A DNA stretch of 64,000 nt. Source: Bacteroidaceae bacterium. GTDB lineage: Bacteria > Bacteroidota > Bacteroidia > Bacteroidales > Bacteroidaceae. Positions 1 to 64,000 of this stretch are shown piece by piece. Positions within the stretch are counted from its first letter, which is position 1, and the number at the start of each line of letters is the position of its first letter. The notes beneath the pieces were generated by a model. That model had not been told where the DNA came from. It searched no databases and was given only the letters and a program-made list of their open reading frames with translations. The stretch is taken from the NCBI GenBank assembly GCA_017541025.1, contig JAFXZY010000040.1, positions 55,225-119,224 on the forward strand. Direction: 5' to 3'. The position numbers and the translations under genes are program-made.

Positions 1-3000
1 GCAAAACGGTAGGGGTTAATGTCACCTGATTACCCTGGATGATATCGACATCGGATTCAGGGAATACAATATTGCTGACGTACGTTTTGGCGAAAGTGAC
101 GGTATATGATGCATCGTTGACCTGAGCATATGCCCCGTCGGCAGCTGCTACACGGATGTTACTTAGCGTAAAGTTGGCAGAATTAGAGAAGGTGCTATCG
201 GCATCCAAAACAAAACTGAATGCCACACCCGTCCTGCTAATAAACGGTTCTTGGGTAGGAGAATATATAAGAACCCTTATACCCTCCTCTGTCTGGCCTG
301 CCCTTATGATATGAGATTCAGACGAGAGGACACCTGGCTGAACAGATTCCAGTTGGGCAGATAGCAAGGGGTCGAATTTTATATCAACCTGTATAGCCGT
401 AGCCGTCTGGGCTGAAGAGAGGGTAACCTGTACCTTACGGGTTCCACCAGCCTTAATGGTGCTGTTGGCTGCATAGAGGCGAGCCGTAAAGGTATCAGAG
501 TGCTGAGGGGTATTGTCGATGTAATTACGCAAGGCAACAATATCATATACATCAATGACCTTGTCTCCGTTCATGTCGGCCTGATTCACAGGGAAACTTT
601 CGTCAACAGGATTCAGGATATAATCGGCCAAAGCTACAATATCTGCATCGTTTACCAATCCGTCGTTGTTGACATCACCCATCAGGCAAAGCTTGCTGTA
701 ATAGGTGCCGTCGGCATTCCTGAAAACAGTTCCATGCGTATTATCAAGAAGAGGATGGGTATCTTTCCCAATCGTCTGGAACCAATTAATCTGCTCGGTG
801 GCTCCCCTGTTTAAGTTAAAGCAGAGTTCTCCGTTAGTTACGGGCTCCATAGAAATCTTAGTAACCTGGTCGCCGAAGGTACTGAAACAGTTATCTGGCG
901 TAACTCCGCCTCGAACCATATCATGCCCCCATTCATATCCGTTTACCGTTCCTATATTCCAGCAGTTCTGCATCATGCCGTTACTTCCTATCCAGCCGCA
1001 GATGGAGGCACTCTCGTTACCACCTGTAATAGTTCCTGTATTGTAACAGTCGGAAAGGAAGAACTCGCAGGAAGAGTTCATGTTACAGCCTATAATGCCT
1101 GACACATTCTGGGCCGTACCCGTTATATTTGCCTCGTTGCCCACACAGGATAAGGTAACAAGTCCTGTACCCGAACTAACACCTACAATACCCAGATAGG
1201 CACCACCCGTGATAGAAGAACTGCCGTCCAACACAAGATTCTTAATGGTAGCACCGCCTGTAACGGTTCCGAATACACCGAATCCGTTGCCACCCTTTAT
1301 CTTCAGGTTCTTGATGCGGAATCCCCTTCCGTCAAAGGTTCCTCTATAGGGTTTTTCCTCACATCCTATGGGTGAATATGCCGATGAGTATGTAATCATG
1401 TCGATATCTGCCGTAAGATAGGCATCTGAACCGTTGGCTCCCTTGTTAACAGCATTTGCAAAGGCCATGAGCTCCTCAGCATTGGAAATATAGTACGTGC
1501 TGTCCTTATAGACAGGTGCTGACTTGTATCCAAGGAACTTGTCGATCCATGCTATACGAGTGGGGAAATACTCTCGTAAGACATCAACCTCAGCATTATA
1601 GCTTCCCTTAGCTGAGGGATTCTGATGTACCCTTTGATTCAGGATGGGCCATCGGATAAAATTGAGTTTCTGGGAGGCTTGAAGAACCTCGGCTGTACTA
1701 TCTACGTATGCCAACAGGGACTCGTTTGTAAAAAGACCTTTGTCACGCATATCAGACCAGATATCGATTAAGCGCTGCTTGGCAGCCTTATCGGAAAGTA
1801 CACGGGTTACAAACGAACTCATACCACTGGCGGTACTTCCTCCGCTGCAATAAACCCAATTAGTACGGTTTGATACAGGATATATGCGCTGGTCATTGTC
1901 GAAAGCAAGGTCGAAATCCCAACAGGGAGCAACCGTGAACTGATCCTCCTCACGATTCTTGTACATATACACACTCCAATATGTATCTGTATTTCCAGAA
2001 AATTCGCCTACAATAAAATGACGCAGGAAACTTTCTACATCCATCCTACGACGGAATCCCTCGACGGGATCTGTGTAGTTGGATTTCCAAAGATCTGTTT
2101 CGAGCAAATTGAAGTAATCCTTAATGTACTTCTTCTGCTCAACGGCTATCTCGTCTGCATCTGGCGACTTGATAGTTACAGGTATGCCCTTATTGCTTTT
2201 AAACCAGGATGCCTCTGAACTGGCGTATGCATCAATCTCTACCAAATAGCCTCCTGTTACAAGCGGGTCTTCTATGTCGTCCGGTGTCATCTCAACGATG
2301 GGCACACGATTGGCGTCGATGGATATCTGGTCGCAAAGCTGATAGCACCCTTTATACTCTCCGTTCATAATAACATCAACGGGCTGGCAGTAAACAGTAT
2401 AAGGCATATTCAAACGCCTGCTGATTTCGAAAGCCAGAATATTACGCATCAGCGTCTTGTCACCATAATTATTGATAAGGGTCCACTTCTTAGCCTTGGC
2501 AGGACTCTCCAAAGGGGAACCCTTAAGCATGTGGTGACTCTTACCGTCGTTGAACTTTATTCGCCAAGGTTTCTTGGGGAAACTCCAGGAAGCATTTCCC
2601 CTACCCTTTGCCGTTATGGGATATTCCTGAATACGAGTGCCATTGTCATAGGTAATGGTAAGGTTGGCTTCCACCTCTACCGTTTTACTCTGAGGATCGT
2701 TACCCGAATAAGTGTGGATGCTGACCGTCGGCAGATTGGTTATCTGATAGAACTTGCTGTCATCGCCTTCACCCTCGTAACCGTAGAACTCCAGTTCTCC
2801 TATGTTACAGCGCACATCATTGGGACCTAAGTAACGAACATATCGGAATCCTCGGCTTACATTCACATCGGCATAATCCAATTTGTTGGCTGTTCCGCCC
2901 TCAGGAATCAGGTACAGAGGAACAGCGTCTAAGAAATCCGGATTGTTTGACCCCTCAAAGATGCCTAATTGTACACGACTTGGCTGGCTTTCCCTGGGAC

Positions 3001-3301
3001 ACCAACCCACTTTAGTAATCACATGTGGAGAACCTAAATCCAGGCCTACCCAAGTTCGGCTCCTGTCATATGAGGCATAGAATGTCTTAGTGTTACCGTC
3101 AAAAGCACAGTCAGGTGTATTCACCGTAGTTGAAGGACGTCCCGTATCATAATCAACACTGGTAGAGCCGATAGGTGTTCCTTTCAGCAATTTACCCGTC
3201 GGCTGGCCATAAACCAATGCGACATTAAACAACAACAGGATTAGGGTCAGAAATTGATATATCTTGTACTTTCTGTACTTTTGCATTATTTTCTCTTTCA
3301 T
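1..3301 (-). CDS. Secreted CotH-kinase/dockerin/cohesin-like surface protein (partial, 3' end beyond window)
   Basis: The frame is open from ATG 3301 (or in-frame ATG 3286) to the window edge, about 1100 codons, so the C-terminus is missing. A signal peptide ends near residue 33 (LVYGQ). Domains in order: an F5/8 discoidin-like module (about 45-165, with WVGLDLGSPHVITKVGW); a CotH-type kinase fold (about 175-500, with KKWTLINNYGDKTLMRN, GEYKGCYQL and WDFDLAFDND); GLUG-like repeats (about 590-830); a two-repeat type I dockerin (GDVNNDGLVNDADIVAL and ADMNGDKVIDVYDIVAL, about 873-928); a cohesin-like beta domain; and the start of a Big_2-like Ig domain. CotH proteins phosphorylate or bind surface proteins, and dockerins bind cohesins. 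The natural target is unknown. A TAATTTTG -7 element on the minus strand at 3319-3326 suits either start. Confidence 0.85.
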   Translation of the reverse strand, partial: MKEKIMQKYRKYKIYQFLTLILLLFNVALVYGQPTGKLLKGTPIGSTSVDYDTGRPSTTVNTPDCAFDGNTKTFYASYDRSRTWVGLDLGSPHVITKVGWCPRESQPSRVQLGIFEGSNNPDFLDAVPLYLIPEGGTANKLDYADVNVSRGFRYVRYLGPNDVRCNIGELEFYGYEGEGDDSKFYQITNLPTVSIHTYSGNDPQSKTVEVEANLTITYDNGTRIQEYPITAKGRGNASWSFPKKPWRIKFNDGKSHHMLKGSPLESPAKAKKWTLINNYGDKTLMRNILAFEISRRLNMPYTVYCQPVDVIMNGEYKGCYQLCDQISIDANRVPIVEMTPDDIEDPLVTGGYLVEIDAYASSEASWFKSNKGIPVTIKSPDADEIAVEQKKYIKDYFNLLETDLWKSNYTDPVEGFRRRMDVESFLRHFIVGEFSGNTDTYWSVYMYKNREEDQFTVAPCWDFDLAFDNDQRIYPVSNRTNWVYCSGGSTASGMSSFVTRVLSDKAAKQRLIDIWSDMRDKGLFTNESLLAYVDSTAEVLQASQKLNFIRWPILNQRVHQNPSAKGSYNAEVDVLREYFPTRIAWIDKFLGYKSAPVYKDSTYYISNAEELMAFANAVNKGANGSDAYLTADIDMITYSSAYSPIGCEEKPYRGTFDGRGFRIKNLKIKGGNGFGVFGTVTGGATIKNLVLDGSSSITGGAYLGIVGVSSGTGLVTLSCVGNEANITGTAQNVSGIIGCNMNSSCEFFLSDCYNTGTITGGNESASICGWIGSNGMMQNCWNIGTVNGYEWGHDMVRGGVTPDNCFSTFGDQVTKISMEPVTNGELCFNLNRGATEQINWFQTIGKDTHPLLDNTHGTVFRNADGTYYSKLCLMGDVNNDGLVNDADIVALADYILNPVDESFPVNQADMNGDKVIDVYDIVALRNYIDNTPQHSDTFTARLYAANSTIKAGGTRKVQVTLSSAQTATAIQVDIKFDPLLSAQLESVQPGVLSSESHIIRAGQTEEGIRVLIYSPTQEPFISRTGVAFSFVLDADSTFSNSANFTLSNIRVAAADGAYAQVNDASYTVTFAKTYVSNIVFPESDVDIIQGNQVTLTPTVL

Positions 3302-3364
3302 TTTTTGGTATCAAAGGGCAAAATTAAACAAAAAAACTTTATGAGGGAAATAAATATCTATTTA

Positions 3365-3396
3365 TTTGTCGTTGAATGCAAAAAGATGTACCTTTG
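3365..3396 (+). promoter_or_regulatory. Bacteroidetes-type promoter of the G3E GTPase gene
   Basis: TTTG at 3365-3368, a 20-nt spacer, then TACCTTTG at 3389-3396. Transcription would begin near 3403, about 22 nt before ATG 3425. This rules against the longer reading frame that starts at 3254. Confidence 0.7.
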
Positions 3397-3424
3397 CATT
3401 CCAAAAATACAAATTATCATTCTT

Positions 3425-4699
3425 ATGAATAAGTACGATATCCCCGTTTTGCTGCTTACGGGCTACTTAGGCAGCGGTAAGACAACCTTATTGAATCGCA
3501 TCCTTGCAAACGAGAAAGGTATTCGCTTTGCCGTAATCGTTAACGACATTGGCGAAGTGAACATAGATGCAGACCTCATCCAGAAAGGCGGCGTTGTAAA
3601 TCAGGCCGATGACAGCCTTGTTGCTCTGCAGAACGGTTGTATCTGCTGTACGCTGAAAATGGATCTGGTTCAGCAGCTTCATGACATCATTGCCATGAAA
3701 CGCTTTGACTACATCGTGATCGAAGCCAGCGGTATTTGCGAACCTGCTCCCATTGCCCAGACCATCTGCTCTATCCCATCGATGGCACCCGAGGTGACAA
3801 AAAACGGAGTTCCCCTACTCGACTGTATTGTGACCGTTGTGGATGCACTGCGAATGAAAGACGAGTTTGCCAACGGAAACGACCTTATGAAGCAGAACCT
3901 GGAGGAGGATGATATAGAAAACCTTGTAATCCAGCAGATAGAGTTCTGTAACATTATTCTGCTGAATAAAGCTTCCGAAGTGGAGCCACACGAATTGGAA
4001 CGAACCAAGCAGATTCTTCGTGCCTTGCAACCTAAGGCCGAAATCATCGAATGCAACTATGGCGATGTAGAGCTGAACAAGATTCTGAATACCAACCTGT
4101 TTGACTTCGAAAAGGTCGCCACCTCTGCTGCATGGATTAATGAAATAGAGAATCATCATCCAGACGAAGAGCACGAGGAGGAGGAAGAGCATCATCATGA
4201 GCATCATCACCACGACGATGATGATGACGATGACGATGAGGTATGTCCTGAATGTAGGCATCACCACCACCACGATGAACATTGCCATTGCGGATGCCAT
4301 CATCACCATGACGGAGAAGGCGAAGCAGAGGAATACGGTATAGGAACCTACGTGTATTACCGCCGCCAACCCCTCAACCTCAGCAACTTCGACCACTTTG
4401 TGGCTCGTTTATGGCCCAAGAATATCATTCGGGCAAAGGGCATCTGCTACTTTAAGGGCGAAGAGGATATGTGCTATGTATTTGAGCAGGCAGGTAAACA
4501 AGTAAAGCTTCAGAACGTAGGACAATGGTACGCAACCATGCCCAAACACGAACTTGAAGCTTTCATGCAACAAAACGAAGGTCTGCGTCGCGATTGGGAT
4601 GAACAATACGGCGACCGCATGCAGAAACTCGTCTTCATCGGCCAGCATCTCGACAAAGAAGCCATTGCCACCCTGCTGGATGCTTGTTTGGTAAAGTAA
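3425..4699 (+). CDS. CobW/COG0523 (G3E) GTPase metallochaperone with His/Asp-rich metal loop
   Basis: A 424-residue GTPase of the CobW/YjiA/ZNG1 group, which deliver metals (often zinc) to target proteins using GTP. Visible motifs: P-loop GYLGSGKT at 13-20, the family metal motif CICC at 72-75 within LQNGCICCTLKMD, the EASGICEPAPIAQT switch, and NKAS for guanine recognition. Residues about 240-300 form an exceptional metal-binding insert: runs of His, eight consecutive Asp, then CPEC, a five-His run and CHCGCHHHH. A CobW C-terminal domain follows (GTYVYYRRQPLN). The start is set by the promoter at 3365-3396. The gene is divergent from the CotH gene. Which metal it handles cannot be read from sequence; no Zur-like site was recognised. 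Confidence 0.9.
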   Translation: MNKYDIPVLLLTGYLGSGKTTLLNRILANEKGIRFAVIVNDIGEVNIDADLIQKGGVVNQADDSLVALQNGCICCTLKMDLVQQLHDIIAMKRFDYIVIEASGICEPAPIAQTICSIPSMAPEVTKNGVPLLDCIVTVVDALRMKDEFANGNDLMKQNLEEDDIENLVIQQIEFCNIILLNKASEVEPHELERTKQILRALQPKAEIIECNYGDVELNKILNTNLFDFEKVATSAAWINEIENHHPDEEHEEEEEHHHEHHHHDDDDDDDDEVCPECRHHHHHDEHCHCGCHHHHDGEGEAEEYGIGTYVYYRRQPLNLSNFDHFVARLWPKNIIRAKGICYFKGEEDMCYVFEQAGKQVKLQNVGQWYATMPKHELEAFMQQNEGLRRDWDEQYGDRMQKLVFIGQHLDKEAIATLLDACLVK

Positions 4700-4710
4700 A
4701 GTTGACGAGT

Positions 4711-4880
4711 CTGATGAGAGTTGAGAGTTGATAGTTTAAAGTTGAGAGACAGTTTAAAAAGTAAATAGAGCCGCCACTGGCGGAGTAAAATAGTACTTCA
4801 AACCTGCTACTCTAAACTTCAAACACTGACTCTAAACTCTAAACTCTAAACTTTACTCTCTCCCCCTTACGGGGTCGGGG
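4711..4880. repeat. Low-complexity spacer repeats and small palindromes
   Basis: Gene-free spacer between two convergent genes. It holds GAGTTGAGAGTTGA-type and CTCTAAACTCTAAA-type short repeats, a CCGCCACTGGCGG palindrome near 4773-4786, and a CCCCCTTACGGGGTCGGGGG stretch near 4861-4880. The same kinds of sequence recur inside coding genes elsewhere in the window. Confidence 0.7.
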
Positions 4881-4883
4881 GCT

Positions 4884-5255
4884 TTACACCCACTCATAGA
4901 TGGAGTTCTCGTACTCGGCCAACTGCGTAAGCGCAGCCTGGTCGAGCCCCTCTCCTTCCTTGTAATGCTGACGCAGGAATTCATGCAACGCAGCACGAAC
5001 CACATTCTGCTTCTCAAACTTATTACGGAATGCAATATAATCCAGTGCATTCCTGTCCTCCTCAGAAGTGAAGAACGAGAATCCCCCCACCTTCTGAATC
5101 TTACAAACCCTCTTCAGCGCCTTCGGAGCCGGAGTTTCCTGCACTATCTGTGTGCGCACTGCCTCGTTACTGGCCAGAGGAACTGGTTGTACAAAGTTTC
5201 TGCTGGCATCTTTTGCTACCTGAGCGATAGGTAAACTTCCTTTCTTAATAGCCAT
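4884..5255 (-). CDS. Small ribbon-helix-helix-like partner of ParA (putative centromere-binding protein)
   Basis: A 123-residue protein 65 bp downstream of parA on the same strand. The N-terminal half is low in order and basic (MAIKKGSLPIAQVAKDASRN). The C-terminal half has a short strand (FSFFT), a helix (SEEDRNALDYIAFRNKF), a turn (EKQN) and a second helix (VVRAALHEFLRQHY). That pattern fits ribbon-helix-helix DNA-binding proteins. Small genes next to plasmid ParA ATPases usually encode the protein that binds the partition site. One copy of the AATATTTGCA repeat lies just upstream at 5271-5287, two more lie upstream of parA, so it may bind there and regulate itself. No close family was recognised and the function is inferred from shape and position. 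Confidence 0.6.
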   Translation of the reverse strand: MAIKKGSLPIAQVAKDASRNFVQPVPLASNEAVRTQIVQETPAPKALKRVCKIQKVGGFSFFTSEEDRNALDYIAFRNKFEKQNVVRAALHEFLRQHYKEGEGLDQAALTQLAEYENSIYEWV

Positions 5256-5270
5256 ATATGTAAATGTTTG

Positions 5271-5287
5271 AATATTTGCAGGTATTT
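5271..5287 (+). repeat. Putative partition-site repeat, copy 1 (AATATTTGCAGGTATTT)
   Basis: One of three copies of AATATTTGCA-NR-TATTY. This one lies between parA and the small downstream gene. Copies on both sides of parA fit a partition-site role. Inference only. Confidence 0.45.
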
Positions 5288-5320
5288 GGGTATTCGAATA
5301 TCCTTATACTTGGGTACTCC

Positions 5321-6208
5321 TTATCCTTCTCTTTCTTTAATAAATTGCTGGAAGGCAGCGTTGGCTATCTGGCCCCACTTACGCGGCGTCCAGGTTTTGG
5401 GTCGAGCCTTCCTGCCTATAAGGTATTCAGCTACTCTCATATAGTCATCAGCCGCTGTACAGTCTGGACTGTATTCAAATAACGACATCTCATAAGCCAC
5501 GCTTTCGGTACACCTTACGCATTCCCTAACATAAACAGGGAAGAGGGGCGCTTTCACTTCCTCTTCGTTGCTATAATAGGCCTTCACTTCCTTACTGATT
5601 GCCTTCTGTGCATTCCATCTAACCAGCAGATAGCCCAAAATGGAAACGGGACAACGAAGCTGGGTCCGCACCTTTTCTATGTAATCCAGTAATCGGGGTA
5701 AACCTTGTAAGCTGTAGATACCCGCTTCGGTTGGAACAATTACATAATCACTTGCTACAAGAGCATTAGTGTTCATAAGTGTCTCACCTCCTGGTGCGCA
5801 ATCTATGAAGATGTAATCATACATGTTCCTGATCTTCGCACCAGACTCCGGATCTACTGTATCTAAGAAATCTCTCAGCCTGTGCTCACGATTATACATC
5901 AACTGTAACTCTGCGTTAATGTTACTCATACTGTGACTTCCGGGAACATAGTCCAGGCCATCATATCTTGTATAAATGGGAAGTGAACGCTTCTCTCCCG
6001 GCTTAAAATCGTGAAGCCAATCATAAATGGTACTTTCTGCCTCCAGATGAACCGTCTTATCTACGGTGTCGGTCATGTTACACTGAGGATCTGTATCTAC
6101 GAGCAACACTTTCTTTCCTAACAACCATAAAGCAAATCCAAGATTCACACAAGAGGTTGTTTTAGCACATCCGCCTTTGTCATGTAATAAAGAAATAACT
6201 TGTGACAT
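5321..6208 (-). CDS. parA: ParA/Soj-family partition ATPase
   Basis: A 295-residue MinD/ParA-type ATPase, which moves DNA cargo by ATP-dependent DNA binding. It has a deviant Walker A motif, KGGCAKTT at 11-18 (the usual form is KGGVGKTT, so the fifth-position Gly is Ala), then LLVDTDPQCN (Walker A') and YIFIDCAPGG (Walker B). The C-terminus is basic (GRKARPKTWTPRKWG), which suits non-specific DNA binding. There is no N-terminal HTH, as in short type Ib ParA or chromosomal Soj. It lies between the small RHH-like gene and the iteron region of the initiator gene, forming a partition-replication pair. A promoter sits at 6244-6274. A chromosomal housekeeping Soj would normally sit with spo0J/parB, which is absent here. 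Confidence 0.9.
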   Translation of the reverse strand: MSQVISLLHDKGGCAKTTSCVNLGFALWLLGKKVLLVDTDPQCNMTDTVDKTVHLEAESTIYDWLHDFKPGEKRSLPIYTRYDGLDYVPGSHSMSNINAELQLMYNREHRLRDFLDTVDPESGAKIRNMYDYIFIDCAPGGETLMNTNALVASDYVIVPTEAGIYSLQGLPRLLDYIEKVRTQLRCPVSILGYLLVRWNAQKAISKEVKAYYSNEEEVKAPLFPVYVRECVRCTESVAYEMSLFEYSPDCTAADDYMRVAEYLIGRKARPKTWTPRKWGQIANAAFQQFIKEREG

Positions 6209-6243
6209 ACGATGAAATGGGTTATAATTTTAAATTCTGCGGG

Positions 6244-6274
6244 CAAATTTAGGATTTTCTGCCGAAACCACCAA
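6244..6274 (-). promoter_or_regulatory. Putative parA promoter
   Basis: Read on the minus strand: TTGG at 6274-6271, a 19-nt spacer, then TAAATTTG at 6251-6244. About 36 nt separate the -7 element from the parA ATG. Confidence 0.5.
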
Positions 6275-6326
6275 GAAATATTCAAATATTTTGGAATATT
6301 TAGGTATAAAAACACACAAAACCCTA

Positions 6327-6399
6327 AATATTTGCACGTATTTCCGACAATAATCGGCACAAGCCCTATACTAATATTCATAAATATTTGCAGATATTC
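6327..6399 (+). repeat. Putative partition-site repeats, copies 2 and 3
   Basis: AATATTTGCACGTATTT at 6327-6343 and AATATTTGCAGATATTC at 6383-6399, 56 bp apart. Both match copy 1 at 5271. The surrounding DNA is very AT-rich. Confidence 0.45.
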
Positions 6400-6453
6400 G
6401 TATATACTCACATACATTATAATATTTATATATTCTAATACCCAAATTTGTGT

Positions 6454-6513
6454 ATATTCAGGTACGTAAAGACTTGCGTATTCATATACCCTAATATTCG
6501 GGTACGTAAAGAC
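6454..6513 (+). repeat. Pair of 20-bp direct repeats upstream of parA
   Basis: ATATTCAGGTACGTAAAGAC at 6454-6473 and ATATTCGGGTACGTAAAGAC at 6494-6513 differ by one base and are 40 bp apart. Partial copies of TATTCGGGTA follow near 6551. They could be ParA, ParB-like or Rep sites. Confidence 0.6.
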
Positions 6514-6580
6514 AAGAATATGGAGATATGTAAATATTCAAGTATAAGGGTATTCGGGTATATAAGTACGCAAATATAAA

Positions 6581-6718
6581 TGTGTTCCCTATCTTCGCAC
6601 CTAAATGCTGAAAAAGACATAAAAGGGGAGAAGTGTTCCCGTTCTCAGCACCTATTGTACTTAATGTTCCTACAATATGTTCACGATATCCACACCATGT
6701 GTTCCTGATTCTCGCACC
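6581..6718 (+). repeat. Iteron block 1: four forward copies of a ~21-bp repeat
   Basis: Core GTGTTCCCTATCTTCGCACC. Copies start at 6581, 6632, 6676 (degenerate) and 6698, each 21 bp. They share GTTC at one end and CACC at the other. The copy at 6676 contains ATATCCACA (6686-6694), one mismatch from the DnaA box TTATCCACA. This array is typical of Rep_3-type plasmid origins. Confidence 0.75.
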
Positions 6719-6885
6719 AGATGAAACGTAACAGATTATAAATCAGAAGGATAATAGGGGTATTATAAGAAAATAAAGTAATATACGGAAAAGAAAAATT
6801 AAACTTCACCGATATAAAACATATCATATTATATACATATAACTCTCGCGTAAGTGGTAGATATTCAGTTAATTAACCAAGTGTT
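6719..6885. other. AT-rich segment between opposed iteron blocks (candidate unwinding region)
   Basis: About 165 bp of strongly AT-rich DNA with no gene. It sits between iterons pointing one way (6581-6718) and iterons pointing the other way (6886-7271). This is where an origin would be expected to melt. Confidence 0.45.
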
Positions 6886-7032
6886 TTTGCGGAGAACAGG
6901 AGCACTTGGTGCGAAACTTCGGAACACTTGGTAGGGATTAAGGGGGCATCTGGTGTGAAGTTCGGGAACATAGGTGCGAAGATAGGGAACAAAATAAGGC
7001 AAACAGAAAAAGGTGCGAGAAAAGGGAACACT
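6886..7032 (-). repeat. Iteron block 2: five reverse-oriented copies
   Basis: Reverse-complement copies (core GGTGCGAAGATAGGGAACA) at 6886-6906 (degenerate), 6908-6928, 6952-6972, 6973-6993 and 7012-7032. The two at 6952 and 6973 are in perfect tandem with a 21-bp period. Confidence 0.75.
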
Positions 7033-7227
7033 TTCCCTATATATTAATAATGTATAGGAAAAGATGTAAAAGGGACTGATACAAGTAAGTAAGGCAATAG
7101 GTAAAAACAATGTAGGAAAGATCATACTGATTAAGGAAAGAAACAAAGGCATAATCATGGTATGCGTAATGGAAACAATAAGGTAACAGACTTTTCCCCA
7201 TATAGGTGAAAGAAATGTAAAGAGAAA

Positions 7228-7271
7228 GGTGACAGAATAGGAAACAACAAATTGCGAAACATCGGAACACT
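7228..7271 (-). repeat. Two degenerate iterons next to the rep promoter
   Basis: A weak copy at 7228-7248 and a good copy at 7251-7271 (TGCGAAACATCGGAACACT). The second ends 15 bp before the promoter -33 element. This placement suggests that Rep represses its own gene. Confidence 0.55.
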
Positions 7272-7285
7272 TTTTGCTCAGAAAA

Positions 7286-7317
7286 TTTGGAAGTTTCGTT
7301 GAAATGGACTATTTTTG
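7286..7317 (+). promoter_or_regulatory. Promoter of the replication initiator gene
   Basis: TTTG at 7286-7289, a 20-nt spacer, then TATTTTTG at 7310-7317. The ATG is at 7345, leaving a leader of about 20 nt. Confidence 0.7.
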
Positions 7318-7344
7318 CCCCCAAGAACTTAATTTTGGACTAAA

Positions 7345-8805
7345 ATGGCAAAGAAAAAGGGTCCCGCTATTGTAAGTAAAACCAACGAGTTGGTGCAATC
7401 CATCTCGCAAAACAATGATATAGACTTCATTATGAATCCTATCACGTACACCCAGATACGTGGTAACTTCTCGCTTGTTCAGACCAACTTGATGATAGCC
7501 ATCATTGCACAGCTACAGGATCGCATAAAGGAACAGTTAAGTTTCGACAATATGTCCACTCTTTTCAAACCGGAAGATTTGAGTGGAAATCTGCTTAACT
7601 TCGAGATTCCGCTTAAGGAGCTTGGTATCAGTCCCAAGAAGTACGGTGAGCTGGAAACGGCGTGCGAGGCATTGTTACATGTGGATATGTCATACAAGCG
7701 ATATGAAGAGAAGGAGGATACCTGGTATGATGTGAAGCAGAATATCTTCCATAAAATAGAATTCCCAACGGCAGACCTTAATGCGGAAGGTGCGAAGATG
7801 GGGTACAAAAGCGGGTTCCGCCGTAAAGGGTATATCCGCATACAGATGGTGGACGAGAGTGCCCGCGAGATTCTCAACCTCAAGAAAGGTTACACCCGCC
7901 ACCTGAAGGGAATCACCCAGTTGTGCCGCAGTCCCCGCACGCCGCGTCTGTATATTTACCTCAGCGCCTGGCGAAGGATAGGCTATTGTAATGTCAACTA
8001 TATAGACCTCAAGGAGTTCTTCGGCGTACTTACCTACAGCAAGGACCACAAGAAAATCATCGATGACCATTATCTTAAGTACGGTGCTTTCCACCGCGAT
8101 GTTCTCGATCCTGTTCAGCGCGAGATGAAGAAGCTCTCGGACGAGGGCAAGGTAGAGTTCTGCTTCGACTATGTTCCCGTCTATCCGCGTGGCGTTACCC
8201 GCGGCAACCCGGAGAGCATACGCTTCACCATCATAGAGGGTAGGATGGGGCAGGCTCAGAATTACGAAAATTACTTAGGGCAAGTCCATTCCGACCTGAT
8301 TACCAAATACCGTCTGCAACCGATGGAGTGGGCCCGCTTGCAGGAGTATATTTTCGATGGGCTGGATATGAAAGAAGAGCTGGCCAGGATCGACAAGCTC
8401 ATCGAGCAGCACCAGCCGGATAATGTACATGCCTATGTAACGGAAATCCTATATAATTGGCTCAAGAAACAGCAGAAGCCCCAGGAGCCCAAGTTCGATG
8501 TCGCCGAGGAAATATATGATGATACTCCGGAGCGGCCCTTTGTCCAGCCCGTTTACAGAGAGAAGTATGCCCGATGGATGGAGCAGGCAAGGGAAAGGCT
8601 GGGCGAAACATTCTATAAAACCTATATGATTTATTGCGATTTATGGGCCGTCCGAGACAAGACTATACTTATAGCCGTGCCAACCGACTTTGTTCGCGAA
8701 AAGTGGGAAGAGCATATAGGCGAAATCAGCAGCTACTTCTATACCGCTTTCGGAACGGATAAGGAAATACGCTATATCATACAAGACCTCTCCGTATTCA
8801 AGTAG
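7345..8805 (+). CDS. Rep_3-type replication initiator with C-terminal DnaA-domain-I-like module
   Basis: A 486-residue initiator. Residues about 30-290 have the features of Rep_3 (RepB/RepE) winged-helix initiators: an N-terminal FSLVQTNLMIAIIAQLQDRI helix, IRIQMVDESAREILNLK, the YIYLSAWRRIG segment, and RDVLDPVQREMKKLSDEG as recognition-helix region. After a Pro/Glu-rich linker (about 385-405), residues about 410-484 align by eye with DnaA domain I: RWMEQARERLGETF, then KTILIAVPTDFVREKWEEHI and IRYII, against LW..[29 protein letters not shown] and LRFEV of E. coli DnaA. In DnaA this domain self-associates and contacts DnaB helicase. Iterons upstream are the likely binding sites. Its place among core genes makes it a candidate initiator for a chromosome or chromid rather than a small plasmid. 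Confidence 0.85.
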   Translation: MAKKKGPAIVSKTNELVQSISQNNDIDFIMNPITYTQIRGNFSLVQTNLMIAIIAQLQDRIKEQLSFDNMSTLFKPEDLSGNLLNFEIPLKELGISPKKYGELETACEALLHVDMSYKRYEEKEDTWYDVKQNIFHKIEFPTADLNAEGAKMGYKSGFRRKGYIRIQMVDESAREILNLKKGYTRHLKGITQLCRSPRTPRLYIYLSAWRRIGYCNVNYIDLKEFFGVLTYSKDHKKIIDDHYLKYGAFHRDVLDPVQREMKKLSDEGKVEFCFDYVPVYPRGVTRGNPESIRFTIIEGRMGQAQNYENYLGQVHSDLITKYRLQPMEWARLQEYIFDGLDMKEELARIDKLIEQHQPDNVHAYVTEILYNWLKKQQKPQEPKFDVAEEIYDDTPERPFVQPVYREKYARWMEQARERLGETFYKTYMIYCDLWAVRDKTILIAVPTDFVREKWEEHIGEISSYFYTAFGTDKEIRYIIQDLSVFK

Positions 8806-8942
8806 AAGAGGAGGGTAGGGGGGGGTTGTGTGAATAAGTGTTAAAAGTACCCTATTGTTGTTACAAATCATTGGCTTGTGCGTTATAGTTATAGAAAGGA
8901 GACGTAATAAAGCCATTTATAACAATCTTAAACTAATAGGAT

Positions 8943-11594
8943 ATGAAAACTCATGCATCTTTATTAAAGTTCTTATACGTATTGTTGTTCCTGTTTTCAC
9001 CTGCCTCTATGCAGGGACAGAACACAGATAATAACCAACAGACGGCTAAATGGAAGAATGCCCTTCCGCAGGAGAAAGTCTATCTGCATCTTGACAACAC
9101 AGGGTATTTCAAGGGTGAGACCATCTGGTTCAAGGCATACGTAGTGCGGACAGATACAGAAAAATGCGGCAATCTCAGTAGTGTCCTGCACGTTGAACTG
9201 GTAAGCCCCAAAGGGGATGTTGTGGCACACAAGAAACTATACATAACACACGGCATAGGAGCAGGAAACATCACGTTGGACAATGCCGTTCTGCCAACCG
9301 GATTCTATGAACTGAGGGCATATACCCGCTACATGACCAACTGGAGCATGAACGCCTGTTTCTCGCGGATAATACCCATCTTCAGGGAACCACGTAAGGA
9401 AGGTGACTTTACGCCACGCCTGGATACAGAGACAAAACTTACTGAGGCAGAAACGGAAAAGGAAGAAAAACATGCCTTCTATCCCGAAGGCGGATACCTG
9501 GTAAAAGGGCTTCCCTCCCGCATAGCATATATTATAAAAGGTAACCGCGGAATAGTAGAGCTTCCTGCATCGGTGGGCCAGAAGTCGGTTGAGATAAACA
9601 TCAACGGATCGTCACGCACCTATAACCTGCCTCAGGCAAAGGAAGAAGGTATTTCCCTGATGGTGGACGCCTTGCGCGACGACAGCCTTGCTATGGACAT
9701 TTGGGCAACAGCGGGGATACTGGACAAGGAATTAGGCTATGCACTCATACATAGTGGCAAGGTGCTGACTTCACATCTCTTCAAGACTCAGCTACACCAG
9801 CACTATTCCATTGCAAGGGACATCCTTCCTGATGGTGTTTCGCAGATAACGGTCTTTGACCCCGAAGGAGGGGCCCTTGCCGACCGCTTTGTCTTCCGCT
9901 GCCCTGAATATACCGATTCGCTGGAAATCCGTAACACTACCACCACCCTTTTACCTTGTGGCAAGGTGACAATGGATATCACATCTACGCCCTACACATC
10001 AATGTCCTTCTCAGCTATGGATGCCAGCAGCGTGGTAAACGGGAAGATAGGGGACATCAAGACATGGATGCTTTTAGGAAGCGACATAAGGGGATATATT
10101 GCCAATCCTGAATACTACTTCGAGAGCGACGATGCTGAACACCGTAAGGCAGCCGACCTTCTGATGATGATTCAGGGATGGCGACGCTACGACTGGGATA
10201 TGATGAGCGGTTACAAGAAACCCGAATCACTTCAGCCCTACGAAAGTAAACTTGCAATCGACGGAAGGCTCAGAGCCAGGAAGGGAACCAAAGCCAAGGT
10301 TGCAGGTGTTAAGGTTTCTGCCACACTGAGCGATGGAAACGAAAATATTGGCGTCTCCGCTGTTACAGACAGCACAGGATATTATGTCCTTGTACTTCCT
10401 GACTTGCAAGGCGAATGGTCCCTGAGCATTTCGGCTTACGAGAAGGGTATCTCTGACAAATACATAATCCCCATAAACCGGCATTTCTCGCCCATAGCCA
10501 GACACCCCGAAGCGTTTGAGGCAACGCAGATTCCCAAGGGCGACTTACGGATACACCATTGGGACCTTCCTGAGGAAGACGAAGAGGTATGGAAGAAATT
10601 CCTCGATGCCAAGGGAACAACCATGCGCGAACTGACGGTAAAGCATAAAAGGCTCGATAACTTCGATTACAGCGGATTCACCGACGAGAGGGATGCACAA
10701 AGAACCTCCCAGATTTATTACGACTGCGAACAAGCGGTGGAGGAGTACCTTGACCGTGGTGAAGAACCTCCTTACCTTACTGAATGGCTTACATCTAAAA
10801 ATAAGATGTTCACGGGAAACACGCCAGCAGACAAAGCAATATGGGCTGCTATTGGAGATGCTCATAATATGGTAAAAGCGGACACCATATTTTTGCCTGG
10901 CATGATATTTGACGTCGGAGACCTTACATATTTTGACTGGAAATTCAATGGTGATTACAGAAGCTATGAGGATATCGCTCCCAGCTATTGGATTCCTGTA
11001 TGGAGAGATGGACTCGAGATAAACGGACGACCAGTAGTGTGGATGGTTAACAATCTGTTTTGCACCATTACTAATCTTAATCTCAGAACAAACACATCTG
11101 TTTACGATATAATAGATTATGGAAAACCCATAAGAGAACAGCTGACAGCTAGAGGTGTGAGAAGAGCTCCAACTATTGCGCGCCTTTCAAGGCCAACTGT
11201 TGATGTACCTATATTATTGGAAGACCTGAAGTCCCTATACATTTCAGAAGACCATAATCTGGCTTACCAAATAACCAAGTCAACAGACATCCAATCAACA
11301 AGTCCATACGTGTTATATTGCTACGCCAAGCAAGGTTATGGGCAGAGAAAGGTTAAGGGCATACGCTATACTTCATATCAAGGCTTCGACCCCGTAGAAG
11401 TGTTCCAGACCGAAGACTACGAGCAATTGCCTCCGATGAACGACTTCCGCCGCACACTCTACTGGAATCCTAATCTTTGGACGGACAAGGACGGAAAAGC
11501 TCACATAGAGTTCTGGAACAACTCCACCTGTACCAACATGATTATTTCAGCAGAAGGTGTCACGGACGACGGCAAGTTTGTTGTTGGCAGATAA
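8943..11594 (+). CDS. MG2-domain (alpha-2-macroglobulin-like) secreted protein
   Basis: An 883-residue secreted protein with signal peptide (hydrophobic LLKFLYVLLFLFSPASM, cleavage near QGQ). Residues about 42-140 carry the MG2-type start typical of Bacteroidetes surface proteins (EKVYLHLDNTGYFKGETIWF; LPTGFYELRAYTRYM). Middle domains are beta-rich, including HAFYPEGGYLVKGLPSRIAY, and a carboxypeptidase-regulatory-like region at about 430-510 (VTDSTGYYVLVLPDLQGEWS). The C-terminus ends in RRTLYWNPNLWTDKDGKAHI and EFWNNSTC, a recurring ending in this family. It has no thioester motif and is shorter than true bacterial alpha-2-macroglobulins. The role is unknown, probably at the outer membrane. 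It follows the initiator gene by 137 bp and is convergent with the acyl-CoA synthetase. Confidence 0.75.
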   Translation: MKTHASLLKFLYVLLFLFSPASMQGQNTDNNQQTAKWKNALPQEKVYLHLDNTGYFKGETIWFKAYVVRTDTEKCGNLSSVLHVELVSPKGDVVAHKKLYITHGIGAGNITLDNAVLPTGFYELRAYTRYMTNWSMNACFSRIIPIFREPRKEGDFTPRLDTETKLTEAETEKEEKHAFYPEGGYLVKGLPSRIAYIIKGNRGIVELPASVGQKSVEININGSSRTYNLPQAKEEGISLMVDALRDDSLAMDIWATAGILDKELGYALIHSGKVLTSHLFKTQLHQHYSIARDILPDGVSQITVFDPEGGALADRFVFRCPEYTDSLEIRNTTTTLLPCGKVTMDITSTPYTSMSFSAMDASSVVNGKIGDIKTWMLLGSDIRGYIANPEYYFESDDAEHRKAADLLMMIQGWRRYDWDMMSGYKKPESLQPYESKLAIDGRLRARKGTKAKVAGVKVSATLSDGNENIGVSAVTDSTGYYVLVLPDLQGEWSLSISAYEKGISDKYIIPINRHFSPIARHPEAFEATQIPKGDLRIHHWDLPEEDEEVWKKFLDAKGTTMRELTVKHKRLDNFDYSGFTDERDAQRTSQIYYDCEQAVEEYLDRGEEPPYLTEWLTSKNKMFTGNTPADKAIWAAIGDAHNMVKADTIFLPGMIFDVGDLTYFDWKFNGDYRSYEDIAPSYWIPVWRDGLEINGRPVVWMVNNLFCTITNLNLRTNTSVYDIIDYGKPIREQLTARGVRRAPTIARLSRPTVDVPILLEDLKSLYISEDHNLAYQITKSTDIQSTSPYVLYCYAKQGYGQRKVKGIRYTSYQGFDPVEVFQTEDYEQLPPMNDFRRTLYWNPNLWTDKDGKAHIEFWNNSTCTNMIISAEGVTDDGKFVVGR

Positions 11595-11953
11595 TGGCTT
11601 AACTCATGTGATGTTTTAGTGTCTTTTAGGGTATGCCCAAAATGGCTAAGCCATTTCCCCTTTTGGCTAGAGCCAATGCCATATTTGGCTCGAGCCAGCT
11701 TTTTGGGGGCCTTTTGGCAATGAAAAATTTCATACCCAGAAATGCGTTTTGAACGCGAAAATTCTTTCCAAAAATCAAGTCACCAAAATTAGGGTCAAAA
11801 ACAGGGACTTAACTCGATACATGTAATGAATTAACTCGTTACATGTTTTGAATTAACTCACCGCATTATACCCGTAAATTCACATTACGTGGAGATAGGG
11901 AATAAATCATGAAGATTATCTGGATGACTCAAAGATGATAATGATAAGTTTGC
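11595..11953. repeat. Gene-free convergent spacer with palindrome array and 22-bp direct repeats
   Basis: Three palindromes of form TGGCT-N(1-2)-AGCCA are centred near 11648, 11670 and 11692, about 22 bp apart. Further on, TTAACTCGATACATGT (11809-11824), TTAACTCGTTACATGT (11831-11846) and a partial TTAACTCA (11853) also repeat every 22 bp. A related CTTAACTCATGTGATG lies at 11599. No gene or clear terminator with a T-run was found. Confidence 0.7.
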
Positions 11954-13630
11954 TTAAACTTCCTCGTTGGCGTAGAGGAAACGCTTAATGCTCTTCTTAG
12001 GCGTTTTCTCAAACTCTTGCTTCATGATTTTTATGCCGGCAATCTGGGCATAAGAGGGTAGGAGTGGGTTAACATCCTTGCGGTTCTGCTCCATGAGTTC
12101 AGCTAAATCTTCTTCGGTAAGATGCTGGGCCTGTACCTGATCCTGATCGGGGTAAACAAGGCCGAAGAGCTTCTCACCCTTCTGAATGACTACACACTCG
12201 GCTACCATCTTCATGTTGCTAAGCTTGTCCTCAATCTCCTCGGGATAGATGTTCTGTCCGTTGGCTCCCAGGAGCATATTCTTACAACGTCCCTTGATAA
12301 AGACATTCCCCTTCTTATCCATAATAGCAAGGTCACCGGTATGATACCAACCTTCCTTGTCGAGGGTAGCCTCGGTAGCTTCCTCGTTCTTATAATAGCC
12401 TAACATGACATTAAGACCACGTGTGAGAATCTCGCCTGGTATACGTTGGGGATCTGGGCTAAGAATCTTAAGCTCCTGATGTATGACGTTCTTACCGCAA
12501 CTGCCTGGCACCATCTTATGGTAATCCTCGTAAGTAATGATGGGAGCACATTCTGTGGCTCCATAACCTACGGTATAACGGAAACCTATATCGTGGAGGA
12601 GCTTCTCTATCTCCTGATTCAGGGCTGCTCCACCTATGATAACCTCATAGAAATTGCCACCCAGGGCTTTGGTAAGTCCATCGCAAATCTTCTTCTTTAT
12701 AATATGGCGAACGATAGGCGTCTTCATGAGGATTCGCATCTTAGGTGTCTGAATCTTAGGAAGAACAGCCTTACGCACTACCTTTTCTATAATAAGAGGA
12801 ACAACTATCAAGATTACGGGCTTCACCTCGGCCAATGCCTGCATGAGAACAGTAGGAGAGGCCATCTTGGTGAGGAAGTGAATGTGGATGCAGGAAATGA
12901 ACTCGAAAGTGAACTCGAATGCCATTCCGTACATGTGGGCCATGGGGAGCATGGAGAGCACATTATCGCCTGGCTTAACGATATTTCCCAGAACAGAAAC
13001 AGCAAAATCATAATTACTCCACAAGGCACGATAGGGGAGCATTACACCCTTACTGTTGCTGGTAGTACCGCTGGTATAGTTGATAATGGCCAACTCCTCA
13101 GCCTCATCGCGGTGATAATGAAGGTCGGAAGGCTGAAGACCATTGGGATGCTTCTGAGCATAGATGACGTTAACAGAGGCATCGGCCTGAGCAAAATTCT
13201 CTGTATTACTGCTTAATACACTATAATCGGCCAGAGATATGATACCTTCGAGTTTGGGCATCTCACTGGCTGTTAGTGATGGCCATACTTTATCACCTAC
13301 AAGCAGCAAGCGGGCTTCGCTGTGATTTACAATGTCATGAATTTGAGAAGGATGAAACTCGTGCAGGATGGGAACGGCAACAGCTCCGTAAGTGATAATG
13401 CTGAAGAAGGCAGCTCCCCACCGACTCAGATTACGTCCGCAAATAGCTATTTTCTCTCCCTTCTGGATGCCGAGTTCGCTATAGAGAATATGAAACTTCT
13501 CAATAATCTCTGCTACATCTTTATACTTGAAGGTAAACAGGCCGTAATCGGACATGGAATCGCGGTCCCAGTACTTCTGAATACTTTCCTGTATTATCTG
13601 ATTATATGAGGGTACTACTATCTGCTCCAT
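11954..13630 (-). CDS. AMP-forming long-chain fatty acid--CoA ligase family protein
   Basis: A 558-residue ANL-superfamily enzyme that activates a carboxylic acid with ATP to an acyl-AMP and then an acyl-CoA. Motifs: INYTSGTTSNSKGVMLPYRA (AMP-binding P-loop, about 183-202), VGYGATECAPIITYED, then WYHTGDLAIMDKKGNVFIKG and the hinge GRCKNMLLGANGQNIYPEEI. The ending KKSIKRFLY carries the conserved C-terminal Lys region. The substrate is probably a long-chain fatty acid, but this is by family only. A GTG start at 13657 would add nine residues, but it overlaps the -7 promoter element, so ATG 13630 is chosen. It is transcribed away from yggS's 3' end. Confidence 0.88.
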   Translation of the reverse strand: MEQIVVPSYNQIIQESIQKYWDRDSMSDYGLFTFKYKDVAEIIEKFHILYSELGIQKGEKIAICGRNLSRWGAAFFSIITYGAVAVPILHEFHPSQIHDIVNHSEARLLLVGDKVWPSLTASEMPKLEGIISLADYSVLSSNTENFAQADASVNVIYAQKHPNGLQPSDLHYHRDEAEELAIINYTSGTTSNSKGVMLPYRALWSNYDFAVSVLGNIVKPGDNVLSMLPMAHMYGMAFEFTFEFISCIHIHFLTKMASPTVLMQALAEVKPVILIVVPLIIEKVVRKAVLPKIQTPKMRILMKTPIVRHIIKKKICDGLTKALGGNFYEVIIGGAALNQEIEKLLHDIGFRYTVGYGATECAPIITYEDYHKMVPGSCGKNVIHQELKILSPDPQRIPGEILTRGLNVMLGYYKNEEATEATLDKEGWYHTGDLAIMDKKGNVFIKGRCKNMLLGANGQNIYPEEIEDKLSNMKMVAECVVIQKGEKLFGLVYPDQDQVQAQHLTEEDLAELMEQNRKDVNPLLPSYAQIAGIKIMKQEFEKTPKKSIKRFLYANEEV

Positions 13631-13656
13631 TTGCACAAAATCTTTAAATTTGTGCA

Positions 13657-13687
13657 CAAAGGTAGGGCAAGTTTACCGTTTTTGCAA
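13657..13687 (-). promoter_or_regulatory. Promoter of the acyl-CoA ligase gene
   Basis: On the minus strand: TTGC at 13687-13684, a 19-nt spacer, then TACCTTTG at 13664-13657. About 26 nt lie between it and ATG 13630. Confidence 0.6.
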
Positions 13688-13730
13688 GAAATTACCGATT
13701 TTTTTGCACAAAATCGAAGAAAATGTGAAA

Positions 13731-14402
13731 TTAATATACTCTTGGACCAAATATCTTGCTGCCAACACGAATCATATTACTGCCATTTTCTACGGCAATA
13801 GGATAGTCGTCACTCATACCCCATGAACGTATGGAGAAAGAATCCTGCTGGGCAAAGAATTCCTGCTTGAGCCTTCGGAATAACGTTTCTGCCTGATTGA
13901 ACTCGTTGGCTATCTGAGCCTCATCCTCAACATTACTGGCCATACACATCAGACCGCAAATACGAACGTTCTCCAACTGGCGCCATTCACCCTGCTTTAC
14001 ATAATTGTACATTTCATCGGCAGAAAAGCCATATTTGGTCTCTTCCTGAGCAATGTGCAGCTCCAGCAGGCAGTCGATAATGCGGTTACACTTCTGGGCT
14101 TGCTTGTTAATCTCCTCCAAAAGCTTATGGGTATCAACGGCATGGATAAGACGAACGTATGGGGCAATATACTTTACCTTGTTTGTCTGAAGGTGACCTA
14201 TGAAGTGCCACTCAATATCCTTGGGCAGCACCTCGTATTTCTGCTGAAGTTCCTGTACATGACTCTCACCAAACATTCTATGTCCGCCAGCATAGGCTTC
14301 CTCTATCATACTGGCAGGGTGAAACTTGCTTACGGCCACCAGCTGGACATAGGGTGGGAGAGTCTGCTTAATCTCCTTGATTATCTGCGATGGGTTCTTC
14401 AT
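13731..14402 (-). CDS. yggS: YggS/PROSC-family pyridoxal phosphate homeostasis protein
   Basis: A 223-residue alanine-racemase-fold protein that binds PLP without known catalysis and balances free PLP. The PLP lysine lies in VQLVAVSKFHPASMIEEAY (Lys about 26). The other family blocks are FGESHVQELQQKYEVLP, IEWHFIGHLQTNKVKYIAP, SVDTHKL-like HAVDTHKLLEEIN, and the C-terminal SIRSWGMSDDYPIAVENGSN followed by RVGSKIFGPR. The length is close to the family norm. Its first 35 bases overlap the end of the DUF4494 gene, so the two are translationally coupled in one operon, with the order DUF4494 then yggS. Confidence 0.93.
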   Translation of the reverse strand: MKNPSQIIKEIKQTLPPYVQLVAVSKFHPASMIEEAYAGGHRMFGESHVQELQQKYEVLPKDIEWHFIGHLQTNKVKYIAPYVRLIHAVDTHKLLEEINKQAQKCNRIIDCLLELHIAQEETKYGFSADEMYNYVKQGEWRQLENVRICGLMCMASNVEDEAQIANEFNQAETLFRRLKQEFFAQQDSFSIRSWGMSDDYPIAVENGSNMIRVGSKIFGPRVY

Positions 14403-14835
14403 CTGGCTTTGATTTGAAAATGTCCATAATCTTGGTTTCTGTAATAGAAACTATAACCCAGTCACCAAGTGTTCCGTGCATACCTTTATCCAGGTTCTTG
14501 AGTGAAGTGCGGAAATCCTTGGCTTGTATCAGGATTGACTGAACGATACGCTTCTCGGTACCTTTCTTCTCATCAAGGGTTATAAAAGCTACACGTGCCT
14601 TGAACCATTTATCATCTGTAAGGTCTTCGCTTTCCATTACTTCGGAAAGGCGGGCACGCTTGATGTCTGAAACAACGAACTCACCTGCCATGAAGGGTTC
14701 TATCTCATCGATAAAACGCTTTTCTGCCTCAGTAAAACTGATGGCATCCACCAGATAGCTTTCTGTTACTGACTTTATAAGGCCATCTTCCATGGTCTTG
14801 TCATATTTAACCTTGCATTCAAACCATTCTGTCAT
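14368..14835 (-). CDS. DUF4494 family protein
   Basis: A 155-residue protein of a family known to me only from Bacteroidetes. It starts MTEWFECKVKYDKTMEDG and has LVDAISFTEAEKRFIDEIEP, typical of DUF4494, in which a WF(x)CKV start and an EAE helix recur. The middle (KWFKARVAFITLDEKKGTEK) repeats the WFKxKV pattern, suggesting an internal duplication of a beta-strand unit. No catalytic residues are evident. The gene overlaps yggS by 35 bp and precedes it in transcription. The short spacer upstream (14836-14924) holds small direct repeats of CTAACGT/GTTAACG type. Function is unknown. Confidence 0.8.
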   Translation of the reverse strand: MTEWFECKVKYDKTMEDGLIKSVTESYLVDAISFTEAEKRFIDEIEPFMAGEFVVSDIKRARLSEVMESEDLTDDKWFKARVAFITLDEKKGTEKRIVQSILIQAKDFRTSLKNLDKGMHGTLGDWVIVSITETKIMDIFKSKPDEEPIADNQGD

Positions 14836-14924
14836 AATCTTGTATTTTATTATTTTTTATTGTTTTCTGAGTCTATTGGGCTAACGTGACTTATGAAACT
14901 AATGAGTTAGGGTTAACGTTAGCG

Positions 14925-16817
14925 TTATTTAAATAATCGTTTTAGGAGATCTAATCGTTTTATCTGTTTAAGATATTGTTCTATATTACGTCGTTCCTCC
15001 TTCTTGTACCAGAAGAAGAACATGCGTTGCTGCTGCTTGTCCTTCGGTGTTTTGGCAGAGAAGATAGGCTGCAATGTGTACGGGTGATAACCAGTAGCCC
15101 AACATGTGGTAGCTACTGTGAGCGGAGTGGGGGTGAAATCCTGCACCTGCTCGAGCTGGAAGTCCATATTCTTGGTCTCTATAGCCAGTTCAGCCATATC
15201 CTGCGCATGGCAACCAGGGTGGCTACTTATAAAATAAGGTATTATCTGCTGGGGAAGATGTTCCTGGCGGCAGATATCATCAAACACTTTCTTAAACTGA
15301 TGAAACAGACGGAAAGAGGGTTTGCGCATTATCTCCAAAACATGGTCGGATGTATGTTCTGGTGCTACCTTCAGTCTTCCGCTTACATGATGTACAATCA
15401 GTTCGCGCGTATAATCCCTGGCAGCCCGGTTCAGTGTTTCATCCTGCCAATCGTGTAGCAGAAGGTCATATCTTACTCCACTACCGATAAAGCTTTTCTT
15501 GATATTGCGTATCTTATCCACCTCTCTGTATATTTCGAGGAGGGGACGGTGATCGCCATTCAGGTTGGGGCATATCTGTGGATGAATACACGAGGGACGC
15601 TTACATACGGCACAGGCCTTGGGGTTCTTACCGTGCATCATATACATATTGGCACTGGGGCCGCCTAAGTCGCTGAGATATCCCTTGAAATCTGGCTGGT
15701 TGGCAATCTGCCGAACCTCCCTGAGGATGCTCTCCTTGGAACGACTCATGATAAACTTTCCCTGATGTGCACTTATGGTACAGAATGCACATCCGCCAAA
15801 ACATCCACGATGAAGATTCACGCTGAACTTAATCATATCGTAGGCAGGAATACGTTTACCATTATATTTAGGATGGGGCAGACGGGTGTAAGGAAGGTCG
15901 AAGCTATGATCCAGCTCTTCCTGAGTTAAAGGAGGGAAAGGCGGATTAACTACCACCCATTTCCCCTTAGTCTCCTGCAAGAGCCGTTGAGCCTTTAGTT
16001 TATTGCTTTCTTCCTCAACATGACGAAAGTTCTCGGCATGGAGTTTTAGGTTAGACAAACAGTCCTCATAACTGTGCAGCACAATATCATCCTTCCGGAT
16101 TCCACCGGGAATCTCATGATAGTCATAAATGGATACCGTCTGTGGTACAGTATTCTGCTTCTGGATAACATCACGGAAGGTCTCATGCGTTACAAACGCT
16201 TCGCCATTCTCATCGTAATACAGGGCTGGATGATAATTGGTCAATGCTTCTGAAAGCAGATTGGAAAGTTTCATGGTGGGTTTCTCACCCATTCCGTATG
16301 TGATGATATCTGCCCCGCTATCTATTAGAATACTGGGCATAAACCGATCTTTCCAGTAATCGTAATGCATGACCCGACGCAAACTGGCCTCTATACCACC
16401 CAAAACAATAGGAACATCGGGAAAGAGTTGCCTGAGAATACGGGAATAGACAATTGTAGGATATTCTGGCCTGAGATCGTGCCTGCCATCAGGACTATAG
16501 GCATCCTCGCTTCTTAAGCGTCTGGCAGCTGTATATTTGTTGACCATGCTGTCCATACAGCCTGGAGCAATGCCAAACCAAAGCCGTGGTCTGCCCAGTT
16601 TCTTGAAATCACGGAAGTCACCATGCCAGTCTGGCTGGGGTACAATGCAAACACGCAACCCTTCAGCCTCTAGCAGCCTGCCTATGACAGCGGCACCAAA
16701 GGAAGGATGGTCTACGTATGCATCTGCGCTGAAGAGTATAACATCAGCACAATCCCACCCACGAAGTTCCATCTCCTTGCGGGTAGTAGGCAGCCAGTCG
16801 GACAACTTATGTTCCAT
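14925..16817 (-). CDS. ygiQ: YgiQ-family radical SAM protein
   Basis: A 630-residue radical S-adenosylmethionine protein of the YgiQ (UPF0313) family, widespread but of unproven reaction. The N-terminal segment has LSDWLPTTRKEMELRGWDCA and DVILFSADAYVDHPSFGAA, a B12-binding-like Rossmann region typical of the family. The iron-sulfur site is in HRGCFGGCAFCTISAHQGK (about residue 334-350), a C-x3-C-x2-C motif. Further Cys pairs (CAVCKRPSCIHPQICPNLNG, about 400-420) may bind another cluster. It ends with the YgiQ C-terminal block around PTPLTVATTCWATGYHPYTL. The length fits the family. It lies 12 bp after the small gene at 16830-17168 and may be cotranscribed with it. Confidence 0.92.
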   Translation of the reverse strand: MEHKLSDWLPTTRKEMELRGWDCADVILFSADAYVDHPSFGAAVIGRLLEAEGLRVCIVPQPDWHGDFRDFKKLGRPRLWFGIAPGCMDSMVNKYTAARRLRSEDAYSPDGRHDLRPEYPTIVYSRILRQLFPDVPIVLGGIEASLRRVMHYDYWKDRFMPSILIDSGADIITYGMGEKPTMKLSNLLSEALTNYHPALYYDENGEAFVTHETFRDVIQKQNTVPQTVSIYDYHEIPGGIRKDDIVLHSYEDCLSNLKLHAENFRHVEEESNKLKAQRLLQETKGKWVVVNPPFPPLTQEELDHSFDLPYTRLPHPKYNGKRIPAYDMIKFSVNLHRGCFGGCAFCTISAHQGKFIMSRSKESILREVRQIANQPDFKGYLSDLGGPSANMYMMHGKNPKACAVCKRPSCIHPQICPNLNGDHRPLLEIYREVDKIRNIKKSFIGSGVRYDLLLHDWQDETLNRAARDYTRELIVHHVSGRLKVAPEHTSDHVLEIMRKPSFRLFHQFKKVFDDICRQEHLPQQIIPYFISSHPGCHAQDMAELAIETKNMDFQLEQVQDFTPTPLTVATTCWATGYHPYTLQPIFSAKTPKDKQQQRMFFFWYKKEERRNIEQYLKQIKRLDLLKRLFK

Positions 16818-16829
16818 TAACCCTACAGA

Positions 16830-17168
16830 TTACTCTTCTGCTATGCCCTCTTTTAGCGTGGGTTTAAGTGCATCCAGTTGAGCCTTTTCCCAATCGATAA
16901 AAAGAAGAATCAACTGGTGAAGGCCAAAACACTTCATGTTGTTGTGGAAAATAACATTCTGGCACAAATCCAGCAAATCAGAGTCTGATGAATTGGATTC
17001 AAGCAAAGAACGTACATTGAGTCTTAGCTTCTCCAACACGCTCTCGTCCACAATACCATTACTATCCAGTAATTCGTTGAAAAGCGAATACTTTTCAATT
17101 GTCTGTAGTTGCTTCTCCGAGATGTCTAAAGTTCGGGAAGCTTTCATGTTACAGATAATCTTATTCAT
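16830..17168 (-). CDS. Small hypothetical helical protein
   Basis: A 112-residue protein of no recognised family. It is predicted mostly helical, acidic overall and soluble, with no signal peptide, membrane segment or metal motif. Recognisable stretches are LDISEKQLQTIEKYSLFNEL and VFHNNMKCFGLHQL. It sits 13 bp downstream of the amidase/golvesin gene and 12 bp upstream of ygiQ, so it is probably part of one transcript from 20.1 to 14.9 kb. A start at the internal Met (MKASRTLD) is also possible. The tight spacing and clean frame support a real gene. Confidence 0.65.
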   Translation of the reverse strand: MNKIICNMKASRTLDISEKQLQTIEKYSLFNELLDSNGIVDESVLEKLRLNVRSLLESNSSDSDLLDLCQNVIFHNNMKCFGLHQLILLFIDWEKAQLDALKPTLKEGIAEE

Positions 17169-17181
17169 ATATATAAATCAT

Positions 17182-20103
17182 TTAATTGTTACTTAACAGA
17201 AACTGTACGGAAGCTATGATGATGCTTCGCCGTACCATTTCATCGGTGATACACTCTAAGGGGAAACCAAAGGAGAGTGCCCTTCTGTCTGTTCCCTGAT
17301 AGGCAATAGCAGAGGGCAAATCTGTCTGATTATACAGCATTGTACAGAATGAGCCTTCTGTGCCGCGCAGTACATCGGCTGTTCTGACCCAGTAATGCAG
17401 TTCGTTAGGATGGTGGTACAACTGAACGCTTGTATTCATGCCTGTAATGCTGACTATGCTGTCTAACGGTAGTGTCTGCTCATAATTAAACTTAAACACG
17501 TTACTGGTAAACGTCCGTTCTTCAAGAGTTTGCATATCCGCTCCCACAAATGCTCCACTAAGCAGTAGATTTCCGCCATTGGCAGCATAAGCGGTAATGG
17601 CCGACATTAAGGGTAGCGTAAAGGTCTTGTAGTTACATAGGCTATACCCGTCTTGCTTCTGCGCTCCAAAGATAAGGTTTATCAGTTGGAAAGAGGCTGT
17701 GTTAAGGGTTGGTAAAGATGAAGAAACACAACTACTGATGTTACAATTCAGTCCACCGGCAACCATATCCTGAGTATAATGTGTACAATAATCATGGGTA
17801 TTTCCTGCAAGTATCATACCTTCCATCTCGTTTCCGCTTTCACCTATATTATTCCAGTTGTCTTTACTGAACATATACTGATATCCGCAATAAACCGGAG
17901 ATTTTACATCTATGACACCTGGGTCTAAGTCAAGTCTGAAACCACGGGTAGTTTCGTTATCCACAGGCAGCGGTCCTGCAATACGCTGGAATCCGTCAAC
18001 CATAAGAATGTTTCTGCTTTCGGGTGAAGAAAGATAGGCACATACCTCCTGATTAGAAAGGCTTTTTCCACCCTCGTTAACGGCACAAACTCTGAAGCGG
18101 TATAAAACCTTCGGTTCGACAGACAGGGTAACAGACGTTTCATTAGCTGATACGAGTAAGCCATTATCGTACCCCTTATTTCCTGCACTGGTATAAATAA
18201 TATAATGTGTAGGTTGGGCTGAAGGCTCTAACTTGTCTTCCGTCGGCATCCAACTTAAGCGAACCTCGTTGGTATAAGCATTGACAATGGCAGAAAGGTT
18301 GCTTACAGGAAGTGGCTGTACACAGAAATCGGTATTCTGATGTACATTATTGATATACCTGAGCACACCCTTATATATTGCCCTTGCCATTGTGAACTTG
18401 AAAGTGGGGTCGTGAGCCATACGCATATCCTGCCAGTTCTGATGGCTGAGCATTTCAAGTATCATGGCAGGAACTTGAGGGTCGCGCGTTTCGCCATAGT
18501 TCTTGTCGTACAACTGTCTGCGGTTCCAACTCCCATAGGTTAGGGTTAGGTCGTTAGTAACCTGTGTCATTACCATATCAGCCAAATCGCGACTAGTGAG
18601 TCTGGAAAGACCTGCACCAGTAGTATTTTCATAAAAACCCGTTGTATAAATGCCAAGTGTTCCTATATAGGAATTATCTTTCCTGAATCCTGCATCGCTA
18701 TGAACAGCCAGACTTAGCTCAAGAGGCACACACAGGCCGCTGTCTCCAGGAAGATAAGCACTACCACGAGCCAGATAATTCTGAATGTTAGAACGCGACC
18801 TTATATCATCGGAATAATCGTCGGCACCATCTCTGGAATATACTTCATAAGGGAAGCCCGACCATTGGGCCGTATAACGTGCACCTTCCAGACAACGGGC
18901 CAATCCGCTCTGCATGAGAGGATTATTCATAAGGGTGTCACTTCTGGCAATATTACTCATTCCACCTCCCAGTCTGACAGCATCTGCCGAAACGACACCA
19001 CGATATGAGCTATAGTTAGTCAGATAAATGCAATTACGCTCGGATCTTCCAATATCAAAATGAAACGTTCCTAGGTAAACCCACGTTCCTCCACCCATTT
19101 GCTGGTTTACTTTATAACTTGTGGCAACTCCTTGATGTACAATAGTATAAGCAGCATCACTTACACTATTAGGTAAGGTCTTGTATGAAACGTAAACTGC
19201 ATAATCTCCACTTTCCTTAATATCAGGAATCCAGATGGCAGAACTTTGTTGGCGCTTGCTATTAGTAGCTTCAATCAGTCTGTAGGTTCCCTCTGAGAAA
19301 GGGTTTTGCTTATCAGTATAAACATCATGCGTTTTTCGGAACCCTTCGGGAGCACTTGTCCATTCAAACTTGGAATTATTCTCAACATAAGAACCTTCTG
19401 TTTCGGCCATATCATTGTCAACGATCACCTCATTCTTCTGCCAATCACGTTCGCGAGGCGTAAAAACAATGGCTCCAGCATTCTCCAACATGGGAATCAG
19501 GTATGGAACGACAAAACTCTGCGTAAATAAATCCTCGGTGGTACAATATAAATAGGGTCGCTGGAAAATCCATTCCCCATTCTTTACATTATAATATTTA
19601 CCATGACTGGCCCATACACATAAGTGCCTGCCCTTTAATCCTTGATTAATAGAGTAAGGGAGGTTAACGGGCGAAACCCACGAATTACCTTTATAGGGGT
19701 TTTTCCTATATACTCTCATGCTGTCGCGTTCAGAGAGCAGGTTAATAGGAATCAACTGCTCAATGGGAACATCTTGGGCATAGATGACAATCTTGTAAGT
19801 ATTATAGGGCGTTTCTAATGTTCGGCGTACATCTTCATAAATACGTTGAACAAGAGAAGGGGTGAAAGGCTGGGATTTAAAGGCATCATTCAGATAAATG
19901 GCGTATCTTTTCTCATCATTATTGATATCCAGGTCTTCAACCCTGATTTTGTCGGTAGATGAGAAATTAGGGTTCTGGTAGTTTTCAAAATACAGGGCCA
20001 TTGGAGTTTTTTCTTTTCTCCTCCGCTGTGCATTGCAATTAACGCAAAACGAGCAAATAAGAAACAAAACAACAACCGCCCTGAAAAACATACCTTTTAC
20101 CAT
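17182..20103 (-). CDS. Secreted N-acetylmuramoyl-L-alanine amidase-like protein with golvesin and fibronectin III domains
   Basis: A 973-residue exported protein with signal peptide (FFRAVVVLFLICSFCVNCNA). Amidase_3-type pieces are visible: CVWASHGKYYN (zinc His), LELSLAVHSDAGF (second His), and DPQVPAMILEMLSHQNWQDM (catalytic Glu). They are split by a golvesin/xanthan-lyase-CBM-like beta domain at about 255-385 (GTYRLIEATN, GDYAVYVSYKT, GVVSADAVRLGGG). A fibronectin type III module follows (about 590-690, NEVRLSWMPTEDKLEP) and then a C-terminal glutamine-amidotransferase-like or peptidase-like region. Proteins of this arrangement are often labelled xanthan lyase in Bacteroidetes, but the visible catalytic residues favour peptidoglycan amidase activity. 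It lies directly downstream of the acyltransferase. Confidence 0.75.
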   Translation of the reverse strand: MVKGMFFRAVVVLFLICSFCVNCNAQRRRKEKTPMALYFENYQNPNFSSTDKIRVEDLDINNDEKRYAIYLNDAFKSQPFTPSLVQRIYEDVRRTLETPYNTYKIVIYAQDVPIEQLIPINLLSERDSMRVYRKNPYKGNSWVSPVNLPYSINQGLKGRHLCVWASHGKYYNVKNGEWIFQRPYLYCTTEDLFTQSFVVPYLIPMLENAGAIVFTPRERDWQKNEVIVDNDMAETEGSYVENNSKFEWTSAPEGFRKTHDVYTDKQNPFSEGTYRLIEATNSKRQQSSAIWIPDIKESGDYAVYVSYKTLPNSVSDAAYTIVHQGVATSYKVNQQMGGGTWVYLGTFHFDIGRSERNCIYLTNYSSYRGVVSADAVRLGGGMSNIARSDTLMNNPLMQSGLARCLEGARYTAQWSGFPYEVYSRDGADDYSDDIRSRSNIQNYLARGSAYLPGDSGLCVPLELSLAVHSDAGFRKDNSYIGTLGIYTTGFYENTTGAGLSRLTSRDLADMVMTQVTNDLTLTYGSWNRRQLYDKNYGETRDPQVPAMILEMLSHQNWQDMRMAHDPTFKFTMARAIYKGVLRYINNVHQNTDFCVQPLPVSNLSAIVNAYTNEVRLSWMPTEDKLEPSAQPTHYIIYTSAGNKGYDNGLLVSANETSVTLSVEPKVLYRFRVCAVNEGGKSLSNQEVCAYLSSPESRNILMVDGFQRIAGPLPVDNETTRGFRLDLDPGVIDVKSPVYCGYQYMFSKDNWNNIGESGNEMEGMILAGNTHDYCTHYTQDMVAGGLNCNISSCVSSSLPTLNTASFQLINLIFGAQKQDGYSLCNYKTFTLPLMSAITAYAANGGNLLLSGAFVGADMQTLEERTFTSNVFKFNYEQTLPLDSIVSITGMNTSVQLYHHPNELHYWVRTADVLRGTEGSFCTMLYNQTDLPSAIAYQGTDRRALSFGFPLECITDEMVRRSIIIASVQFLLSNN

Positions 20104-20109
20104 TATGAT

Positions 20110-20655
20110 TTATAATGCAAACTGATTGGGATGTTTACCAGTAAAGCCTCGAAAATAATCCTTTATTTCCTGAAGTTGAGTATCTACATCGCCATTTGGG
20201 ACAATAGTTTTAGTACAGACAATAGACTTAGTCTTGAAATCCAAGCCATAAAGTAGGATAGGGATGTTAGCCTTTAAGGCTATGTAGTAAAAACCTTTTT
20301 TCCAATCGGCATTGGCTTTACGGGTCCCCTCGGGTGTTACACAAACCCTGAATATGTCGGATTGTCTGGCCTGTTCAGCCACAGCATCGGTTATCTTCAT
20401 TTTTTTGTTCCTATGGACCGGAATACCACCCATGCGCCTCATTATAATTCCTAAAGGCCAGAAAAACCATTCTTTTTTCATTAAGAACAGATTAGACTCG
20501 CCAATAGCTGTAGTGTACAGTTTGCCGATAATGAAATCCCAGTTGCTGGTATGTGGGGCTAAGGCTATAACACACTTGTCGGGTAGGGGTTCTGTTATAT
20601 TCTCACAGAACCCCATCCAGTCGAACAATATTTTCTTGCTTAATCTTTGAAGCAT
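20110..20655 (-). CDS. PlsC-like 1-acyl-glycerol-phosphate acyltransferase family protein
   Basis: A 181-residue short acyltransferase. The catalytic HX4D motif is HTSNWD at 35-40, and the substrate-binding block is VCVTPEGTRKANADWKKGFY (EGTR). The family transfers acyl chains to lysophospholipids or related acceptors at the inner membrane. At 181 residues it is shorter than PlsC (about 240) and lacks obvious transmembrane helices, which resembles the short Bacteroidetes paralogues. The next gene downstream starts 7 bp away, and the small gene upstream ends 9 bp away, so this is the middle of an operon. Which lipid it acylates is unknown. Confidence 0.85.
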   Translation of the reverse strand: MLQRLSKKILFDWMGFCENITEPLPDKCVIALAPHTSNWDFIIGKLYTTAIGESNLFLMKKEWFFWPLGIIMRRMGGIPVHRNKKMKITDAVAEQARQSDIFRVCVTPEGTRKANADWKKGFYYIALKANIPILLYGLDFKTKSIVCTKTIVPNGDVDTQLQEIKDYFRGFTGKHPNQFAL

Positions 20656-20663
20656 TCTTGCAC

Positions 20664-20930
20664 TTAAGCTAAAGCTTTAATCTGTTCAACAATCTCTTCT
20701 GTACGAGTCAATAAATCTTCACGTAACTTCTTAAAGAAAAGCTTTGTACTGCCAGGTTCAACATGCGAAAGCCTGCTTATCATATCATCCTGCATTTTTA
20801 GGATGGTAAGCATAACGTTTTCCACGTCCTTTATTTCTGGTTTGTTTTTGTAATGAAGTAAAGCTACACACTCAGCGAACAAATCAGCACACAATGCATT
20901 AATGTCTTTCTTTATCTCTCTTCTTTTCAT
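20664..20930 (-). CDS. Small helical hypothetical protein
   Basis: An 88-residue protein, all predicted helix with many charged residues (MKRREIKKDINALCADLFAE; KLREDLLTRTEEIVEQIKAL). It is probably a cytoplasmic coiled-coil-like helical bundle. ATG 20930 is chosen because a Bacteroidetes -7 element TATCTTTG lies on the minus strand at 20971-20964, which puts the longer alternative start at 20966 inside the promoter. It is first in the operon that continues with the acyltransferase and the amidase/golvesin gene. No family name was recognised. Confidence 0.65.
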   Translation of the reverse strand: MKRREIKKDINALCADLFAECVALLHYKNKPEIKDVENVMLTILKMQDDMISRLSHVEPGSTKLFFKKLREDLLTRTEEIVEQIKALA

Positions 20931-21128
20931 AATACGATAAATAAAAATGGTGACTATCAAAAGCAAAGATATGAAATATTCTTCAAACCAGTAATAAACA
21001 CATGTTTATTTTTGATAAAAATGGAGAAAATTTGCACATTCTTTCTTTATTTGCTTTACTTTTTGTATTTTTGCGTCGCGAAAAGTGAATATATAACATA
21101 ATAACATTAAAAGAAGATTAAGCAATTT

Positions 21129-22775
21129 ATGGAAAAAAGCGCATTGCAGGTAGCTCGTGCTGCCTATCAGCCCAAACTTCCAAAGGCTCTGCAGGGGCCT
21201 GTAGTAGCTGTAGAGGGTGCAGCCACCCAGAGTGTAGGTAACCAGGATGAGATTAAGGCCATGTTCCCCAATACTTATGGTATGCCAGTTATTACTTTTA
21301 AGGCTGGCGAACAGAAGGCTCTGGAGCCATTCAACGTAGGTATCATCCTTAGTGGTGGTCAGGCTCCTGGCGGCCACAACGTTATCAGTGGTCTTTATGA
21401 CGGAGTGAAGTCTCTCAATCCTAACTGCAAGTTGTATGGTTTCCTGATGGGACCTGGTGGATTGGTTGACCATAAATATTTAGAGTTTACCGACTCTTTT
21501 ATTGACGAGTACCGTAACACTGGCGGTTTCGACATTATTGGTTCAGGACGTACCAAGCTGGAGAAGGAAGCTCAGTTCGAAAGTGGTATCGAGATTCTGC
21601 GTAAACTTGGCATTAAGGCTTTGGTTATCATTGGCGGTGACGATTCGAATACCAATGCTTGCGTTTTAGCAGAATACTATGCTGCCAAGAAGTATGGCGT
21701 TCAGGTAATCGGCTGCCCCAAGACTATTGATGGCGACCTGAAGAACGAGCAGATTGAGACCAGTTTTGGTTTTGATACTGCATGTAAGACATATAGCGAG
21801 CTTATTGGTAACATTCAGCGTGACTGTAACTCTGCCCGTAAGTACTGGCACTTTATCAAGTTGATGGGCCGTTCTGCTTCTCACATTGCACTGGAATGTG
21901 CTTTGCAGACTCAGCCCAATGCATGTTTGATTTCAGAGGAAGTAGAACAGAAAGAGATGTCTCTGGATGATGTAGTAACATATCTGGCTAAGATTGTTGC
22001 TGACCGTGCTGCTGAGGGTAACAACTTCGGTACAGTTCTTATCCCTGAGGGTCTGATTGAATTCATTCCCGCAATCAAGAAACTGATTGCCGAGTTGAAC
22101 GAGGTACTGACAGATCCTGCTACAGGTGAAAGCCGCGAGTTCGCTTCTAAGGACGATCAGGTTTCTTTCGTTAAGAGTCACATTGCTCCTGAAAATTTGG
22201 CTGTTCTGGAGTCTTTGCCTAAGGATGTAGAGCGCCAGCTCTGTCTGGACCGCGACCCCCACGGTAATGTACAGGTCTCTCTTATCGAGACAGAAAAGCT
22301 GCTTTCTGCAATGGTTGCAACAAAGTTGGCTGCCTGGAAGGCAGAAGGCAAGTACAATGGCAAGTTTAGCGCTCAGCACCATTTCTTTGGCTATGAGGGT
22401 CGTTGTGCAGCTCCTTCTAACTACGATGCCGACTATTGCTACAGCCTTGGTTTCAATGCAAGCCGCTTAATAGCAAATGGTAAGACTGGCTATATGTCTG
22501 TCATCAAGAATACAACTGCTCCAGCTGAGGAGTGGATTGCCGGTGGTGTGCCCATCACAATGATGATGAACATGGAACGCCGTAACGGTGCTATGAAGCC
22601 CGTTATCCGTAAGGCTCTTGTAGAATTGGATGGTGCTCCCTTCAAATTCTTCGCCAGCAAACGTGAGGAATGGGCTAAGAACACCTGCTACGTATATCCA
22701 GGCCCTATCCAATACTGGGGACCCTCTGAGGTATGCGATCAGTGCACCAAGACACTTGCTTTGGAACAGAAGTAA
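21129..22775 (+). CDS. pfp: Pyrophosphate--fructose 6-phosphate 1-phosphotransferase
   Basis: A 548-residue PPi-dependent phosphofructokinase of the long (plant-like/Bacteroidetes) type, which reversibly phosphorylates fructose 6-phosphate with pyrophosphate in glycolysis. Motifs: ILSGGQAPGGHNVISGLYDG (pyrophosphate site), IGGDDSNTNACVLAEYY (GGDD typical of PPi enzymes, where ATP enzymes have GGDG), PKTIDGDLKNEQIETSFGFD (catalytic TIDGD), and MGRSASHIALECALQTQPN. A -7-like TATTTTTG lies at 21066-21073, giving a leader of about 50 nt. A hairpin terminator follows at 22792-22829. Use of PPi rather than ATP is usual in Bacteroidales. Confidence 0.95.
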   Translation: MEKSALQVARAAYQPKLPKALQGPVVAVEGAATQSVGNQDEIKAMFPNTYGMPVITFKAGEQKALEPFNVGIILSGGQAPGGHNVISGLYDGVKSLNPNCKLYGFLMGPGGLVDHKYLEFTDSFIDEYRNTGGFDIIGSGRTKLEKEAQFESGIEILRKLGIKALVIIGGDDSNTNACVLAEYYAAKKYGVQVIGCPKTIDGDLKNEQIETSFGFDTACKTYSELIGNIQRDCNSARKYWHFIKLMGRSASHIALECALQTQPNACLISEEVEQKEMSLDDVVTYLAKIVADRAAEGNNFGTVLIPEGLIEFIPAIKKLIAELNEVLTDPATGESREFASKDDQVSFVKSHIAPENLAVLESLPKDVERQLCLDRDPHGNVQVSLIETEKLLSAMVATKLAAWKAEGKYNGKFSAQHHFFGYEGRCAAPSNYDADYCYSLGFNASRLIANGKTGYMSVIKNTTAPAEEWIAGGVPITMMMNMERRNGAMKPVIRKALVELDGAPFKFFASKREEWAKNTCYVYPGPIQYWGPSEVCDQCTKTLALEQK

Positions 22776-22791
22776 TTATTCAGATATAAAT

Positions 22792-22829
22792 CCCCTCTTC
22801 TGCTATTTTAGAGTAGGAGAGGGGGTTTT
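22792..22829 (+). terminator. Rho-independent terminator after pfp
   Basis: Stem CCCCTCTTCT (22792-22801) pairs with AGGAGAGGGG (22815-22824) with one G-T pair, loop 13 nt, then GTTTTA. The next gene starts only 16 bp later. Confidence 0.65.
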
Positions 22830-22844
22830 AACATAAAAGAGACA

Positions 22845-23753
22845 TTGGCAAACAGTTATAAACCCAGAAGGCCAAGAGTTGGTTCAGCGAGTAAAAGGCT
22901 GACTTCATCGTCAACAAAAAGCGGAAGTGGAAGAAGATACAAAAACAAGAAATCCGTTTTTGGTAAATATGCTGTTTATATCTGGATTGGCATAATACTG
23001 GTTGCTGTAGCATATATCGGTCTTTTTTATTACTTTTTTGTAAGTCCGTATAGTTTTAGATGGAGAGCTATATACGGTGAACCAGAATATCCAGAGGGAT
23101 ATAACGTTAGAGGTATTGATATCAGTCATTACCAAAACAATATTAAATGGGAAAAACTTAGGAACGCATCACTTAATAATGACCCTGTTCGTTTCGTCAT
23201 TATTAAAGCGACAGAAGGAAGCGACCTCTTTGATGATGATTTTAACGACAATTTCTTTCAAGCAAAGGAGAACGACTTCATCCGTGGTGCCTATCATTTC
23301 TTTATTCCTGGTGTAGATGCGGCTGCACAGGCAAATTTCTATTTGCATCAGGTTCATCTTGTACCTGGGGATCTACCTCCGGTTCTTGATATTGAGAAAA
23401 AAGGAAAACTCACAAAGCAACAGCTTCAGAAAGACGTAAAAAAATGGCTGGACATAGTTGAGAAGAAATATGGCGTTAAGCCTATCTTATATACAAGTTA
23501 TAAGTTCAAAAAGGATTATCTAAACGAACCGGTGTTTAATGATTACCCATATTGGATTGCACATTATTATATTAATAAACTTGAATATAAAGGAGATTGG
23601 GTTATGTGGCAACATACAGATTGCGGAAAGGTGGAAGGTATAAAAGGTTTCGTCGATTGCAACATATTTAACGGAACAGTTAAAGACCTGGAAGCATTTA
23701 CCATACAAGATAAAGAAGAGGATATTCTGGAAGAGGAGATAGACGAATATTAA
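22845..23753 (+). CDS. Membrane-anchored GH25 lysozyme
   Basis: A 302-residue protein with a basic cytoplasmic N-terminus (residues 1-42), one transmembrane helix (about 43-64, AVYIWIGIILVAVAYIGLFY), and a GH25 domain (about 85-285) that would cut the glycan strands of peptidoglycan. Motifs: VRGIDISHYQ (Asp), FVIIKATEGSD, and PPVLDIEKKGK with the catalytic DIE. The C-terminal tail is acidic (EEDILEEEIDEY). The start is TTG at 22845; no in-frame ATG lies upstream or before the membrane helix, so TTG is the best choice. It lies 16 bp beyond the pfp terminator, so it needs readthrough or a promoter inside pfp. Confidence 0.85.
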   Translation: MANSYKPRRPRVGSASKRLTSSSTKSGSGRRYKNKKSVFGKYAVYIWIGIILVAVAYIGLFYYFFVSPYSFRWRAIYGEPEYPEGYNVRGIDISHYQNNIKWEKLRNASLNNDPVRFVIIKATEGSDLFDDDFNDNFFQAKENDFIRGAYHFFIPGVDAAAQANFYLHQVHLVPGDLPPVLDIEKKGKLTKQQLQKDVKKWLDIVEKKYGVKPILYTSYKFKKDYLNEPVFNDYPYWIAHYYINKLEYKGDWVMWQHTDCGKVEGIKGFVDCNIFNGTVKDLEAFTIQDKEEDILEEEIDEY

Positions 23754-23797
23754 AAGAGAATACAAGTTTCTAAACATAATTACGATTACGATATTTA

Positions 23798-24709
23798 ATG
23801 GCCAGAAATATTACAGGAGCGGAATACGCAGCTCAGAAATACATCGAATTACCTGTCAGGGAACCACAGGAGCTGATGGAATTCATGTTGAAACAGATGT
23901 CAGGTGTAAGCAAAAACAGAGTTAAGGATTTGCTTACAGGACATGCTGTAACCGTTGACCGTAAACTGGTAACACAGTATAACTATATGCTAAAAGTTGG
24001 TGAGATGGTCAGAATCTCCCGGCACAAGCGCAGCACAGAACTCATAAGCAAGTACATAAAGATTGTTTATGAAGATAAGGACATTGTTGTAATTGAAAAA
24101 CAGCCAGGCATTCTTAGCATGGCTTCTTCACCAAATCAGTTTTGTGTAAAAACTATCCTTGATGAGTATTTTCATAAACGTCACTTCAAGTGCACTGCTC
24201 ATGTGGTACACCGTTTAGACAGGGAAACGTCAGGATTGATGATTTATGCCAAAAGTATCGAAATGGAGCAAATTTTGGAAAATGACTGGCATGATATTGT
24301 TTATGATCGCAGGTATGTGGCTGTTCTATGCGGCAGTTTGAATCAGGAAGGCGGAACCATACATTCATGGCTTAAGGACAATAAGGCATTTATAACCTAT
24401 AGTAGTCCCACAGATAATGGCGGCAAAGAAGCCATAACACATTATCATCTGTTAGAAAAGATGAAGGACTATAGTCTGGTGGAATTACGACTTGAAACAG
24501 GCAGGAAAAACCAAATTCGCGTTCACATGAAAGACCTCGGTTTCCCTGTTGCAGGAGATACAAAATATGGAAACGGACGTAACCCCCTAGGAAGACTTGC
24601 CCTACATGCTTACCGCCTGAATTTCTATCACCCACGTACGGGGGAACCCATGACATTTGAAACCCCCTTCCCTACTTCATTCAAGAAATTATTTGAAACA
24701 ACTAAATAA
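23798..24709 (+). CDS. RluA-family RNA pseudouridine synthase
   Basis: A 303-residue pseudouridine synthase. The N-terminal S4-like RNA-binding part (about 20-80, SGVSKNRVKDLLTGHAVTVD) is followed by the catalytic domain with HVVHRLDRETSGLMIYAKS, in which the Asp of HRLDRETSG is the nucleophile, and LVELRLETGRKNQIRVHMKD, the second RluA block. FPVAGDTKYG and RLALHAYRLNFYHPRTGEPM complete the family pattern. The target could be 23S rRNA or tRNA; the sequence alone does not say which of RluA, RluC or RluD it matches. It follows the GH25 gene by 44 bp and precedes the lipoprotein by 8 bp. Confidence 0.9.
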   Translation: MARNITGAEYAAQKYIELPVREPQELMEFMLKQMSGVSKNRVKDLLTGHAVTVDRKLVTQYNYMLKVGEMVRISRHKRSTELISKYIKIVYEDKDIVVIEKQPGILSMASSPNQFCVKTILDEYFHKRHFKCTAHVVHRLDRETSGLMIYAKSIEMEQILENDWHDIVYDRRYVAVLCGSLNQEGGTIHSWLKDNKAFITYSSPTDNGGKEAITHYHLLEKMKDYSLVELRLETGRKNQIRVHMKDLGFPVAGDTKYGNGRNPLGRLALHAYRLNFYHPRTGEPMTFETPFPTSFKKLFETTK

Positions 24710-24717
24710 TAAAGAAA

Positions 24718-25374
24718 ATGAAAAAGAATTTGTTAATTTTATCGGTAGTTTTGTTTTGTATTCTGCTCTCTTCCTGTAATGCTTATAATTATCAAAAGAA
24801 CACAAAGACAGATGCGTCTTCTTTGATTGACAACGCAATATCAGGAAACACCTCTCAGACTACTACAGACCTTTTGGGGCGTGTTCTTTCCTATTTGCTG
24901 AATGGTAATTCCATTACTAAGGATAATATTATTGGAACCTGGACATATTCATCTCCAAAAGTAATTTTTGAGAGTGAGAATATCCTTGCAAAAATAGGGT
25001 CTGAAGTAGCTTCTGACAAGATAGAGAAAACACTTGGCGACCAGTTGTCACGCATTGGTTTTACACAAGGCAAGACATCTCTATCATTCAAAGAAGACAA
25101 CACCTGCAGTTTCACTTATGGTTCAAGAACTTATCCGGGTACTTATAAGTTTGACACATCAACTAATAAGCTAACCATTACAGGTGCCCTTGGTGTAGGA
25201 ACCGTCAAGTGTACAGCTTGTAAGAATGGAAATGAGCTTTATATGCTCTTTGATTCCGACAAGGTTCTTTCCATTTTAACAGCTCTCAGCAATTCGTCTT
25301 TAGGTAATTCTACAGCATCTTCTGTACTTGGCAATTACAAGGGTTTGAAGCTAGGTTGGTCTATGACTAAGTAA
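24718..25374 (+). CDS. DUF4923-family lipoprotein
   Basis: A 218-residue lipoprotein. The signal peptide ends in the lipobox LLSSC, with the lipidated Cys at residue 20. The mature part has LNGNSITKDNIIGTWTYSSP (WTY start of a lipocalin-like beta domain) and TCSFTYGSRTYPGTYKFDTS, which match the DUF4923 family of Bacteroidales. The family has no known function; the repeated short strands suggest a small beta-barrel facing the periplasm. It ends an apparent operon GH25, RluA, DUF4923. No terminator hairpin was seen before the pheT promoter at 25401. Confidence 0.82.
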   Translation: MKKNLLILSVVLFCILLSSCNAYNYQKNTKTDASSLIDNAISGNTSQTTTDLLGRVLSYLLNGNSITKDNIIGTWTYSSPKVIFESENILAKIGSEVASDKIEKTLGDQLSRIGFTQGKTSLSFKEDNTCSFTYGSRTYPGTYKFDTSTNKLTITGALGVGTVKCTACKNGNELYMLFDSDKVLSILTALSNSSLGNSTASSVLGNYKGLKLGWSMTK

Positions 25375-25400
25375 TTTTCTTATAGAAAATAAATCTTTCT

Positions 25401-25432
25401 TTTGGATGTGTGCCGAATTATTTGTAATTTTG
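25401..25432 (+). promoter_or_regulatory. pheT promoter
   Basis: TTTG at 25401-25404, a 20-nt spacer, then TAATTTTG at 25425-25432. The leader to ATG 25467 is about 28 nt, too short for a T-box or attenuator. Confidence 0.75.
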
Positions 25433-25466
25433 CACCTCGAAAAAATTATTTTCTTTATTTAAAACG

Positions 25467-27974
25467 ATGAATATATCTTATAAATGGCTCCGCGAGTACG
25501 TAGAAACAGACCTTTCGGCACAGCAAGTTGCTGATGCACTTACCAGTGCCGGTTTGGAGGTAGATGGCGTAGAGGAAGTTCAGAGTATAAAGGGAGGCTT
25601 GGATGGTCTCTGGATTGGTAAAGTCCTTACATGTGAGGCACACCCCAATAGTGACCACATGCACGTATGTACAGTAGATGTTGCTCAAGGTGAACCTTTG
25701 CAGATTGTTTGTGGTGCACCTAATGTAGCTGCAGGTCAGAAGGTTATTGTTGCCGTTGTAGGCACCAAGTTGTACGATGGTGATGAGTGCTTTACCATCA
25801 AACGCAGTAAGCTGCGTGGTGTTGAGAGTTTTGGCATGATTTGTGCTGAAGACGAGATTGGAATTGGTACAGACCATAGTGGTATTATCATTCTTCCTGA
25901 CGATGCCGTTGTAGGCACGCCAGCTGCCAAATATTACAATATAGAGAGTGATTACATTATAGAGGTTGACATCACGCCTAATCGTGCTGACGCTTGTAGC
26001 CACTATGGTGTAGCTCGCGACCTTTATGCCTGGCTTATTCAGAATGGATACAAGAGCAGTCTGAAGCGTCCATCATGCGATGACTTCAGAGTTGATGATG
26101 AATCTCTGCCCATCAACGTAGAGGTTGAGAATGCTGAGGCATGCCCTCGCTACTGCGCTGTTTCTCTTACAGGCTGCCAGGTTAAGGAGAGTCCTGAATG
26201 GTTGCAAAACAAGTTGCGTGTCATTGGCCTCCGCCCCATCAATAACATTGTTGATATTACCAACTATATCATGATGGCATACGGTCAGCCCCTTCATTGC
26301 TTTGATGCCGATATGATTCTTGGCAAGAAGGTTGTTGTAAAGACAATGCCAGAGGGCACTCCTTTCATTACACTCGATGGTGAGGAGCACAAGCTATCAG
26401 ACCGTGACCTTGCTATTTGCAATGCCCAGGAGCCCATGTGTATCGCTGGTGTATTCGGTGGTAAGGGAAGCGGAACGTATGACAGTACGGTTAATGTATT
26501 GCTGGAAAGTGCATATTTCAATCCCACATGGATTCGTAAGAGTGCACGGCGTCATGGTCTCAGCACAGATGCCAGCTTCCGTTTTGAACGTGGTATTGAC
26601 CCTAATGGACAGATATATGCCATAAAGCAGGCTGCAATCCTTGCCAAGGAACTGGCTGGTGCTAAGGTAAGCATGCAGATTGTGGATGTATATCCCAATC
26701 CCCTACCCGACTTCAACGTTTCTCTGAAATATAGCTATGTAGATGCACTTATTGGCAAACATATTCCTGAAGAAATCATTAAGAGCATTGTTACCAGCTT
26801 GGAGATGAAGATTCAGAGTGAAACTGCAGAAGGTCTTGAACTCGTTGTTCCTGCCTATCGTGTAGATGTTCAGCGTCCTTGCGACGTTGTTGAAGATATC
26901 TTGCGTATCTATGGTTACAACAATATCGAGATTCCTTCTACCCTCAAGAGTAGCCTTTCTGTAAAAGGCGACCCTGATAAGAGCCATAAACTGCAGAACC
27001 TTGTTAGTGAGCAGTTGGTAGGTGCCGGTTTCCGCGAGATTCTGAACAACAGCTTGCAGCGTGGTGCATATTACGATGGCTTGGAGAGCTATAAAAGCGA
27101 GAATCTTGTTAAGTTGCTGAATCCACTTAGCCAAGACCTGAATTCACTGCGTCAGACCTTACTCTTTGGCGGTTTGGAGAGCATCGCTCGTAATACAAAC
27201 TATAGAAATGCCAACCTTAAGTTCTTTGAGTTTGGTAACTGCTATAAGTTCCAGGCTGAGAAGCGTTGTGCCGAAATCATCCCCGGTGTTAGCAGCAGTC
27301 GTGATCCTGAGGTTATCAAGCACGTTCTGGATGCTTATTCCGAGGATTATCATCTTGGCCTTTGGGTTACAGGTAAACGTGTTACAGGCAGTTGGGCTCA
27401 TGCAGATGAGGACAGCTCATTCTATGAACTAAAGGCATACGTTATGAACATTATCAGTCGTCTGGGTGTTCCCTTTGGTTTACTTGTCTTTGCACAAGGA
27501 ACGTCTGACATATACGATAAGAGTATTCTGGTTCAGAACCGTGGCGGAAAGGTACTCATAGAGATGGGTATTGTCAGCCATAAGATTCTTAAGAACTTTG
27601 GCATCTCTGCACCTGTTTATTTTGCTGACCTGCGTTGGAAGCAACTCATGAAAACCATCAAGAATCATGCAGTTACCTACACAGAAATCAGTAAGTTCCC
27701 TGCTGTAAGTCGTGATTTGGCTTTATTGATTGACGAGAGCATAGAGTTTGAGCAGATCGAGAAGGTTGCATATCAGACTGAGAAGAAGCTCTTAAAGGCT
27801 GTTAAACTCTTTGATGTTTACGAGGGTGATAAACTGCCCGATGGTAAGAAGTCATACGCTGTTAACTTTATCCTTCAGGATAATGAAAAGACACTGAACG
27901 ACAAGCAGATTGATACCATCATGCAAAAACTTATCACCAACCTTACCACTCAACTGAAGGCAGAGCTTAGATAA
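25467..27974 (+). CDS. pheT: Phenylalanine--tRNA ligase beta subunit
   Basis: An 835-residue beta chain of the heterotetrameric phenylalanyl-tRNA synthetase. Domain order is standard: N-terminal B1 (MNISYKWLREYVETDLSAQQ); tRNA-binding EMAP-like B2 (IGKVLTCEAHPNSDHMHVCT; IVCGAPNVAAGQKVIVAVVG); editing B3/B4 (about 210-400, GLRPINNIVDITNYIMMAYG; STDASFRFERGIDPNGQIYA); B5 (PCDVVEDILRIYGYNNIEIP); a catalytic-like fold; and the C-terminal anticodon-binding FDX-ACB domain (SKFPAVSRDLALLIDESIEF; LFDVYEGDKLPDGKKSYAVN). The partner pheS is not next to it, as in other Bacteroidetes. It is cotranscribed with yebC 41 bp downstream. Confidence 0.96.
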   Translation: MNISYKWLREYVETDLSAQQVADALTSAGLEVDGVEEVQSIKGGLDGLWIGKVLTCEAHPNSDHMHVCTVDVAQGEPLQIVCGAPNVAAGQKVIVAVVGTKLYDGDECFTIKRSKLRGVESFGMICAEDEIGIGTDHSGIIILPDDAVVGTPAAKYYNIESDYIIEVDITPNRADACSHYGVARDLYAWLIQNGYKSSLKRPSCDDFRVDDESLPINVEVENAEACPRYCAVSLTGCQVKESPEWLQNKLRVIGLRPINNIVDITNYIMMAYGQPLHCFDADMILGKKVVVKTMPEGTPFITLDGEEHKLSDRDLAICNAQEPMCIAGVFGGKGSGTYDSTVNVLLESAYFNPTWIRKSARRHGLSTDASFRFERGIDPNGQIYAIKQAAILAKELAGAKVSMQIVDVYPNPLPDFNVSLKYSYVDALIGKHIPEEIIKSIVTSLEMKIQSETAEGLELVVPAYRVDVQRPCDVVEDILRIYGYNNIEIPSTLKSSLSVKGDPDKSHKLQNLVSEQLVGAGFREILNNSLQRGAYYDGLESYKSENLVKLLNPLSQDLNSLRQTLLFGGLESIARNTNYRNANLKFFEFGNCYKFQAEKRCAEIIPGVSSSRDPEVIKHVLDAYSEDYHLGLWVTGKRVTGSWAHADEDSSFYELKAYVMNIISRLGVPFGLLVFAQGTSDIYDKSILVQNRGGKVLIEMGIVSHKILKNFGISAPVYFADLRWKQLMKTIKNHAVTYTEISKFPAVSRDLALLIDESIEFEQIEKVAYQTEKKLLKAVKLFDVYEGDKLPDGKKSYAVNFILQDNEKTLNDKQIDTIMQKLITNLTTQLKAELR

Positions 27975-28015
27975 GAGATATGATTTTTTGAATTAAATAT
28001 AATGAATTAAATAAT

Positions 28016-28759
28016 ATGGGAAGAGCATTTGAATACCGTAAAGCTACAAAGCTTAAGAGATGGGGCCACATGGCCAAGACATTTACACGTCTGGGTAAGC
28101 AGATAGCCATAGCTGTTAAGGCTGCTGGTCCAGAACCTGAGAACAATCCCGCACTGCGTTCTATTATTGCTGTCTGCAAGCGTGAAAATATGCCCAAGGA
28201 CAACATTGAGCGTGCCATCAAAAACGCTATGGGTAAAGATCAGAGCGACTACAAGTCTGTTACTTACGAAGGATATGGTCCCCACGGAGTAGCTGTCTTT
28301 GTTGATACGCTTACTGATAACACTACACGTACTGTTGCCGATGTTCGCAGTGTATTCAATAAGTTCAGCGGCAATATGGGAACAACGGGTTCTTTGGCAT
28401 TCCTTTTCGACCACAAATGTGTTTTCACCTTCAAGAAAAAGGATGATATGGATATGGATGATTTCATCCTCGAGATGATCGATTGTGGTGTAGAAGAGGA
28501 ATACGATGAGGAGTACGACGAAGAAAAGGATGTTACCACCATCACTATTTATGGTGAACCCACCAGCTACAATGAGATTCAGAAGAAACTTGAAGCTGAC
28601 GGCTTTGAAGAAGTCGGCGGTGAATTTACTTATATCCCCAATGATCTGAAGGATGTTACGCCTGAGCAGCGCGAGACTATTAACAAAATGGTTGAGAAAT
28701 TGGAGGAGTTTGACGACGTTCAAACCGTTTACACCAACATGAAGCCTGAGGAGGAATAA
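28016..28759 (+). CDS. yebC: YebC/PmpR-family transcription or translation regulator
   Basis: A 247-residue three-domain protein of the YebC/TACO1 family. Members bind DNA as regulators, or bind the ribosome and help it through polyproline stretches. The N-terminus has RWGHMAKTFTRLGKQIAIAV (usually KWANIKHRKAAQDAKRGK in other phyla, so this is a diverged YebC), then KRENMPKDNIERAIKNAMGK and VTYEGYGPHGVAVFVDTLTD, DNTTRTVADVRSVFNKFSGN and MGTTGSLAFLFDHKCVF. An acidic EEEYDEEYDEEKD loop interrupts the third domain. It lies 41 bp after pheT and ends before a terminator at 28806. Confidence 0.92.
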   Translation: MGRAFEYRKATKLKRWGHMAKTFTRLGKQIAIAVKAAGPEPENNPALRSIIAVCKRENMPKDNIERAIKNAMGKDQSDYKSVTYEGYGPHGVAVFVDTLTDNTTRTVADVRSVFNKFSGNMGTTGSLAFLFDHKCVFTFKKKDDMDMDDFILEMIDCGVEEEYDEEYDEEKDVTTITIYGEPTSYNEIQKKLEADGFEEVGGEFTYIPNDLKDVTPEQRETINKMVEKLEEFDDVQTVYTNMKPEEE

Positions 28760-28805
28760 TTCCCGGATTTACGTGATAAAGAATCTTCGGATTAATAGAA
28801 ATTAT

Positions 28806-28834
28806 AAGCCCTTCTGGAATTCCCAGAGGGGCTT
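28806..28834. terminator. Terminator between convergent yebC and dnaB
   Basis: AAGCCCTTCTGG (28806-28817) pairs with CCAGAGGGGCTT (28823-28834) with one G-T pair, loop 5 nt, followed by AATTATTA. A-rich and T-rich flanks let it work on both strands. Confidence 0.65.
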
Positions 28835-28887
28835 AATTATTAACAGGTTGTTCTGCTCTCTTAATTCTTAATTCAGAATTTGTCATT

Positions 28888-30435
28888 TTATGTTGATAAA
28901 TTCTCTGCCGAAAGTCCCGCAAACGGGTCATCGTCTTTTGGCAGCTGACTCTGAGCCTTGGCCAATTCTTCTGGGCTCAACTTATCGGCTACAAAGCGGC
29001 CACCCATATCACTGATCTTCTCTCCAGGCAATGGAATGTGCGACTCTAAATCTTCAAAACGAGCAAACTCACTCTTAAACTGCAACTTAATATCCCCTAC
29101 CTGGCCATTACGGTGCTTGGCGATAATAAACTGAGCAAGACCTTTCCAGCTTTGTCCGGATTGGTCAGTATAAATGTGGTAGTATTCTGGTCGGTGAATA
29201 AAGCAAACAATATCAGCATCCTGCTCAATGGCACCAGACTCACGCAAGTCGCTAAGCTGCGGACGCTTTCCTTCCTCACCCTCACGGTTCTCTACTCCAC
29301 GGTTCAACTGGCTCAATGCTATAATTGGGATGTTCAATTCCTTGGCCAAACCCTTCAGAGAGCGACTTATGGTTGAAACCTCCTCTTGTCGGCTATTGAT
29401 GTTCAGACCGCTAGCATGCATCAGTTGCAGGTAGTCAATCATAATTACCTTAACGTCATGCTCACGAACCAGTCGGCGAGCCTTTGTCTGTAACTCAAAA
29501 ACTGTAAGCTGAGGGGTATCGTCCACATAGATAGGTGCATCATAGAGTTGACGAACACGAGCATCTAACTGACCCCATTCGTATGGTTGCAACTGAGCGC
29601 TACGCAACTTCTCACCACTTATTTCACTCACATTTACCATTAAACGCTGTACCAACTGCTCGTTGCTCATCTCCAGCGAGAACATAGCCACAGGTACGCC
29701 ATTGTCCACAGCCATCTTCTTGAGCATACTTAACACGAAGGCCGTTTTACCCATAGCTGGACGTGCAGCAATGATAATCAAGTCGCTATTCTGCCATCCA
29801 CTAGTCATCTTATCAAGCTCCTCGAAACCAGAACTTAGACCACTTAAACCACCTTCACGTGCAGCAGCCTTCTTGAGCAACTCATAAACATTATTTATAA
29901 TAGGATTAATCTGAGTATAATCCTTCTTTCGATTAGTCTGAGATATGGCAAATAGTTGACTTTCAGCCGTTTGCATAAGGTCTGCTACATCAATGGTAGA
30001 ATCAAAGGCCTGCGTCTGAATATAGCTTGCAAATGTAATTAGTTGGCGAGCAATAGACTTTTGGGCAATTACTTTGGCATGATAAAGAATGTGAGCACTA
30101 CTGGCAACTTCAGCATTAATCTGCATCAGGTAAGTATTACCTCCTGCATCTTCAAGCAGTCCTGTACGCTCCAACTGATCGCAGACGGTCATAATATCAA
30201 CAGGCTTCTGTTCAACATTCAGTGTCTGGATTGCCTGATAGATTATCTGATGGCGTTTATCATAGAAACTCTCGGGTTTCAGAATCTCAGCCACTTGCCC
30301 CCATGCATCCTGTTCAACCATCAGTGCGCCAATCACAGCCACCTCCATATCCAGACTCTGTGGTTGCTTATGTCCGTATTGGTCCACACTGGGCACCTCC
30401 ACAATTTTAGTTGTCTGCTTCCTTCTCTCAGCCAT
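28888..30435 (-). CDS. dnaB: Replicative DNA helicase DnaB
   Basis: A 515-residue hexameric 5'-3' helicase of the replication fork. The N-terminal domain (about 25-130, LDMEVAVIGALMVEQDAWGQ; ILYHAKVIAQKSIARQLI) is the primase and loader contact region. The RecA-like C-terminal ATPase has LIIIAARPAMGKTAFVLSML (Walker A), KVIMIDYLQLMHASG (Walker B), IIALSQLNRGVENREG and QLSDLRESGAIEQDADIVCF. There is no intein. It is preceded by a near-perfect promoter. The nearby Rep initiator carries a DnaA-domain-I-like module, and DnaB would be its expected partner, although the genes are 20 kb apart. Confidence 0.97.
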   Translation of the reverse strand: MAERRKQTTKIVEVPSVDQYGHKQPQSLDMEVAVIGALMVEQDAWGQVAEILKPESFYDKRHQIIYQAIQTLNVEQKPVDIMTVCDQLERTGLLEDAGGNTYLMQINAEVASSAHILYHAKVIAQKSIARQLITFASYIQTQAFDSTIDVADLMQTAESQLFAISQTNRKKDYTQINPIINNVYELLKKAAAREGGLSGLSSGFEELDKMTSGWQNSDLIIIAARPAMGKTAFVLSMLKKMAVDNGVPVAMFSLEMSNEQLVQRLMVNVSEISGEKLRSAQLQPYEWGQLDARVRQLYDAPIYVDDTPQLTVFELQTKARRLVREHDVKVIMIDYLQLMHASGLNINSRQEEVSTISRSLKGLAKELNIPIIALSQLNRGVENREGEEGKRPQLSDLRESGAIEQDADIVCFIHRPEYYHIYTDQSGQSWKGLAQFIIAKHRNGQVGDIKLQFKSEFARFEDLESHIPLPGEKISDMGGRFVADKLSPEELAKAQSQLPKDDDPFAGLSAENLST

Positions 30436-30464
30436 TTGTTATAGTCTAAAATTAAAATGTCTTG

Positions 30465-30495
30465 CAAAGGTACAAATTAGCAAGTATATTACAAA
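30465..30495 (-). promoter_or_regulatory. dnaB promoter
   Basis: On the minus strand: TTTG at 30495-30492, a 19-nt spacer, then TACCTTTG at 30472-30465. This is a perfect Bacteroidetes consensus; the ATG is at 30435. Confidence 0.8.
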
Positions 30496-30520
30496 AAAAA
30501 TCAGAATTATTTTCTCCTCT

Positions 30521-31423
30521 CTACTTCAGTTTATGCATCTTATGATTCTTTAGGTACTGCAGCAGTTCATACGGGCGATCTGTCTGTATAACAGTGCCCC
30601 CTCTGTCCAATATCCACCCCCAACTTTCGTCAGGTTCACCCAATTCAACAGCACGATCATCATCATGTCCGTCACACAGACTGGCCCAGATACTGTTAAT
30701 CCAAATTTTAATGCCTGCATCACGTATCTTTTGGAGCAGCTGTTCCACCTTGTCATTATATTTGCTTATGCAACATTCTATGGCTACCGGATGAATGGTT
30801 ATAAAATCGTCGATACTTTTTTCGGCATTCTTATCGTTTAGGTTCACAATGGGCATATATATAACCTTGTCAAGGACTGTTCCGTTCTCATTCTTCACTT
30901 TATCCAGCGAGTTACTCGACTTAATGATTACCTGACTTGTGGTGCCCGTTTTTTCCATCAGTTCATATACTTGTTGGAAATAGTCGTACCCCTTGTCTAT
31001 ATTAATAAGTATTTTACCCTTACACAGAACCAGTACCTCCTCAAGGGTTGGTATATGGTTTCGGGTTATTGATGCACTGTGCTGAGGACGCAGGCGTAAC
31101 TTTTGTATCTCGTCGTAAGTCATATCAGCAATCTTACCCTTCCCGTTGGTACAGCGGTCCACAGTACGGTCATGCATCAGTATCAGTTTGCCGTCTTTGG
31201 TACGTTGAAGATCTATCTCTATCATGTCTATCCCCATTTCAATACAGCTATTGAAAGCAGGGATAGAGTTTTCTGGGTGGTTCCTCCAGTCACCACGGTG
31301 TGCTACAATAGTAACGTACTTAGGGTTGTTGAAAAGATTCTCACGTAACTTGTCTGACCTGTCCTCAGCCAGAACACTTAAGGATACAATGGTCAGAATA
31401 ACCAAAAGAAATGTCTTTTTCAT
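30521..31423 (-). CDS. Secreted glycerophosphodiester phosphodiesterase
   Basis: A 300-residue GDPD-family enzyme with signal peptide (KKTFLLVILTIVSLSVLAED). The family hydrolyses glycerophosphodiesters to glycerol 3-phosphate and an alcohol. Motifs: TIVAHRGDWRNHPENSIPAF (catalytic His and Arg, HRGD), IDMIEIDLQRTKDGKLILMH (metal-binding Glu and Asp), HDRTVDRCTNGKG, and a C-terminal TIM-barrel strand block (GTVIQTDRPYELLQYL). The mature enzyme acts in the periplasm. It lies 38 bp downstream of the DUF2147 gene and may be cotranscribed with it. Confidence 0.9.
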   Translation of the reverse strand: MKKTFLLVILTIVSLSVLAEDRSDKLRENLFNNPKYVTIVAHRGDWRNHPENSIPAFNSCIEMGIDMIEIDLQRTKDGKLILMHDRTVDRCTNGKGKIADMTYDEIQKLRLRPQHSASITRNHIPTLEEVLVLCKGKILINIDKGYDYFQQVYELMEKTGTTSQVIIKSSNSLDKVKNENGTVLDKVIYMPIVNLNDKNAEKSIDDFITIHPVAIECCISKYNDKVEQLLQKIRDAGIKIWINSIWASLCDGHDDDRAVELGEPDESWGWILDRGGTVIQTDRPYELLQYLKNHKMHKLK

Positions 31424-31461
31424 ATCATATCTGTTATTTGGTTACGCCTCTCAATGGTCTT

Positions 31462-31857
31462 CTACTTTTTCGTCCACGTCTGGGTCTCATAGAACATTGC
31501 AATGTAGCCACGAACCTTCAAGGTATTGCCCTCAAGCCAAATGGAACACTTGTAGGTCTTACCGTTCTTGGGATTGTAGATTTTTCCGCCTTCCCACTTA
31601 TCACCTTTCTTAGTGAGCCCCGTCAGGATATTGACGCCAACCAATTTGCGACTCTGCATGTTCTTGTCAGGATTGTGGACATCCTGCTGCCCGTCGCCTT
31701 TCTTCAACCAGATGATCTTGCCGTTCAGCTTGTCACCAACCTGGTATATTTCCACCTGAGAATCACCACCTTCTGTTACCCACTTGCCAACGACGCTCTG
31801 AGCGTATCCTGCTACTGACATTATTGCCAGCACTAAGCTAAATAATATTTTCTTCAT
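31462..31857 (-). CDS. DUF2147-family secreted protein
   Basis: A 131-residue small secreted protein with signal peptide (MKKILFSLVLAIMSVAGYAQ). The mature chain begins VVGKWVTEGGDSQVEIYQVG, followed by KLNGKIIWLK, VGVNILTGLTKKGDKWEGGK, IYNPKNGKTYKCSIWLEGN and LKVRGYIAMFYETQTWTK, the full DUF2147 beta-barrel pattern. The family resembles lipocalins and is unassigned in function, though found near fatty acid or stress genes in other bacteria. It is followed closely by the phosphodiesterase gene. A TATATTTG -7 element lies on the minus strand at 31998-31991, giving a leader of about 125 nt. Confidence 0.88.
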   Translation of the reverse strand: MKKILFSLVLAIMSVAGYAQSVVGKWVTEGGDSQVEIYQVGDKLNGKIIWLKKGDGQQDVHNPDKNMQSRKLVGVNILTGLTKKGDKWEGGKIYNPKNGKTYKCSIWLEGNTLKVRGYIAMFYETQTWTKK

Positions 31858-32182
31858 CTTAATAAATATTTTATAAACAAATTAGTTTTAGTTTTCCTTA
31901 TCCGCTGGACATGAACTTTTGCCTATCTTCATTCAGTTCTCGAAAAAGCAGGAATGATTGTTCTACATAACTCAATGAATAATTTGATTGCAAATATAGA
32001 AAAAATTCGGCAGAATCAATCCTTTTCTGGTAAAAACATACACATCATAATTCAGTTTTTTATCAGAACCTGGTTCTATGTTAATGGATTACAGCAGTTA
32101 TAATATGTATAATGATGCTGATTCTGGTATTACTGTTCGCGTAAATCATTCGCATAAGGTTTGGGTAGCAAATAAACAAAAA
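31858..32182. other. Gene-free spacer upstream of the DUF2147 gene
   Basis: About 325 bp with low GC. It holds only a candidate -7 element (31991-31998, minus strand) for the DUF2147 gene. A short open frame on the plus strand here has no family features. No repeat or RNA structure was seen. Confidence 0.6.
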
Positions 32183-32215
32183 AAAGAGGTGCAGACGAAG
32201 AATCTGCACCTCTTT
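32183..32215 (-). terminator. dnaK terminator
   Basis: Perfect 13-bp stem AAAGAGGTGCAGA (32183-32195) and TCTGCACCTCTTT (32203-32215), loop 7 nt. On the minus strand the stem is followed by a long T-run. Confidence 0.85.
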
Positions 32216-32235
32216 CCTTGTTTATTATTTATAAC

Positions 32236-34146
32236 TTACTTCACCTCCTCGAAGTCGGCATCCTGGATGTCGGGACCGGATTGCTGGCCACCCTGAGGAC
32301 CAGCCTGCTGACCGCCTTGGAAACCTGCACCGGCACCGGGCTGTGCACCAGCCTGCTGAGCAGCCTGATACATCTTCTGGGCAGCATTGTTCAGCTCTGC
32401 TGTTGCAGCATCGATGGCAGCAATGTCCTGAGCCTTGTGAGCATCCTTCAGTTTGTTCAGGGCAGCTTCTACCTCAGACTTAACGTCAGCAGAAAGCTTG
32501 TCGCCGCTCTCCTTCAGCATGTTCTCTGTCTGGAAAATCATACTGTCAGCCTGATTCAACTTGTCAATCTTCTCACGTTCCTTCTTATCGCTTTCGGCAT
32601 TAGCCTCAGCCTCAGCCTTCATGCGTTCTATTTCCTCTTTAGAGAGGCCTGAGCTTGCCTCAATACGGATAGCCTGCTCCTTGCCGGTAGCCTTATCCTT
32701 AGCACTCACCTTCAGGATACCGTTGGCATCGATATCGAAGCTTACCTCGATCTGAGGAACGCCACGACGTGCGGGAGCGATACCTTCCAGGTTGAACTGA
32801 CCGACACTCTTGTTCTGGCTGGCCATAGGACGTTCGCCCTGCAGTACATGGATGGTAACGGCTGTCTGGTTATCAGCAGCGGTAGAGAATACTTCGCTCT
32901 TATGGCAAGGGATGGTTGTGTTGGCATCAATCAGTTTGGTCATTACACCACCCATTGTCTCGATACCCATAGACAGAGGAGTTACGTCGAGCAATACGAT
33001 GTCGCTCTTGTCACCTGCCAATACGGCACCTTGGATTGAAGCACCTACGGCAACCACCTCATCAGGGTTAACACCCTTGCTGGGCTCTTTACCGAAGAAG
33101 TCGGCAACCAACTTCTGAACGGCAGGAATACGGCTTGAACCACCTACCAGGATTACCTCGTCGATATCGCTGTTGCTCAGACCTGCATCCTGCATAGCCT
33201 TCTGGCAGGGAACCTTACAAGCTTGAATTAATCCGTCGGCCAACTGCTCGAACTTAGCACGAGTCAGGGTCTTAACCAAGTGCTTGGGCACACCGCCTAC
33301 AGCAGTGATGTAGGGCAGGTTGATTTCAGTGGTAGTAGAGCTTGACAACTCTATCTTAGCCTTCTCGGCAGCTTCCTTCAGACGCTGCAATGCCATAGGA
33401 TCCTGCTTCAGGTCGATTCCTTCCTCGCTCTTGAACTCGCTGGCCATCCAGTCGATGATAACCTGGTCGAAGTCGTCACCACCCAGGTGAGTATCACCAT
33501 TGGTTGAGAGCACTTCAAACACACCGCTACCGAACTCCAGGATAGAGATATCGAATGTACCGCCACCCAAATCGAATACGGCAATCTTCATGTCCTTGTT
33601 GGCCTTGTCAACACCGTATGCCAAGGCTGCTGCTGTTGGTTCGTTCACGATACGCTTAACATCCAGGCCGGCAATCTGACCAGCCTCCTTGGTAGCCTGA
33701 CGCTGAGAGTCGGAGAAGTAGGCAGGAACGGTGATAACTGCCTCTGTAACTTCCTGTCCCAGATAATCCTCGGCTGTCTTCTTCATCTTCTGAAGTATCA
33801 TAGCGCTGATTTCCTGAGGCGTATATTGACGTCCGTCGATGTCAACACGTGGAGTGTTGTTGTCACCACGTACAACTGTATAGGGTACACGTGCAATCTC
33901 CTTCTGCACCTGATCGTATGTCTCACCCATAAAACGCTTGATACTGAAGATAGTCTTCTTAGGATTTGTGATAGCCTGACGCTTGGCAGGATCACCCACC
34001 TTACGCTCGCCACCATCTACGAATGCAACAATAGAGGGTGTTGTACGCTTGCCCTCGCTGTTGGCAATAACTGTGGGCTCGTTGCCCTCGAAAACGGATA
34101 CACAACTGTTAGTGGTACCCAAGTCAATTCCAATAATCTTTCCCAT
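32236..34146 (-). CDS. dnaK: Chaperone DnaK (Hsp70)
   Basis: A 636-residue Hsp70. The nucleotide-binding domain opens with [19 protein letters not shown] and has [39 protein letters not shown] and [20 protein letters not shown]. The substrate-binding domain contains [20 protein letters not shown] and the helical lid. The C-terminus is Gly/Gln/Ala-rich (AGQPGAGAG-like [20 protein letters not shown]) and ends DADFEEVK, close to the EEVD-like ending of bacterial DnaK. It is a single gene without grpE or dnaJ next to it. No CIRCE inverted repeat was found upstream. The upstream spacer (34147-34293) holds a CCTCCGGGGAGG repeat. Confidence 0.98.
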
Positions 34147-34293
34147 AATCGTATTTAATTTATTTGTTTATTCTTTTTATTTAAAACTCTCTTTTGTTCT
34201 CCCTCCGGGGAGGCGGAGGTGTTCCATAACAAATAAAACAAAGCCTGTGCCAAATGGCAAAATGGCAAAGATTATGACACATTGTCAGTCAGA

Positions 34294-36231
34294 CTATTCT
34301 ATGAAAGTAGATTGCTCGTCCACATAGTCTGCAAGACGCCTGTAAAATGGCATTCGGCATAATGTGGATCGGTCGCCAAGTATAATCAGTTTCATTCGAG
34401 CACGAGTTATTGCAACATTCATTCGACGCAGGTCACGCAGAAAGCCGATGTCACCTTCCGCATTTGAACGCACAAGACTGATTACGATAACATCCCGTTC
34501 CTGTCCTTGAAAACCATCCACAGTATTCACAGTGATAAGACTACGGAACGGACGCCAATAGCGGTCTTTCTTCAGCATCTGACGAATCAAACGTATCTGT
34601 CCCTTGTAAGGTGAGATAATGCCAACGTCAATGCGTTCCTCTAATATACGATTCTTGCCTATCTTATCGAAATAGTTTCGCAATGTCTCCAGCGTCTGGG
34701 CTGCCTCTGCAGGGTTTACACGGGAAAGTCCATCGTTCATCTCGCCTCCGCCAGTAAGATTCCCTTCCCCTTCAGAGGAAACTGGCGGGGGAATTATCCA
34801 TTCCACAGCTGTGTCCCAGTCAAGGATGCCTCGATACTTTACATCAGGTGAACTCTCTAACATGCCGCCATAGAACTCGCGGTTAGGAAATTGCATAATG
34901 GTGTCGCACATTCGGTATTGTACGCACAATAAAGATACCGTCTTGGGCTTGTTTTCCACGATGGTCTGCATCAGCGTACGGTCCAAGCCACCGCGAAGTG
35001 CTTCCGGACTCTTTATAGTTGGAGGCAGTTGGCGGTGGTCGCCGGCAAACACCACACGATGTGCCTTGCGGATAGCAATCCAACAGGCAGCTTCAAGCGC
35101 TTGTGCCGCCTCGTCAATAAATAGTGTGCCGAACTTCATACCCGTCAGCAAACGGTTAGCTGACCCCGTTAATGTGGATGCTATCACCTTAGCATCATCG
35201 AAAAGCGTCTTGTTGATGCTGAATTCTATCTCAGTTGCCCGATCCTTTAGACGAGCTATTTTCTGATGTCGGTTTTCGACGTTTCCACTACTCGAGGTGT
35301 ACAGCTCGCGTATGGTTCGACGCACAGCCCAAAGTTCCTGATAAAGAGGATGATCTTCAAAACGCCTTTCGTATGTGAAGCTCAGCATCTTGTCTGTGAC
35401 CCTTGTGGGATTGCCTATGCGCAGCACACTCACTCCGCGGTCTACAAGCTTTTCAGCAATCCAATCCACAGCCATGTTAGACTGTGCGCATACCAAAACC
35501 TGATTCTCACGGTGCAGAGTCTCATAAATGGCTTCAACCAGGGTAGTAGTCTTACCTGTTCCCGGGGGACCGTGAACCACAGCCACGTCTTTCGCCCACA
35601 GCACTTCGTTAACGGCAGCCTGCTGCGATGTGTTTAGCCATGGTAATCTTACGGGAAAAAATGTGTATTTCTGCGCAGGTAGAGTACTGTGGAAGATATC
35701 GCGCAGTTCAGCCAGACGTCCTTTCTTTGCATTAATTACATCATCCAGCGCTTCGAACATCAACCGGTACGTCTGTTCGTCGAAGTACAACTGCACACCA
35801 AGTCGGTGAGCTGTCTGCAACTGTTCCAATGACTCCCTGTTGGGCAGTGCAATAAGCATCATATCCTCCTCTACGTAACTCACCTGTGCAAGAAACTTGT
35901 AGTAGTGTAGCATCCCGCCCTTTCCTTGTCGGGCACCTGAAGCATCCTCTGTAAAGAAACATACAGGTTTACCCGGCTCAAAAAGAGAAGGCTCCGCCCC
36001 GTCAGAATCTCCACTGATGGAGGAAGCTTTCATAACCTCCACCACAAACTGATCCAACGAGTTATGATAGCTTCGTCCCAGCATGAGCGGGTACCACGCC
36101 ATTCCGCGGTGCACCTTTCTGTCAATGCCAGTTGCTTCGGTGAGTCGCTGAAACTCCTCCTTTTCATAGGCATATTCAATTTGCAGCAACCCACGCTGTC
36201 GGATGAGGTATGTTATTGGATTTTCTGTCAT
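34294..36231 (-). CDS. SF1B (UPF1/IGHMBP2-like) DNA/RNA helicase, with repeat-derived insert
   Basis: A 645-residue superfamily 1 helicase. An N-terminal OB/RIFT-type region (about 1-180) is followed by VVHGPPGTGKTTTLVEAIYE (Walker A, about 220), LFIDEAAQALEAACWIA (Walker B, DEAA), FAGDHRQLPPTIKS (motif III), LCVQYRMCDTIMQF, and TVNTVDGFQGQERDVIVISL with RRMNVAITRARMKLIILGD (motifs V and VI). This order is that of IGHMBP2 and UPF1. Around residues 477-497 a Gly/Pro-rich stretch (PPPVSSEGEGNLTGGGEMND) is encoded by DNA with a CCGCCAGT...ACTGGCGG inverted repeat, unlike the rest and likely acquired. The gene is not overlapped by neighbours. Its nucleic acid target is unknown. Confidence 0.9.
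   Translation of the reverse strand: MTENPITYLIRQRGLLQIEYAYEKEEFQRLTEATGIDRKVHRGMAWYPLMLGRSYHNSLDQFVVEVMKASSISGDSDGAEPSLFEPGKPVCFFTEDASGARQGKGGMLHYYKFLAQVSYVEEDMMLIALPNRESLEQLQTAHRLGVQLYFDEQTYRLMFEALDDVINAKKGRLAELRDIFHSTLPAQKYTFFPVRLPWLNTSQQAAVNEVLWAKDVAVVHGPPGTGKTTTLVEAIYETLHRENQVLVCAQSNMAVDWIAEKLVDRGVSVLRIGNPTRVTDKMLSFTYERRFEDHPLYQELWAVRRTIRELYTSSSGNVENRHQKIARLKDRATEIEFSINKTLFDDAKVIASTLTGSANRLLTGMKFGTLFIDEAAQALEAACWIAIRKAHRVVFAGDHRQLPPTIKSPEALRGGLDRTLMQTIVENKPKTVSLLCVQYRMCDTIMQFPNREFYGGMLESSPDVKYRGILDWDTAVEWIIPPPVSSEGEGNLTGGGEMNDGLSRVNPAEAAQTLETLRNYFDKIGKNRILEERIDVGIISPYKGQIRLIRQMLKKDRYWRPFRSLITVNTVDGFQGQERDVIVISLVRSNAEGDIGFLRDLRRMNVAITRARMKLIILGDRSTLCRMPFYRRLADYVDEQSTFIE
34737..34800. repeat. 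Spacer-type palindromic repeat inside the helicase gene
   Basis: CCGCCAGT (34748-34755) and ACTGGCGG (34781-34788) are perfect inverted arms around TTCCCTTCCCCTTCAGAGGAA. The DNA type matches intergenic palindromes elsewhere in the window (for example 4773-4786). It keeps the reading frame open. Confidence 0.55.
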
Positions 36232-36371
36232 TAATTAAAGCACTAATCCGAATTTTGATTGCAAAGTTAGCGAATTCCCTCTTTTTCATATCACGAATTA
36301 TCTATTTTCTTTTTATATATTGTAAGAATATCAAGAAAAAGTCTTAACTTCGCAGCGAAAAAAGTGTTATC

Positions 36372-38150
36372 ATGAAAAGAACTGTATTTTCTCTTATTGC
36401 TTTGGCTCTGACGAGCAGCCTGACCATTATCTATTGCCTGAAAGCAGAAGCGCAAGAAGTAGATAAAAAGTTGTATTTACCCCTGACCTTCGGAAACGAT
36501 ACACTGCGAATACGTCAGGACAGAATGACCAGAGTCTATATTGCACCCAAGAAGATACTATGGTCGCAGGGTATCGTTCGCAACCTTGAGAATCTGATGG
36601 ATATTGATAACGGACAGGCAGATTTGGTAAATTATAGTTCATGCTTCATGCAACGCACAAAGGAGAAAGATGCTTCCATCATCCTCGATTATGGACGTGA
36701 ATTGCATGGTGCGCTGAAACTAGTTGTCGGTTCAGGGTCTGCTGCCAACTTCAGGATGCGTATAAGATTGGGAGAATCCGTTAGCGAGACTTGCAGTGAG
36801 ATAGAAGGCGGCACTGCTACCAACGACCACGCCACCCGCGACATAGTACTCACAGTTCCGCGTTATGGACAGATCGAGATTGGCAATTCGGGATTCCGAT
36901 TTGCCCGTATCGACCTGCTCGACGAAGCTTCCCTCTATCTAAAGGAAGCCACAGCCGTTTTCCGCTATCGAAACATCCCTTATTTGGGTACATTCCAATG
37001 TTCCGATAACCAATTAAATGACATCTGGAACACTGGTGCCTACACGGTTCAACTGAACATGCAGGAATACATTTGGGATGGTATAAAGCGCGACCGACTG
37101 ATCTGGCTGGGAGATATGCACCCTGAGACAAATACCATCAGTACTGTCTTCGGTGATGAAGAAAGTTTCTATGCCAGTCTGGACTTGGCCATAGAACAAT
37201 ATCCCCTACCCAACTGGTTCAATGGAATGAGTGCCTACTCTATGTGGTATCTGATTATTCAGTACGACTGGTACAGGCACTTTGGAAATCTGGATTTCCT
37301 GAAAAAACATGCCAACTATATACTGGGGCTCATCGACCTCATCGACTCATGTGTTGAAGAGGATGGCTCTGAGCATCTGGCAGACAGTCGTTTTCTAGAC
37401 TGGCCGTCGAGTCCAAACAAAGAAGGAGTAGAGGCTGGCTACAGGGCTCTTCTTTGCTGGGCTTTGCAGGATGGAAGACAACTGTGTTCTCTCCTTGGGA
37501 ACGATGAAAAAGCACAGAAATGCATTGAGATAGAAAATCGTCTGAAAAAAAAGGTGTTACCTCCTAACAACCTGAAGCAGGCTGCCGCACTGATGGCAAT
37601 TGCAGGCTTGATGGAACCGGAAAAAGCTGCTCAAGACTTTCTGCTGCCAGGTGGCCCCAAGGGTTTCTCCACCTTTTACGGCTACTACATGTTGGAAGCA
37701 CTGGCAATGGCCGGACACTACGAGGAAGCAATGGACATCATTAGTAAGTTCTGGGGTGGTATGCTCAACATGGGAGCCACCACCTTCTGGGAAGATTTCG
37801 ATCTGGACTGGACAAAGAATGCAGGCAGAATTGATGAATTAGTACCCAAGGGCAAGGACGATATACATGGTGATTTCGGAGATTATTGCTACGTGGGATA
37901 CCGACATAGCCTTTGTCATGGTTGGGCCAGCGGCCCCACAGCTTGGCTTAGCAACCACGTACTGGGTGTAGAGATTCTGGAACCCGGCTGCAAGAAAGTA
38001 CGTATTACTCCTCATCTGGGTAATTTGCAATGGGCTAAAGGCACTTACCCCACTCCTTACGGACAAATCAAGGTTCATCACCAGAAAATGGCCAACGGTA
38101 CAGTAAAGTCATCCATCAAGGTCCCTAAAGGGGTAACGGTGGTAAAATAA
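36372..38150 (+). CDS. Secreted GH78-like (alpha-L-rhamnosidase-type) glycoside hydrolase
   Basis: A 592-residue secreted enzyme with N-terminal signal sequence (MKRTVFSLIALALTSSLTII, ending near AEAQ). After an N-terminal beta region (about 40-195) there is an (alpha/alpha)6-barrel with IWDGIKRDRLIWLGDMHPET (the DRL-WxGD motif that carries catalytic acids in GH78), FSTFYGYYMLEALAMAGHYE, and GATTFWEDFDLDWTKNAG, and a C-terminal beta-sandwich (GVEILEPGCKKVRITPHLGN). It lacks the N-terminal accessory domains of full-length GH78 rhamnosidases (often 800-1000 residues), so the substrate may differ. A weak promoter (TTGT 36320, TAACTTCG 36345) precedes it. It is transcribed toward the GH10-CE1 gene. 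Confidence 0.8.
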   Translation: MKRTVFSLIALALTSSLTIIYCLKAEAQEVDKKLYLPLTFGNDTLRIRQDRMTRVYIAPKKILWSQGIVRNLENLMDIDNGQADLVNYSSCFMQRTKEKDASIILDYGRELHGALKLVVGSGSAANFRMRIRLGESVSETCSEIEGGTATNDHATRDIVLTVPRYGQIEIGNSGFRFARIDLLDEASLYLKEATAVFRYRNIPYLGTFQCSDNQLNDIWNTGAYTVQLNMQEYIWDGIKRDRLIWLGDMHPETNTISTVFGDEESFYASLDLAIEQYPLPNWFNGMSAYSMWYLIIQYDWYRHFGNLDFLKKHANYILGLIDLIDSCVEEDGSEHLADSRFLDWPSSPNKEGVEAGYRALLCWALQDGRQLCSLLGNDEKAQKCIEIENRLKKKVLPPNNLKQAAALMAIAGLMEPEKAAQDFLLPGGPKGFSTFYGYYMLEALAMAGHYEEAMDIISKFWGGMLNMGATTFWEDFDLDWTKNAGRIDELVPKGKDDIHGDFGDYCYVGYRHSLCHGWASGPTAWLSNHVLGVEILEPGCKKVRITPHLGNLQWAKGTYPTPYGQIKVHHQKMANGTVKSSIKVPKGVTVVK

Positions 38151-38215
38151 ATGGTAAATCAGCGAGCCTGAACAATTATATTATTTGCATAAATTCCAAA
38201 ATATTTAGTATTATT

Positions 38216-38248
38216 TTTGCACATATTGATAGTTTTTTTGTACTTTTG
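38216..38248 (+). promoter_or_regulatory. Promoter of the xylanase-esterase gene
   Basis: TTTG at 38216-38219, a 21-nt spacer, then TACTTTTG at 38241-38248. The ATG is at 38289. Confidence 0.65.
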
Positions 38249-38276
38249 CCACATAAACATTATAATTAATCATTAA

Positions 38277-40439
<2,163 letters not shown>

Positions 40440-40463
40440 TAACAATATAAAAAAGGGTATAAC

Positions 40464-40504
40464 CCCGTAACGGTCTCAGATTATTCTTCTGAGGCCGCTA
40501 CGGG
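40464..40504. terminator. Long terminator hairpin shared by GH10-CE1 and recA
   Basis: CCCGTAACGGTCTCAGA (40464-40480) pairs with TCTGAGGCCGCTACGGG (40488-40504), 15 of 17 bases, loop 7 nt. On the minus strand it is followed by GTTATACCCTTTTTT. One arm is the last codons of recA, so the gene end doubles as terminator. Confidence 0.75.
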
Positions 40505-41530
40505 AGCACCTTTAGCATTTATAACTTCATATATCTTAGCGGTAAGCTCTTCACACAATTCGGGATTATCCTTGAGTACCTTCTTGGCTCCTTCTTTACC
40601 CTGAGCCAACTTACTGCCATTGTAGCTAAACCAAGAACCGCTCTTCTCAAGAATTCCATATTCAACACCCAGATCGACAATCTCGCCAACACGACAGATA
40701 CCTTCGCCAAAGAGAATCTCAAACTGAGCCCTTCTGAATGGAGGAGCTACCTTATTCTTAACAACCTTCACCTTCACTTCGTTACCGATTACCTCGTCAC
40801 CATCCTTGATAGCTGAGCTCTTGCGGATGTCCAGACGTACACTGGCATAGAACTTAAGAGCATTACCGCCGGTAGTTGTCTCAGGATTACCAAACATCAC
40901 ACCAATCTTCTCGCGCAACTGGTTGATGAAAATACAGGTTGTATTGGTCTTGTTGATAGTTGCTGTGAGTTTACGGAGAGCCTGACTCATGAGGCGAGCC
41001 TGAAGGCCTACCTTGTTATCACCCATATCACCTTCAATCTCAGCCTTTGGAGTAAGGGCTGCAACAGAGTCAACGACTACAATATCGATAGCAGCACTAC
41101 GAATCAGCTGATCGGCAATCTCAAGTGCTTGTTCTCCGTTGTCAGGCTGAGAGATAAGCAGGTTATCTACGTCAACACCTAACTTAGCAGCATAAAAACG
41201 GTCGAAAGCATGTTCTGCATCAATAAAAGCAGCTATACCGCCTGCCTTCTGTGCCTCAGCAATGGCATGAATGGCCAAGGTGGTCTTACCTGATGACTCG
41301 GGACCATAAATCTCAATGATGCGGCCCTTGGGATAACCTCCCACACCCAGAGCAACATCCAGTGATATGGAGCCGCTGGGAATAACCTCTACATTATCTA
41401 TCTTTTCCTCGCCAAGCTTCATGATAGAACCCTTTCCAAAGTCCTTCTCTATCTTGGACATTGCTTCCTGAAGGGCCTTCAGCTTGGCACTCTTCTCGTC
41501 GAAAATCTCACCTGTTTCTTTTTTTGCCAT
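40481..41530 (-). CDS. recA: Recombinase RecA
   Basis: A 349-residue recombinase for homologous repair and SOS signalling. It has [20 protein letters not shown] (Walker A), [20 protein letters not shown] (Walker B), the L1 and L2 DNA-binding loops ([40 protein letters not shown]), and the C-terminal region to APVAASEE. The length is normal and there is no intein. Upstream is a 16-bp inverted repeat AGGTCTCGTGTGACCT (41574-41589), a possible operator, though no known LexA box was recognised. Its 3' end forms one arm of the terminator hairpin. Confidence 0.98.
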
Positions 41531-41597
41531 AATTGTGTATTTTATTTTTTATAATGATTCTTATAGAGTTTACAGGTCTCGTGTGACCTATTGTATT

Positions 41598-43976
41598 TTA
41601 TAATCTGGTTCTTACTTCTTTACCGTTATAAGCTACCACCTGCTTCTGCCCATCTGGGGTAATGATGGTGAAGCTGCGCAACTCAAGCATTCCAGGATAG
41701 CTGCCTTTACGCTCACCAATGGTCAGCGTGCGGGTACGCTCCGACCAACTGATGGGAATAGTAGCATAGACGCCTTTCTCGTAGTTATAGTTGTCGCCTT
41801 CATCTTCATAAAGCGTAAAGGATGCATCAGCACCCGGATAGACGCGTAATTCCAGATTGTCCCAGTTCTTCTCACCTACATATTGCATAACGGGTCCAAG
41901 AGGCAGAATGCTACCTGCGCGAACGAACATAGGCACACGGTTCAGCTGCGTTTCTAATGTTACAGTCTGACCACCCTGATAGCGTTTTCCTGTCCAGAAA
42001 TCATACCAGTTGGTTCCCTTAGGCAAATACTTTGTTACCGTCTTAGTTTCAGCCCAGTTAACACCTCCTACATCTTCTTTCTGGCTTCCTACATCATTCT
42101 TGTTCCAACCTGTCATAGCATCAGTACGGATAATCTTCTCTGCGGTATATTGCGGGTCGAGGATAGGAGCAGCCAGGATGCTACGACCGAACATAAACTC
42201 GTCCGTCATATCCCATACATGCTTATCACCGGCAAAATCGCTGAACAACGGACGCATATAGCTCTCGTTGTTACTGGTTACCTGCCAAGCTGTACTATAT
42301 AAATAAGGTATTAGCTGATAACGCAAACGAATCGTTTCTTCTATTGCATCATAAACGGGTTCTCCTTTTTGCCCAAACTGCCAGATTTCACGTGGAGCAT
42401 CGGCACCATGACTACGGAATACCGGGCAGAAGAGTCCGTACTGCATCCAACGCACATACAACTCCTGGAACTGCGGATTACGCGGAGCAGAACCGCCACC
42501 ACGTGTATTGTAAGCACCACAGAAGAAACCACCTATATCGGTATTGAAGTTAGGATTACCTGTCAGCGAGAAGCTCAATCCGGCAGGCACCTGTTTACGC
42601 AACATATCCCACGATGAGTTGACATCACCACTCCACATATTAGATCCGTAATGCTGTTGACCGGCAAACGAAGAACGGGTCATGATAAAGACACGCTTGG
42701 AGGACTGAGAGTTTTGAGTTGAAAGTTGAGAGTTACGCTGAGCCTGATAAGCACCACGGACGGTTTCCAAGGGGAAAGCATTGCGCAGGGATCGCCATGT
42801 GCCGCCCTCCTGTCCAGCCTTATGCGCATACGTTTCGAGGGAACCGTCAAAGCAGTCGGGATCGGTAGAATCCATCCACCAGGCATCAGTACCATAATCA
42901 TAAAGCGTCTTCAGGTTCTTCCAATAGATATCGCGTGCCTCGGGCGAGAAAGCATCATAAACTCTCACGCCCGAAGGATAATCCTTGCGTGGCGGCCAGA
43001 AGGTGAGTCCACTCTGTGGCCAAGTTTCGAAATCAAAAAGCAAATCTTTCTGCTTTAACTCCTGATAGGCTTTGGTCATGGGACCGAAGCTGGCCCAGAT
43101 ACTAATCATGAAATGAGCGTTCAGTTTGTGTACCTCGTCAATCATCTGACGACCATTGGCGAAATCCTCAGAAAGGAAATCCATAGCATTCCACAGATAA
43201 TTAGAACCCCAGTACTGCCAGTCCTGAATAATACCGTCCAGGGGTACGCCCAACTTGCGGTATTGCTGCACAATACCAAGGGTTTCGTTAGCAGTCTTAT
43301 AACGCTCCTTACTCTGCCAATAGCCATAGGTCCAGAGGGGGAACATAGGCACATCGCCCGTAAGGAAACGCATCTGTGCAATAACGCCATCGGCAGAGCC
43401 GCCATACATGAAGTAGTAGTCGATAGCCCCACCTACTTCAGATGCCAGCGACATACCGTTCTCGTCGTCATCAAATTGTGTAGGCGAATAGTTGTCCCAA
43501 TATAGGCCCCAACCTTTTATGCTCTGGATGACACTCTGGAAATCCTCCAGATTAGACTGTTCCATGCGTTTGTGCTCGCCACGACGATTCATCTTGCCGT
43601 TCTGGATGGTTCCCAGACCATAGATAGCTTCATCCTTATCGAGCGTAAATCTCTGACAAACGCCACTCCAAGCGCCAGAATTATAGAAACACTCCTTTTC
43701 CCTCAGCAGTACTTTACCGCTGGCCGTCAGGAAGGTCAGACACTTCGAGGAAGGGTCCTGCTTCACTGTCAGCCCGCTACTCCTCCACGTATTGCCGTTA
43801 TGGCTTACACCCACATCCTGCGGTTTTGCTATCACCACAAGGCTTTTGGGTTGATAGCCGTCCATGGATTTCACAACATGAACAATACTGGGCGTGATAA
43901 ACTCGATTCTGGTCTCTTGTGACCATGCAAAAGCACCACTCAAAATAGCGGCAAATACGAAGAATAGGCGTTTCAT
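41598..43976 (-). CDS. Secreted GH31 alpha-xylosidase/alpha-glucosidase
   Basis: A 792-residue GH31 enzyme with signal peptide (MKRLFFVFAAILSGAFAWSQ). The (beta/alpha)8 barrel carries VPLDGIIQDWQYWGSN, FMISIWASFGPM and TDAWWMDSTDPDCFDG (nucleophile Asp about 367). HGADAPREIWQFG lies farther on, and a beta-sandwich C-terminal region closes the chain. WWMDSTDPD resembles the alpha-xylosidase group rather than starch-type alpha-glucosidase. A short tract RNSQLSTQNSQSS (about 413-425) is encoded by GAGAGTTTTGAGTTGAAAG-type DNA, the same low-complexity repeat found in spacers, and sits between two conserved blocks. It starts 28 bp downstream of the carboxynorspermidine dehydrogenase gene and may be cotranscribed with it. 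Confidence 0.9.
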   Translation of the reverse strand: MKRLFFVFAAILSGAFAWSQETRIEFITPSIVHVVKSMDGYQPKSLVVIAKPQDVGVSHNGNTWRSSGLTVKQDPSSKCLTFLTASGKVLLREKECFYNSGAWSGVCQRFTLDKDEAIYGLGTIQNGKMNRRGEHKRMEQSNLEDFQSVIQSIKGWGLYWDNYSPTQFDDDENGMSLASEVGGAIDYYFMYGGSADGVIAQMRFLTGDVPMFPLWTYGYWQSKERYKTANETLGIVQQYRKLGVPLDGIIQDWQYWGSNYLWNAMDFLSEDFANGRQMIDEVHKLNAHFMISIWASFGPMTKAYQELKQKDLLFDFETWPQSGLTFWPPRKDYPSGVRVYDAFSPEARDIYWKNLKTLYDYGTDAWWMDSTDPDCFDGSLETYAHKAGQEGGTWRSLRNAFPLETVRGAYQAQRNSQLSTQNSQSSKRVFIMTRSSFAGQQHYGSNMWSGDVNSSWDMLRKQVPAGLSFSLTGNPNFNTDIGGFFCGAYNTRGGGSAPRNPQFQELYVRWMQYGLFCPVFRSHGADAPREIWQFGQKGEPVYDAIEETIRLRYQLIPYLYSTAWQVTSNNESYMRPLFSDFAGDKHVWDMTDEFMFGRSILAAPILDPQYTAEKIIRTDAMTGWNKNDVGSQKEDVGGVNWAETKTVTKYLPKGTNWYDFWTGKRYQGGQTVTLETQLNRVPMFVRAGSILPLGPVMQYVGEKNWDNLELRVYPGADASFTLYEDEGDNYNYEKGVYATIPISWSERTRTLTIGERKGSYPGMLELRSFTIITPDGQKQVVAYNGKEVRTRL
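42700..42738. repeat. Spacer-type GAGTTGAAAGTTGAGAG repeat inside GH31 gene
   Basis: The plus strand reads GAGAGTTTTGAGTTGAAAG and then TTGAGAGTTACG, like the intergenic repeat near 4716-4757. It encodes RNSQLSTQNSQSS in frame, low-complexity residues between conserved GH31 blocks. Confidence 0.55.
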
Positions 43977-44004
43977 TGGCTAATTCTGCTGGGAATGGTT
44001 ATTC

Positions 44005-45240
44005 TTAGAGTTCCAAATCTACATCGTGCAACTCATGCCAGGGAAGCCCCTGTTTATTAAGCTGCTCCATGAATGGATCGGGATCGAACTCCTCTACGTT
44101 ATGTACGCCGGGCTTGTTCCACTTGCCTGTAAGGAACATCATAGCACCGATCATGGCAGGCACACCTGTAGTATAGCTTACACCCTGCATGCCAGTCTCC
44201 TCGTAAGCAGCCTGGTGTGAGCAGTTGTTATATACATAATAGGTATGTTCCTTACCATCGTTGCCGATACCACGGATACGGCAACCGATAGAGGTCTCAC
44301 CATCATAGTTCTGTCCCAGATCCTGTGGATTAGGCAATACAGCCTTCAGGAACTGTAGGGGAACAATTTTCACAATCTCTTCGCCTGTACCGTCAGCCTT
44401 TGGGGCCTTGTATTCTACCTCATCGATACGAGACATACCAATGTTCTGAATAACATCCAGGTAAGTAAGATATTGCTGGCCAAATGTCATCCAGAAGCGG
44501 GCACGCTTGATGGTGGGATAGTTAATAACCAGCGACTCTATCTCCTCGTGGTGCAGCAGGTAGCTCTCCTTGGGACCAATGTTGGGATAGTTCAGGGGCT
44601 TGTGAATCTCCATAGGCTCTGTCTCTATGTACTTGCCATTCTCGTAATAGAGGCCCTTCTGAGTAATCTCGCGGATATTAATCTCAGGATTGAAGTTCGT
44701 TGCAAACGCCTTGTGGTGATTACCGGCATTGCAGTCAACAATATCCAAGTACTGAATCTCTTTGAAGTGATGCTTGGCAGCGTATGCTGTGAAGATACTG
44801 GTAACTCCCGGATCGAAGCCACAGCCCAAGATGGCGCACAAACCAGCCTTCTCGAAACGCTCACGGTAAGCCCACTGCCAACTGTACTCGAAGTGTGCCT
44901 CGTCCTTGGGCTCATAGTTGGCTGTGTCCATATAGTTACAGCCCGTCTGCAGACAAGCCTCCATAATGGTAAGGTCCTGATAAGGCAGAGCCAGGTTGAT
45001 AACCAGTTCTGGCTTGTAAGAACTCAGCAGGTCCACCAATTGCTCCACGCTGTCAGCATCCACCTGAGCCGTCTTTACTTGCGTGCCGTATTTCTTGTTC
45101 AGTACATTAGCTAAATCAATACATTTCTTCTCTGTACGACTTGCAATCATCACCTCAGTGAAGATATCACTGTTCTGGCAAACCTTGTGTGCAGCAACTG
45201 TTGCAACACCACCTGCACCAATAATAAGTACTCTTCCCAT
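44005..45240 (-). CDS. Saccharopine-dehydrogenase-like protein, likely carboxynorspermidine/carboxyspermidine dehydrogenase
   Basis: A 411-residue oxidoreductase of the saccharopine dehydrogenase fold. GRVLIIGAGGVATVAAHKVC is the NAD(P)-binding Rossmann start (GxGxxG-like). It contains VINLALPYQDLTIMEACLQT, NYMDTANYEPKDEAHFEY, GLCAILGCGFDPGVTSIFTA, and the C-terminal NNCSHQAAYEETGMQGVSYT. This sequence type is carboxynorspermidine dehydrogenase (CANSDH), which reduces the Schiff base of aspartate semialdehyde and a diamine in the alternative spermidine pathway used by many Bacteroidetes. Its decarboxylase partner is not in the window. ATG 45240 is chosen because the promoter at 45285-45315 leaves the upstream start at 45324 untranscribed. 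Confidence 0.87.
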   Translation of the reverse strand: MGRVLIIGAGGVATVAAHKVCQNSDIFTEVMIASRTEKKCIDLANVLNKKYGTQVKTAQVDADSVEQLVDLLSSYKPELVINLALPYQDLTIMEACLQTGCNYMDTANYEPKDEAHFEYSWQWAYRERFEKAGLCAILGCGFDPGVTSIFTAYAAKHHFKEIQYLDIVDCNAGNHHKAFATNFNPEINIREITQKGLYYENGKYIETEPMEIHKPLNYPNIGPKESYLLHHEEIESLVINYPTIKRARFWMTFGQQYLTYLDVIQNIGMSRIDEVEYKAPKADGTGEEIVKIVPLQFLKAVLPNPQDLGQNYDGETSIGCRIRGIGNDGKEHTYYVYNNCSHQAAYEETGMQGVSYTTGVPAMIGAMMFLTGKWNKPGVHNVEEFDPDPFMEQLNKQGLPWHELHDVDLEL

Positions 45241-45284
45241 AGTTATAATGTTATTATGTTTTCCTTCATTTTTAAAACAGCATG

Positions 45285-45315
45285 CAAATTTACGATTAAG
45301 TGAGCGGAATACAAA
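45285..45315 (-). promoter_or_regulatory. Promoter of the polyamine dehydrogenase gene
   Basis: On the minus strand: TTTG at 45315-45312, a 19-nt spacer, then TAAATTTG at 45292-45285. The leader is about 40 nt. Confidence 0.75.
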
Positions 45316-45349
45316 ATAAATCAATATTTATTTTTATTCCCGAACGAAA

Positions 45350-45410
45350 GTAAGTTCGAGACAAGTCTCAAACTTACAAAAAAAAGTCCAAAGCGACAAA
45401 ACTTTGGACT
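45350..45410. terminator. Two tandem hairpins, the second terminator-like, between divergent genes
   Basis: GTAAGTTCGAGAC-AA-GTCTCAAACTTAC (45350-45377) is an inverted repeat with a single mismatch. Next, AGTCCAAAG (45385-45393) and CTTTGGACT (45402-45410) form a perfect stem with A- and T-runs on both sides. It sits upstream of both flanking genes, so it does not end either of them. The rest of 45411-45645 is AT-rich with no gene. Confidence 0.65.
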
Positions 45411-45645
45411 CTTTTTTATAGAAATATGATAAGTCATCTTTGCATCATCCAGATATTCTCAGTGAATCGTAAAGTAAGTTCAGCAAAGCCAAATAAGCAT
45501 CTATTTACTCCCAAATGCACTCATTTTCGTTACATATTTGAAAATTTACCTTTTTTATGTTTGTATGTTAAAAAAAATAAACTATTTTTGAGAACGAATT
45601 AACGAATAGCATGTATACGATATTAACGTAATTATATATTTTATT

Positions 45646-46356
45646 ATGGAACTAACAACAATTATTCTTTTGATTGCAGCAGTTTTTCCTGCCGTATTCT
45701 TCATCTTATATATCGATATGATAGATAGTAAAAAGCCAGAGCCTTGGCAAATGCTTTTATTGGCAGCTTTGGTGGGTGCTGCGATGGCCTTTGCAGTTAC
45801 CAAGTCCGGATTGCCGTATCTTCCGGAAAAGTTTCAGATAACAGAACATCATTCTTTACTGAAATGCTTGACCATCGGATTTTTGGGAGTAGCTATTCCT
45901 GCGGAGATAGCCAAATGGTGTTCTTTGATTATCTTTTCTGCCATGAATAAACATTACGATGAATTCTTGGATGGTATAGTCTATTCCGTATGCTTAGCCA
46001 TGGGATTCGTATGGATCTGGAGCGTCTGGTTTATGACAGAAGCTATTGACGCATCATCTTTTGAAATGATGGAGAAATGTATCTACATTATCGTTATCCT
46101 GGTTCCCATCCATTTGGCATCAAGTACAATTATGGGGTATTTCTTTGCCTTGGCCAAATGTGGAAACAAATTCAGGAACTGTGTTTTAGCGTTGCTATTG
46201 CCAACATTGATAACCGGTGTACTCTGCACACTCTTCTTCAAGCTTGGCAATAATTGGGCATTTTATATCATTGCAGGCGTCCTACTCCCCATTTTATCCT
46301 TGATATCATATTCCCAGATCTTCGGTCTGAAAAAGATGGATGAGAATAAAGCGTGA
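45646..46356 (+). CDS. PrsW-family integral membrane protein (possibly degenerate glutamic protease)
   Basis: A 236-residue protein with about seven hydrophobic segments. Features of the PrsW/PRSW family: an early YIDMIDSKKPEPW loop, VAIPAEIAKWCSLIIF (usually with two adjacent Glu before Ala-Lys), DEFLDGIVYSVCLAMGFVWI, and PIHLASSTIMGYFFALAKCG (conserved His and Gly-Tyr). PrsW proteins cut anti-sigma factors inside the membrane. Here the pair of Glu is a single AEIAK, and the family's GFAxxEN is GFVWIWS, with no Glu. Activity is therefore uncertain. The gene lies alone between the divergent polyamine gene and the convergent sulfotransferase. Confidence 0.72.
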   Translation: MELTTIILLIAAVFPAVFFILYIDMIDSKKPEPWQMLLLAALVGAAMAFAVTKSGLPYLPEKFQITEHHSLLKCLTIGFLGVAIPAEIAKWCSLIIFSAMNKHYDEFLDGIVYSVCLAMGFVWIWSVWFMTEAIDASSFEMMEKCIYIIVILVPIHLASSTIMGYFFALAKCGNKFRNCVLALLLPTLITGVLCTLFFKLGNNWAFYIIAGVLLPILSLISYSQIFGLKKMDENKA

Positions 46357-46393
46357 ATAAAGGGTTCAAGGAGTTCAAGGGGGGGGATTAAAT

Positions 46394-47515
46394 CTATAGT
46401 CGCTGATACCCCCAGGCATCTAAGATGTCGCCCCAGGCATCATTTACCATGCTGATGGTGCGAGAATCGTAAGCATATTGGTTCTTCTTATGGCCTTTCT
46501 TCCGGTTTACGTATGCTTCTATGGCAGGTCGGGCCTCTTCCCAACCGGGAATGTCAAGATCGTGATAGATGCGTTCTGTTATCTCTAAAGCATTGTTCTC
46601 GAAATCCTCGAACTTCACTTCAAACAAATTCCCCTCGGGAATGTACTGTTTCTGCTCCTGATAAGCATCGTACAACTCCCTATATCCATATAGGATATTC
46701 TGCTCCATCTCTTCCACCGATATACTGTTTAACTCCAACGGTGCAATGGTCTGGGTGAAAAAGGAGCGGCTGCTCTCAAATACAGTATAGGGGTCGCGGA
46801 TGAGGTAAATGAACTTGGCGTTAGGGAACATCTCTACCAGCGTCTTAACCTTTCCTGTATGCGGTGGATTTTTGCTGAGATACTGGGCATTGGGTACACC
46901 ACGACGACTGTTCCACATACTTATCTTTACCAGTTTCATGAACTTGTCTTTGAAGTCGGCAATCTCATCTGGTGTTGCCTGCTTCATGGTGAGGAAACGG
47001 TCGCAATACTCACGCATGCTCTGGGGATAGAACCAGAAATTGTAATAGGATACGGGACACATGTTCAGCAGGGCGAACTCTTCCTCCTGCGGCAGATCGG
47101 TGCTGAGCTCCATATTGTCTGTCGGCCTATGGTTGGGAATAAACAGCTTCATGAGGGGCTTCAGTAACCACTGCATAGACATCATGTGGTGCGGGAAGAC
47201 CGTCTGATAGGTGGTGGTAAACCCAAACCTTTGATCCTGAGCAAAAATATTATGGACAAAAGTGGTTCCACTCCGCCAATGCCCCAAAATAAACAACGGG
47301 TCGTGCTGAAGGGGCTTATGGGCCAACAGTTTACGGTACTTGCGCTCCTGCAAAGGAACAGACAAACTGAGCAAACGGCAGATGCCTTTGGTAAGCATTT
47401 TCTTGGTTCGCAAAGCCGGTGCAACATATCGGCCATCGGTAACCAAATGGAAGGTCTTCCAGTCGGCACCAATCAAAGTGTTAGCAGGTAAGTCTGAAAA
47501 ATTCAACAGTCCCAT
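46394..47515 (-). CDS. PAPS-dependent sulfotransferase
   Basis: A 373-residue sulfotransferase. The N-terminal PAPS loop is in PLFILGHWRSGTTFVHNIFA (about 74-93), followed by FGFTTTYQTVFPHHMMSMQW, which is a hydrophobic acceptor-binding segment. The second PAPS motif is KFIYLIRDPYTVFESSRSFF (about 233-252). It ends with a conserved KNQYAYDSRTI block. It is the last gene of a five-gene operon: SLC13 permease, cysC, cysD, cysN, sulfotransferase. The operon would make PAPS and use it here. By gene order it resembles the Bacteroides thetaiotaomicron cluster that sulfonates steroids (as I recall, BT0412-0416). The acceptor in this organism is not known and could equally be a lipid. Confidence 0.88.
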   Translation of the reverse strand: MGLLNFSDLPANTLIGADWKTFHLVTDGRYVAPALRTKKMLTKGICRLLSLSVPLQERKYRKLLAHKPLQHDPLFILGHWRSGTTFVHNIFAQDQRFGFTTTYQTVFPHHMMSMQWLLKPLMKLFIPNHRPTDNMELSTDLPQEEEFALLNMCPVSYYNFWFYPQSMREYCDRFLTMKQATPDEIADFKDKFMKLVKISMWNSRRGVPNAQYLSKNPPHTGKVKTLVEMFPNAKFIYLIRDPYTVFESSRSFFTQTIAPLELNSISVEEMEQNILYGYRELYDAYQEQKQYIPEGNLFEVKFEDFENNALEITERIYHDLDIPGWEEARPAIEAYVNRKKGHKKNQYAYDSRTISMVNDAWGDILDAWGYQRL

Positions 47516-47536
47516 CTTGCAGTCTTTTCCTATTTT

Positions 47537-49000
47537 CTATTTTATAACTTTTATCTCCAATCCTTGGCGGCTCAGTTCCTTCACCGCTTTCTCTATTGCC
47601 TCATAGTGCTCCTCCCCTATCCCCATCTTGTGGAGGTCGAGCGTAGGAACGTCTGCTTTGTTTATGTCGTCCATCTCTAAAGGACGCATAATCATACCCA
47701 CAGCCGAGGTATTATTGGTGATAGGGTCTATGAGAATGAAGGCACCGGTAGCTTTATTCCGGCTGTAGGCATCGAAGAAGAGAGTCTTGGCGGTAGTAAT
47801 GCACACACATCCGATCTCGTTCAGTTTGAAGTCAGTTCCGGGCAGCTGCTCCATCGTATTAACATCTACACGGTAACATATCTCGCTGATAGTGGCACGG
47901 GTGGTGTTTGTGTTATGCTTCAGGAAGAACTGTTTGCTGCGGTTCATAGGTTCCTCGTCCATCCACACCATCATCGTCTGGAAGTAACGGCCGATGTCAG
48001 GAAGATTATCAGGACGTACAATCATTTCGCCTCGACTGATATCTATCTCATCCTCGAGCGTTATACAGATACTCTGGGGACAGAAGGCGACCTCATCCAT
48101 TCCTCCCTCGGGGGAGTTAGAGAGGGGTTGCTGGTTGGGTCCGTATAGGCCCTTCACCCTACTTCTCTTCATGCTGGGAAGAGCCATTACCTCATCGCCT
48201 TTATGAATGACACCGCTTGCCACCTTCCCGCAGAAACCGCGGAAGTCGAGGTTCGGACGCAAGACATACTGAACTGGGAAACGGAAGTCCTGCATATTGC
48301 GATCCCGGTCTATGGGTACCGTCTCCAGGAACTGAAGCAGCGATATACCTTTGTACCAAGGCGTACGATCGCTCTTCTCTACCACATTATCGCCCTTGAG
48401 AGCCGACAGAGGGATGCACGTTACGTCTTCTATGCCCAACTGGCTGGTCAGCGCCAGGTATTCATTCTTTATTCTAACGAAGACATCCTCCGAGAAATCC
48501 ACAAGGTCCATCTTGTTGACAGCCAAGACAATATGTTTTATTCCAAGCAACGAAACGAGAAAAGTGTGCCTGCGTGTCTGGGTGATGACACCAGTTCTGG
48601 CATCCACCAGAATAATAGCCAGGTTAGCCGTACTGCCACCGGTAATCATATTACGGGTATATTGCTCGTGCCCCGGTGTGTCAGCAATGATGAACTTACG
48701 CTGGTTGGTGGAGAAATAACGGTAAGCTACATCTATTGTTATACCCTCCTCGCGCTCAGCCTTCAGGCCATCGAGCAACAAGGCATAGTCTATCTGTCCT
48801 GCACCGGCATTTCCTACGCGCCTTGAGTCGCGCTCCAAAGCCTGCAGCTGGTCCTCATAGAGTTTCTTGCTATCGAAAAGTAAACGGCCTATCAATGTTG
48901 ACTTTCCGTCATCCACAGAACCTGCCGTAAGAAGCCTGAGCAAATCTTTCTTCTCGTCGGCATCGAGATAAGCCTTTATATCTAATTTCCTATCTTCCAC
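47537..49000 (-). CDS. cysN: Sulfate adenylyltransferase subunit 1 (GTPase, CysN), with a short repeat-derived insert
   Basis: A 487-residue EF-Tu-like GTPase that drives formation of adenosine 5'-phosphosulfate with CysD. Motifs: [20 protein letters not shown] (P-loop), [20 protein letters not shown] (DTPGH), and [16 protein letters not shown] (NKMD). Domains II and III follow. Between KRSRVKGL and EDEIDISRG lies [20 protein letters not shown], about 10 residues longer than the usual VTFDGDLEEAF segment. It is encoded by DNA with a CTCCCTCGGGGGAG palindrome and GTTAGAGAGGGG tract as in spacers. There is no CysC fusion here; cysC is separate. It is fourth in the operon, after cysD and a spacer repeat. 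Confidence 0.95.
48097..48147. repeat. Spacer-type palindrome inside cysN
   Basis: CTCCC (48103-48107) and GGGAG (48112-48116) form a small stem in CTCCCTCGGGGGAGTTAGAG, which resembles the intergenic CTAACTCCCCCGAGGG repeats. It encodes [13 protein letters not shown] at a point where other CysN proteins have no insert. Confidence 0.55.
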
Positions 49001-49012
49001 GTTGATTCAATT

Positions 49013-49089
49013 TTGACCTACGGTCGAGCCTGCTCACGCTCGGGATAGCTCAAACGAGTTTGGCTCTCCACTCGCTCAATCGCAGCCTT
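49013..49089. repeat. 77-bp dispersed repeat, intergenic copy between cysD and cysN
   Basis: It begins TTGACCTACGGTCGAGCCTG and ends CTCGCTCAATCGCAGCCTT. A second copy of the same length lies at 62471-62547 inside the umuC-type gene. By eye the two agree at about 61 of 77 positions. The ends are strongly conserved (46 of 50) and the middle is not. The reverse strand reads as KAAIERVESQTRLSYPEREQ and onward to a stop. Confidence 0.8.
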
Positions 49090-49116
49090 CAATTATCAAT
49101 TATCAATTTTCAATTA

Positions 49117-50022
49117 TTAAAAATATCCTTCGCGTTTCTTCTGCTCCATACTGGCTTCCTGGTCGAAGTCGATTACACGGGTTGTTCTCTCACTCTTGGT
49201 GGTAGTCATCATCTCCTCCACTATTTCCTCTATAGTCGTAGCATTCGACTCCACGGCACCTGTCAGCGGCCAGCAGCCCAGAGTACGGAAACGTACCATA
49301 CGGTTATGAATCTTAGGCACCAGTTCCTTGGGCAGACGGTCATCGTCGGCCATAATCAGGTTACCGTCGATTTCCACGCATGGACGTTCCTTGGCAAAGT
49401 AAAGCGGTACAATAGGAATTTTCTCCAGACGAATATACTGCCAGACATCCAACTCCGTCCAGTTACTCAGGGGAAAGACCCTGATACTTTCGCCCTTGTG
49501 AACCCGGCTGTTGTATATGTCCCAAAGTTCCGGACGCTGGTTCTTAGGGTCCCACTGGTTGAACTGGTCGCGGAAACTGAAGATACGTTCTTTGGCACGA
49601 CTCTTTTCCTCGTCACGACGAGCTCCGCCAAAAGCGGCATCAAATTTATACTTGTTCAATGCATCCAGCAGAGCCTTGGTCTTCATCAGGTCGGTATGCA
49701 CCTTGCTTCCATGTGTAAAGGGTCCCACACCTGCATTGAATGCCTCCATATTGCTTTCCACGATCAGGTTCCAGTCGTGCTCCTTAGCATAACGGTCTCG
49801 AAACTCTATCATCTCGCGGAACTTCCATTTGGAATCGATATGCATCAGGGGGAAAGGAACTTTGCCAGGTGCAAAGGCTTTTTCGGCCAGGCGCACCATC
49901 ACACTGGAGTCCTTACCTATACTATACAGCATAACTGGATTCTCGAACTCGGCGGCCACTTCACGAATGATGTGAATGCTCTCAGCCTCCAGCTCCTGAA
50001 GGTGACTCAAGTTATAGTTCAT
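49117..50022 (-). CDS. cysD: Sulfate adenylyltransferase subunit 2 (CysD)
   Basis: A 301-residue PAPS reductase-like ATP pyrophosphatase subunit that joins with CysN to activate sulfate. It has [20 protein letters not shown] (PP-loop SGGKDS-type, here SIGKDSSV), [40 protein letters not shown] and [20 protein letters not shown]. The sequence ends [10 protein letters not shown], typical of CysD (KRxGYF). It starts at ATG 50022, 9 bp after cysC, and ends 116 bp before cysN. That longer gap holds the 77-bp repeat. Confidence 0.97.
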
Positions 50023-50031
50023 ATTTTATAG

Positions 50032-50619
50032 TTATGTGTTCATAATAAGTTCGATCACAGCCTCTACTTCCTCTTTCAGCGTCATCTGGCTTGTATCGAG
50101 TGTGAGATCTGGATGGGCAGGGGCTTCGAACGGAGCACTGATACCGGTAAAGGCTTTCACCTCGCCTCTTCTGGCTTTGGCATAAAGTCCTTTTACATCG
50201 CGCTGTTCACACACTTCAAGAGGGGTAGAAACAAAAACCTCCCTGAAATCCTCTTCACCTATAATCTCTCGTGCCAAACGCCGAATATCGTTGGTAGGAC
50301 TGACAAAGCATGCCAGCGTAACAACACCCGTCTGAACAAAGAGTTTACCTATCTCGGCTATTCGGCGGATATTCTCCTTCCTATCCTCTGCAGAGAAGCC
50401 CAGATTGCTGTTGATGCCAGCGCGAATGTTATCGCCATCCAGAATCCTGCAAAGTATGCCACGTTTGTGCAGTTCACGCTCCACACCCATAGCGATGGTG
50501 CTTTTCCCGCTTCCGCTCAAGCCCGTGAACCACACCATCAGACCCTGTTGGTGGAGAAGTTCCTCCTTCTCGGCGCGTGTCATCATCTGGTCGTATATCG
50601 GATATATATTTTCAGCCAT
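50032..50619 (-). CDS. cysC: Adenylyl-sulfate kinase (CysC)
   Basis: A 195-residue kinase that phosphorylates APS to PAPS. It has VWFTGLSGSGKSTIAMGVER (P-loop), LDGDNIRAGINSNLGFSAED (the DGDN and R of the APS site), and VSTPLEVCEQRDVKGLYAKA with RRGEVKAFTGISAPFEAP. It is full length. It sits 6 bp after the permease and 9 bp before cysD, so the three are strictly linked. Making PAPS without a nearby PAPS reductase (cysH) or sulfite reductase points to use by the sulfotransferase rather than cysteine synthesis. Confidence 0.96.
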   Translation of the reverse strand: MAENIYPIYDQMMTRAEKEELLHQQGLMVWFTGLSGSGKSTIAMGVERELHKRGILCRILDGDNIRAGINSNLGFSAEDRKENIRRIAEIGKLFVQTGVVTLACFVSPTNDIRRLAREIIGEEDFREVFVSTPLEVCEQRDVKGLYAKARRGEVKAFTGISAPFEAPAHPDLTLDTSQMTLKEEVEAVIELIMNT

Positions 50620-50625
50620 AACGGA

Positions 50626-52254
50626 TTATAAATAGAAAAGAGGAATAAGGAATACACTCAGCAAAAATACGATGATGTTAAGTGGCAGACCCACTTTAAC
50701 AAAGTCATTGAACTTGTAGCCACCTATACCTTGTACAATCAGATTCGTCTGATAGCCAATAGGAGTGCTGAACGATGAACTGGCAGCAAAACATACGCAT
50801 ACCACAAAAGGCATAGGGTTCATACCTAACCTCTCGGAAACGGCCAAAGCCAACGGGAATGCCAACGCTGCCGCAGCATTATTGGTGATAAGCTCAGTAA
50901 AGATATTGGTAATAAGGAAAAGAGCTGCCAGAATAACATAAATACCATACGTGCTCCCCCCCACTGCATCGGTCAGCGAGATGATGTATCCTGCCACGAA
51001 ATCGGCAAAGCCGGACTTGGTCATAGCCGCACTGATAGCAAAGGCACAGGCAATGGTTATGAGAACATCCCACGAGAAGAACTTGGTGTATTTACGCGGG
51101 TTAAACATTTTAGTCCAGGCCATGATAATCGTGGTAATGCAAGCAAAGAAGAACATATCCAGTTTTATGAAATGGAAATGATCCTTAACAATGGGCAGTT
51201 CGCCAACAGTAGCCCCAATAATCATCATGACCAGTAAAGTCAGAGCAAACCAACGCTTCCCCGTTCCCATAGGCGGGTCGTAGTCGCCCACGTGGTTAAT
51301 CATCCAGAAAACACGGCTGTCGCCCCAAGCCTTCATAAAACCATCCTCGGCATCAATAATCAGCGTGTCCTCATGTGTAAGTGGCGAGTGCATATAATCG
51401 CCCTGCACAATATATCCGTTTCTACGGATAGCACGGACATGGGCACCGTAATGAAGAAAGAAGTCGAACTCGTGCAGCGTTTTGCCAAGACCAGGAAAAC
51501 GGTTGCTGAGCAATACCTCGAAGCGGTTCATACCCGGAGAAATATCCATTTCCTCGGCATCTTCATCAGACCTTCTGTCGTCAGGCAGAAGATATTTCGA
51601 AAAGAAAATCAGATAGACAAGGCCTGCCAAAGCGATAAAGACACCCACCTTAGTGAGTTCAAACATGGGCATACCATCCACACCATTCTGCAATAAAATA
51701 CCCTTGACCTGACCAGACGATTCCTCAAAGGTTGTCATCTCGTCTTTATACTCCTGAAGGAGCATTCCGTGAAGAACCAAGTTGGTAGTGGTACCTATCA
51801 GCGTACAGATACCGCCAAGGACAGTTGCATAACTTAAAGGAATAAGGAATTTGGTAGACGGCAGTCTCATCTTTCGGGCCCAGTTCTTTATCATGGGAGC
51901 AAAGATAACAACCACAGGGGTATTATTGAAGAAGGCTGAGATGAACGAGACGATGGGGTAAAAACGGAGGTTAACCTTTGTTACCGACACATTCTTTGTG
52001 GGCAGCATCCGAAAGACAAAGCGCTCCAGTAAACCGCTCTTACGAACACCCTCACTGACCAGATACAGCAAGGCCACCGTTATCATTCCCTTATTCGAAA
52101 AGCCCTTCAAGGCCTCTTCCGGATTAATGATGCCAGCGCAAAGCAGCAATACCACGGCTGTGAACAATATAAGGCCGGGACGGAGCATCTCCTTCATCAG
52201 TGCCATCAGCATCAGCACGATGACAAATGCCATAAATATTAATTCAAACGTCAT
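50626..52254 (-). CDS. SLC13/DASS-family anion transporter with TrkA-C domain (likely sulfate permease)
   Basis: A 542-residue membrane protein with about ten to eleven hydrophobic helices in two halves, and a soluble middle region (about 225-330) that has TrkA-C/RCK_C features (FDFFLHYGAHVRAIRRNGYI; SPLTHEDTLIIDAEDG). The family motifs are NNTPVVVIFAPMIKNWARKM with STKFLIPLSYATVLGGICTL, and TNNAAAALAFPLALAVSERL with SSSFSTPIGYQTNLIVQGIG. Position at the head of the cys operon makes sulfate the most likely substrate. A -7-like TACTTTTG lies on the minus strand at 52270-52263; the carB terminator overlaps this promoter region. Confidence 0.87.
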   Translation of the reverse strand: MTFELIFMAFVIVLMLMALMKEMLRPGLILFTAVVLLLCAGIINPEEALKGFSNKGMITVALLYLVSEGVRKSGLLERFVFRMLPTKNVSVTKVNLRFYPIVSFISAFFNNTPVVVIFAPMIKNWARKMRLPSTKFLIPLSYATVLGGICTLIGTTTNLVLHGMLLQEYKDEMTTFEESSGQVKGILLQNGVDGMPMFELTKVGVFIALAGLVYLIFFSKYLLPDDRRSDEDAEEMDISPGMNRFEVLLSNRFPGLGKTLHEFDFFLHYGAHVRAIRRNGYIVQGDYMHSPLTHEDTLIIDAEDGFMKAWGDSRVFWMINHVGDYDPPMGTGKRWFALTLLVMMIIGATVGELPIVKDHFHFIKLDMFFFACITTIIMAWTKMFNPRKYTKFFSWDVLITIACAFAISAAMTKSGFADFVAGYIISLTDAVGGSTYGIYVILAALFLITNIFTELITNNAAAALAFPLALAVSERLGMNPMPFVVCVCFAASSSFSTPIGYQTNLIVQGIGGYKFNDFVKVGLPLNIIVFLLSVFLIPLFYL

Positions 52255-52277
52255 ATCGACTGCAAAAGTATCAAGAA

Positions 52278-52318
52278 AAAATGGTATTTCCCATTTTTTT
52301 TGAGGAAAATACCATTTT
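52278..52318 (-). terminator. carB terminator
   Basis: AAAATGGTATTTCCC (52278-52292) pairs with GGAAAATACCATTTT (52304-52318), loop 11 nt. On the minus strand the stem is followed by TTTTTTCTTG. It overlaps the promoter region of the cys operon. Confidence 0.7.
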
Positions 52319-52372
52319 CATTCACTTTTAAACTATTATATAAAACTTTTAGAACATGAAAATCAGAATATA

Positions 52373-55300
52373 TTAATACTCATTCCAGCTCTTGATAGCC
52401 AAATCGTCAAGGCCAAGCGTACAGAAGGCTTCAATGAAGGCACTTGCCAGACGCGAATTGGTAATCAGAGGAATATTGTGATCGATGGCACCACGACGAA
52501 TCTTGTAGCCGTTTGTCAACTCACGCTCTGTATGATTCTTGGGAATGTTAACCACCAAGTCGAACTTATGGTCGGCAATCATCTTCATCACATTCTCGCG
52601 TCCGTTATCATCGTTCTCATCCGGCCAGTTTACAGCTATGGCCTTGGCACCGTTCTCGTTCAGGAACTTAGCAGTTCCCTCACTGGCGTAAATTGTGTAG
52701 CCTGCCTTGGTAAGCATACGGGCACCATCCAGCAGACGCACCTTCTCCTTGGTTTCACCGCTCGAAATCATAATGCCTTTCTCCTTGCTGGGAATCTTAT
52801 AACCTGTAGCAATGAGCGAATTCAGCAGAGCCTCTTCGAAGGTATCGCCTAAGCAGCCTACCTCGCCCGTACTGCTCATGTCAACGCCCAAGATGGGGTC
52901 GGTATTCTGCAAACGGTTGAAGCTGAACTGACTGGCCTTCACACCGATGCGGTCGATATCGAAAGCACTCTTGTCGGGCTTTGTATAAGGAGCATCCAAC
53001 ATGATGCGGGTAGCCGTATCTATGAAGTTACGCTTCAGCACCTTGCTGACGAAGGGGAACGAACGGCTGGCACGCAGGTTACACTCGATAACCTTCACAT
53101 CGCGGCCTTTGGCCAGATACTGAATATTGAATGGACCGCTGATGTTCAACTCCTTTGCGATAGCACGTGAAATCTTCTTAATCTGACGAGCGGTAGCAAA
53201 ACTGATTTGCTGGGCAGGGAAGGTCATAGTGGCATCACCAGAGTGTACACCGGCAAACTCCACATGCTCAGAGATAGCATATTCTACTATTTCACCACAT
53301 TTGGCAACGGCATCAAACTCTATCTCGTTGGTTTCCTGCATGAACTGACTGATAACAACAGGATATTCCTTGCTCACCTCGCTGGCCAATTCCAGGAAGC
53401 GCTTCAGTTCATCATCGTTATGACATACATTCATGGCTGCACCGGAAAGTACGTATGAAGGACGAACCAGAACAGGATAGCCTACCTCATCAATAAATTT
53501 CTTCACATCGTCCATAGATGTAAGGGCACTCCACTTGGGCTGGTCGATACCCAGCTGGTCGAGCATAGCAGAGAACTTGTTGCGGTTCTCGGCACGGTCA
53601 ATGCTGACAGGACTTGTTCCCAGGATGGGCACACTCTGACGATAGAGCTTCATAGCCAGATTGTTAGGAATCTGACCACCCACACTCACAATCACGCCAT
53701 TGGGATTCTCCAGATCGATGACATCCATTACACGCTCGAAAGACAACTCGTCAAAATACAGACGGTCGCACATATCATAGTCGGTACTTACTGTCTCGGG
53801 GTTGTAGTTAATCATGATGGATTTATAACCCAACTTGCGTGCTGTCTGAATGGCATTTACTGAACACCAGTCGAACTCAACACTTGAACCGATGCGGTAA
53901 GCACCTGAACCCAAGACAATTACGCTCTTTTCGTTCTTGTAGTAGTTAACATCATAACCCTCAGTTGCGTAAGTCATGTAAAGGTAGTTGGTCAGGTCGG
54001 GATGCTCGCTGGCAACTGTAGGAATACGCTTAACGGCAGGAAGGATTCCTTCCTTGATACGATGCTGACGTACAGCCAGGTTCTCGCGTTCCATGTTACC
54101 ACTTACGGGCTTCAGGACGAAACGGGCAATCTGGAAGTCAGAGAAGCCCAGCATCTTAGCCTTCTTCAGCACATCCTTGGGGAGCTCCTCCAATGAGTTG
54201 TAACCTTCCAACACAGCCTTGAAGTCAACGATGTTCTTCATGCGCTCTATGAACCAGGGGTCAATCTTGGTGAGCTCGTAAATACGCTCTACTGTATAGC
54301 CTTCTTCCAAAGCCTGAGCAATGGCAAAGATACGCAGATCGGTAGGATTAGCCAGTTCTTCGTCTAAGTCGGTGAACTTCACGTGGTCGTTACCTACAAA
54401 TCCGTGCATACCCTGTCCTATCATACGCAGACCCTTCTGAATCATCTCCTCGAAACTGCGGCCTATACTCATGATTTCGCCTACAGACTTCATGCTGGAG
54501 CCAATCTTACGACTTACACCTGCGAACTTGGTAAGGTCCCAACGAGGAATCTTACAGATCATATAGTCAAGAGAAGGTGCAACGTAGGCAGAGTTTGTGG
54601 TACCCATCTCGCCTATCTCGTCAAGCGTGTAGCCTAATGCTATCTTGGCTGCCACAAATGCCAGAGGATAACCTGTTGCCTTAGAAGCAAGGGCAGAAGA
54701 ACGGCTCAAACGTGCATTTATCTCGATGATACGATAGTCGTTGGTCTCGGCGTTGAAGGCAAACTGGATGTTGCATTCACCCACAATGTTCAAGTGCTTA
54801 ACACACTTGATGGTAATATCCTGCAACATCTTCACCTGCTCGTCGGTAAGAGAGCAGGTAGGAGCCACTACTATAGACTCACCTGTATGGATACCCAGAG
54901 GGTCGAAGTTCTCCATTGAGGCAACAGTAAAGCAATGGTCGTTAGCATCGCGAATACACTCAAACTCAATCTCCTTCCAGCCTTTCAGGCACTCTTCCAC
55001 CAGAACCTGAGGTGCAAAGGTGAAGGCGCTCTCGGCAATCTCGCAGAAAGTCTTCTCGTCCGGACAAACACCGCTACCCAGACCGCCCAGCGCATAGGCA
55101 GAACGAATCATGATGGGGTATCCGATCTTGCGTGCAGCAGCTACAGCACTATCCATTGTCTCGCAAGCCTCAGATACAGGAACTTTCAGGTCAACCTTGT
55201 TCAGTTCCTTAACAAAGAGGTCACGGTCTTCTGTATTCATGATAGCCTCAACTGAAGTTCCCAGCACTTGTACGCCATACTCTTTCAGCACGCCGCTCTG

Positions 55301-55603
55301 ATAGAGGGCAGTACCTACGTTCAGACCTGTCTGACCACCCCATGCCAGCATGATACCATCGGGACGTTCCTTCTTGATAATCTCTGTAATAAAATGAGGG
55401 GTAATCGGCAGGAAATATACCTTATCGGCAATACCCTCGCTTGTCTGTATGGTTGCTACATTGGGATTTACCAGCACAGAGTAGATGCCTTCCTCTCTCA
55501 GTGCTTTCAATGCCTGGCTACCAGAGTAGTCAAACTCACCGGCCTGACCAATTTTCAGTGCGCCAGAACCCAGTACAAGTACTTTCTTCAGTTTCAGTTT
55601 CAT
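52373..55603 (-). CDS. carB: Carbamoyl-phosphate synthase large subunit
   Basis: A 1076-residue enzyme forming carbamoyl phosphate for arginine and pyrimidine synthesis. It has two homologous ATP-grasp halves (about 1-400 and 550-935): [20 protein letters not shown] and [20 protein letters not shown], each with GGQ loops ([22 protein letters not shown]) and the [20 protein letters not shown] and [16 protein letters not shown] blocks. An MGS-like allosteric domain closes it ([20 protein letters not shown]). It is of normal length. carA is not adjacent. It is preceded by its own promoter, a short leader ORF and a hairpin, suggesting control by attenuation. Confidence 0.96.
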   Translation of the reverse strand: [1076 protein letters not shown]

Positions 55604-55647
55604 AATCTTTTTCTATATCTTTAAAATGTGAATTTTCTATAAAAAAA

Positions 55648-55683
55648 AGACCACCTTGCCGATTGTGACATCGGAGGTGGTCT
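55648..55683 (-). terminator. Terminator-like hairpin in the carB leader (candidate attenuator)
   Basis: Plus strand AGACCACCT-tg-CCGAT, loop TGTGAC, ATCGG-AGGTGGTCT. On the minus strand the stem is followed by eight T. It lies downstream of the carB promoter (55752-55782) and 45 bp before the carB ATG, so it could stop transcription before carB. It could also end transcripts of the DUF4965 gene. Confidence 0.7.
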
Positions 55684-55698
55684 GTTTATTCTTACCTT

Positions 55699-55740
55699 TT
55701 ATATAATGTTCCTGGTTGTCCCATAAAACGCTCTTCTCAT
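55699..55740 (-). CDS. Putative carB leader peptide (MRRAFYGTTRNII)
   Basis: A 13-codon ORF from ATG 55740 to TAA 55699, starting just after the predicted transcription start and 16 bp before the attenuator hairpin. Three of 13 codons are for Arg (AGA, AGA, AGG), the end product of one carbamoyl-phosphate pathway. It has no Shine-Dalgarno, which is not required in this phylum. It is too short for protein evidence, so it rests on position and composition. Confidence 0.5.
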   Translation of the reverse strand: MRRAFYGTTRNII

Positions 55741-55751
55741 TTTATCGGGTG

Positions 55752-55782
55752 CAAAATTACAACATAATTTTTGACCCGCAAA
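55752..55782 (-). promoter_or_regulatory. carB promoter
   Basis: On the minus strand: TTTG at 55782-55779, a 19-nt spacer, then TAATTTTG at 55759-55752. It begins about 30 bp after the DUF4965 stop codon. Confidence 0.75.
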
Positions 55783-55812
55783 ATAATCTGAGTTTTTTTT
55801 TCCATACAACCG

Positions 55813-58317
55813 TCATTTTTTATTCATCAGCACTTTCATCCAATAACCGCCTATTACCGAACGGGCCTTGAAACCTGTCATTCTACCGGTTTTGGTATCG
55901 TGCCAGTCAGAAATGGGAACACGGCTTTCTGTCTCGTTAATGTACTTGTACAGTGGATCTACGAATTTCTGGAAATCCTTATCTGTCTGAGCCATCGCAG
56001 CTGTCCACATAATCCAGTCGCTCTTGGTATAATCCTTACGGCAGTCAAGTGGCAAGCCAAACTCATTCTGCTTTGTCAGGTAGTATTTGATTTCTGTCTG
56101 CATGGCATTGTTGGGAATGATACCTGTATTCCACAGCTTGTCCCATACCATGTTATACTTCTGGCTCCATGTTTCAGCACCGGCACCGTATGCCAATTCG
56201 TAGTGGTCCTTCACCTTGGTTTCCTTCTCCCATGCAGCCGCCATTTCCTTTGCTTTAGCGTTATACTTCTCGTACACATCGTTCAAGCCCTTCATTTTGG
56301 CTATTTCGGCATAGCCGGCTACACCCATGATAGCTTTAATGGCCAGGTTGCAGTTGCCTGCCCAGTGACCGGCAAAGTCATCGGTACAAAGCTGGTTGGC
56401 AGGATGCAGACCGTTCTCTACCAGATAGTCTGCCCATGTGGTAATGATTTGCCAATACTTATTTATATATAATGTATTGCCCTCCTGTTTACAGATCTGT
56501 GCGGCAAGGGTTATCATGTTTCCAGCTTCTTCCAGAGGCATATCACCACCATAAACCTGATGGTTAGCCTTGGGATATTGGCCAAGGTCATGAGCTGCAA
56601 ACGGCTTAGTCCAGCGGCCTGTATAACTGTATTCAAAGATGGAGGTCATCATACCCTTCTGCAACTCGGGGTTGTAGCACAAGTACAAAGGCGCCTCGGG
56701 ATAAGTCAGGTCAACGGTGTTCACACAACCATTGGAATTGTTCTCCTTAGAGAAGAAGAGCACATTGCCGTCGCAGTCCTTAAAGAGCTTGTGAGCAGCG
56801 TTTACGTGACGATACGAGCCACTAAGTATCTCGGCATATTTTACGCCTCCGGCCAAGAAGGCATCATCATAGATGGTCTTGTCCATCTGACGGCAACGCT
56901 GCATGATACTCATATAGTTGTTTGCCATACGGTCGAACATATCATAGATGCTTACGTTGCCATCATGAGCCCAATAGCCCTTGTAGCGCTTGTAGAAGTA
57001 TTCGATGTCCCATATCTCATCGTACCCGATCATAGCAAAGCTGCTGCCTTGTGTAGTCGAACCGAAATCATGCACATAAGCCAATGTAGGCAATGAGACT
57101 TGCTTCTGACAAACTACCTCGCGCTCACCGCGTGGCAGACGGCCGTCAGCTAAGAACTGTGTCTTTATATCGTTATCCGAAGCTAAGGAGAGTCGTCCGT
57201 TTACGCCTGAAAGATATAAGTAGCCCCAGTCGATGCAGATGCCATCGCCCGTCTTGGCAAGAATAGGCTGTTCTATGGTTCCCGCCTTCAGATACTGTTT
57301 GCCGTTCTCAAAAACTCTGTTTGATATGGTAGGCTGATGTACCTTGTTCACAGCCATCTGAGGTGTGGTAGAGACATAGAACTGCACATTGTGCTTCTGA
57401 CCGTCCGTTGAACGCACCTGATAAGAGATATAGTTGATGGGAGCAGAGAGCAAATCGTAATCGTCGATGATATGGGGAGCTGTGAACACCACATCCAACT
57501 CCACAGGACCGCAGCTGAATGTATAATAAGTGTTGCATGCCAGCACATCCACACTCTTCTGCTGAGCCGTCTTGATATTCTCGTTACCCTTGGCAATGTT
57601 ACGGAACACGCCAAAGTCAACAAGGGCACCACCCGTCTTATTATAACAATGTATAGCAAACACGTTCTTGCCTTGCTTCAGCAAGTCGCGCTTCTCACCG
57701 TCCAGACGAACCACAACGCCATCTACATAATCCATAATACCTGTAGCGGCTTTCTTACCGTTGATATAGATTTCGCAGGCATCGTCGTGCGAGAAGATAA
57801 GGTAAAGGTCGCCTTCGAGCTGACTGGAAGTCAACTCCACAGTTCGGCGCACCCAAATATGGTCGTCCTCCTTAGTCCAGGGAGTGCGGATATTATCGTA
57901 GTTATCGGAACCGAAGGCACCCTTGCCTGTTTTCCATGCAGAAGCATTAAAGTCGGGCATTTCCCATCCGTCAGCAGGTTTCTGGCTGGTATATTGGGCT
58001 TCCCACTCTGCCTCGTTCGACATAGGAATAACACTCTCCATTAATGTTCTCTGCGCAGCACCCATCCAGCGATAAGTGGTGCCGTCAACACGCAACAGAC
58101 CCTCTAAAGGCTTTTCATCATTTGTCCAGTGACGGGTTGAGCCATCGGTAAGATTATCGTACGGACTCCAAACGGAGAAATAAGGATCACTTACTATCAG
58201 CGGTACGCTGGGCAGACGCAAGTCGGTCTGCTTGTAGGGTTTGAACATCTCGGCATTTTGGGCCCACCCCATCATGCATACTGCAGCAAGGGCAATGGTT
58301 AGAATAGTTTTCTTCAT
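55813..58317 (-). CDS. Secreted DUF4965/glutaminase-A-like family protein
   Basis: An 834-residue secreted protein with signal peptide (MKKTILTIALAAVCMMGWAQ). The order matches the fungal/bacterial glutaminase A-like family: a DUF4964-type N-terminus (LRLPSVPLIVSDPYFSVWSP), a galactose-binding-like insert (about 110-240, IWVRRTVELTSSQLEGDLYL; FSHDDACEIYINGKKAATGI), DUF5127 (about 290-460), DUF4965 (about 470-650), and DUF1793 (about 655-830, with PFAAHDLGQYPKANHQVYGG, GHWAGNCNLAIKAIMGVAGY and GLPLDCRKDYTKSDWIMWTA). The (alpha/alpha)-barrel fold resembles glycoside hydrolases. Activity as glutaminase has been shown only for some fungal members. It lies 6 bp downstream of the aldo/keto reductase, in one operon. 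Confidence 0.85.
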   Translation of the reverse strand: MKKTILTIALAAVCMMGWAQNAEMFKPYKQTDLRLPSVPLIVSDPYFSVWSPYDNLTDGSTRHWTNDEKPLEGLLRVDGTTYRWMGAAQRTLMESVIPMSNEAEWEAQYTSQKPADGWEMPDFNASAWKTGKGAFGSDNYDNIRTPWTKEDDHIWVRRTVELTSSQLEGDLYLIFSHDDACEIYINGKKAATGIMDYVDGVVVRLDGEKRDLLKQGKNVFAIHCYNKTGGALVDFGVFRNIAKGNENIKTAQQKSVDVLACNTYYTFSCGPVELDVVFTAPHIIDDYDLLSAPINYISYQVRSTDGQKHNVQFYVSTTPQMAVNKVHQPTISNRVFENGKQYLKAGTIEQPILAKTGDGICIDWGYLYLSGVNGRLSLASDNDIKTQFLADGRLPRGEREVVCQKQVSLPTLAYVHDFGSTTQGSSFAMIGYDEIWDIEYFYKRYKGYWAHDGNVSIYDMFDRMANNYMSIMQRCRQMDKTIYDDAFLAGGVKYAEILSGSYRHVNAAHKLFKDCDGNVLFFSKENNSNGCVNTVDLTYPEAPLYLCYNPELQKGMMTSIFEYSYTGRWTKPFAAHDLGQYPKANHQVYGGDMPLEEAGNMITLAAQICKQEGNTLYINKYWQIITTWADYLVENGLHPANQLCTDDFAGHWAGNCNLAIKAIMGVAGYAEIAKMKGLNDVYEKYNAKAKEMAAAWEKETKVKDHYELAYGAGAETWSQKYNMVWDKLWNTGIIPNNAMQTEIKYYLTKQNEFGLPLDCRKDYTKSDWIMWTAAMAQTDKDFQKFVDPLYKYINETESRVPISDWHDTKTGRMTGFKARSVIGGYWMKVLMNKK

Positions 58318-58323
58318 CTTGTT

Positions 58324-59280
58324 TTATTGGGTTAATTTGTTAATTTGTTGTATCTCTTCATTGGTAAAGGAAGCCGACTCGGTAGCTTTGAGATTCTTTC
58401 TCAGCTGCTCTGGCGAACTGGCACCCACTAACACACTTGTTACACCCTTCTGATGCAGAATCCAGGACAGAGCCATAGTAGCCAAGCTCTCGCCTCGCTG
58501 CTCAGCTATGTCATTCAGGGCTCTCAGTTGGGCCAATCGTTCCGGGGTCAGGTCGTCAGCCTTCAGGAAACGCGGGTCGTGGGCTATTCGGCTGTCTTCT
58601 GGAATACCATTCAGGTAACGGTCAGTAAGCAGACCTTGTGCCAAAGGCGAGAAAGAGATAAACCCTACTCCATCGTCCTGGCATTGTTTCAGGATTCCCT
58701 CTTGCAAAGGAGCCTGATCCAGCAGGTTCAGCCTTCCCTGATAGATAAGACAGGGCACATCATGCTGACGCAGATAATGGTATCCGAATTGCGCAGCCTC
58801 CAACGGCCACCGGCTCAGGCCTATATACAAAGCCTTTCCTTGGCGCACCACATCAACCAGCGTCTGCAGTGTCTCCTCAAGGGGTGTTTCGGGGTCGTAC
58901 CGATGACAATAGAACAGGTCAACATACTCCAGATTCATTCGCTTCAGGCTTTGGTTCAGGCTGGCCATCAGGTGTTTCCTTGATGCCCACGAGCCATAAG
59001 GGCCCTCCCACATATCGTATGCAGCCTTGGTGGAGATGAACAGTTCATCGCGATGCATACAGAGGTCACCACGCATCAGACTGCCCATAAAAGATTCGGC
59101 AGCACCTGGCTCAGGTCCGTAGTTGTTGGCAAGGTCAAAGTGTACAATTCCGCATTCGAAAGCTGTCAAAGCAATATCCCTCGATGTCTCGTATGGTGTC
59201 AGGCAGCCGAAATTATGCCACATGCCTAAACTGATTTCAGGCAAAAGCACACCGCTCCTTCCGCATCTTCTGTATTCCAT
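58324..59280 (-). CDS. Aldo/keto reductase
   Basis: A 318-residue NADPH-dependent aldo/keto reductase of the YghZ-like group (AKR14). The chain begins MEYRRCGRSGVLLPEISLGM with WHNFGC, then GIVHFDLANNYGPEPGAAES (the catalytic Asp and Tyr), ISTKAAYDMWEGPYGSWASR (the Lys), and YVDLFYCHRYDPETPLEETL (the His). The NADPH end is SLATMALSWILHQKGVTSVL with VGASSPEQLRKNL. Substrates of this group include methylglyoxal and glyceraldehyde 3-phosphate. It is transcribed before the DUF4965 gene with a 6-bp gap, though a functional link is not evident. Confidence 0.92.
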   Translation of the reverse strand: MEYRRCGRSGVLLPEISLGMWHNFGCLTPYETSRDIALTAFECGIVHFDLANNYGPEPGAAESFMGSLMRGDLCMHRDELFISTKAAYDMWEGPYGSWASRKHLMASLNQSLKRMNLEYVDLFYCHRYDPETPLEETLQTLVDVVRQGKALYIGLSRWPLEAAQFGYHYLRQHDVPCLIYQGRLNLLDQAPLQEGILKQCQDDGVGFISFSPLAQGLLTDRYLNGIPEDSRIAHDPRFLKADDLTPERLAQLRALNDIAEQRGESLATMALSWILHQKGVTSVLVGASSPEQLRKNLKATESASFTNEEIQQINKLTQ

Positions 59281-59392
59281 TATTATAAAAGCTTGTAATT
59301 TGGGCGCGAAGGTACAAAAAAAAATCCATTTTCATATAGAATGAAAAGAAAAATCATATATTTGCAGAAAGAGAGCCTAAAAAATATATAAT

Positions 59393-60886
59393 ATGAAGAT
59401 TTTTGCCCTGTCAGCGCTGCTGGTCCTCGCACCCTTGCAGATATACGCTCAGACTGCTTGGGGAGACCAAGGCGACGGAACCTACGCGAACCCCGTACTG
59501 AATGCCGACTTCTCAGACCCCGACGTTATACGCGTGGGAAAGAAGTTCTATATGGTAGCATCCGATTTCCATTTCATGGGTATGCAAGTACTGGAATCGG
59601 ACGATATGGTCAACTGGCGTTACATCAGCCAGATTTACAACCGTATTGACGAGCCCGGTTGGAACGACAACGGGCATTACGGCGGCGGTTCATGGGCTCC
59701 GGCAATCCGTTACCACAACGGACGCTTCTACGTTTATTTCTGTACCCCCGACGAAGGGCTTTACATGACATCCTCCACCTCTGCCAGCGGGCCTTGGGAG
59801 CCTCTGCATTTGGTCAAGCGAGTGGGCAAATGGGAAGACCCTTGCCCTCTATGGGACGATGACGGTCAGGCTTATTTAGGTCGTAGCCAACATGGAGCAG
59901 GTCCCATCATAGTACATAAGATGTCAGTCGATGGGCGTCAGTTGCTTGACGATGGCGTAACGGTCTATTCCGGCCCTGTAGCAGAGGGCACAAAATGGCT
60001 GAAACGTAATGGTTATTATTTCCTGATTATTCCTGAAGGTGGCGTAGGTACTGGTTGGCAGACCGTTCTGCGAGCCACCAACATCTATGGTCCTTACGAG
60101 CGCCGTATTGTATTGGAACAAGGTACCACAGACATCAACGGCCCTCATCAGGGAGCCTTGGTTGATGCGCCTGACGGCAGTTGGTGGTTCTATCATTTCC
60201 AAGACACGCCGGAACGGGGCCGTGTTGTACATCTTCAACCCGCACGCTGGTTGGACGAGTGGCCCTTGATGGGAGTGGACAAGGACGGAAACGGCATTGG
60301 GGAACCCGTCGCCTCTTGGAAGAAGCCCATCCCTTCTGCAGGACGTTCCCTTCCTCAGACCGACGATGACTTCTCAGGATCGCTGGGACTACAATGGCAA
60401 TGGAATCACAACCCAAGGAACGATTCATGGAATCTGACTGAGCGCAAGGGCTTTCTTACCCTTCACGCCTTGCCGGCCGACAATCTTAAAGAATGTCATA
60501 ACATGCTCACCCAGAAGGTGATGGGATATGTAAGCGAAAGCACTACACTATTGGAAGTTCGTGGGAATTGCTTTGCCGGTCTTGCCTGTACGGGACAAGA
60601 GTTTCGTGGTATTGGCATTACGCCCCAAGGGATTTTTGTGGAGTCCGACGGGCAGCGTACGCTCATTAGGAAAGGACACTTCAAGAAGCTTTATCTGCGT
60701 ATTCAGAACGACTGTCTCCAGCACACTCATCAGTTCTTTTACAGCCAAGATGGCCGAACCTTCCTTCCTGCCGGAGAACCGTTCCAGATGCACAATGGGC
60801 ATTGGAAAGGCATCCGCATAGGTCTCTTCTGTTACGGTCAGGAAGGTAAAGCCCACTTCGACCACTTTTCTCGTTCGTCACTCTAG
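59393..60886 (+). CDS. Secreted GH43 beta-xylosidase/arabinofuranosidase
   Basis: A 497-residue secreted GH43 enzyme with signal peptide (MKIFALSALLVLAPLQIYAQ). The five-bladed propeller begins YANPVLNADFSDPDVIRVGK (general base Asp about 42). VGKWEDPCPLWDDDGQAYLG carries the pKa-modulating Asp and GPVAEGTKWLKRNGYYFLII the general acid Glu (about 198). DINGPHQGALVDAPDGSWWF is conserved in the family. A C-terminal concanavalin-like beta-sandwich (about 330-495, DDFSGSLGLQWQWNHNPRND) is typical of GH43 subfamily 12-like xylosidases. It suits removal of xylose or arabinose from xylan and goes with the GH10-CE1 gene 20 kb away. A -7-like TATATTTG lies near 59358. Confidence 0.92.
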   Translation: MKIFALSALLVLAPLQIYAQTAWGDQGDGTYANPVLNADFSDPDVIRVGKKFYMVASDFHFMGMQVLESDDMVNWRYISQIYNRIDEPGWNDNGHYGGGSWAPAIRYHNGRFYVYFCTPDEGLYMTSSTSASGPWEPLHLVKRVGKWEDPCPLWDDDGQAYLGRSQHGAGPIIVHKMSVDGRQLLDDGVTVYSGPVAEGTKWLKRNGYYFLIIPEGGVGTGWQTVLRATNIYGPYERRIVLEQGTTDINGPHQGALVDAPDGSWWFYHFQDTPERGRVVHLQPARWLDEWPLMGVDKDGNGIGEPVASWKKPIPSAGRSLPQTDDDFSGSLGLQWQWNHNPRNDSWNLTERKGFLTLHALPADNLKECHNMLTQKVMGYVSESTTLLEVRGNCFAGLACTGQEFRGIGITPQGIFVESDGQRTLIRKGHFKKLYLRIQNDCLQHTHQFFYSQDGRTFLPAGEPFQMHNGHWKGIRIGLFCYGQEGKAHFDHFSRSSL

Positions 60887-61197
60887 TACAAAAACAAAAA
60901 CCTTGTAACTCATCATTTTCGGAAGTTCTAGAACCTAGACTTAACCATGAGGTAACCATGAGGTACTCCTGCCTTTTTTTTGTCCTCACCCCCCGCCCTC
61001 TCCCGTGGGAGAGGGAGCCGAGGTTTTGAGAAGTTAGAGGAGTTAAGGAAGTTAAAGAAGTTAGAGGAGTTAAGGAAGTTAGAGGAGTTAAAGAAGTTAA
61101 GGAAGTTAAAGGGTTTGTTAAAGGGTTTGTTAAAGGAATGATAACCTTTTAACTTTTTAACCCTTTAACTTTTTAACCGCAAGAGCTGGCGCTCTTG
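60887..61197. repeat. Gene-free spacer with GTTAAAGAA/GTTAGAGGA tandem tract and palindromes
   Basis: It holds a CCCTCTCCCGTGGGAGAGGG palindrome near 60999-61018, then about 100 bp of tandem 9-12-bp units (GAAGTTAAG, GAGGAGTTAAG, GGGTTTGTTAAA). Next come TTTTTAACCC units and, near 61178-61197, GCAAGAGCTGGCGCTCTTGC, a stem that may terminate the convergent genes. Confidence 0.7.
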
Positions 61198-61860
61198 CTA
61201 GTCTTCATCCTCTCCTGGCTCATCACCACCACCGTTGTCGTCACCACCACCCTGGTTAGGGTTATCGTTCCCGTTAACGTTCCCGTCGCCACCAGTGTTG
61301 ACGTTGTCGTTGACGTTGTCGTTATCGTCGCCACCAGTGTTGACGTTGTCGTTGACGTTGTCGTTATCGTCGCCACCAGTGTTGACGTTGTCGTTGACGT
61401 TGTCGTTATCGTTGTCTTCCACTTCGCCAGAGGTAGAGGTTACACGCTTCACCTCGTTGCCGTTTCGGTCGTAGCAGGTAATTACGATAGAGGTGTTGGC
61501 TAACTCGTCCTTCAGACCCACGCTTGGAGTGAAGATGATGCGGCGACTCTTAATGAGTCCGGTCTTCACGTCGTTCACGTTATCCACACTCTTCGAACGC
61601 AGACCGAAGCGCATGCTTCCCAGTCCGGGCAGTGCCACACTGTGACCCTCAGTAGCCCATGCCTTGATTACCTCGCCAGCTGCATCCCAGCACGCCTGCA
61701 TCACGCCCTGGTTAACGCCGCTGCGCAGAGCAGCCTCGCGTATCACCTTTGCCTGACTCAGAGTGGAGTACATCTCAGGCTTCATCACATAGCGGTACTC
61801 GCCCGCCGAGTCCTTGTCAAACTTCAGCAGTCTTTCCACTGCCTTTACTTTAAGTGCCAT
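61198..61860 (-). CDS. HU-like DNA-binding protein with acidic Asn/Asp/Gly repeat tail
   Basis: A 220-residue protein. Residues about 1-120 are of the Bacteroidetes HU-HIG/IHF-like kind: MALKVKAVERLLKFDKDSAG, then QACWDAAGEVIKAWATEGHS and VALPGLGSMRFGLRSKSVDN, with the RFG-like arm of HU proteins. Residues about 150-220 are an acidic tail of a 14-residue unit DNDNVNDNVNTGGD, present three times in register, then GNVNGNDNPNQGGG and DEPGEDED. The DNA unit is 42 bp, three perfect copies at 61285-61410, so tail length may vary by slippage. Promoter TTTG-N20-TACCTTTG at 62064-62033 gives a leader of about 165 nt. Function is probably nucleoid architecture; the tail may limit DNA contacts. Confidence 0.85.
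   Translation of the reverse strand: MALKVKAVERLLKFDKDSAGEYRYVMKPEMYSTLSQAKVIREAALRSGVNQGVMQACWDAAGEVIKAWATEGHSVALPGLGSMRFGLRSKSVDNVNDVKTGLIKSRRIIFTPSVGLKDELANTSIVITCYDRNGNEVKRVTSTSGEVEDNDNDNVNDNVNTGGDDNDNVNDNVNTGGDDNDNVNDNVNTGGDGNVNGNDNPNQGGGDDNGGGDEPGEDED
61285..61410. repeat. Three perfect 42-bp tandem repeats in the HU-like gene
   Basis: Unit begins GTCGCCACCAGTGTTGACGT on the plus strand and recurs three times with no change. It is a multiple of three, so changes in copy number keep the frame. Confidence 0.9.
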
Positions 61861-62124
61861 AAAAATGATAAATTTTAAGGTTGTAAAACTTTTTCCTATT
61901 CCTTAAAACCTATTCCTTTCTTCCGTGTTTTTGCCGCTATACTATGCAGAACTTTCTCGTGCACTAAGAAAAACTTTCTCCATAGTTATGCCGCAAATTT
62001 TGTTGCTTTATGTCTTTCTTGCAACTTTGTTGCAAAGGTACAACTTTTTCCTGAATCCTGCAAATTTTTGAGCAACTTTTTTCAGAAAAATACATCTTCC
62101 TTCAGCCCTCTTCCATCGGGTTAG
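61861..62124. other. Spacer upstream of the HU-like gene, including its long leader
   Basis: Beyond the promoter, the leader contains AACTTTCTC twice within an ACTATG...CATAGT inverted repeat and a 13-codon ORF (MEKVFLSARESSA) on the minus strand. No protein family is visible. Confidence 0.4.
62033..62064 (-). promoter_or_regulatory. Promoter of the HU-like gene
   Basis: On the minus strand: TTTG at 62064-62061, a 20-nt spacer, then TACCTTTG at 62040-62033. About 165 nt separate it from the ATG. Confidence 0.65.
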
Positions 62125-62347
62125 GTTACTCAGTTACAACTTACTCACTTTTGACATCTGTATTCTGGAAAATACTTGATACAGAAATTTTACTTTATAT
62201 TTTAATATAAAGTAATTATTATTATTATAAATTATTATAAATTCTCTCTCTCCTCTGCTATGTAATCCATTTTCCTCATTCTTATTTATCCTTTATCAAA
62301 ATGGAAAACCCTAAATGTCAAAAGTGAGTAAGTTGTAAGTGAGTAAG
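62125..62347. mobile_element. 223-bp element with 33-bp terminal inverted repeats (MITE-like)
   Basis: The left arm 62125-62157 and right arm 62315-62347 are inverted copies matching at 31 of 33 bases (CAACTTACTCACTTTTGACAT shared core, given here in part: ACTTACTCACTTTTGACAT). Each arm also repeats TTACTCA directly. The middle is AT-rich with runs of ATTATTATAAATTATT and no ORF. No target duplication was seen. It could be a MITE, a long regulatory hairpin or a replication-type element. Confidence 0.6.
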
Positions 62348-62382
62348 TTCAGAGAAAATAAATCATTTTATATTTACTCGTC

Positions 62383-63900
62383 CTATTTCAGCTCAATAAT
62401 ATCACTCCACCGTGTGGTGGGTTTCTTACTCCTGTGTTCATGCTTGATGGCATTGGCAAATACATCCGCCTTGACCTTCGGTCGAGCCTGCTTCCGCTCG
62501 GAAGAACTGGAATAAGCTCCGTTCTCCTCTCGCTTAATCGCAGCCTTGCCCATCTCATTGTTCTTAGTATATTGCTGAGAGCCTAAGACGATGGTTTCTG
62601 TGCCATTGATTTTGTTGATGCGGTCTATGGCCTCGTCAAGGCGTTTTAGCTTCTTGGCTTGCACTGGATTGGAGGCAAACAAGTCCTGCTGCACAGGAGA
62701 GTCAGGCACCACACCCATTACTATCACACCCGCTTTCTTGTAATGATAGCCCTTTACAAAGATGTGTTCCAGCACCTCCGTAGCAGCTTTCAATATCTCT
62801 ATGGTGCTATTGGTGGGCACAATAAAGCGGGCCTCTTGAAAGTTCCAGTACTGAGGCAAGTCCTCGCGGAAGGGATTGGTGTTTACAAATACGCCCACAA
62901 TGCTTGCCACCGTATTCTGCGCCCTCAGCTTCTCGGCACAGCGCACAGCATAATTGCTGACGTGTGTACGCAGCGTCTCAAAGTCGGTTATCATGCCGTT
63001 AAAGCTTCGGCTGGTGCAGATACTCTTCTTTTTGGCCATTTCCTCGTTGGGGATGCAGTCAATGCCGTTCAGTTCCTGCCAAGTACGACAGATAACAATG
63101 TTATTGAAAGTTGCCCTTACCCAAGTGCCATGCATCTGAGCAAAGTCGTATGCCGTTTTGATGCCCATTGCTTGCAGCTTGGCAGCGTAGCGTCTGCCAA
63201 TGCCCCAAACCTCCTCAATGGGGTAAAGTTTCAGTGCCTTAATGCGCTTCTCGTCCGTATCTATCAGGCAACAATGCCTATAGCCCTTATACTTCTTAGC
63301 AAAATGCGATGCCATCTTTGCCAGCGTCTTGGTTGGCCCAAGCCCGATACTGACGGGCATTCCCACCCACTGCTTGATTTTCTTGTGGAGATTCTCACCC
63401 CATTCTTTTAGTTGACAGTTGGTCGTTTGGGAGATTAGTCGTTTAGTCGTTTGGGCCTCCCCTCTCCAAGGAGAGGGGTCGGGGGTGAGGCTATTTTCCT
63501 TTGGGAAATAGACAAAGCACTCGTCTATTGAGTACCTAAAGTACGCTGGTGCTTCTTTCCGAATAATGCTGACCACTCTGTCTGTCAGTTCTCCATATAG
63601 CTCATAGTTGCTGCTGAAAACGGCTATGTCATTATAGGGAACCGATGGAGCAGCGAGCGTAATGTCAAACATGTTTGAACATTGCCGAGTCGCGTCAGAG
63701 GTCGGGCGAAGGCCCAATTGCTGTTGCAACTGGAAGTAAGGCATTCCGGCCTTGATGCCCAAAGCCTTTGCCTCGTTGCTGCGAGCCACTACGCACCCAT
63801 CGTTGTTGCTCAGCACAACAACGGGCTTGCCTTCCAGATCGGGCCTGAACACCCGCTCACAGCTCACGTAACAATTATCGCAGTCAACAATGCCGTACAT
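62383..63900 (-). CDS. umuC: UmuC-type Y-family DNA polymerase with two repeat-derived inserts
   Basis: A 505-residue translesion polymerase V catalytic subunit. It has [20 protein letters not shown] (metal Asp), [34 protein letters not shown] (SIDE motif), [20 protein letters not shown] and [20 protein letters not shown], then the little finger ([20 protein letters not shown]). E. coli UmuC has 422 residues. The extra length is mainly two inserts: [11 protein letters not shown] and following (about 137-164) and [20 protein letters not shown] onward (about 452-477). Both are encoded by repeats of spacer type. A umuD partner, if present, would lie beyond the window. The first insert lies between SIDE and the SIGLG loop, so it may alter the palm. 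Confidence 0.92.
62471..62547. repeat. 77-bp dispersed repeat, coding copy inside umuC
   Basis: Second copy of the element at 49013-49089, same length. It begins TTGACCTTCGGTCGAGCCTG and ends CTCGCTTAATCGCAGCCTT. It is read in the frame [10 protein letters not shown]...[10 protein letters not shown], as the intergenic copy is on its reverse strand. Confidence 0.8.
63408..63490. repeat. Palindromic CCCCTCTCC/GGAGAGGGG repeat inside umuC
   Basis: CCCCTCTCC (63459-63467) and GGAGAGGGG (63470-63478) form a perfect stem, followed by TCGGGGGTGAGG. Beside it GTCGTTT occurs three times (63423-63453). It encodes [20 protein letters not shown] and a further 8-10 residues. Confidence 0.75.
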
Positions 63901-64000
63901 TCGTTTATTATAGTTTAGAGTTTAGTGGTTAGCGGTTAGAGGATTATTCATTGAACATTAAACATTGAGCATTGAACATTATCTTAATTTTCATTCTTTC
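63901..64000. repeat. Short spacer repeats upstream of umuC
   Basis: CATTGAACATTAAACATTGA and a second ATTGAACATT (63949-63980), plus TTTAGAGTTTAG at 63912-63925. No gene or promoter was recognised at the window end. Confidence 0.6.

Follow-up and report, generated by a model that had tools for sequence, protein, structure and literature searches.

Initiators of the Rep_3 type (RepB, RepE and pi) are iteron initiators, and to recruit the helicase they usually depend on DnaA and/or further contacts. Domain I of DnaA is described as an interaction hub that is believed to serve mainly in recruiting the helicase, directly in E. coli and via DnaD in B. subtilis, through the same surface (PMC10201431). 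According to that study, B. subtilis DnaA no longer recruits DnaD when it carries the substitution W27A or F49A. E21 and F46 are reported to map the DnaB contact in E. coli (PMC13270200), and a 2017 review describes domain I–helicase binding as shown only for E. coli (PMC5448010).

Two other described systems are close to the one studied here. The RepA_N initiator of pSK41 is a plasmid protein with domains that resemble the host primosome protein DnaD; it is reported to contact DnaG directly and possibly to aid in helicase loading (PMC5703833). In Prevotella, Rep_3 genes lie on replicons of 0.57-0.87 Mb that carry core genes (PMC4755523; NZ_CP082843). For the second chromosome of P. intermedia, the authors note the Rep_3 gene, report no iterons or maintenance genes near it and leave the origin unknown (PMC4755523). 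In the 568-kb P. nigrescens record (NZ_CP082843), smpB and mutS2 adjoin rep.

Here we analyze a rep gene in a 64,000-nucleotide stretch of a Bacteroidaceae contig, referred to as the window. Like the known Rep_3 iteron initiators, the window Rep has a Rep3_N domain above the Pfam cut-off, iterons beside its gene and par genes nearby. Unlike them, it adds a C-terminal DnaA domain I. This domain is homologous to DnaA domain I (PF11638, DnaA_N) over nearly the whole domain and has the same aromatic residues on the helicase- or loader-binding face, but it forms the C-terminal part of a protein that has neither AAA+ nor DnaA domain IV, and the residue corresponding to E. coli E21 is mostly lost. 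The RepA_N initiators also resemble a host primosome protein, but this is DnaD rather than DnaA domain I, and the families are unrelated. Compared with the Prevotella replicons, the window locus differs from P. intermedia in its iterons and par genes, and from P. nigrescens in its tail. The P. nigrescens Rep (388 aa) is a relative without the DnaA tail on a 568-kb replicon, so DnaA domain I is not required for such replicons.

Architecture of the initiator

The rep gene (7345..8805, + strand) encodes a protein of 486 aa that comprises Rep_3 winged helices, a middle region, an acidic linker and a DnaA domain I. The initial annotation had read the N-terminal side as a Rep_3 initiator, and Pfam agrees: Rep3_N (WH1, PF01051) covers residues 36-206 (7450..7962, +) with an E value of 7e-8 and 33.4 bits against a cut-off of 22.4. 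A second, Rep3_C-like winged helix (WH2, PF21205) at residues 240-296 (8062..8232, +) scores 14.2 bits, under the cut-off of 21.1; across the family alignment A2, 24 of 33 members match PF21205 at E<=0.01 (best 1.3e-4). The alignment delimits a middle region at about residues 300-385 (8242..8499, +), which is missing in the type B paralogues (L030 and L031, roughly 395 aa), both of which have the tail. An acidic, proline-containing linker follows at about residues 386-405 (8500..8559, +) and leads into the C-terminal DnaA domain I, placed by profile comparisons at about residues 406-482 (8560..8790, +).

No AAA+ domain or DnaA domain IV was matched in the window Rep by Pfam at E<=1, and the genome encodes a separate DnaA of 472 aa (L001). 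The best PDB match other than DnaA was the R6K pi protein, at a non-significant E value of 0.04. Judged by WH1 and the iterons, the window Rep is a member of Rep_3 and not a DnaA.

The tail is homologous to DnaA domain I

Taken singly, the window sequence is only suggestive of kinship with DnaA. DnaA_N matches residues 412-457 of the whole protein with an E value of 0.0079 and 16.3 bits, and the tail segment by itself with 18.4 bits, both under the cut-off of 24.6. The NCBIfam DnaA model matches residues 410-480 (E 9e-4), and in a phmmer search of the PDB the DnaA structure 4tps reached only E 0.71, ranked after three unrelated esterases. The tail of a paralogue on contig C79 of the same genome is above the DnaA_N cut-off, with 30.8 bits.

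The family profile carries the homology. We aligned the tails of the window Rep and 32 other loci (A3, 33 tails), excluding nine near-duplicates, L058 and L074. DnaA_N matches 31 of the 33 tails at E<=0.01 (best 1.1e-12). A search of all PDB sequences with the A3 profile placed four DnaA domain I structures first, with matches near full profile length (4tps 1.4e-8, 8btg 2.2e-7, 2z4r 5e-4 and 2e0g 2.3e-3). The same profile matches 31/31 DnaA proteins of the phylum at 32-47 bits, many of these DnaAs being close kin of one another. Comparison of the tails with DnaA domain I by hhalign gave 98.4% over 82 columns. Together these results place the kinship far beyond chance, and we regard the homology of the Rep tail to DnaA domain I as secure at the level of sequence profiles. 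The union of a Rep_3 region with a C-terminal DnaA domain I, and its match along the whole of that domain, had been proposed by eye in the initial annotation; the union is borne out, and the match extends over nearly the whole domain.

The full-length Rep profile (A2) likewise reaches the host DnaA via the tail segment (E 9e-11), as it does many DnaA-sized frames in genomes of the family. A further Rep group (L154-L156 and L168) gave 98.7% against DnaA domain I in hhalign. Two weaker groups are closer to the tails than to DnaA: L170-L172 (94.5% vs tails, 73.8% vs DnaA domain I) and L157-L162 (81.6% vs tails, 4.2% vs DnaA domain I). The ends of tail-less Reps, used as a control, gave 0.1% against DnaA.

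Distribution of the tail among Rep_3 proteins

A scan of 84,980 species genomes with a pattern from the 8-member alignment A1 returned 41 loci. By title these are MAGs of Bacteroidaceae, Prevotellaceae or Bacteroidales, with ruminants as a frequent source; the exception is a 3.3-kb contig titled Clostridia (L066). The tail was recognized by eye in 39/41 loci, a fraction biased by the fact that all seed sequences carried tails; of the other two, L058 is cut at the contig end and L074 has no tail. Relatives with 70-98% identity to the window Rep occur in many genomes, the 98%-identical one in a goat reticulum MAG, which suggests that the host is an uncultured member of the Bacteroidaceae/Prevotellaceae. 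Among 61 genomes from the genus and order, 13 hold a whole-Rep relative, in some cases a weak one only. Among 30 Rep loci from the family search, the tail matched at E<=1e-3 in 15, more weakly in 8 and not at all in 7; these are the best-scoring loci and thus a non-random sample.

Two further loci came from IMG/VR contigs of 67.7 and 41.6 kb (L080 and L081), which encode a related Rep–DnaA domain I protein with 31% identity. Although filed as viral, these contigs may be plasmids rather than viruses. The phage search gave no match, and comparison of the tails with PHROGs gave isolated weak matches only, of one member each.

The initial annotation had raised the possibility that the tail is a standard part of all Rep_3 proteins. 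This is not what we found: none of eight Reps from named plasmids, among them B. fragilis pBF9343 and the 568-kb P. nigrescens replicon, matches the tail significantly, and L013 and L074 are Reps without the tail. Since these plasmid Reps lack a match and the DnaX (see below) and tail-less controls were low, the tail is DnaA-specific and does not belong to Rep_3 proteins in general.

We also noted alternative endings. The tail-less L013 and L074 lie on separate branches of the tree and have in common a different ending (YMADLQAAMDGDEAKRLEYPNWE / YVADLKAAWEGDELKRKQYPNWE); it looks as though a different C-terminal module substitutes for DnaA domain I. Three Segatella plasmid Reps (L113-L115) end in a W..F.. 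segment of comparable arrangement, perhaps a domain I in decay; in profile comparison these ends gave 12.0% against the tails and 0.8% against DnaA. Separately, several Bacteroidota genomes (L132-L141; families f53, f59 and f68) contain two frames of ~500-590 aa (one of 728) that both match DnaA_N and may include second copies of DnaA.

A tree of the Rep_3 region was built from 65 rows (42 with tail, 8 weak, 15 none); it is a quick tree with several long branches and little support for the deepest forks. Tail state required four changes on it, whether the weak class was pooled with the tails or omitted, and as a three-group state it required six, against 21.1 for shuffled labels. By this tree, the tail is an old feature of the clade, with probable loss or decay. 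We found no description of a Rep_3 and DnaA domain I combination in the open-access papers searched; most subscription papers and bioRxiv lay outside this coverage.

parA, the intergenic gap and its iterons

Divergent from rep lies parA (5321..6208, -), which encodes a 295-aa protein matching Pfam AAA_31 (5e-40) and the ParA-like PHROG 164 (2e-52). A ParA homologue is present in all ten rep loci compared (10/10), and the remaining flanks are mostly unlike one another. The adjacent 123-aa protein (4884..5255, -) is a presumed ParA partner that looks ribbon-helix-helix-like by eye; its matches are at chance level only (Pfam 0.15, PHROG repressor 0.027), none was found in NCBIfam, and a homologous ORF occurs in 4 of the 10 loci (64-71%).

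The gap between parA and rep (6209..7344), a putative origin, is ~1.1 kb without a convincing gene and contains inverted iteron arrays. Eight sites of a 19-bp iteron form two facing arms. The left arm (6583-6718, -) holds GGTGCGAAGATAGGGAACA at 6583..6601, a perfect inverted copy of 6973-6991, followed by sites at 6634..6652 (3 mismatches), 6678..6696 (3 mismatches, overlapping a one-mismatch DnaA box at 6686-6694) and 6700..6718 (2 mismatches), all on the - strand. The right arm (6908-7030, +) consists of 6908..6926 and 6952..6970 (1 mismatch each), 6973..6991 (exact) and 7012..7030 (2 mismatches), all on the + strand.

With up to 3 mismatches the iteron occurs 11 times in the window, ten of them within 5824-7807, against a mean of 0.41 and a maximum of 2 in shuffles, a count flattered by the derivation of the pattern from the same region. 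Genome-wide there are nine matches with <=2 mismatches, eight of them inside the rep cassette, and a reversed control pattern gave 2. Comparable arrays are found at the same place in 6/6 close relatives. One-mismatch copies also lie inside the genes, in parA (5824-5842, -) and in rep (7789-7807, +); the former is kept in 6/6 relatives and the latter in 3/6.

GC skew at the rep cassette

Cumulative GC skew was computed for 14 rep-bearing contigs of 52-248 kb, a selection of such contigs, with the position of the gap taken as 600 bp upstream of rep. The contigs were added in two rounds, with the skew minimum within 2 kb of the gap in 7/9 and, after five more, in 9/14. In these nine the distances are 0.03 kb (G503C47), 0.07 kb (G503C69), 0.5 kb (G413C40), 0.6 kb (G448C77), 0.7 kb (G008C29), 0.8 kb (G012C3), 1.1 kb (G489C2), 1.2 kb (G544C9) and 1.4 kb (G024C1). 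The dip beats block permutation in eight of the nine (P<=0.012), the exception being G544C9 (P 0.58). G024C1 and G012C3 are about 90% alike across 116 kb and so are not fully independent. In the other 5/14 the minimum lies further off: G517C22 (2.5 kb), G032C16 (4.4 kb), G407C4 (11 kb), and the two rep contigs of the window genome, C66 and C79, whose minima are distant and which both lack a skew minimum at rep.

Because the minimum falls within 2 kb in 9/14 contigs, the rep/parA gap probably marks a bidirectional origin of large secondary replicons. Both paralogue types occur in genome G503, where they lie at separate skew minima; this genome appears to contain two such replicons, each with its own Rep–DnaA domain I protein. 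The contigs G024C1 and G012C3, which have V-shaped skew, carry dnaK plus 4 and 7 tRNA genes, respectively, a gene content that points to chromids or second chromosomes. Of the overall reading we began with, the architecture and its family in Bacteroidales stood; the role as initiator of a large replicon is only probable, on the strength of these skew minima.

Conserved residues of the tail

Several tail positions are conserved where DnaA domain I contacts its partners. By the 4tps alignment, window position 427 corresponds to B. subtilis W27 and is Y, F or W in 33/33 tails, and position 449 corresponds to F49 and is F or Y in 33/33. P446 and V450 are invariant in the 33 tails. We take B. subtilis F49 to be E. 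coli F46, the DnaB contact. The position that we assume to be equivalent to E. coli E21 is F in 28/33 tails and E in only 3/33; in the DnaA of the host, inspection by eye gives Q at this site. Position 408, taken as the E. coli Trp6 equivalent, is aromatic in 33/33 (27 W, 5 Y and 1 F).

A candidate route for helicase recruitment and its alternatives

The match between the tail aromatics and DnaA residues needed for recruiting helicase or its loader is one reason we propose such a role for Rep. We infer, with moderate confidence, that rep is the initiator of a large, low-copy, chromid-like secondary replicon and that it recruits helicase via its own DnaA domain I. In this scheme, iteron binding and DNA opening would fall to the winged helices. 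The tail, on its flexible acidic linker, would present the face of DnaA domain I that contacts the replicative helicase or its loader. Rep itself would thereby bring the helicase to the origin, instead of DnaA on DnaA boxes, and forks would depart both ways. Speaking against this scheme are the rarity of E at the E21 position, the view of the 2017 review cited above, the contigs with a skew minimum beyond 2 kb and the tail-less P. nigrescens Rep on a replicon of the same kind.

Alternatively, the tail could pair Rep with the host DnaA (domain I to domain I) or with DnaA regulators, and the replicon would then fire in step with the chromosome and obtain its helicase via DnaA. E. coli domain I is described as also self-associating through a patch that includes Trp6 (PMC5448010), and the corresponding position 408 is aromatic in every tail. 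The host's own DnaA is also the top scorer of the 31 with the tail profile, though barely (47.0 vs 46.6 bits). Against this, the W6 position may be structural, as no protection of helix 1 is reported for E. coli domain I (PMC13270200), and no DnaA is obviously bound at these origins, where DnaA boxes are not in excess. Upstream of 33 reps we counted 15 boxes with <=1 mismatch against 13.4 expected, and 1 exact box against 0.45. For the tail-less Reps, 16 regions upstream contain 4 boxes (<=1 mismatch), which does not clearly set them apart from the tailed group. A clustered-box search found box pairs in 4 of 7 family genomes but none in the window genome, whose dnaA neighborhood has no box cluster either, which leaves the box count here without a positive control. 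The missing excess in the 33 upstream regions is compatible with DnaA independence but is no proof of it. We consider pairing with DnaA unlikely.

Still less likely, in our view, is that the tail, though built on the DnaA domain I fold, takes no part in recruiting helicase and serves Rep self-association or regulation (origin pairing or handcuffing, copy control). In favor of this, Rep pairing matters at origins of the type that has inverted iteron arrays. In Actinomycetes, domain I is reported to dimerize via helix 3, beta 3 and an F49-containing cluster (PMC13270200), a surface overlapping the conserved face of the tails. The conserved aromatics match helicase-recruitment positions and so speak for recruitment, a weak argument here because the same face can also dimerize.

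The window contig itself (C66) raises the question of whether its cassette is an ordinary plasmid remnant in the chromosome, or was joined by misassembly, with an inactive initiator. C66 has no skew minimum at rep; its gene order matches the closest long relative contig, G503C47, as far as rep, and its genes past rep were not found there. The right half of C66 may be rearranged or misjoined. However, the first 1.3-2.0 kb past rep (to 10.1-10.8 kb) are common to two other assemblies (L039 and L040), the rep ORF is intact and has its 70-98% relatives in many genomes, the iterons are kept, and the skew minimum accompanies the cassette in most contigs of the selection. We find a remnant improbable and give it little weight. 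No circular ends of C66 and no near-identical plasmids were found. GC content is 0.457 in C66, 0.460 in the dnaA region (16 kb of C61), 0.438 at the dnaX locus and 0.430 in C79, from small samples and as GC only.

The right half of C66 contains pheT (25467-27974, +), dnaB (28888-30435, -) and, on the same contig, dnaK (32236-34146, -). The dnaB and pheT genes are the sole copies found in this 84%-complete assembly; given the possible misjoin, we rest no conclusion on this half of the contig.

An origin of the tail from another KH-like replisome domain, DnaX domain V, which would touch the polymerase and not the helicase, is hardly conceivable and was rejected by profile comparison: the C-terminus of one Bacteroidota DnaX-like protein (L175, 604 aa, contig C68 of G231, named by eye) scores 24.5 bits against DnaA_N, but the tails gave only 15.6% against the DnaX C-termini of 29 loci in hhalign, compared with 98.4% for DnaA domain I. 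The L175 C-terminus lies about at the DnaA_N cut-off (24.8 bits with its neighbors), which fits a distant kinship between DnaX domain V and DnaA domain I.

Implications

Helicase recruitment by the Rep tail thus remains the reading we prefer. More tentatively, we suggest that the helicase-recruiting domain of DnaA could have moved onto a plasmid-type initiator in Bacteroidales, where it would drive DnaA-independent, bidirectional initiation of second chromosomes or chromids with essential genes; we rate this broader proposal as possible rather than probable.

To our knowledge, little is known beyond a few model plasmids about how plasmid-type initiators of chromids deliver the helicase. In this family the protein itself may hold the answer: an initiator unrelated to DnaA carries DnaA's recruiting domain, at the opposite end. 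The Rep–DnaA domain I proteins offer a natural setting for asking whether this domain by itself suffices as a helicase-recruiting module, and the tail offers a route to finding which helicase or loader DnaA partners with in Bacteroidota. The rep loci also provide candidate origins, with iterons and skew minima, for the large secondary replicons of the family.
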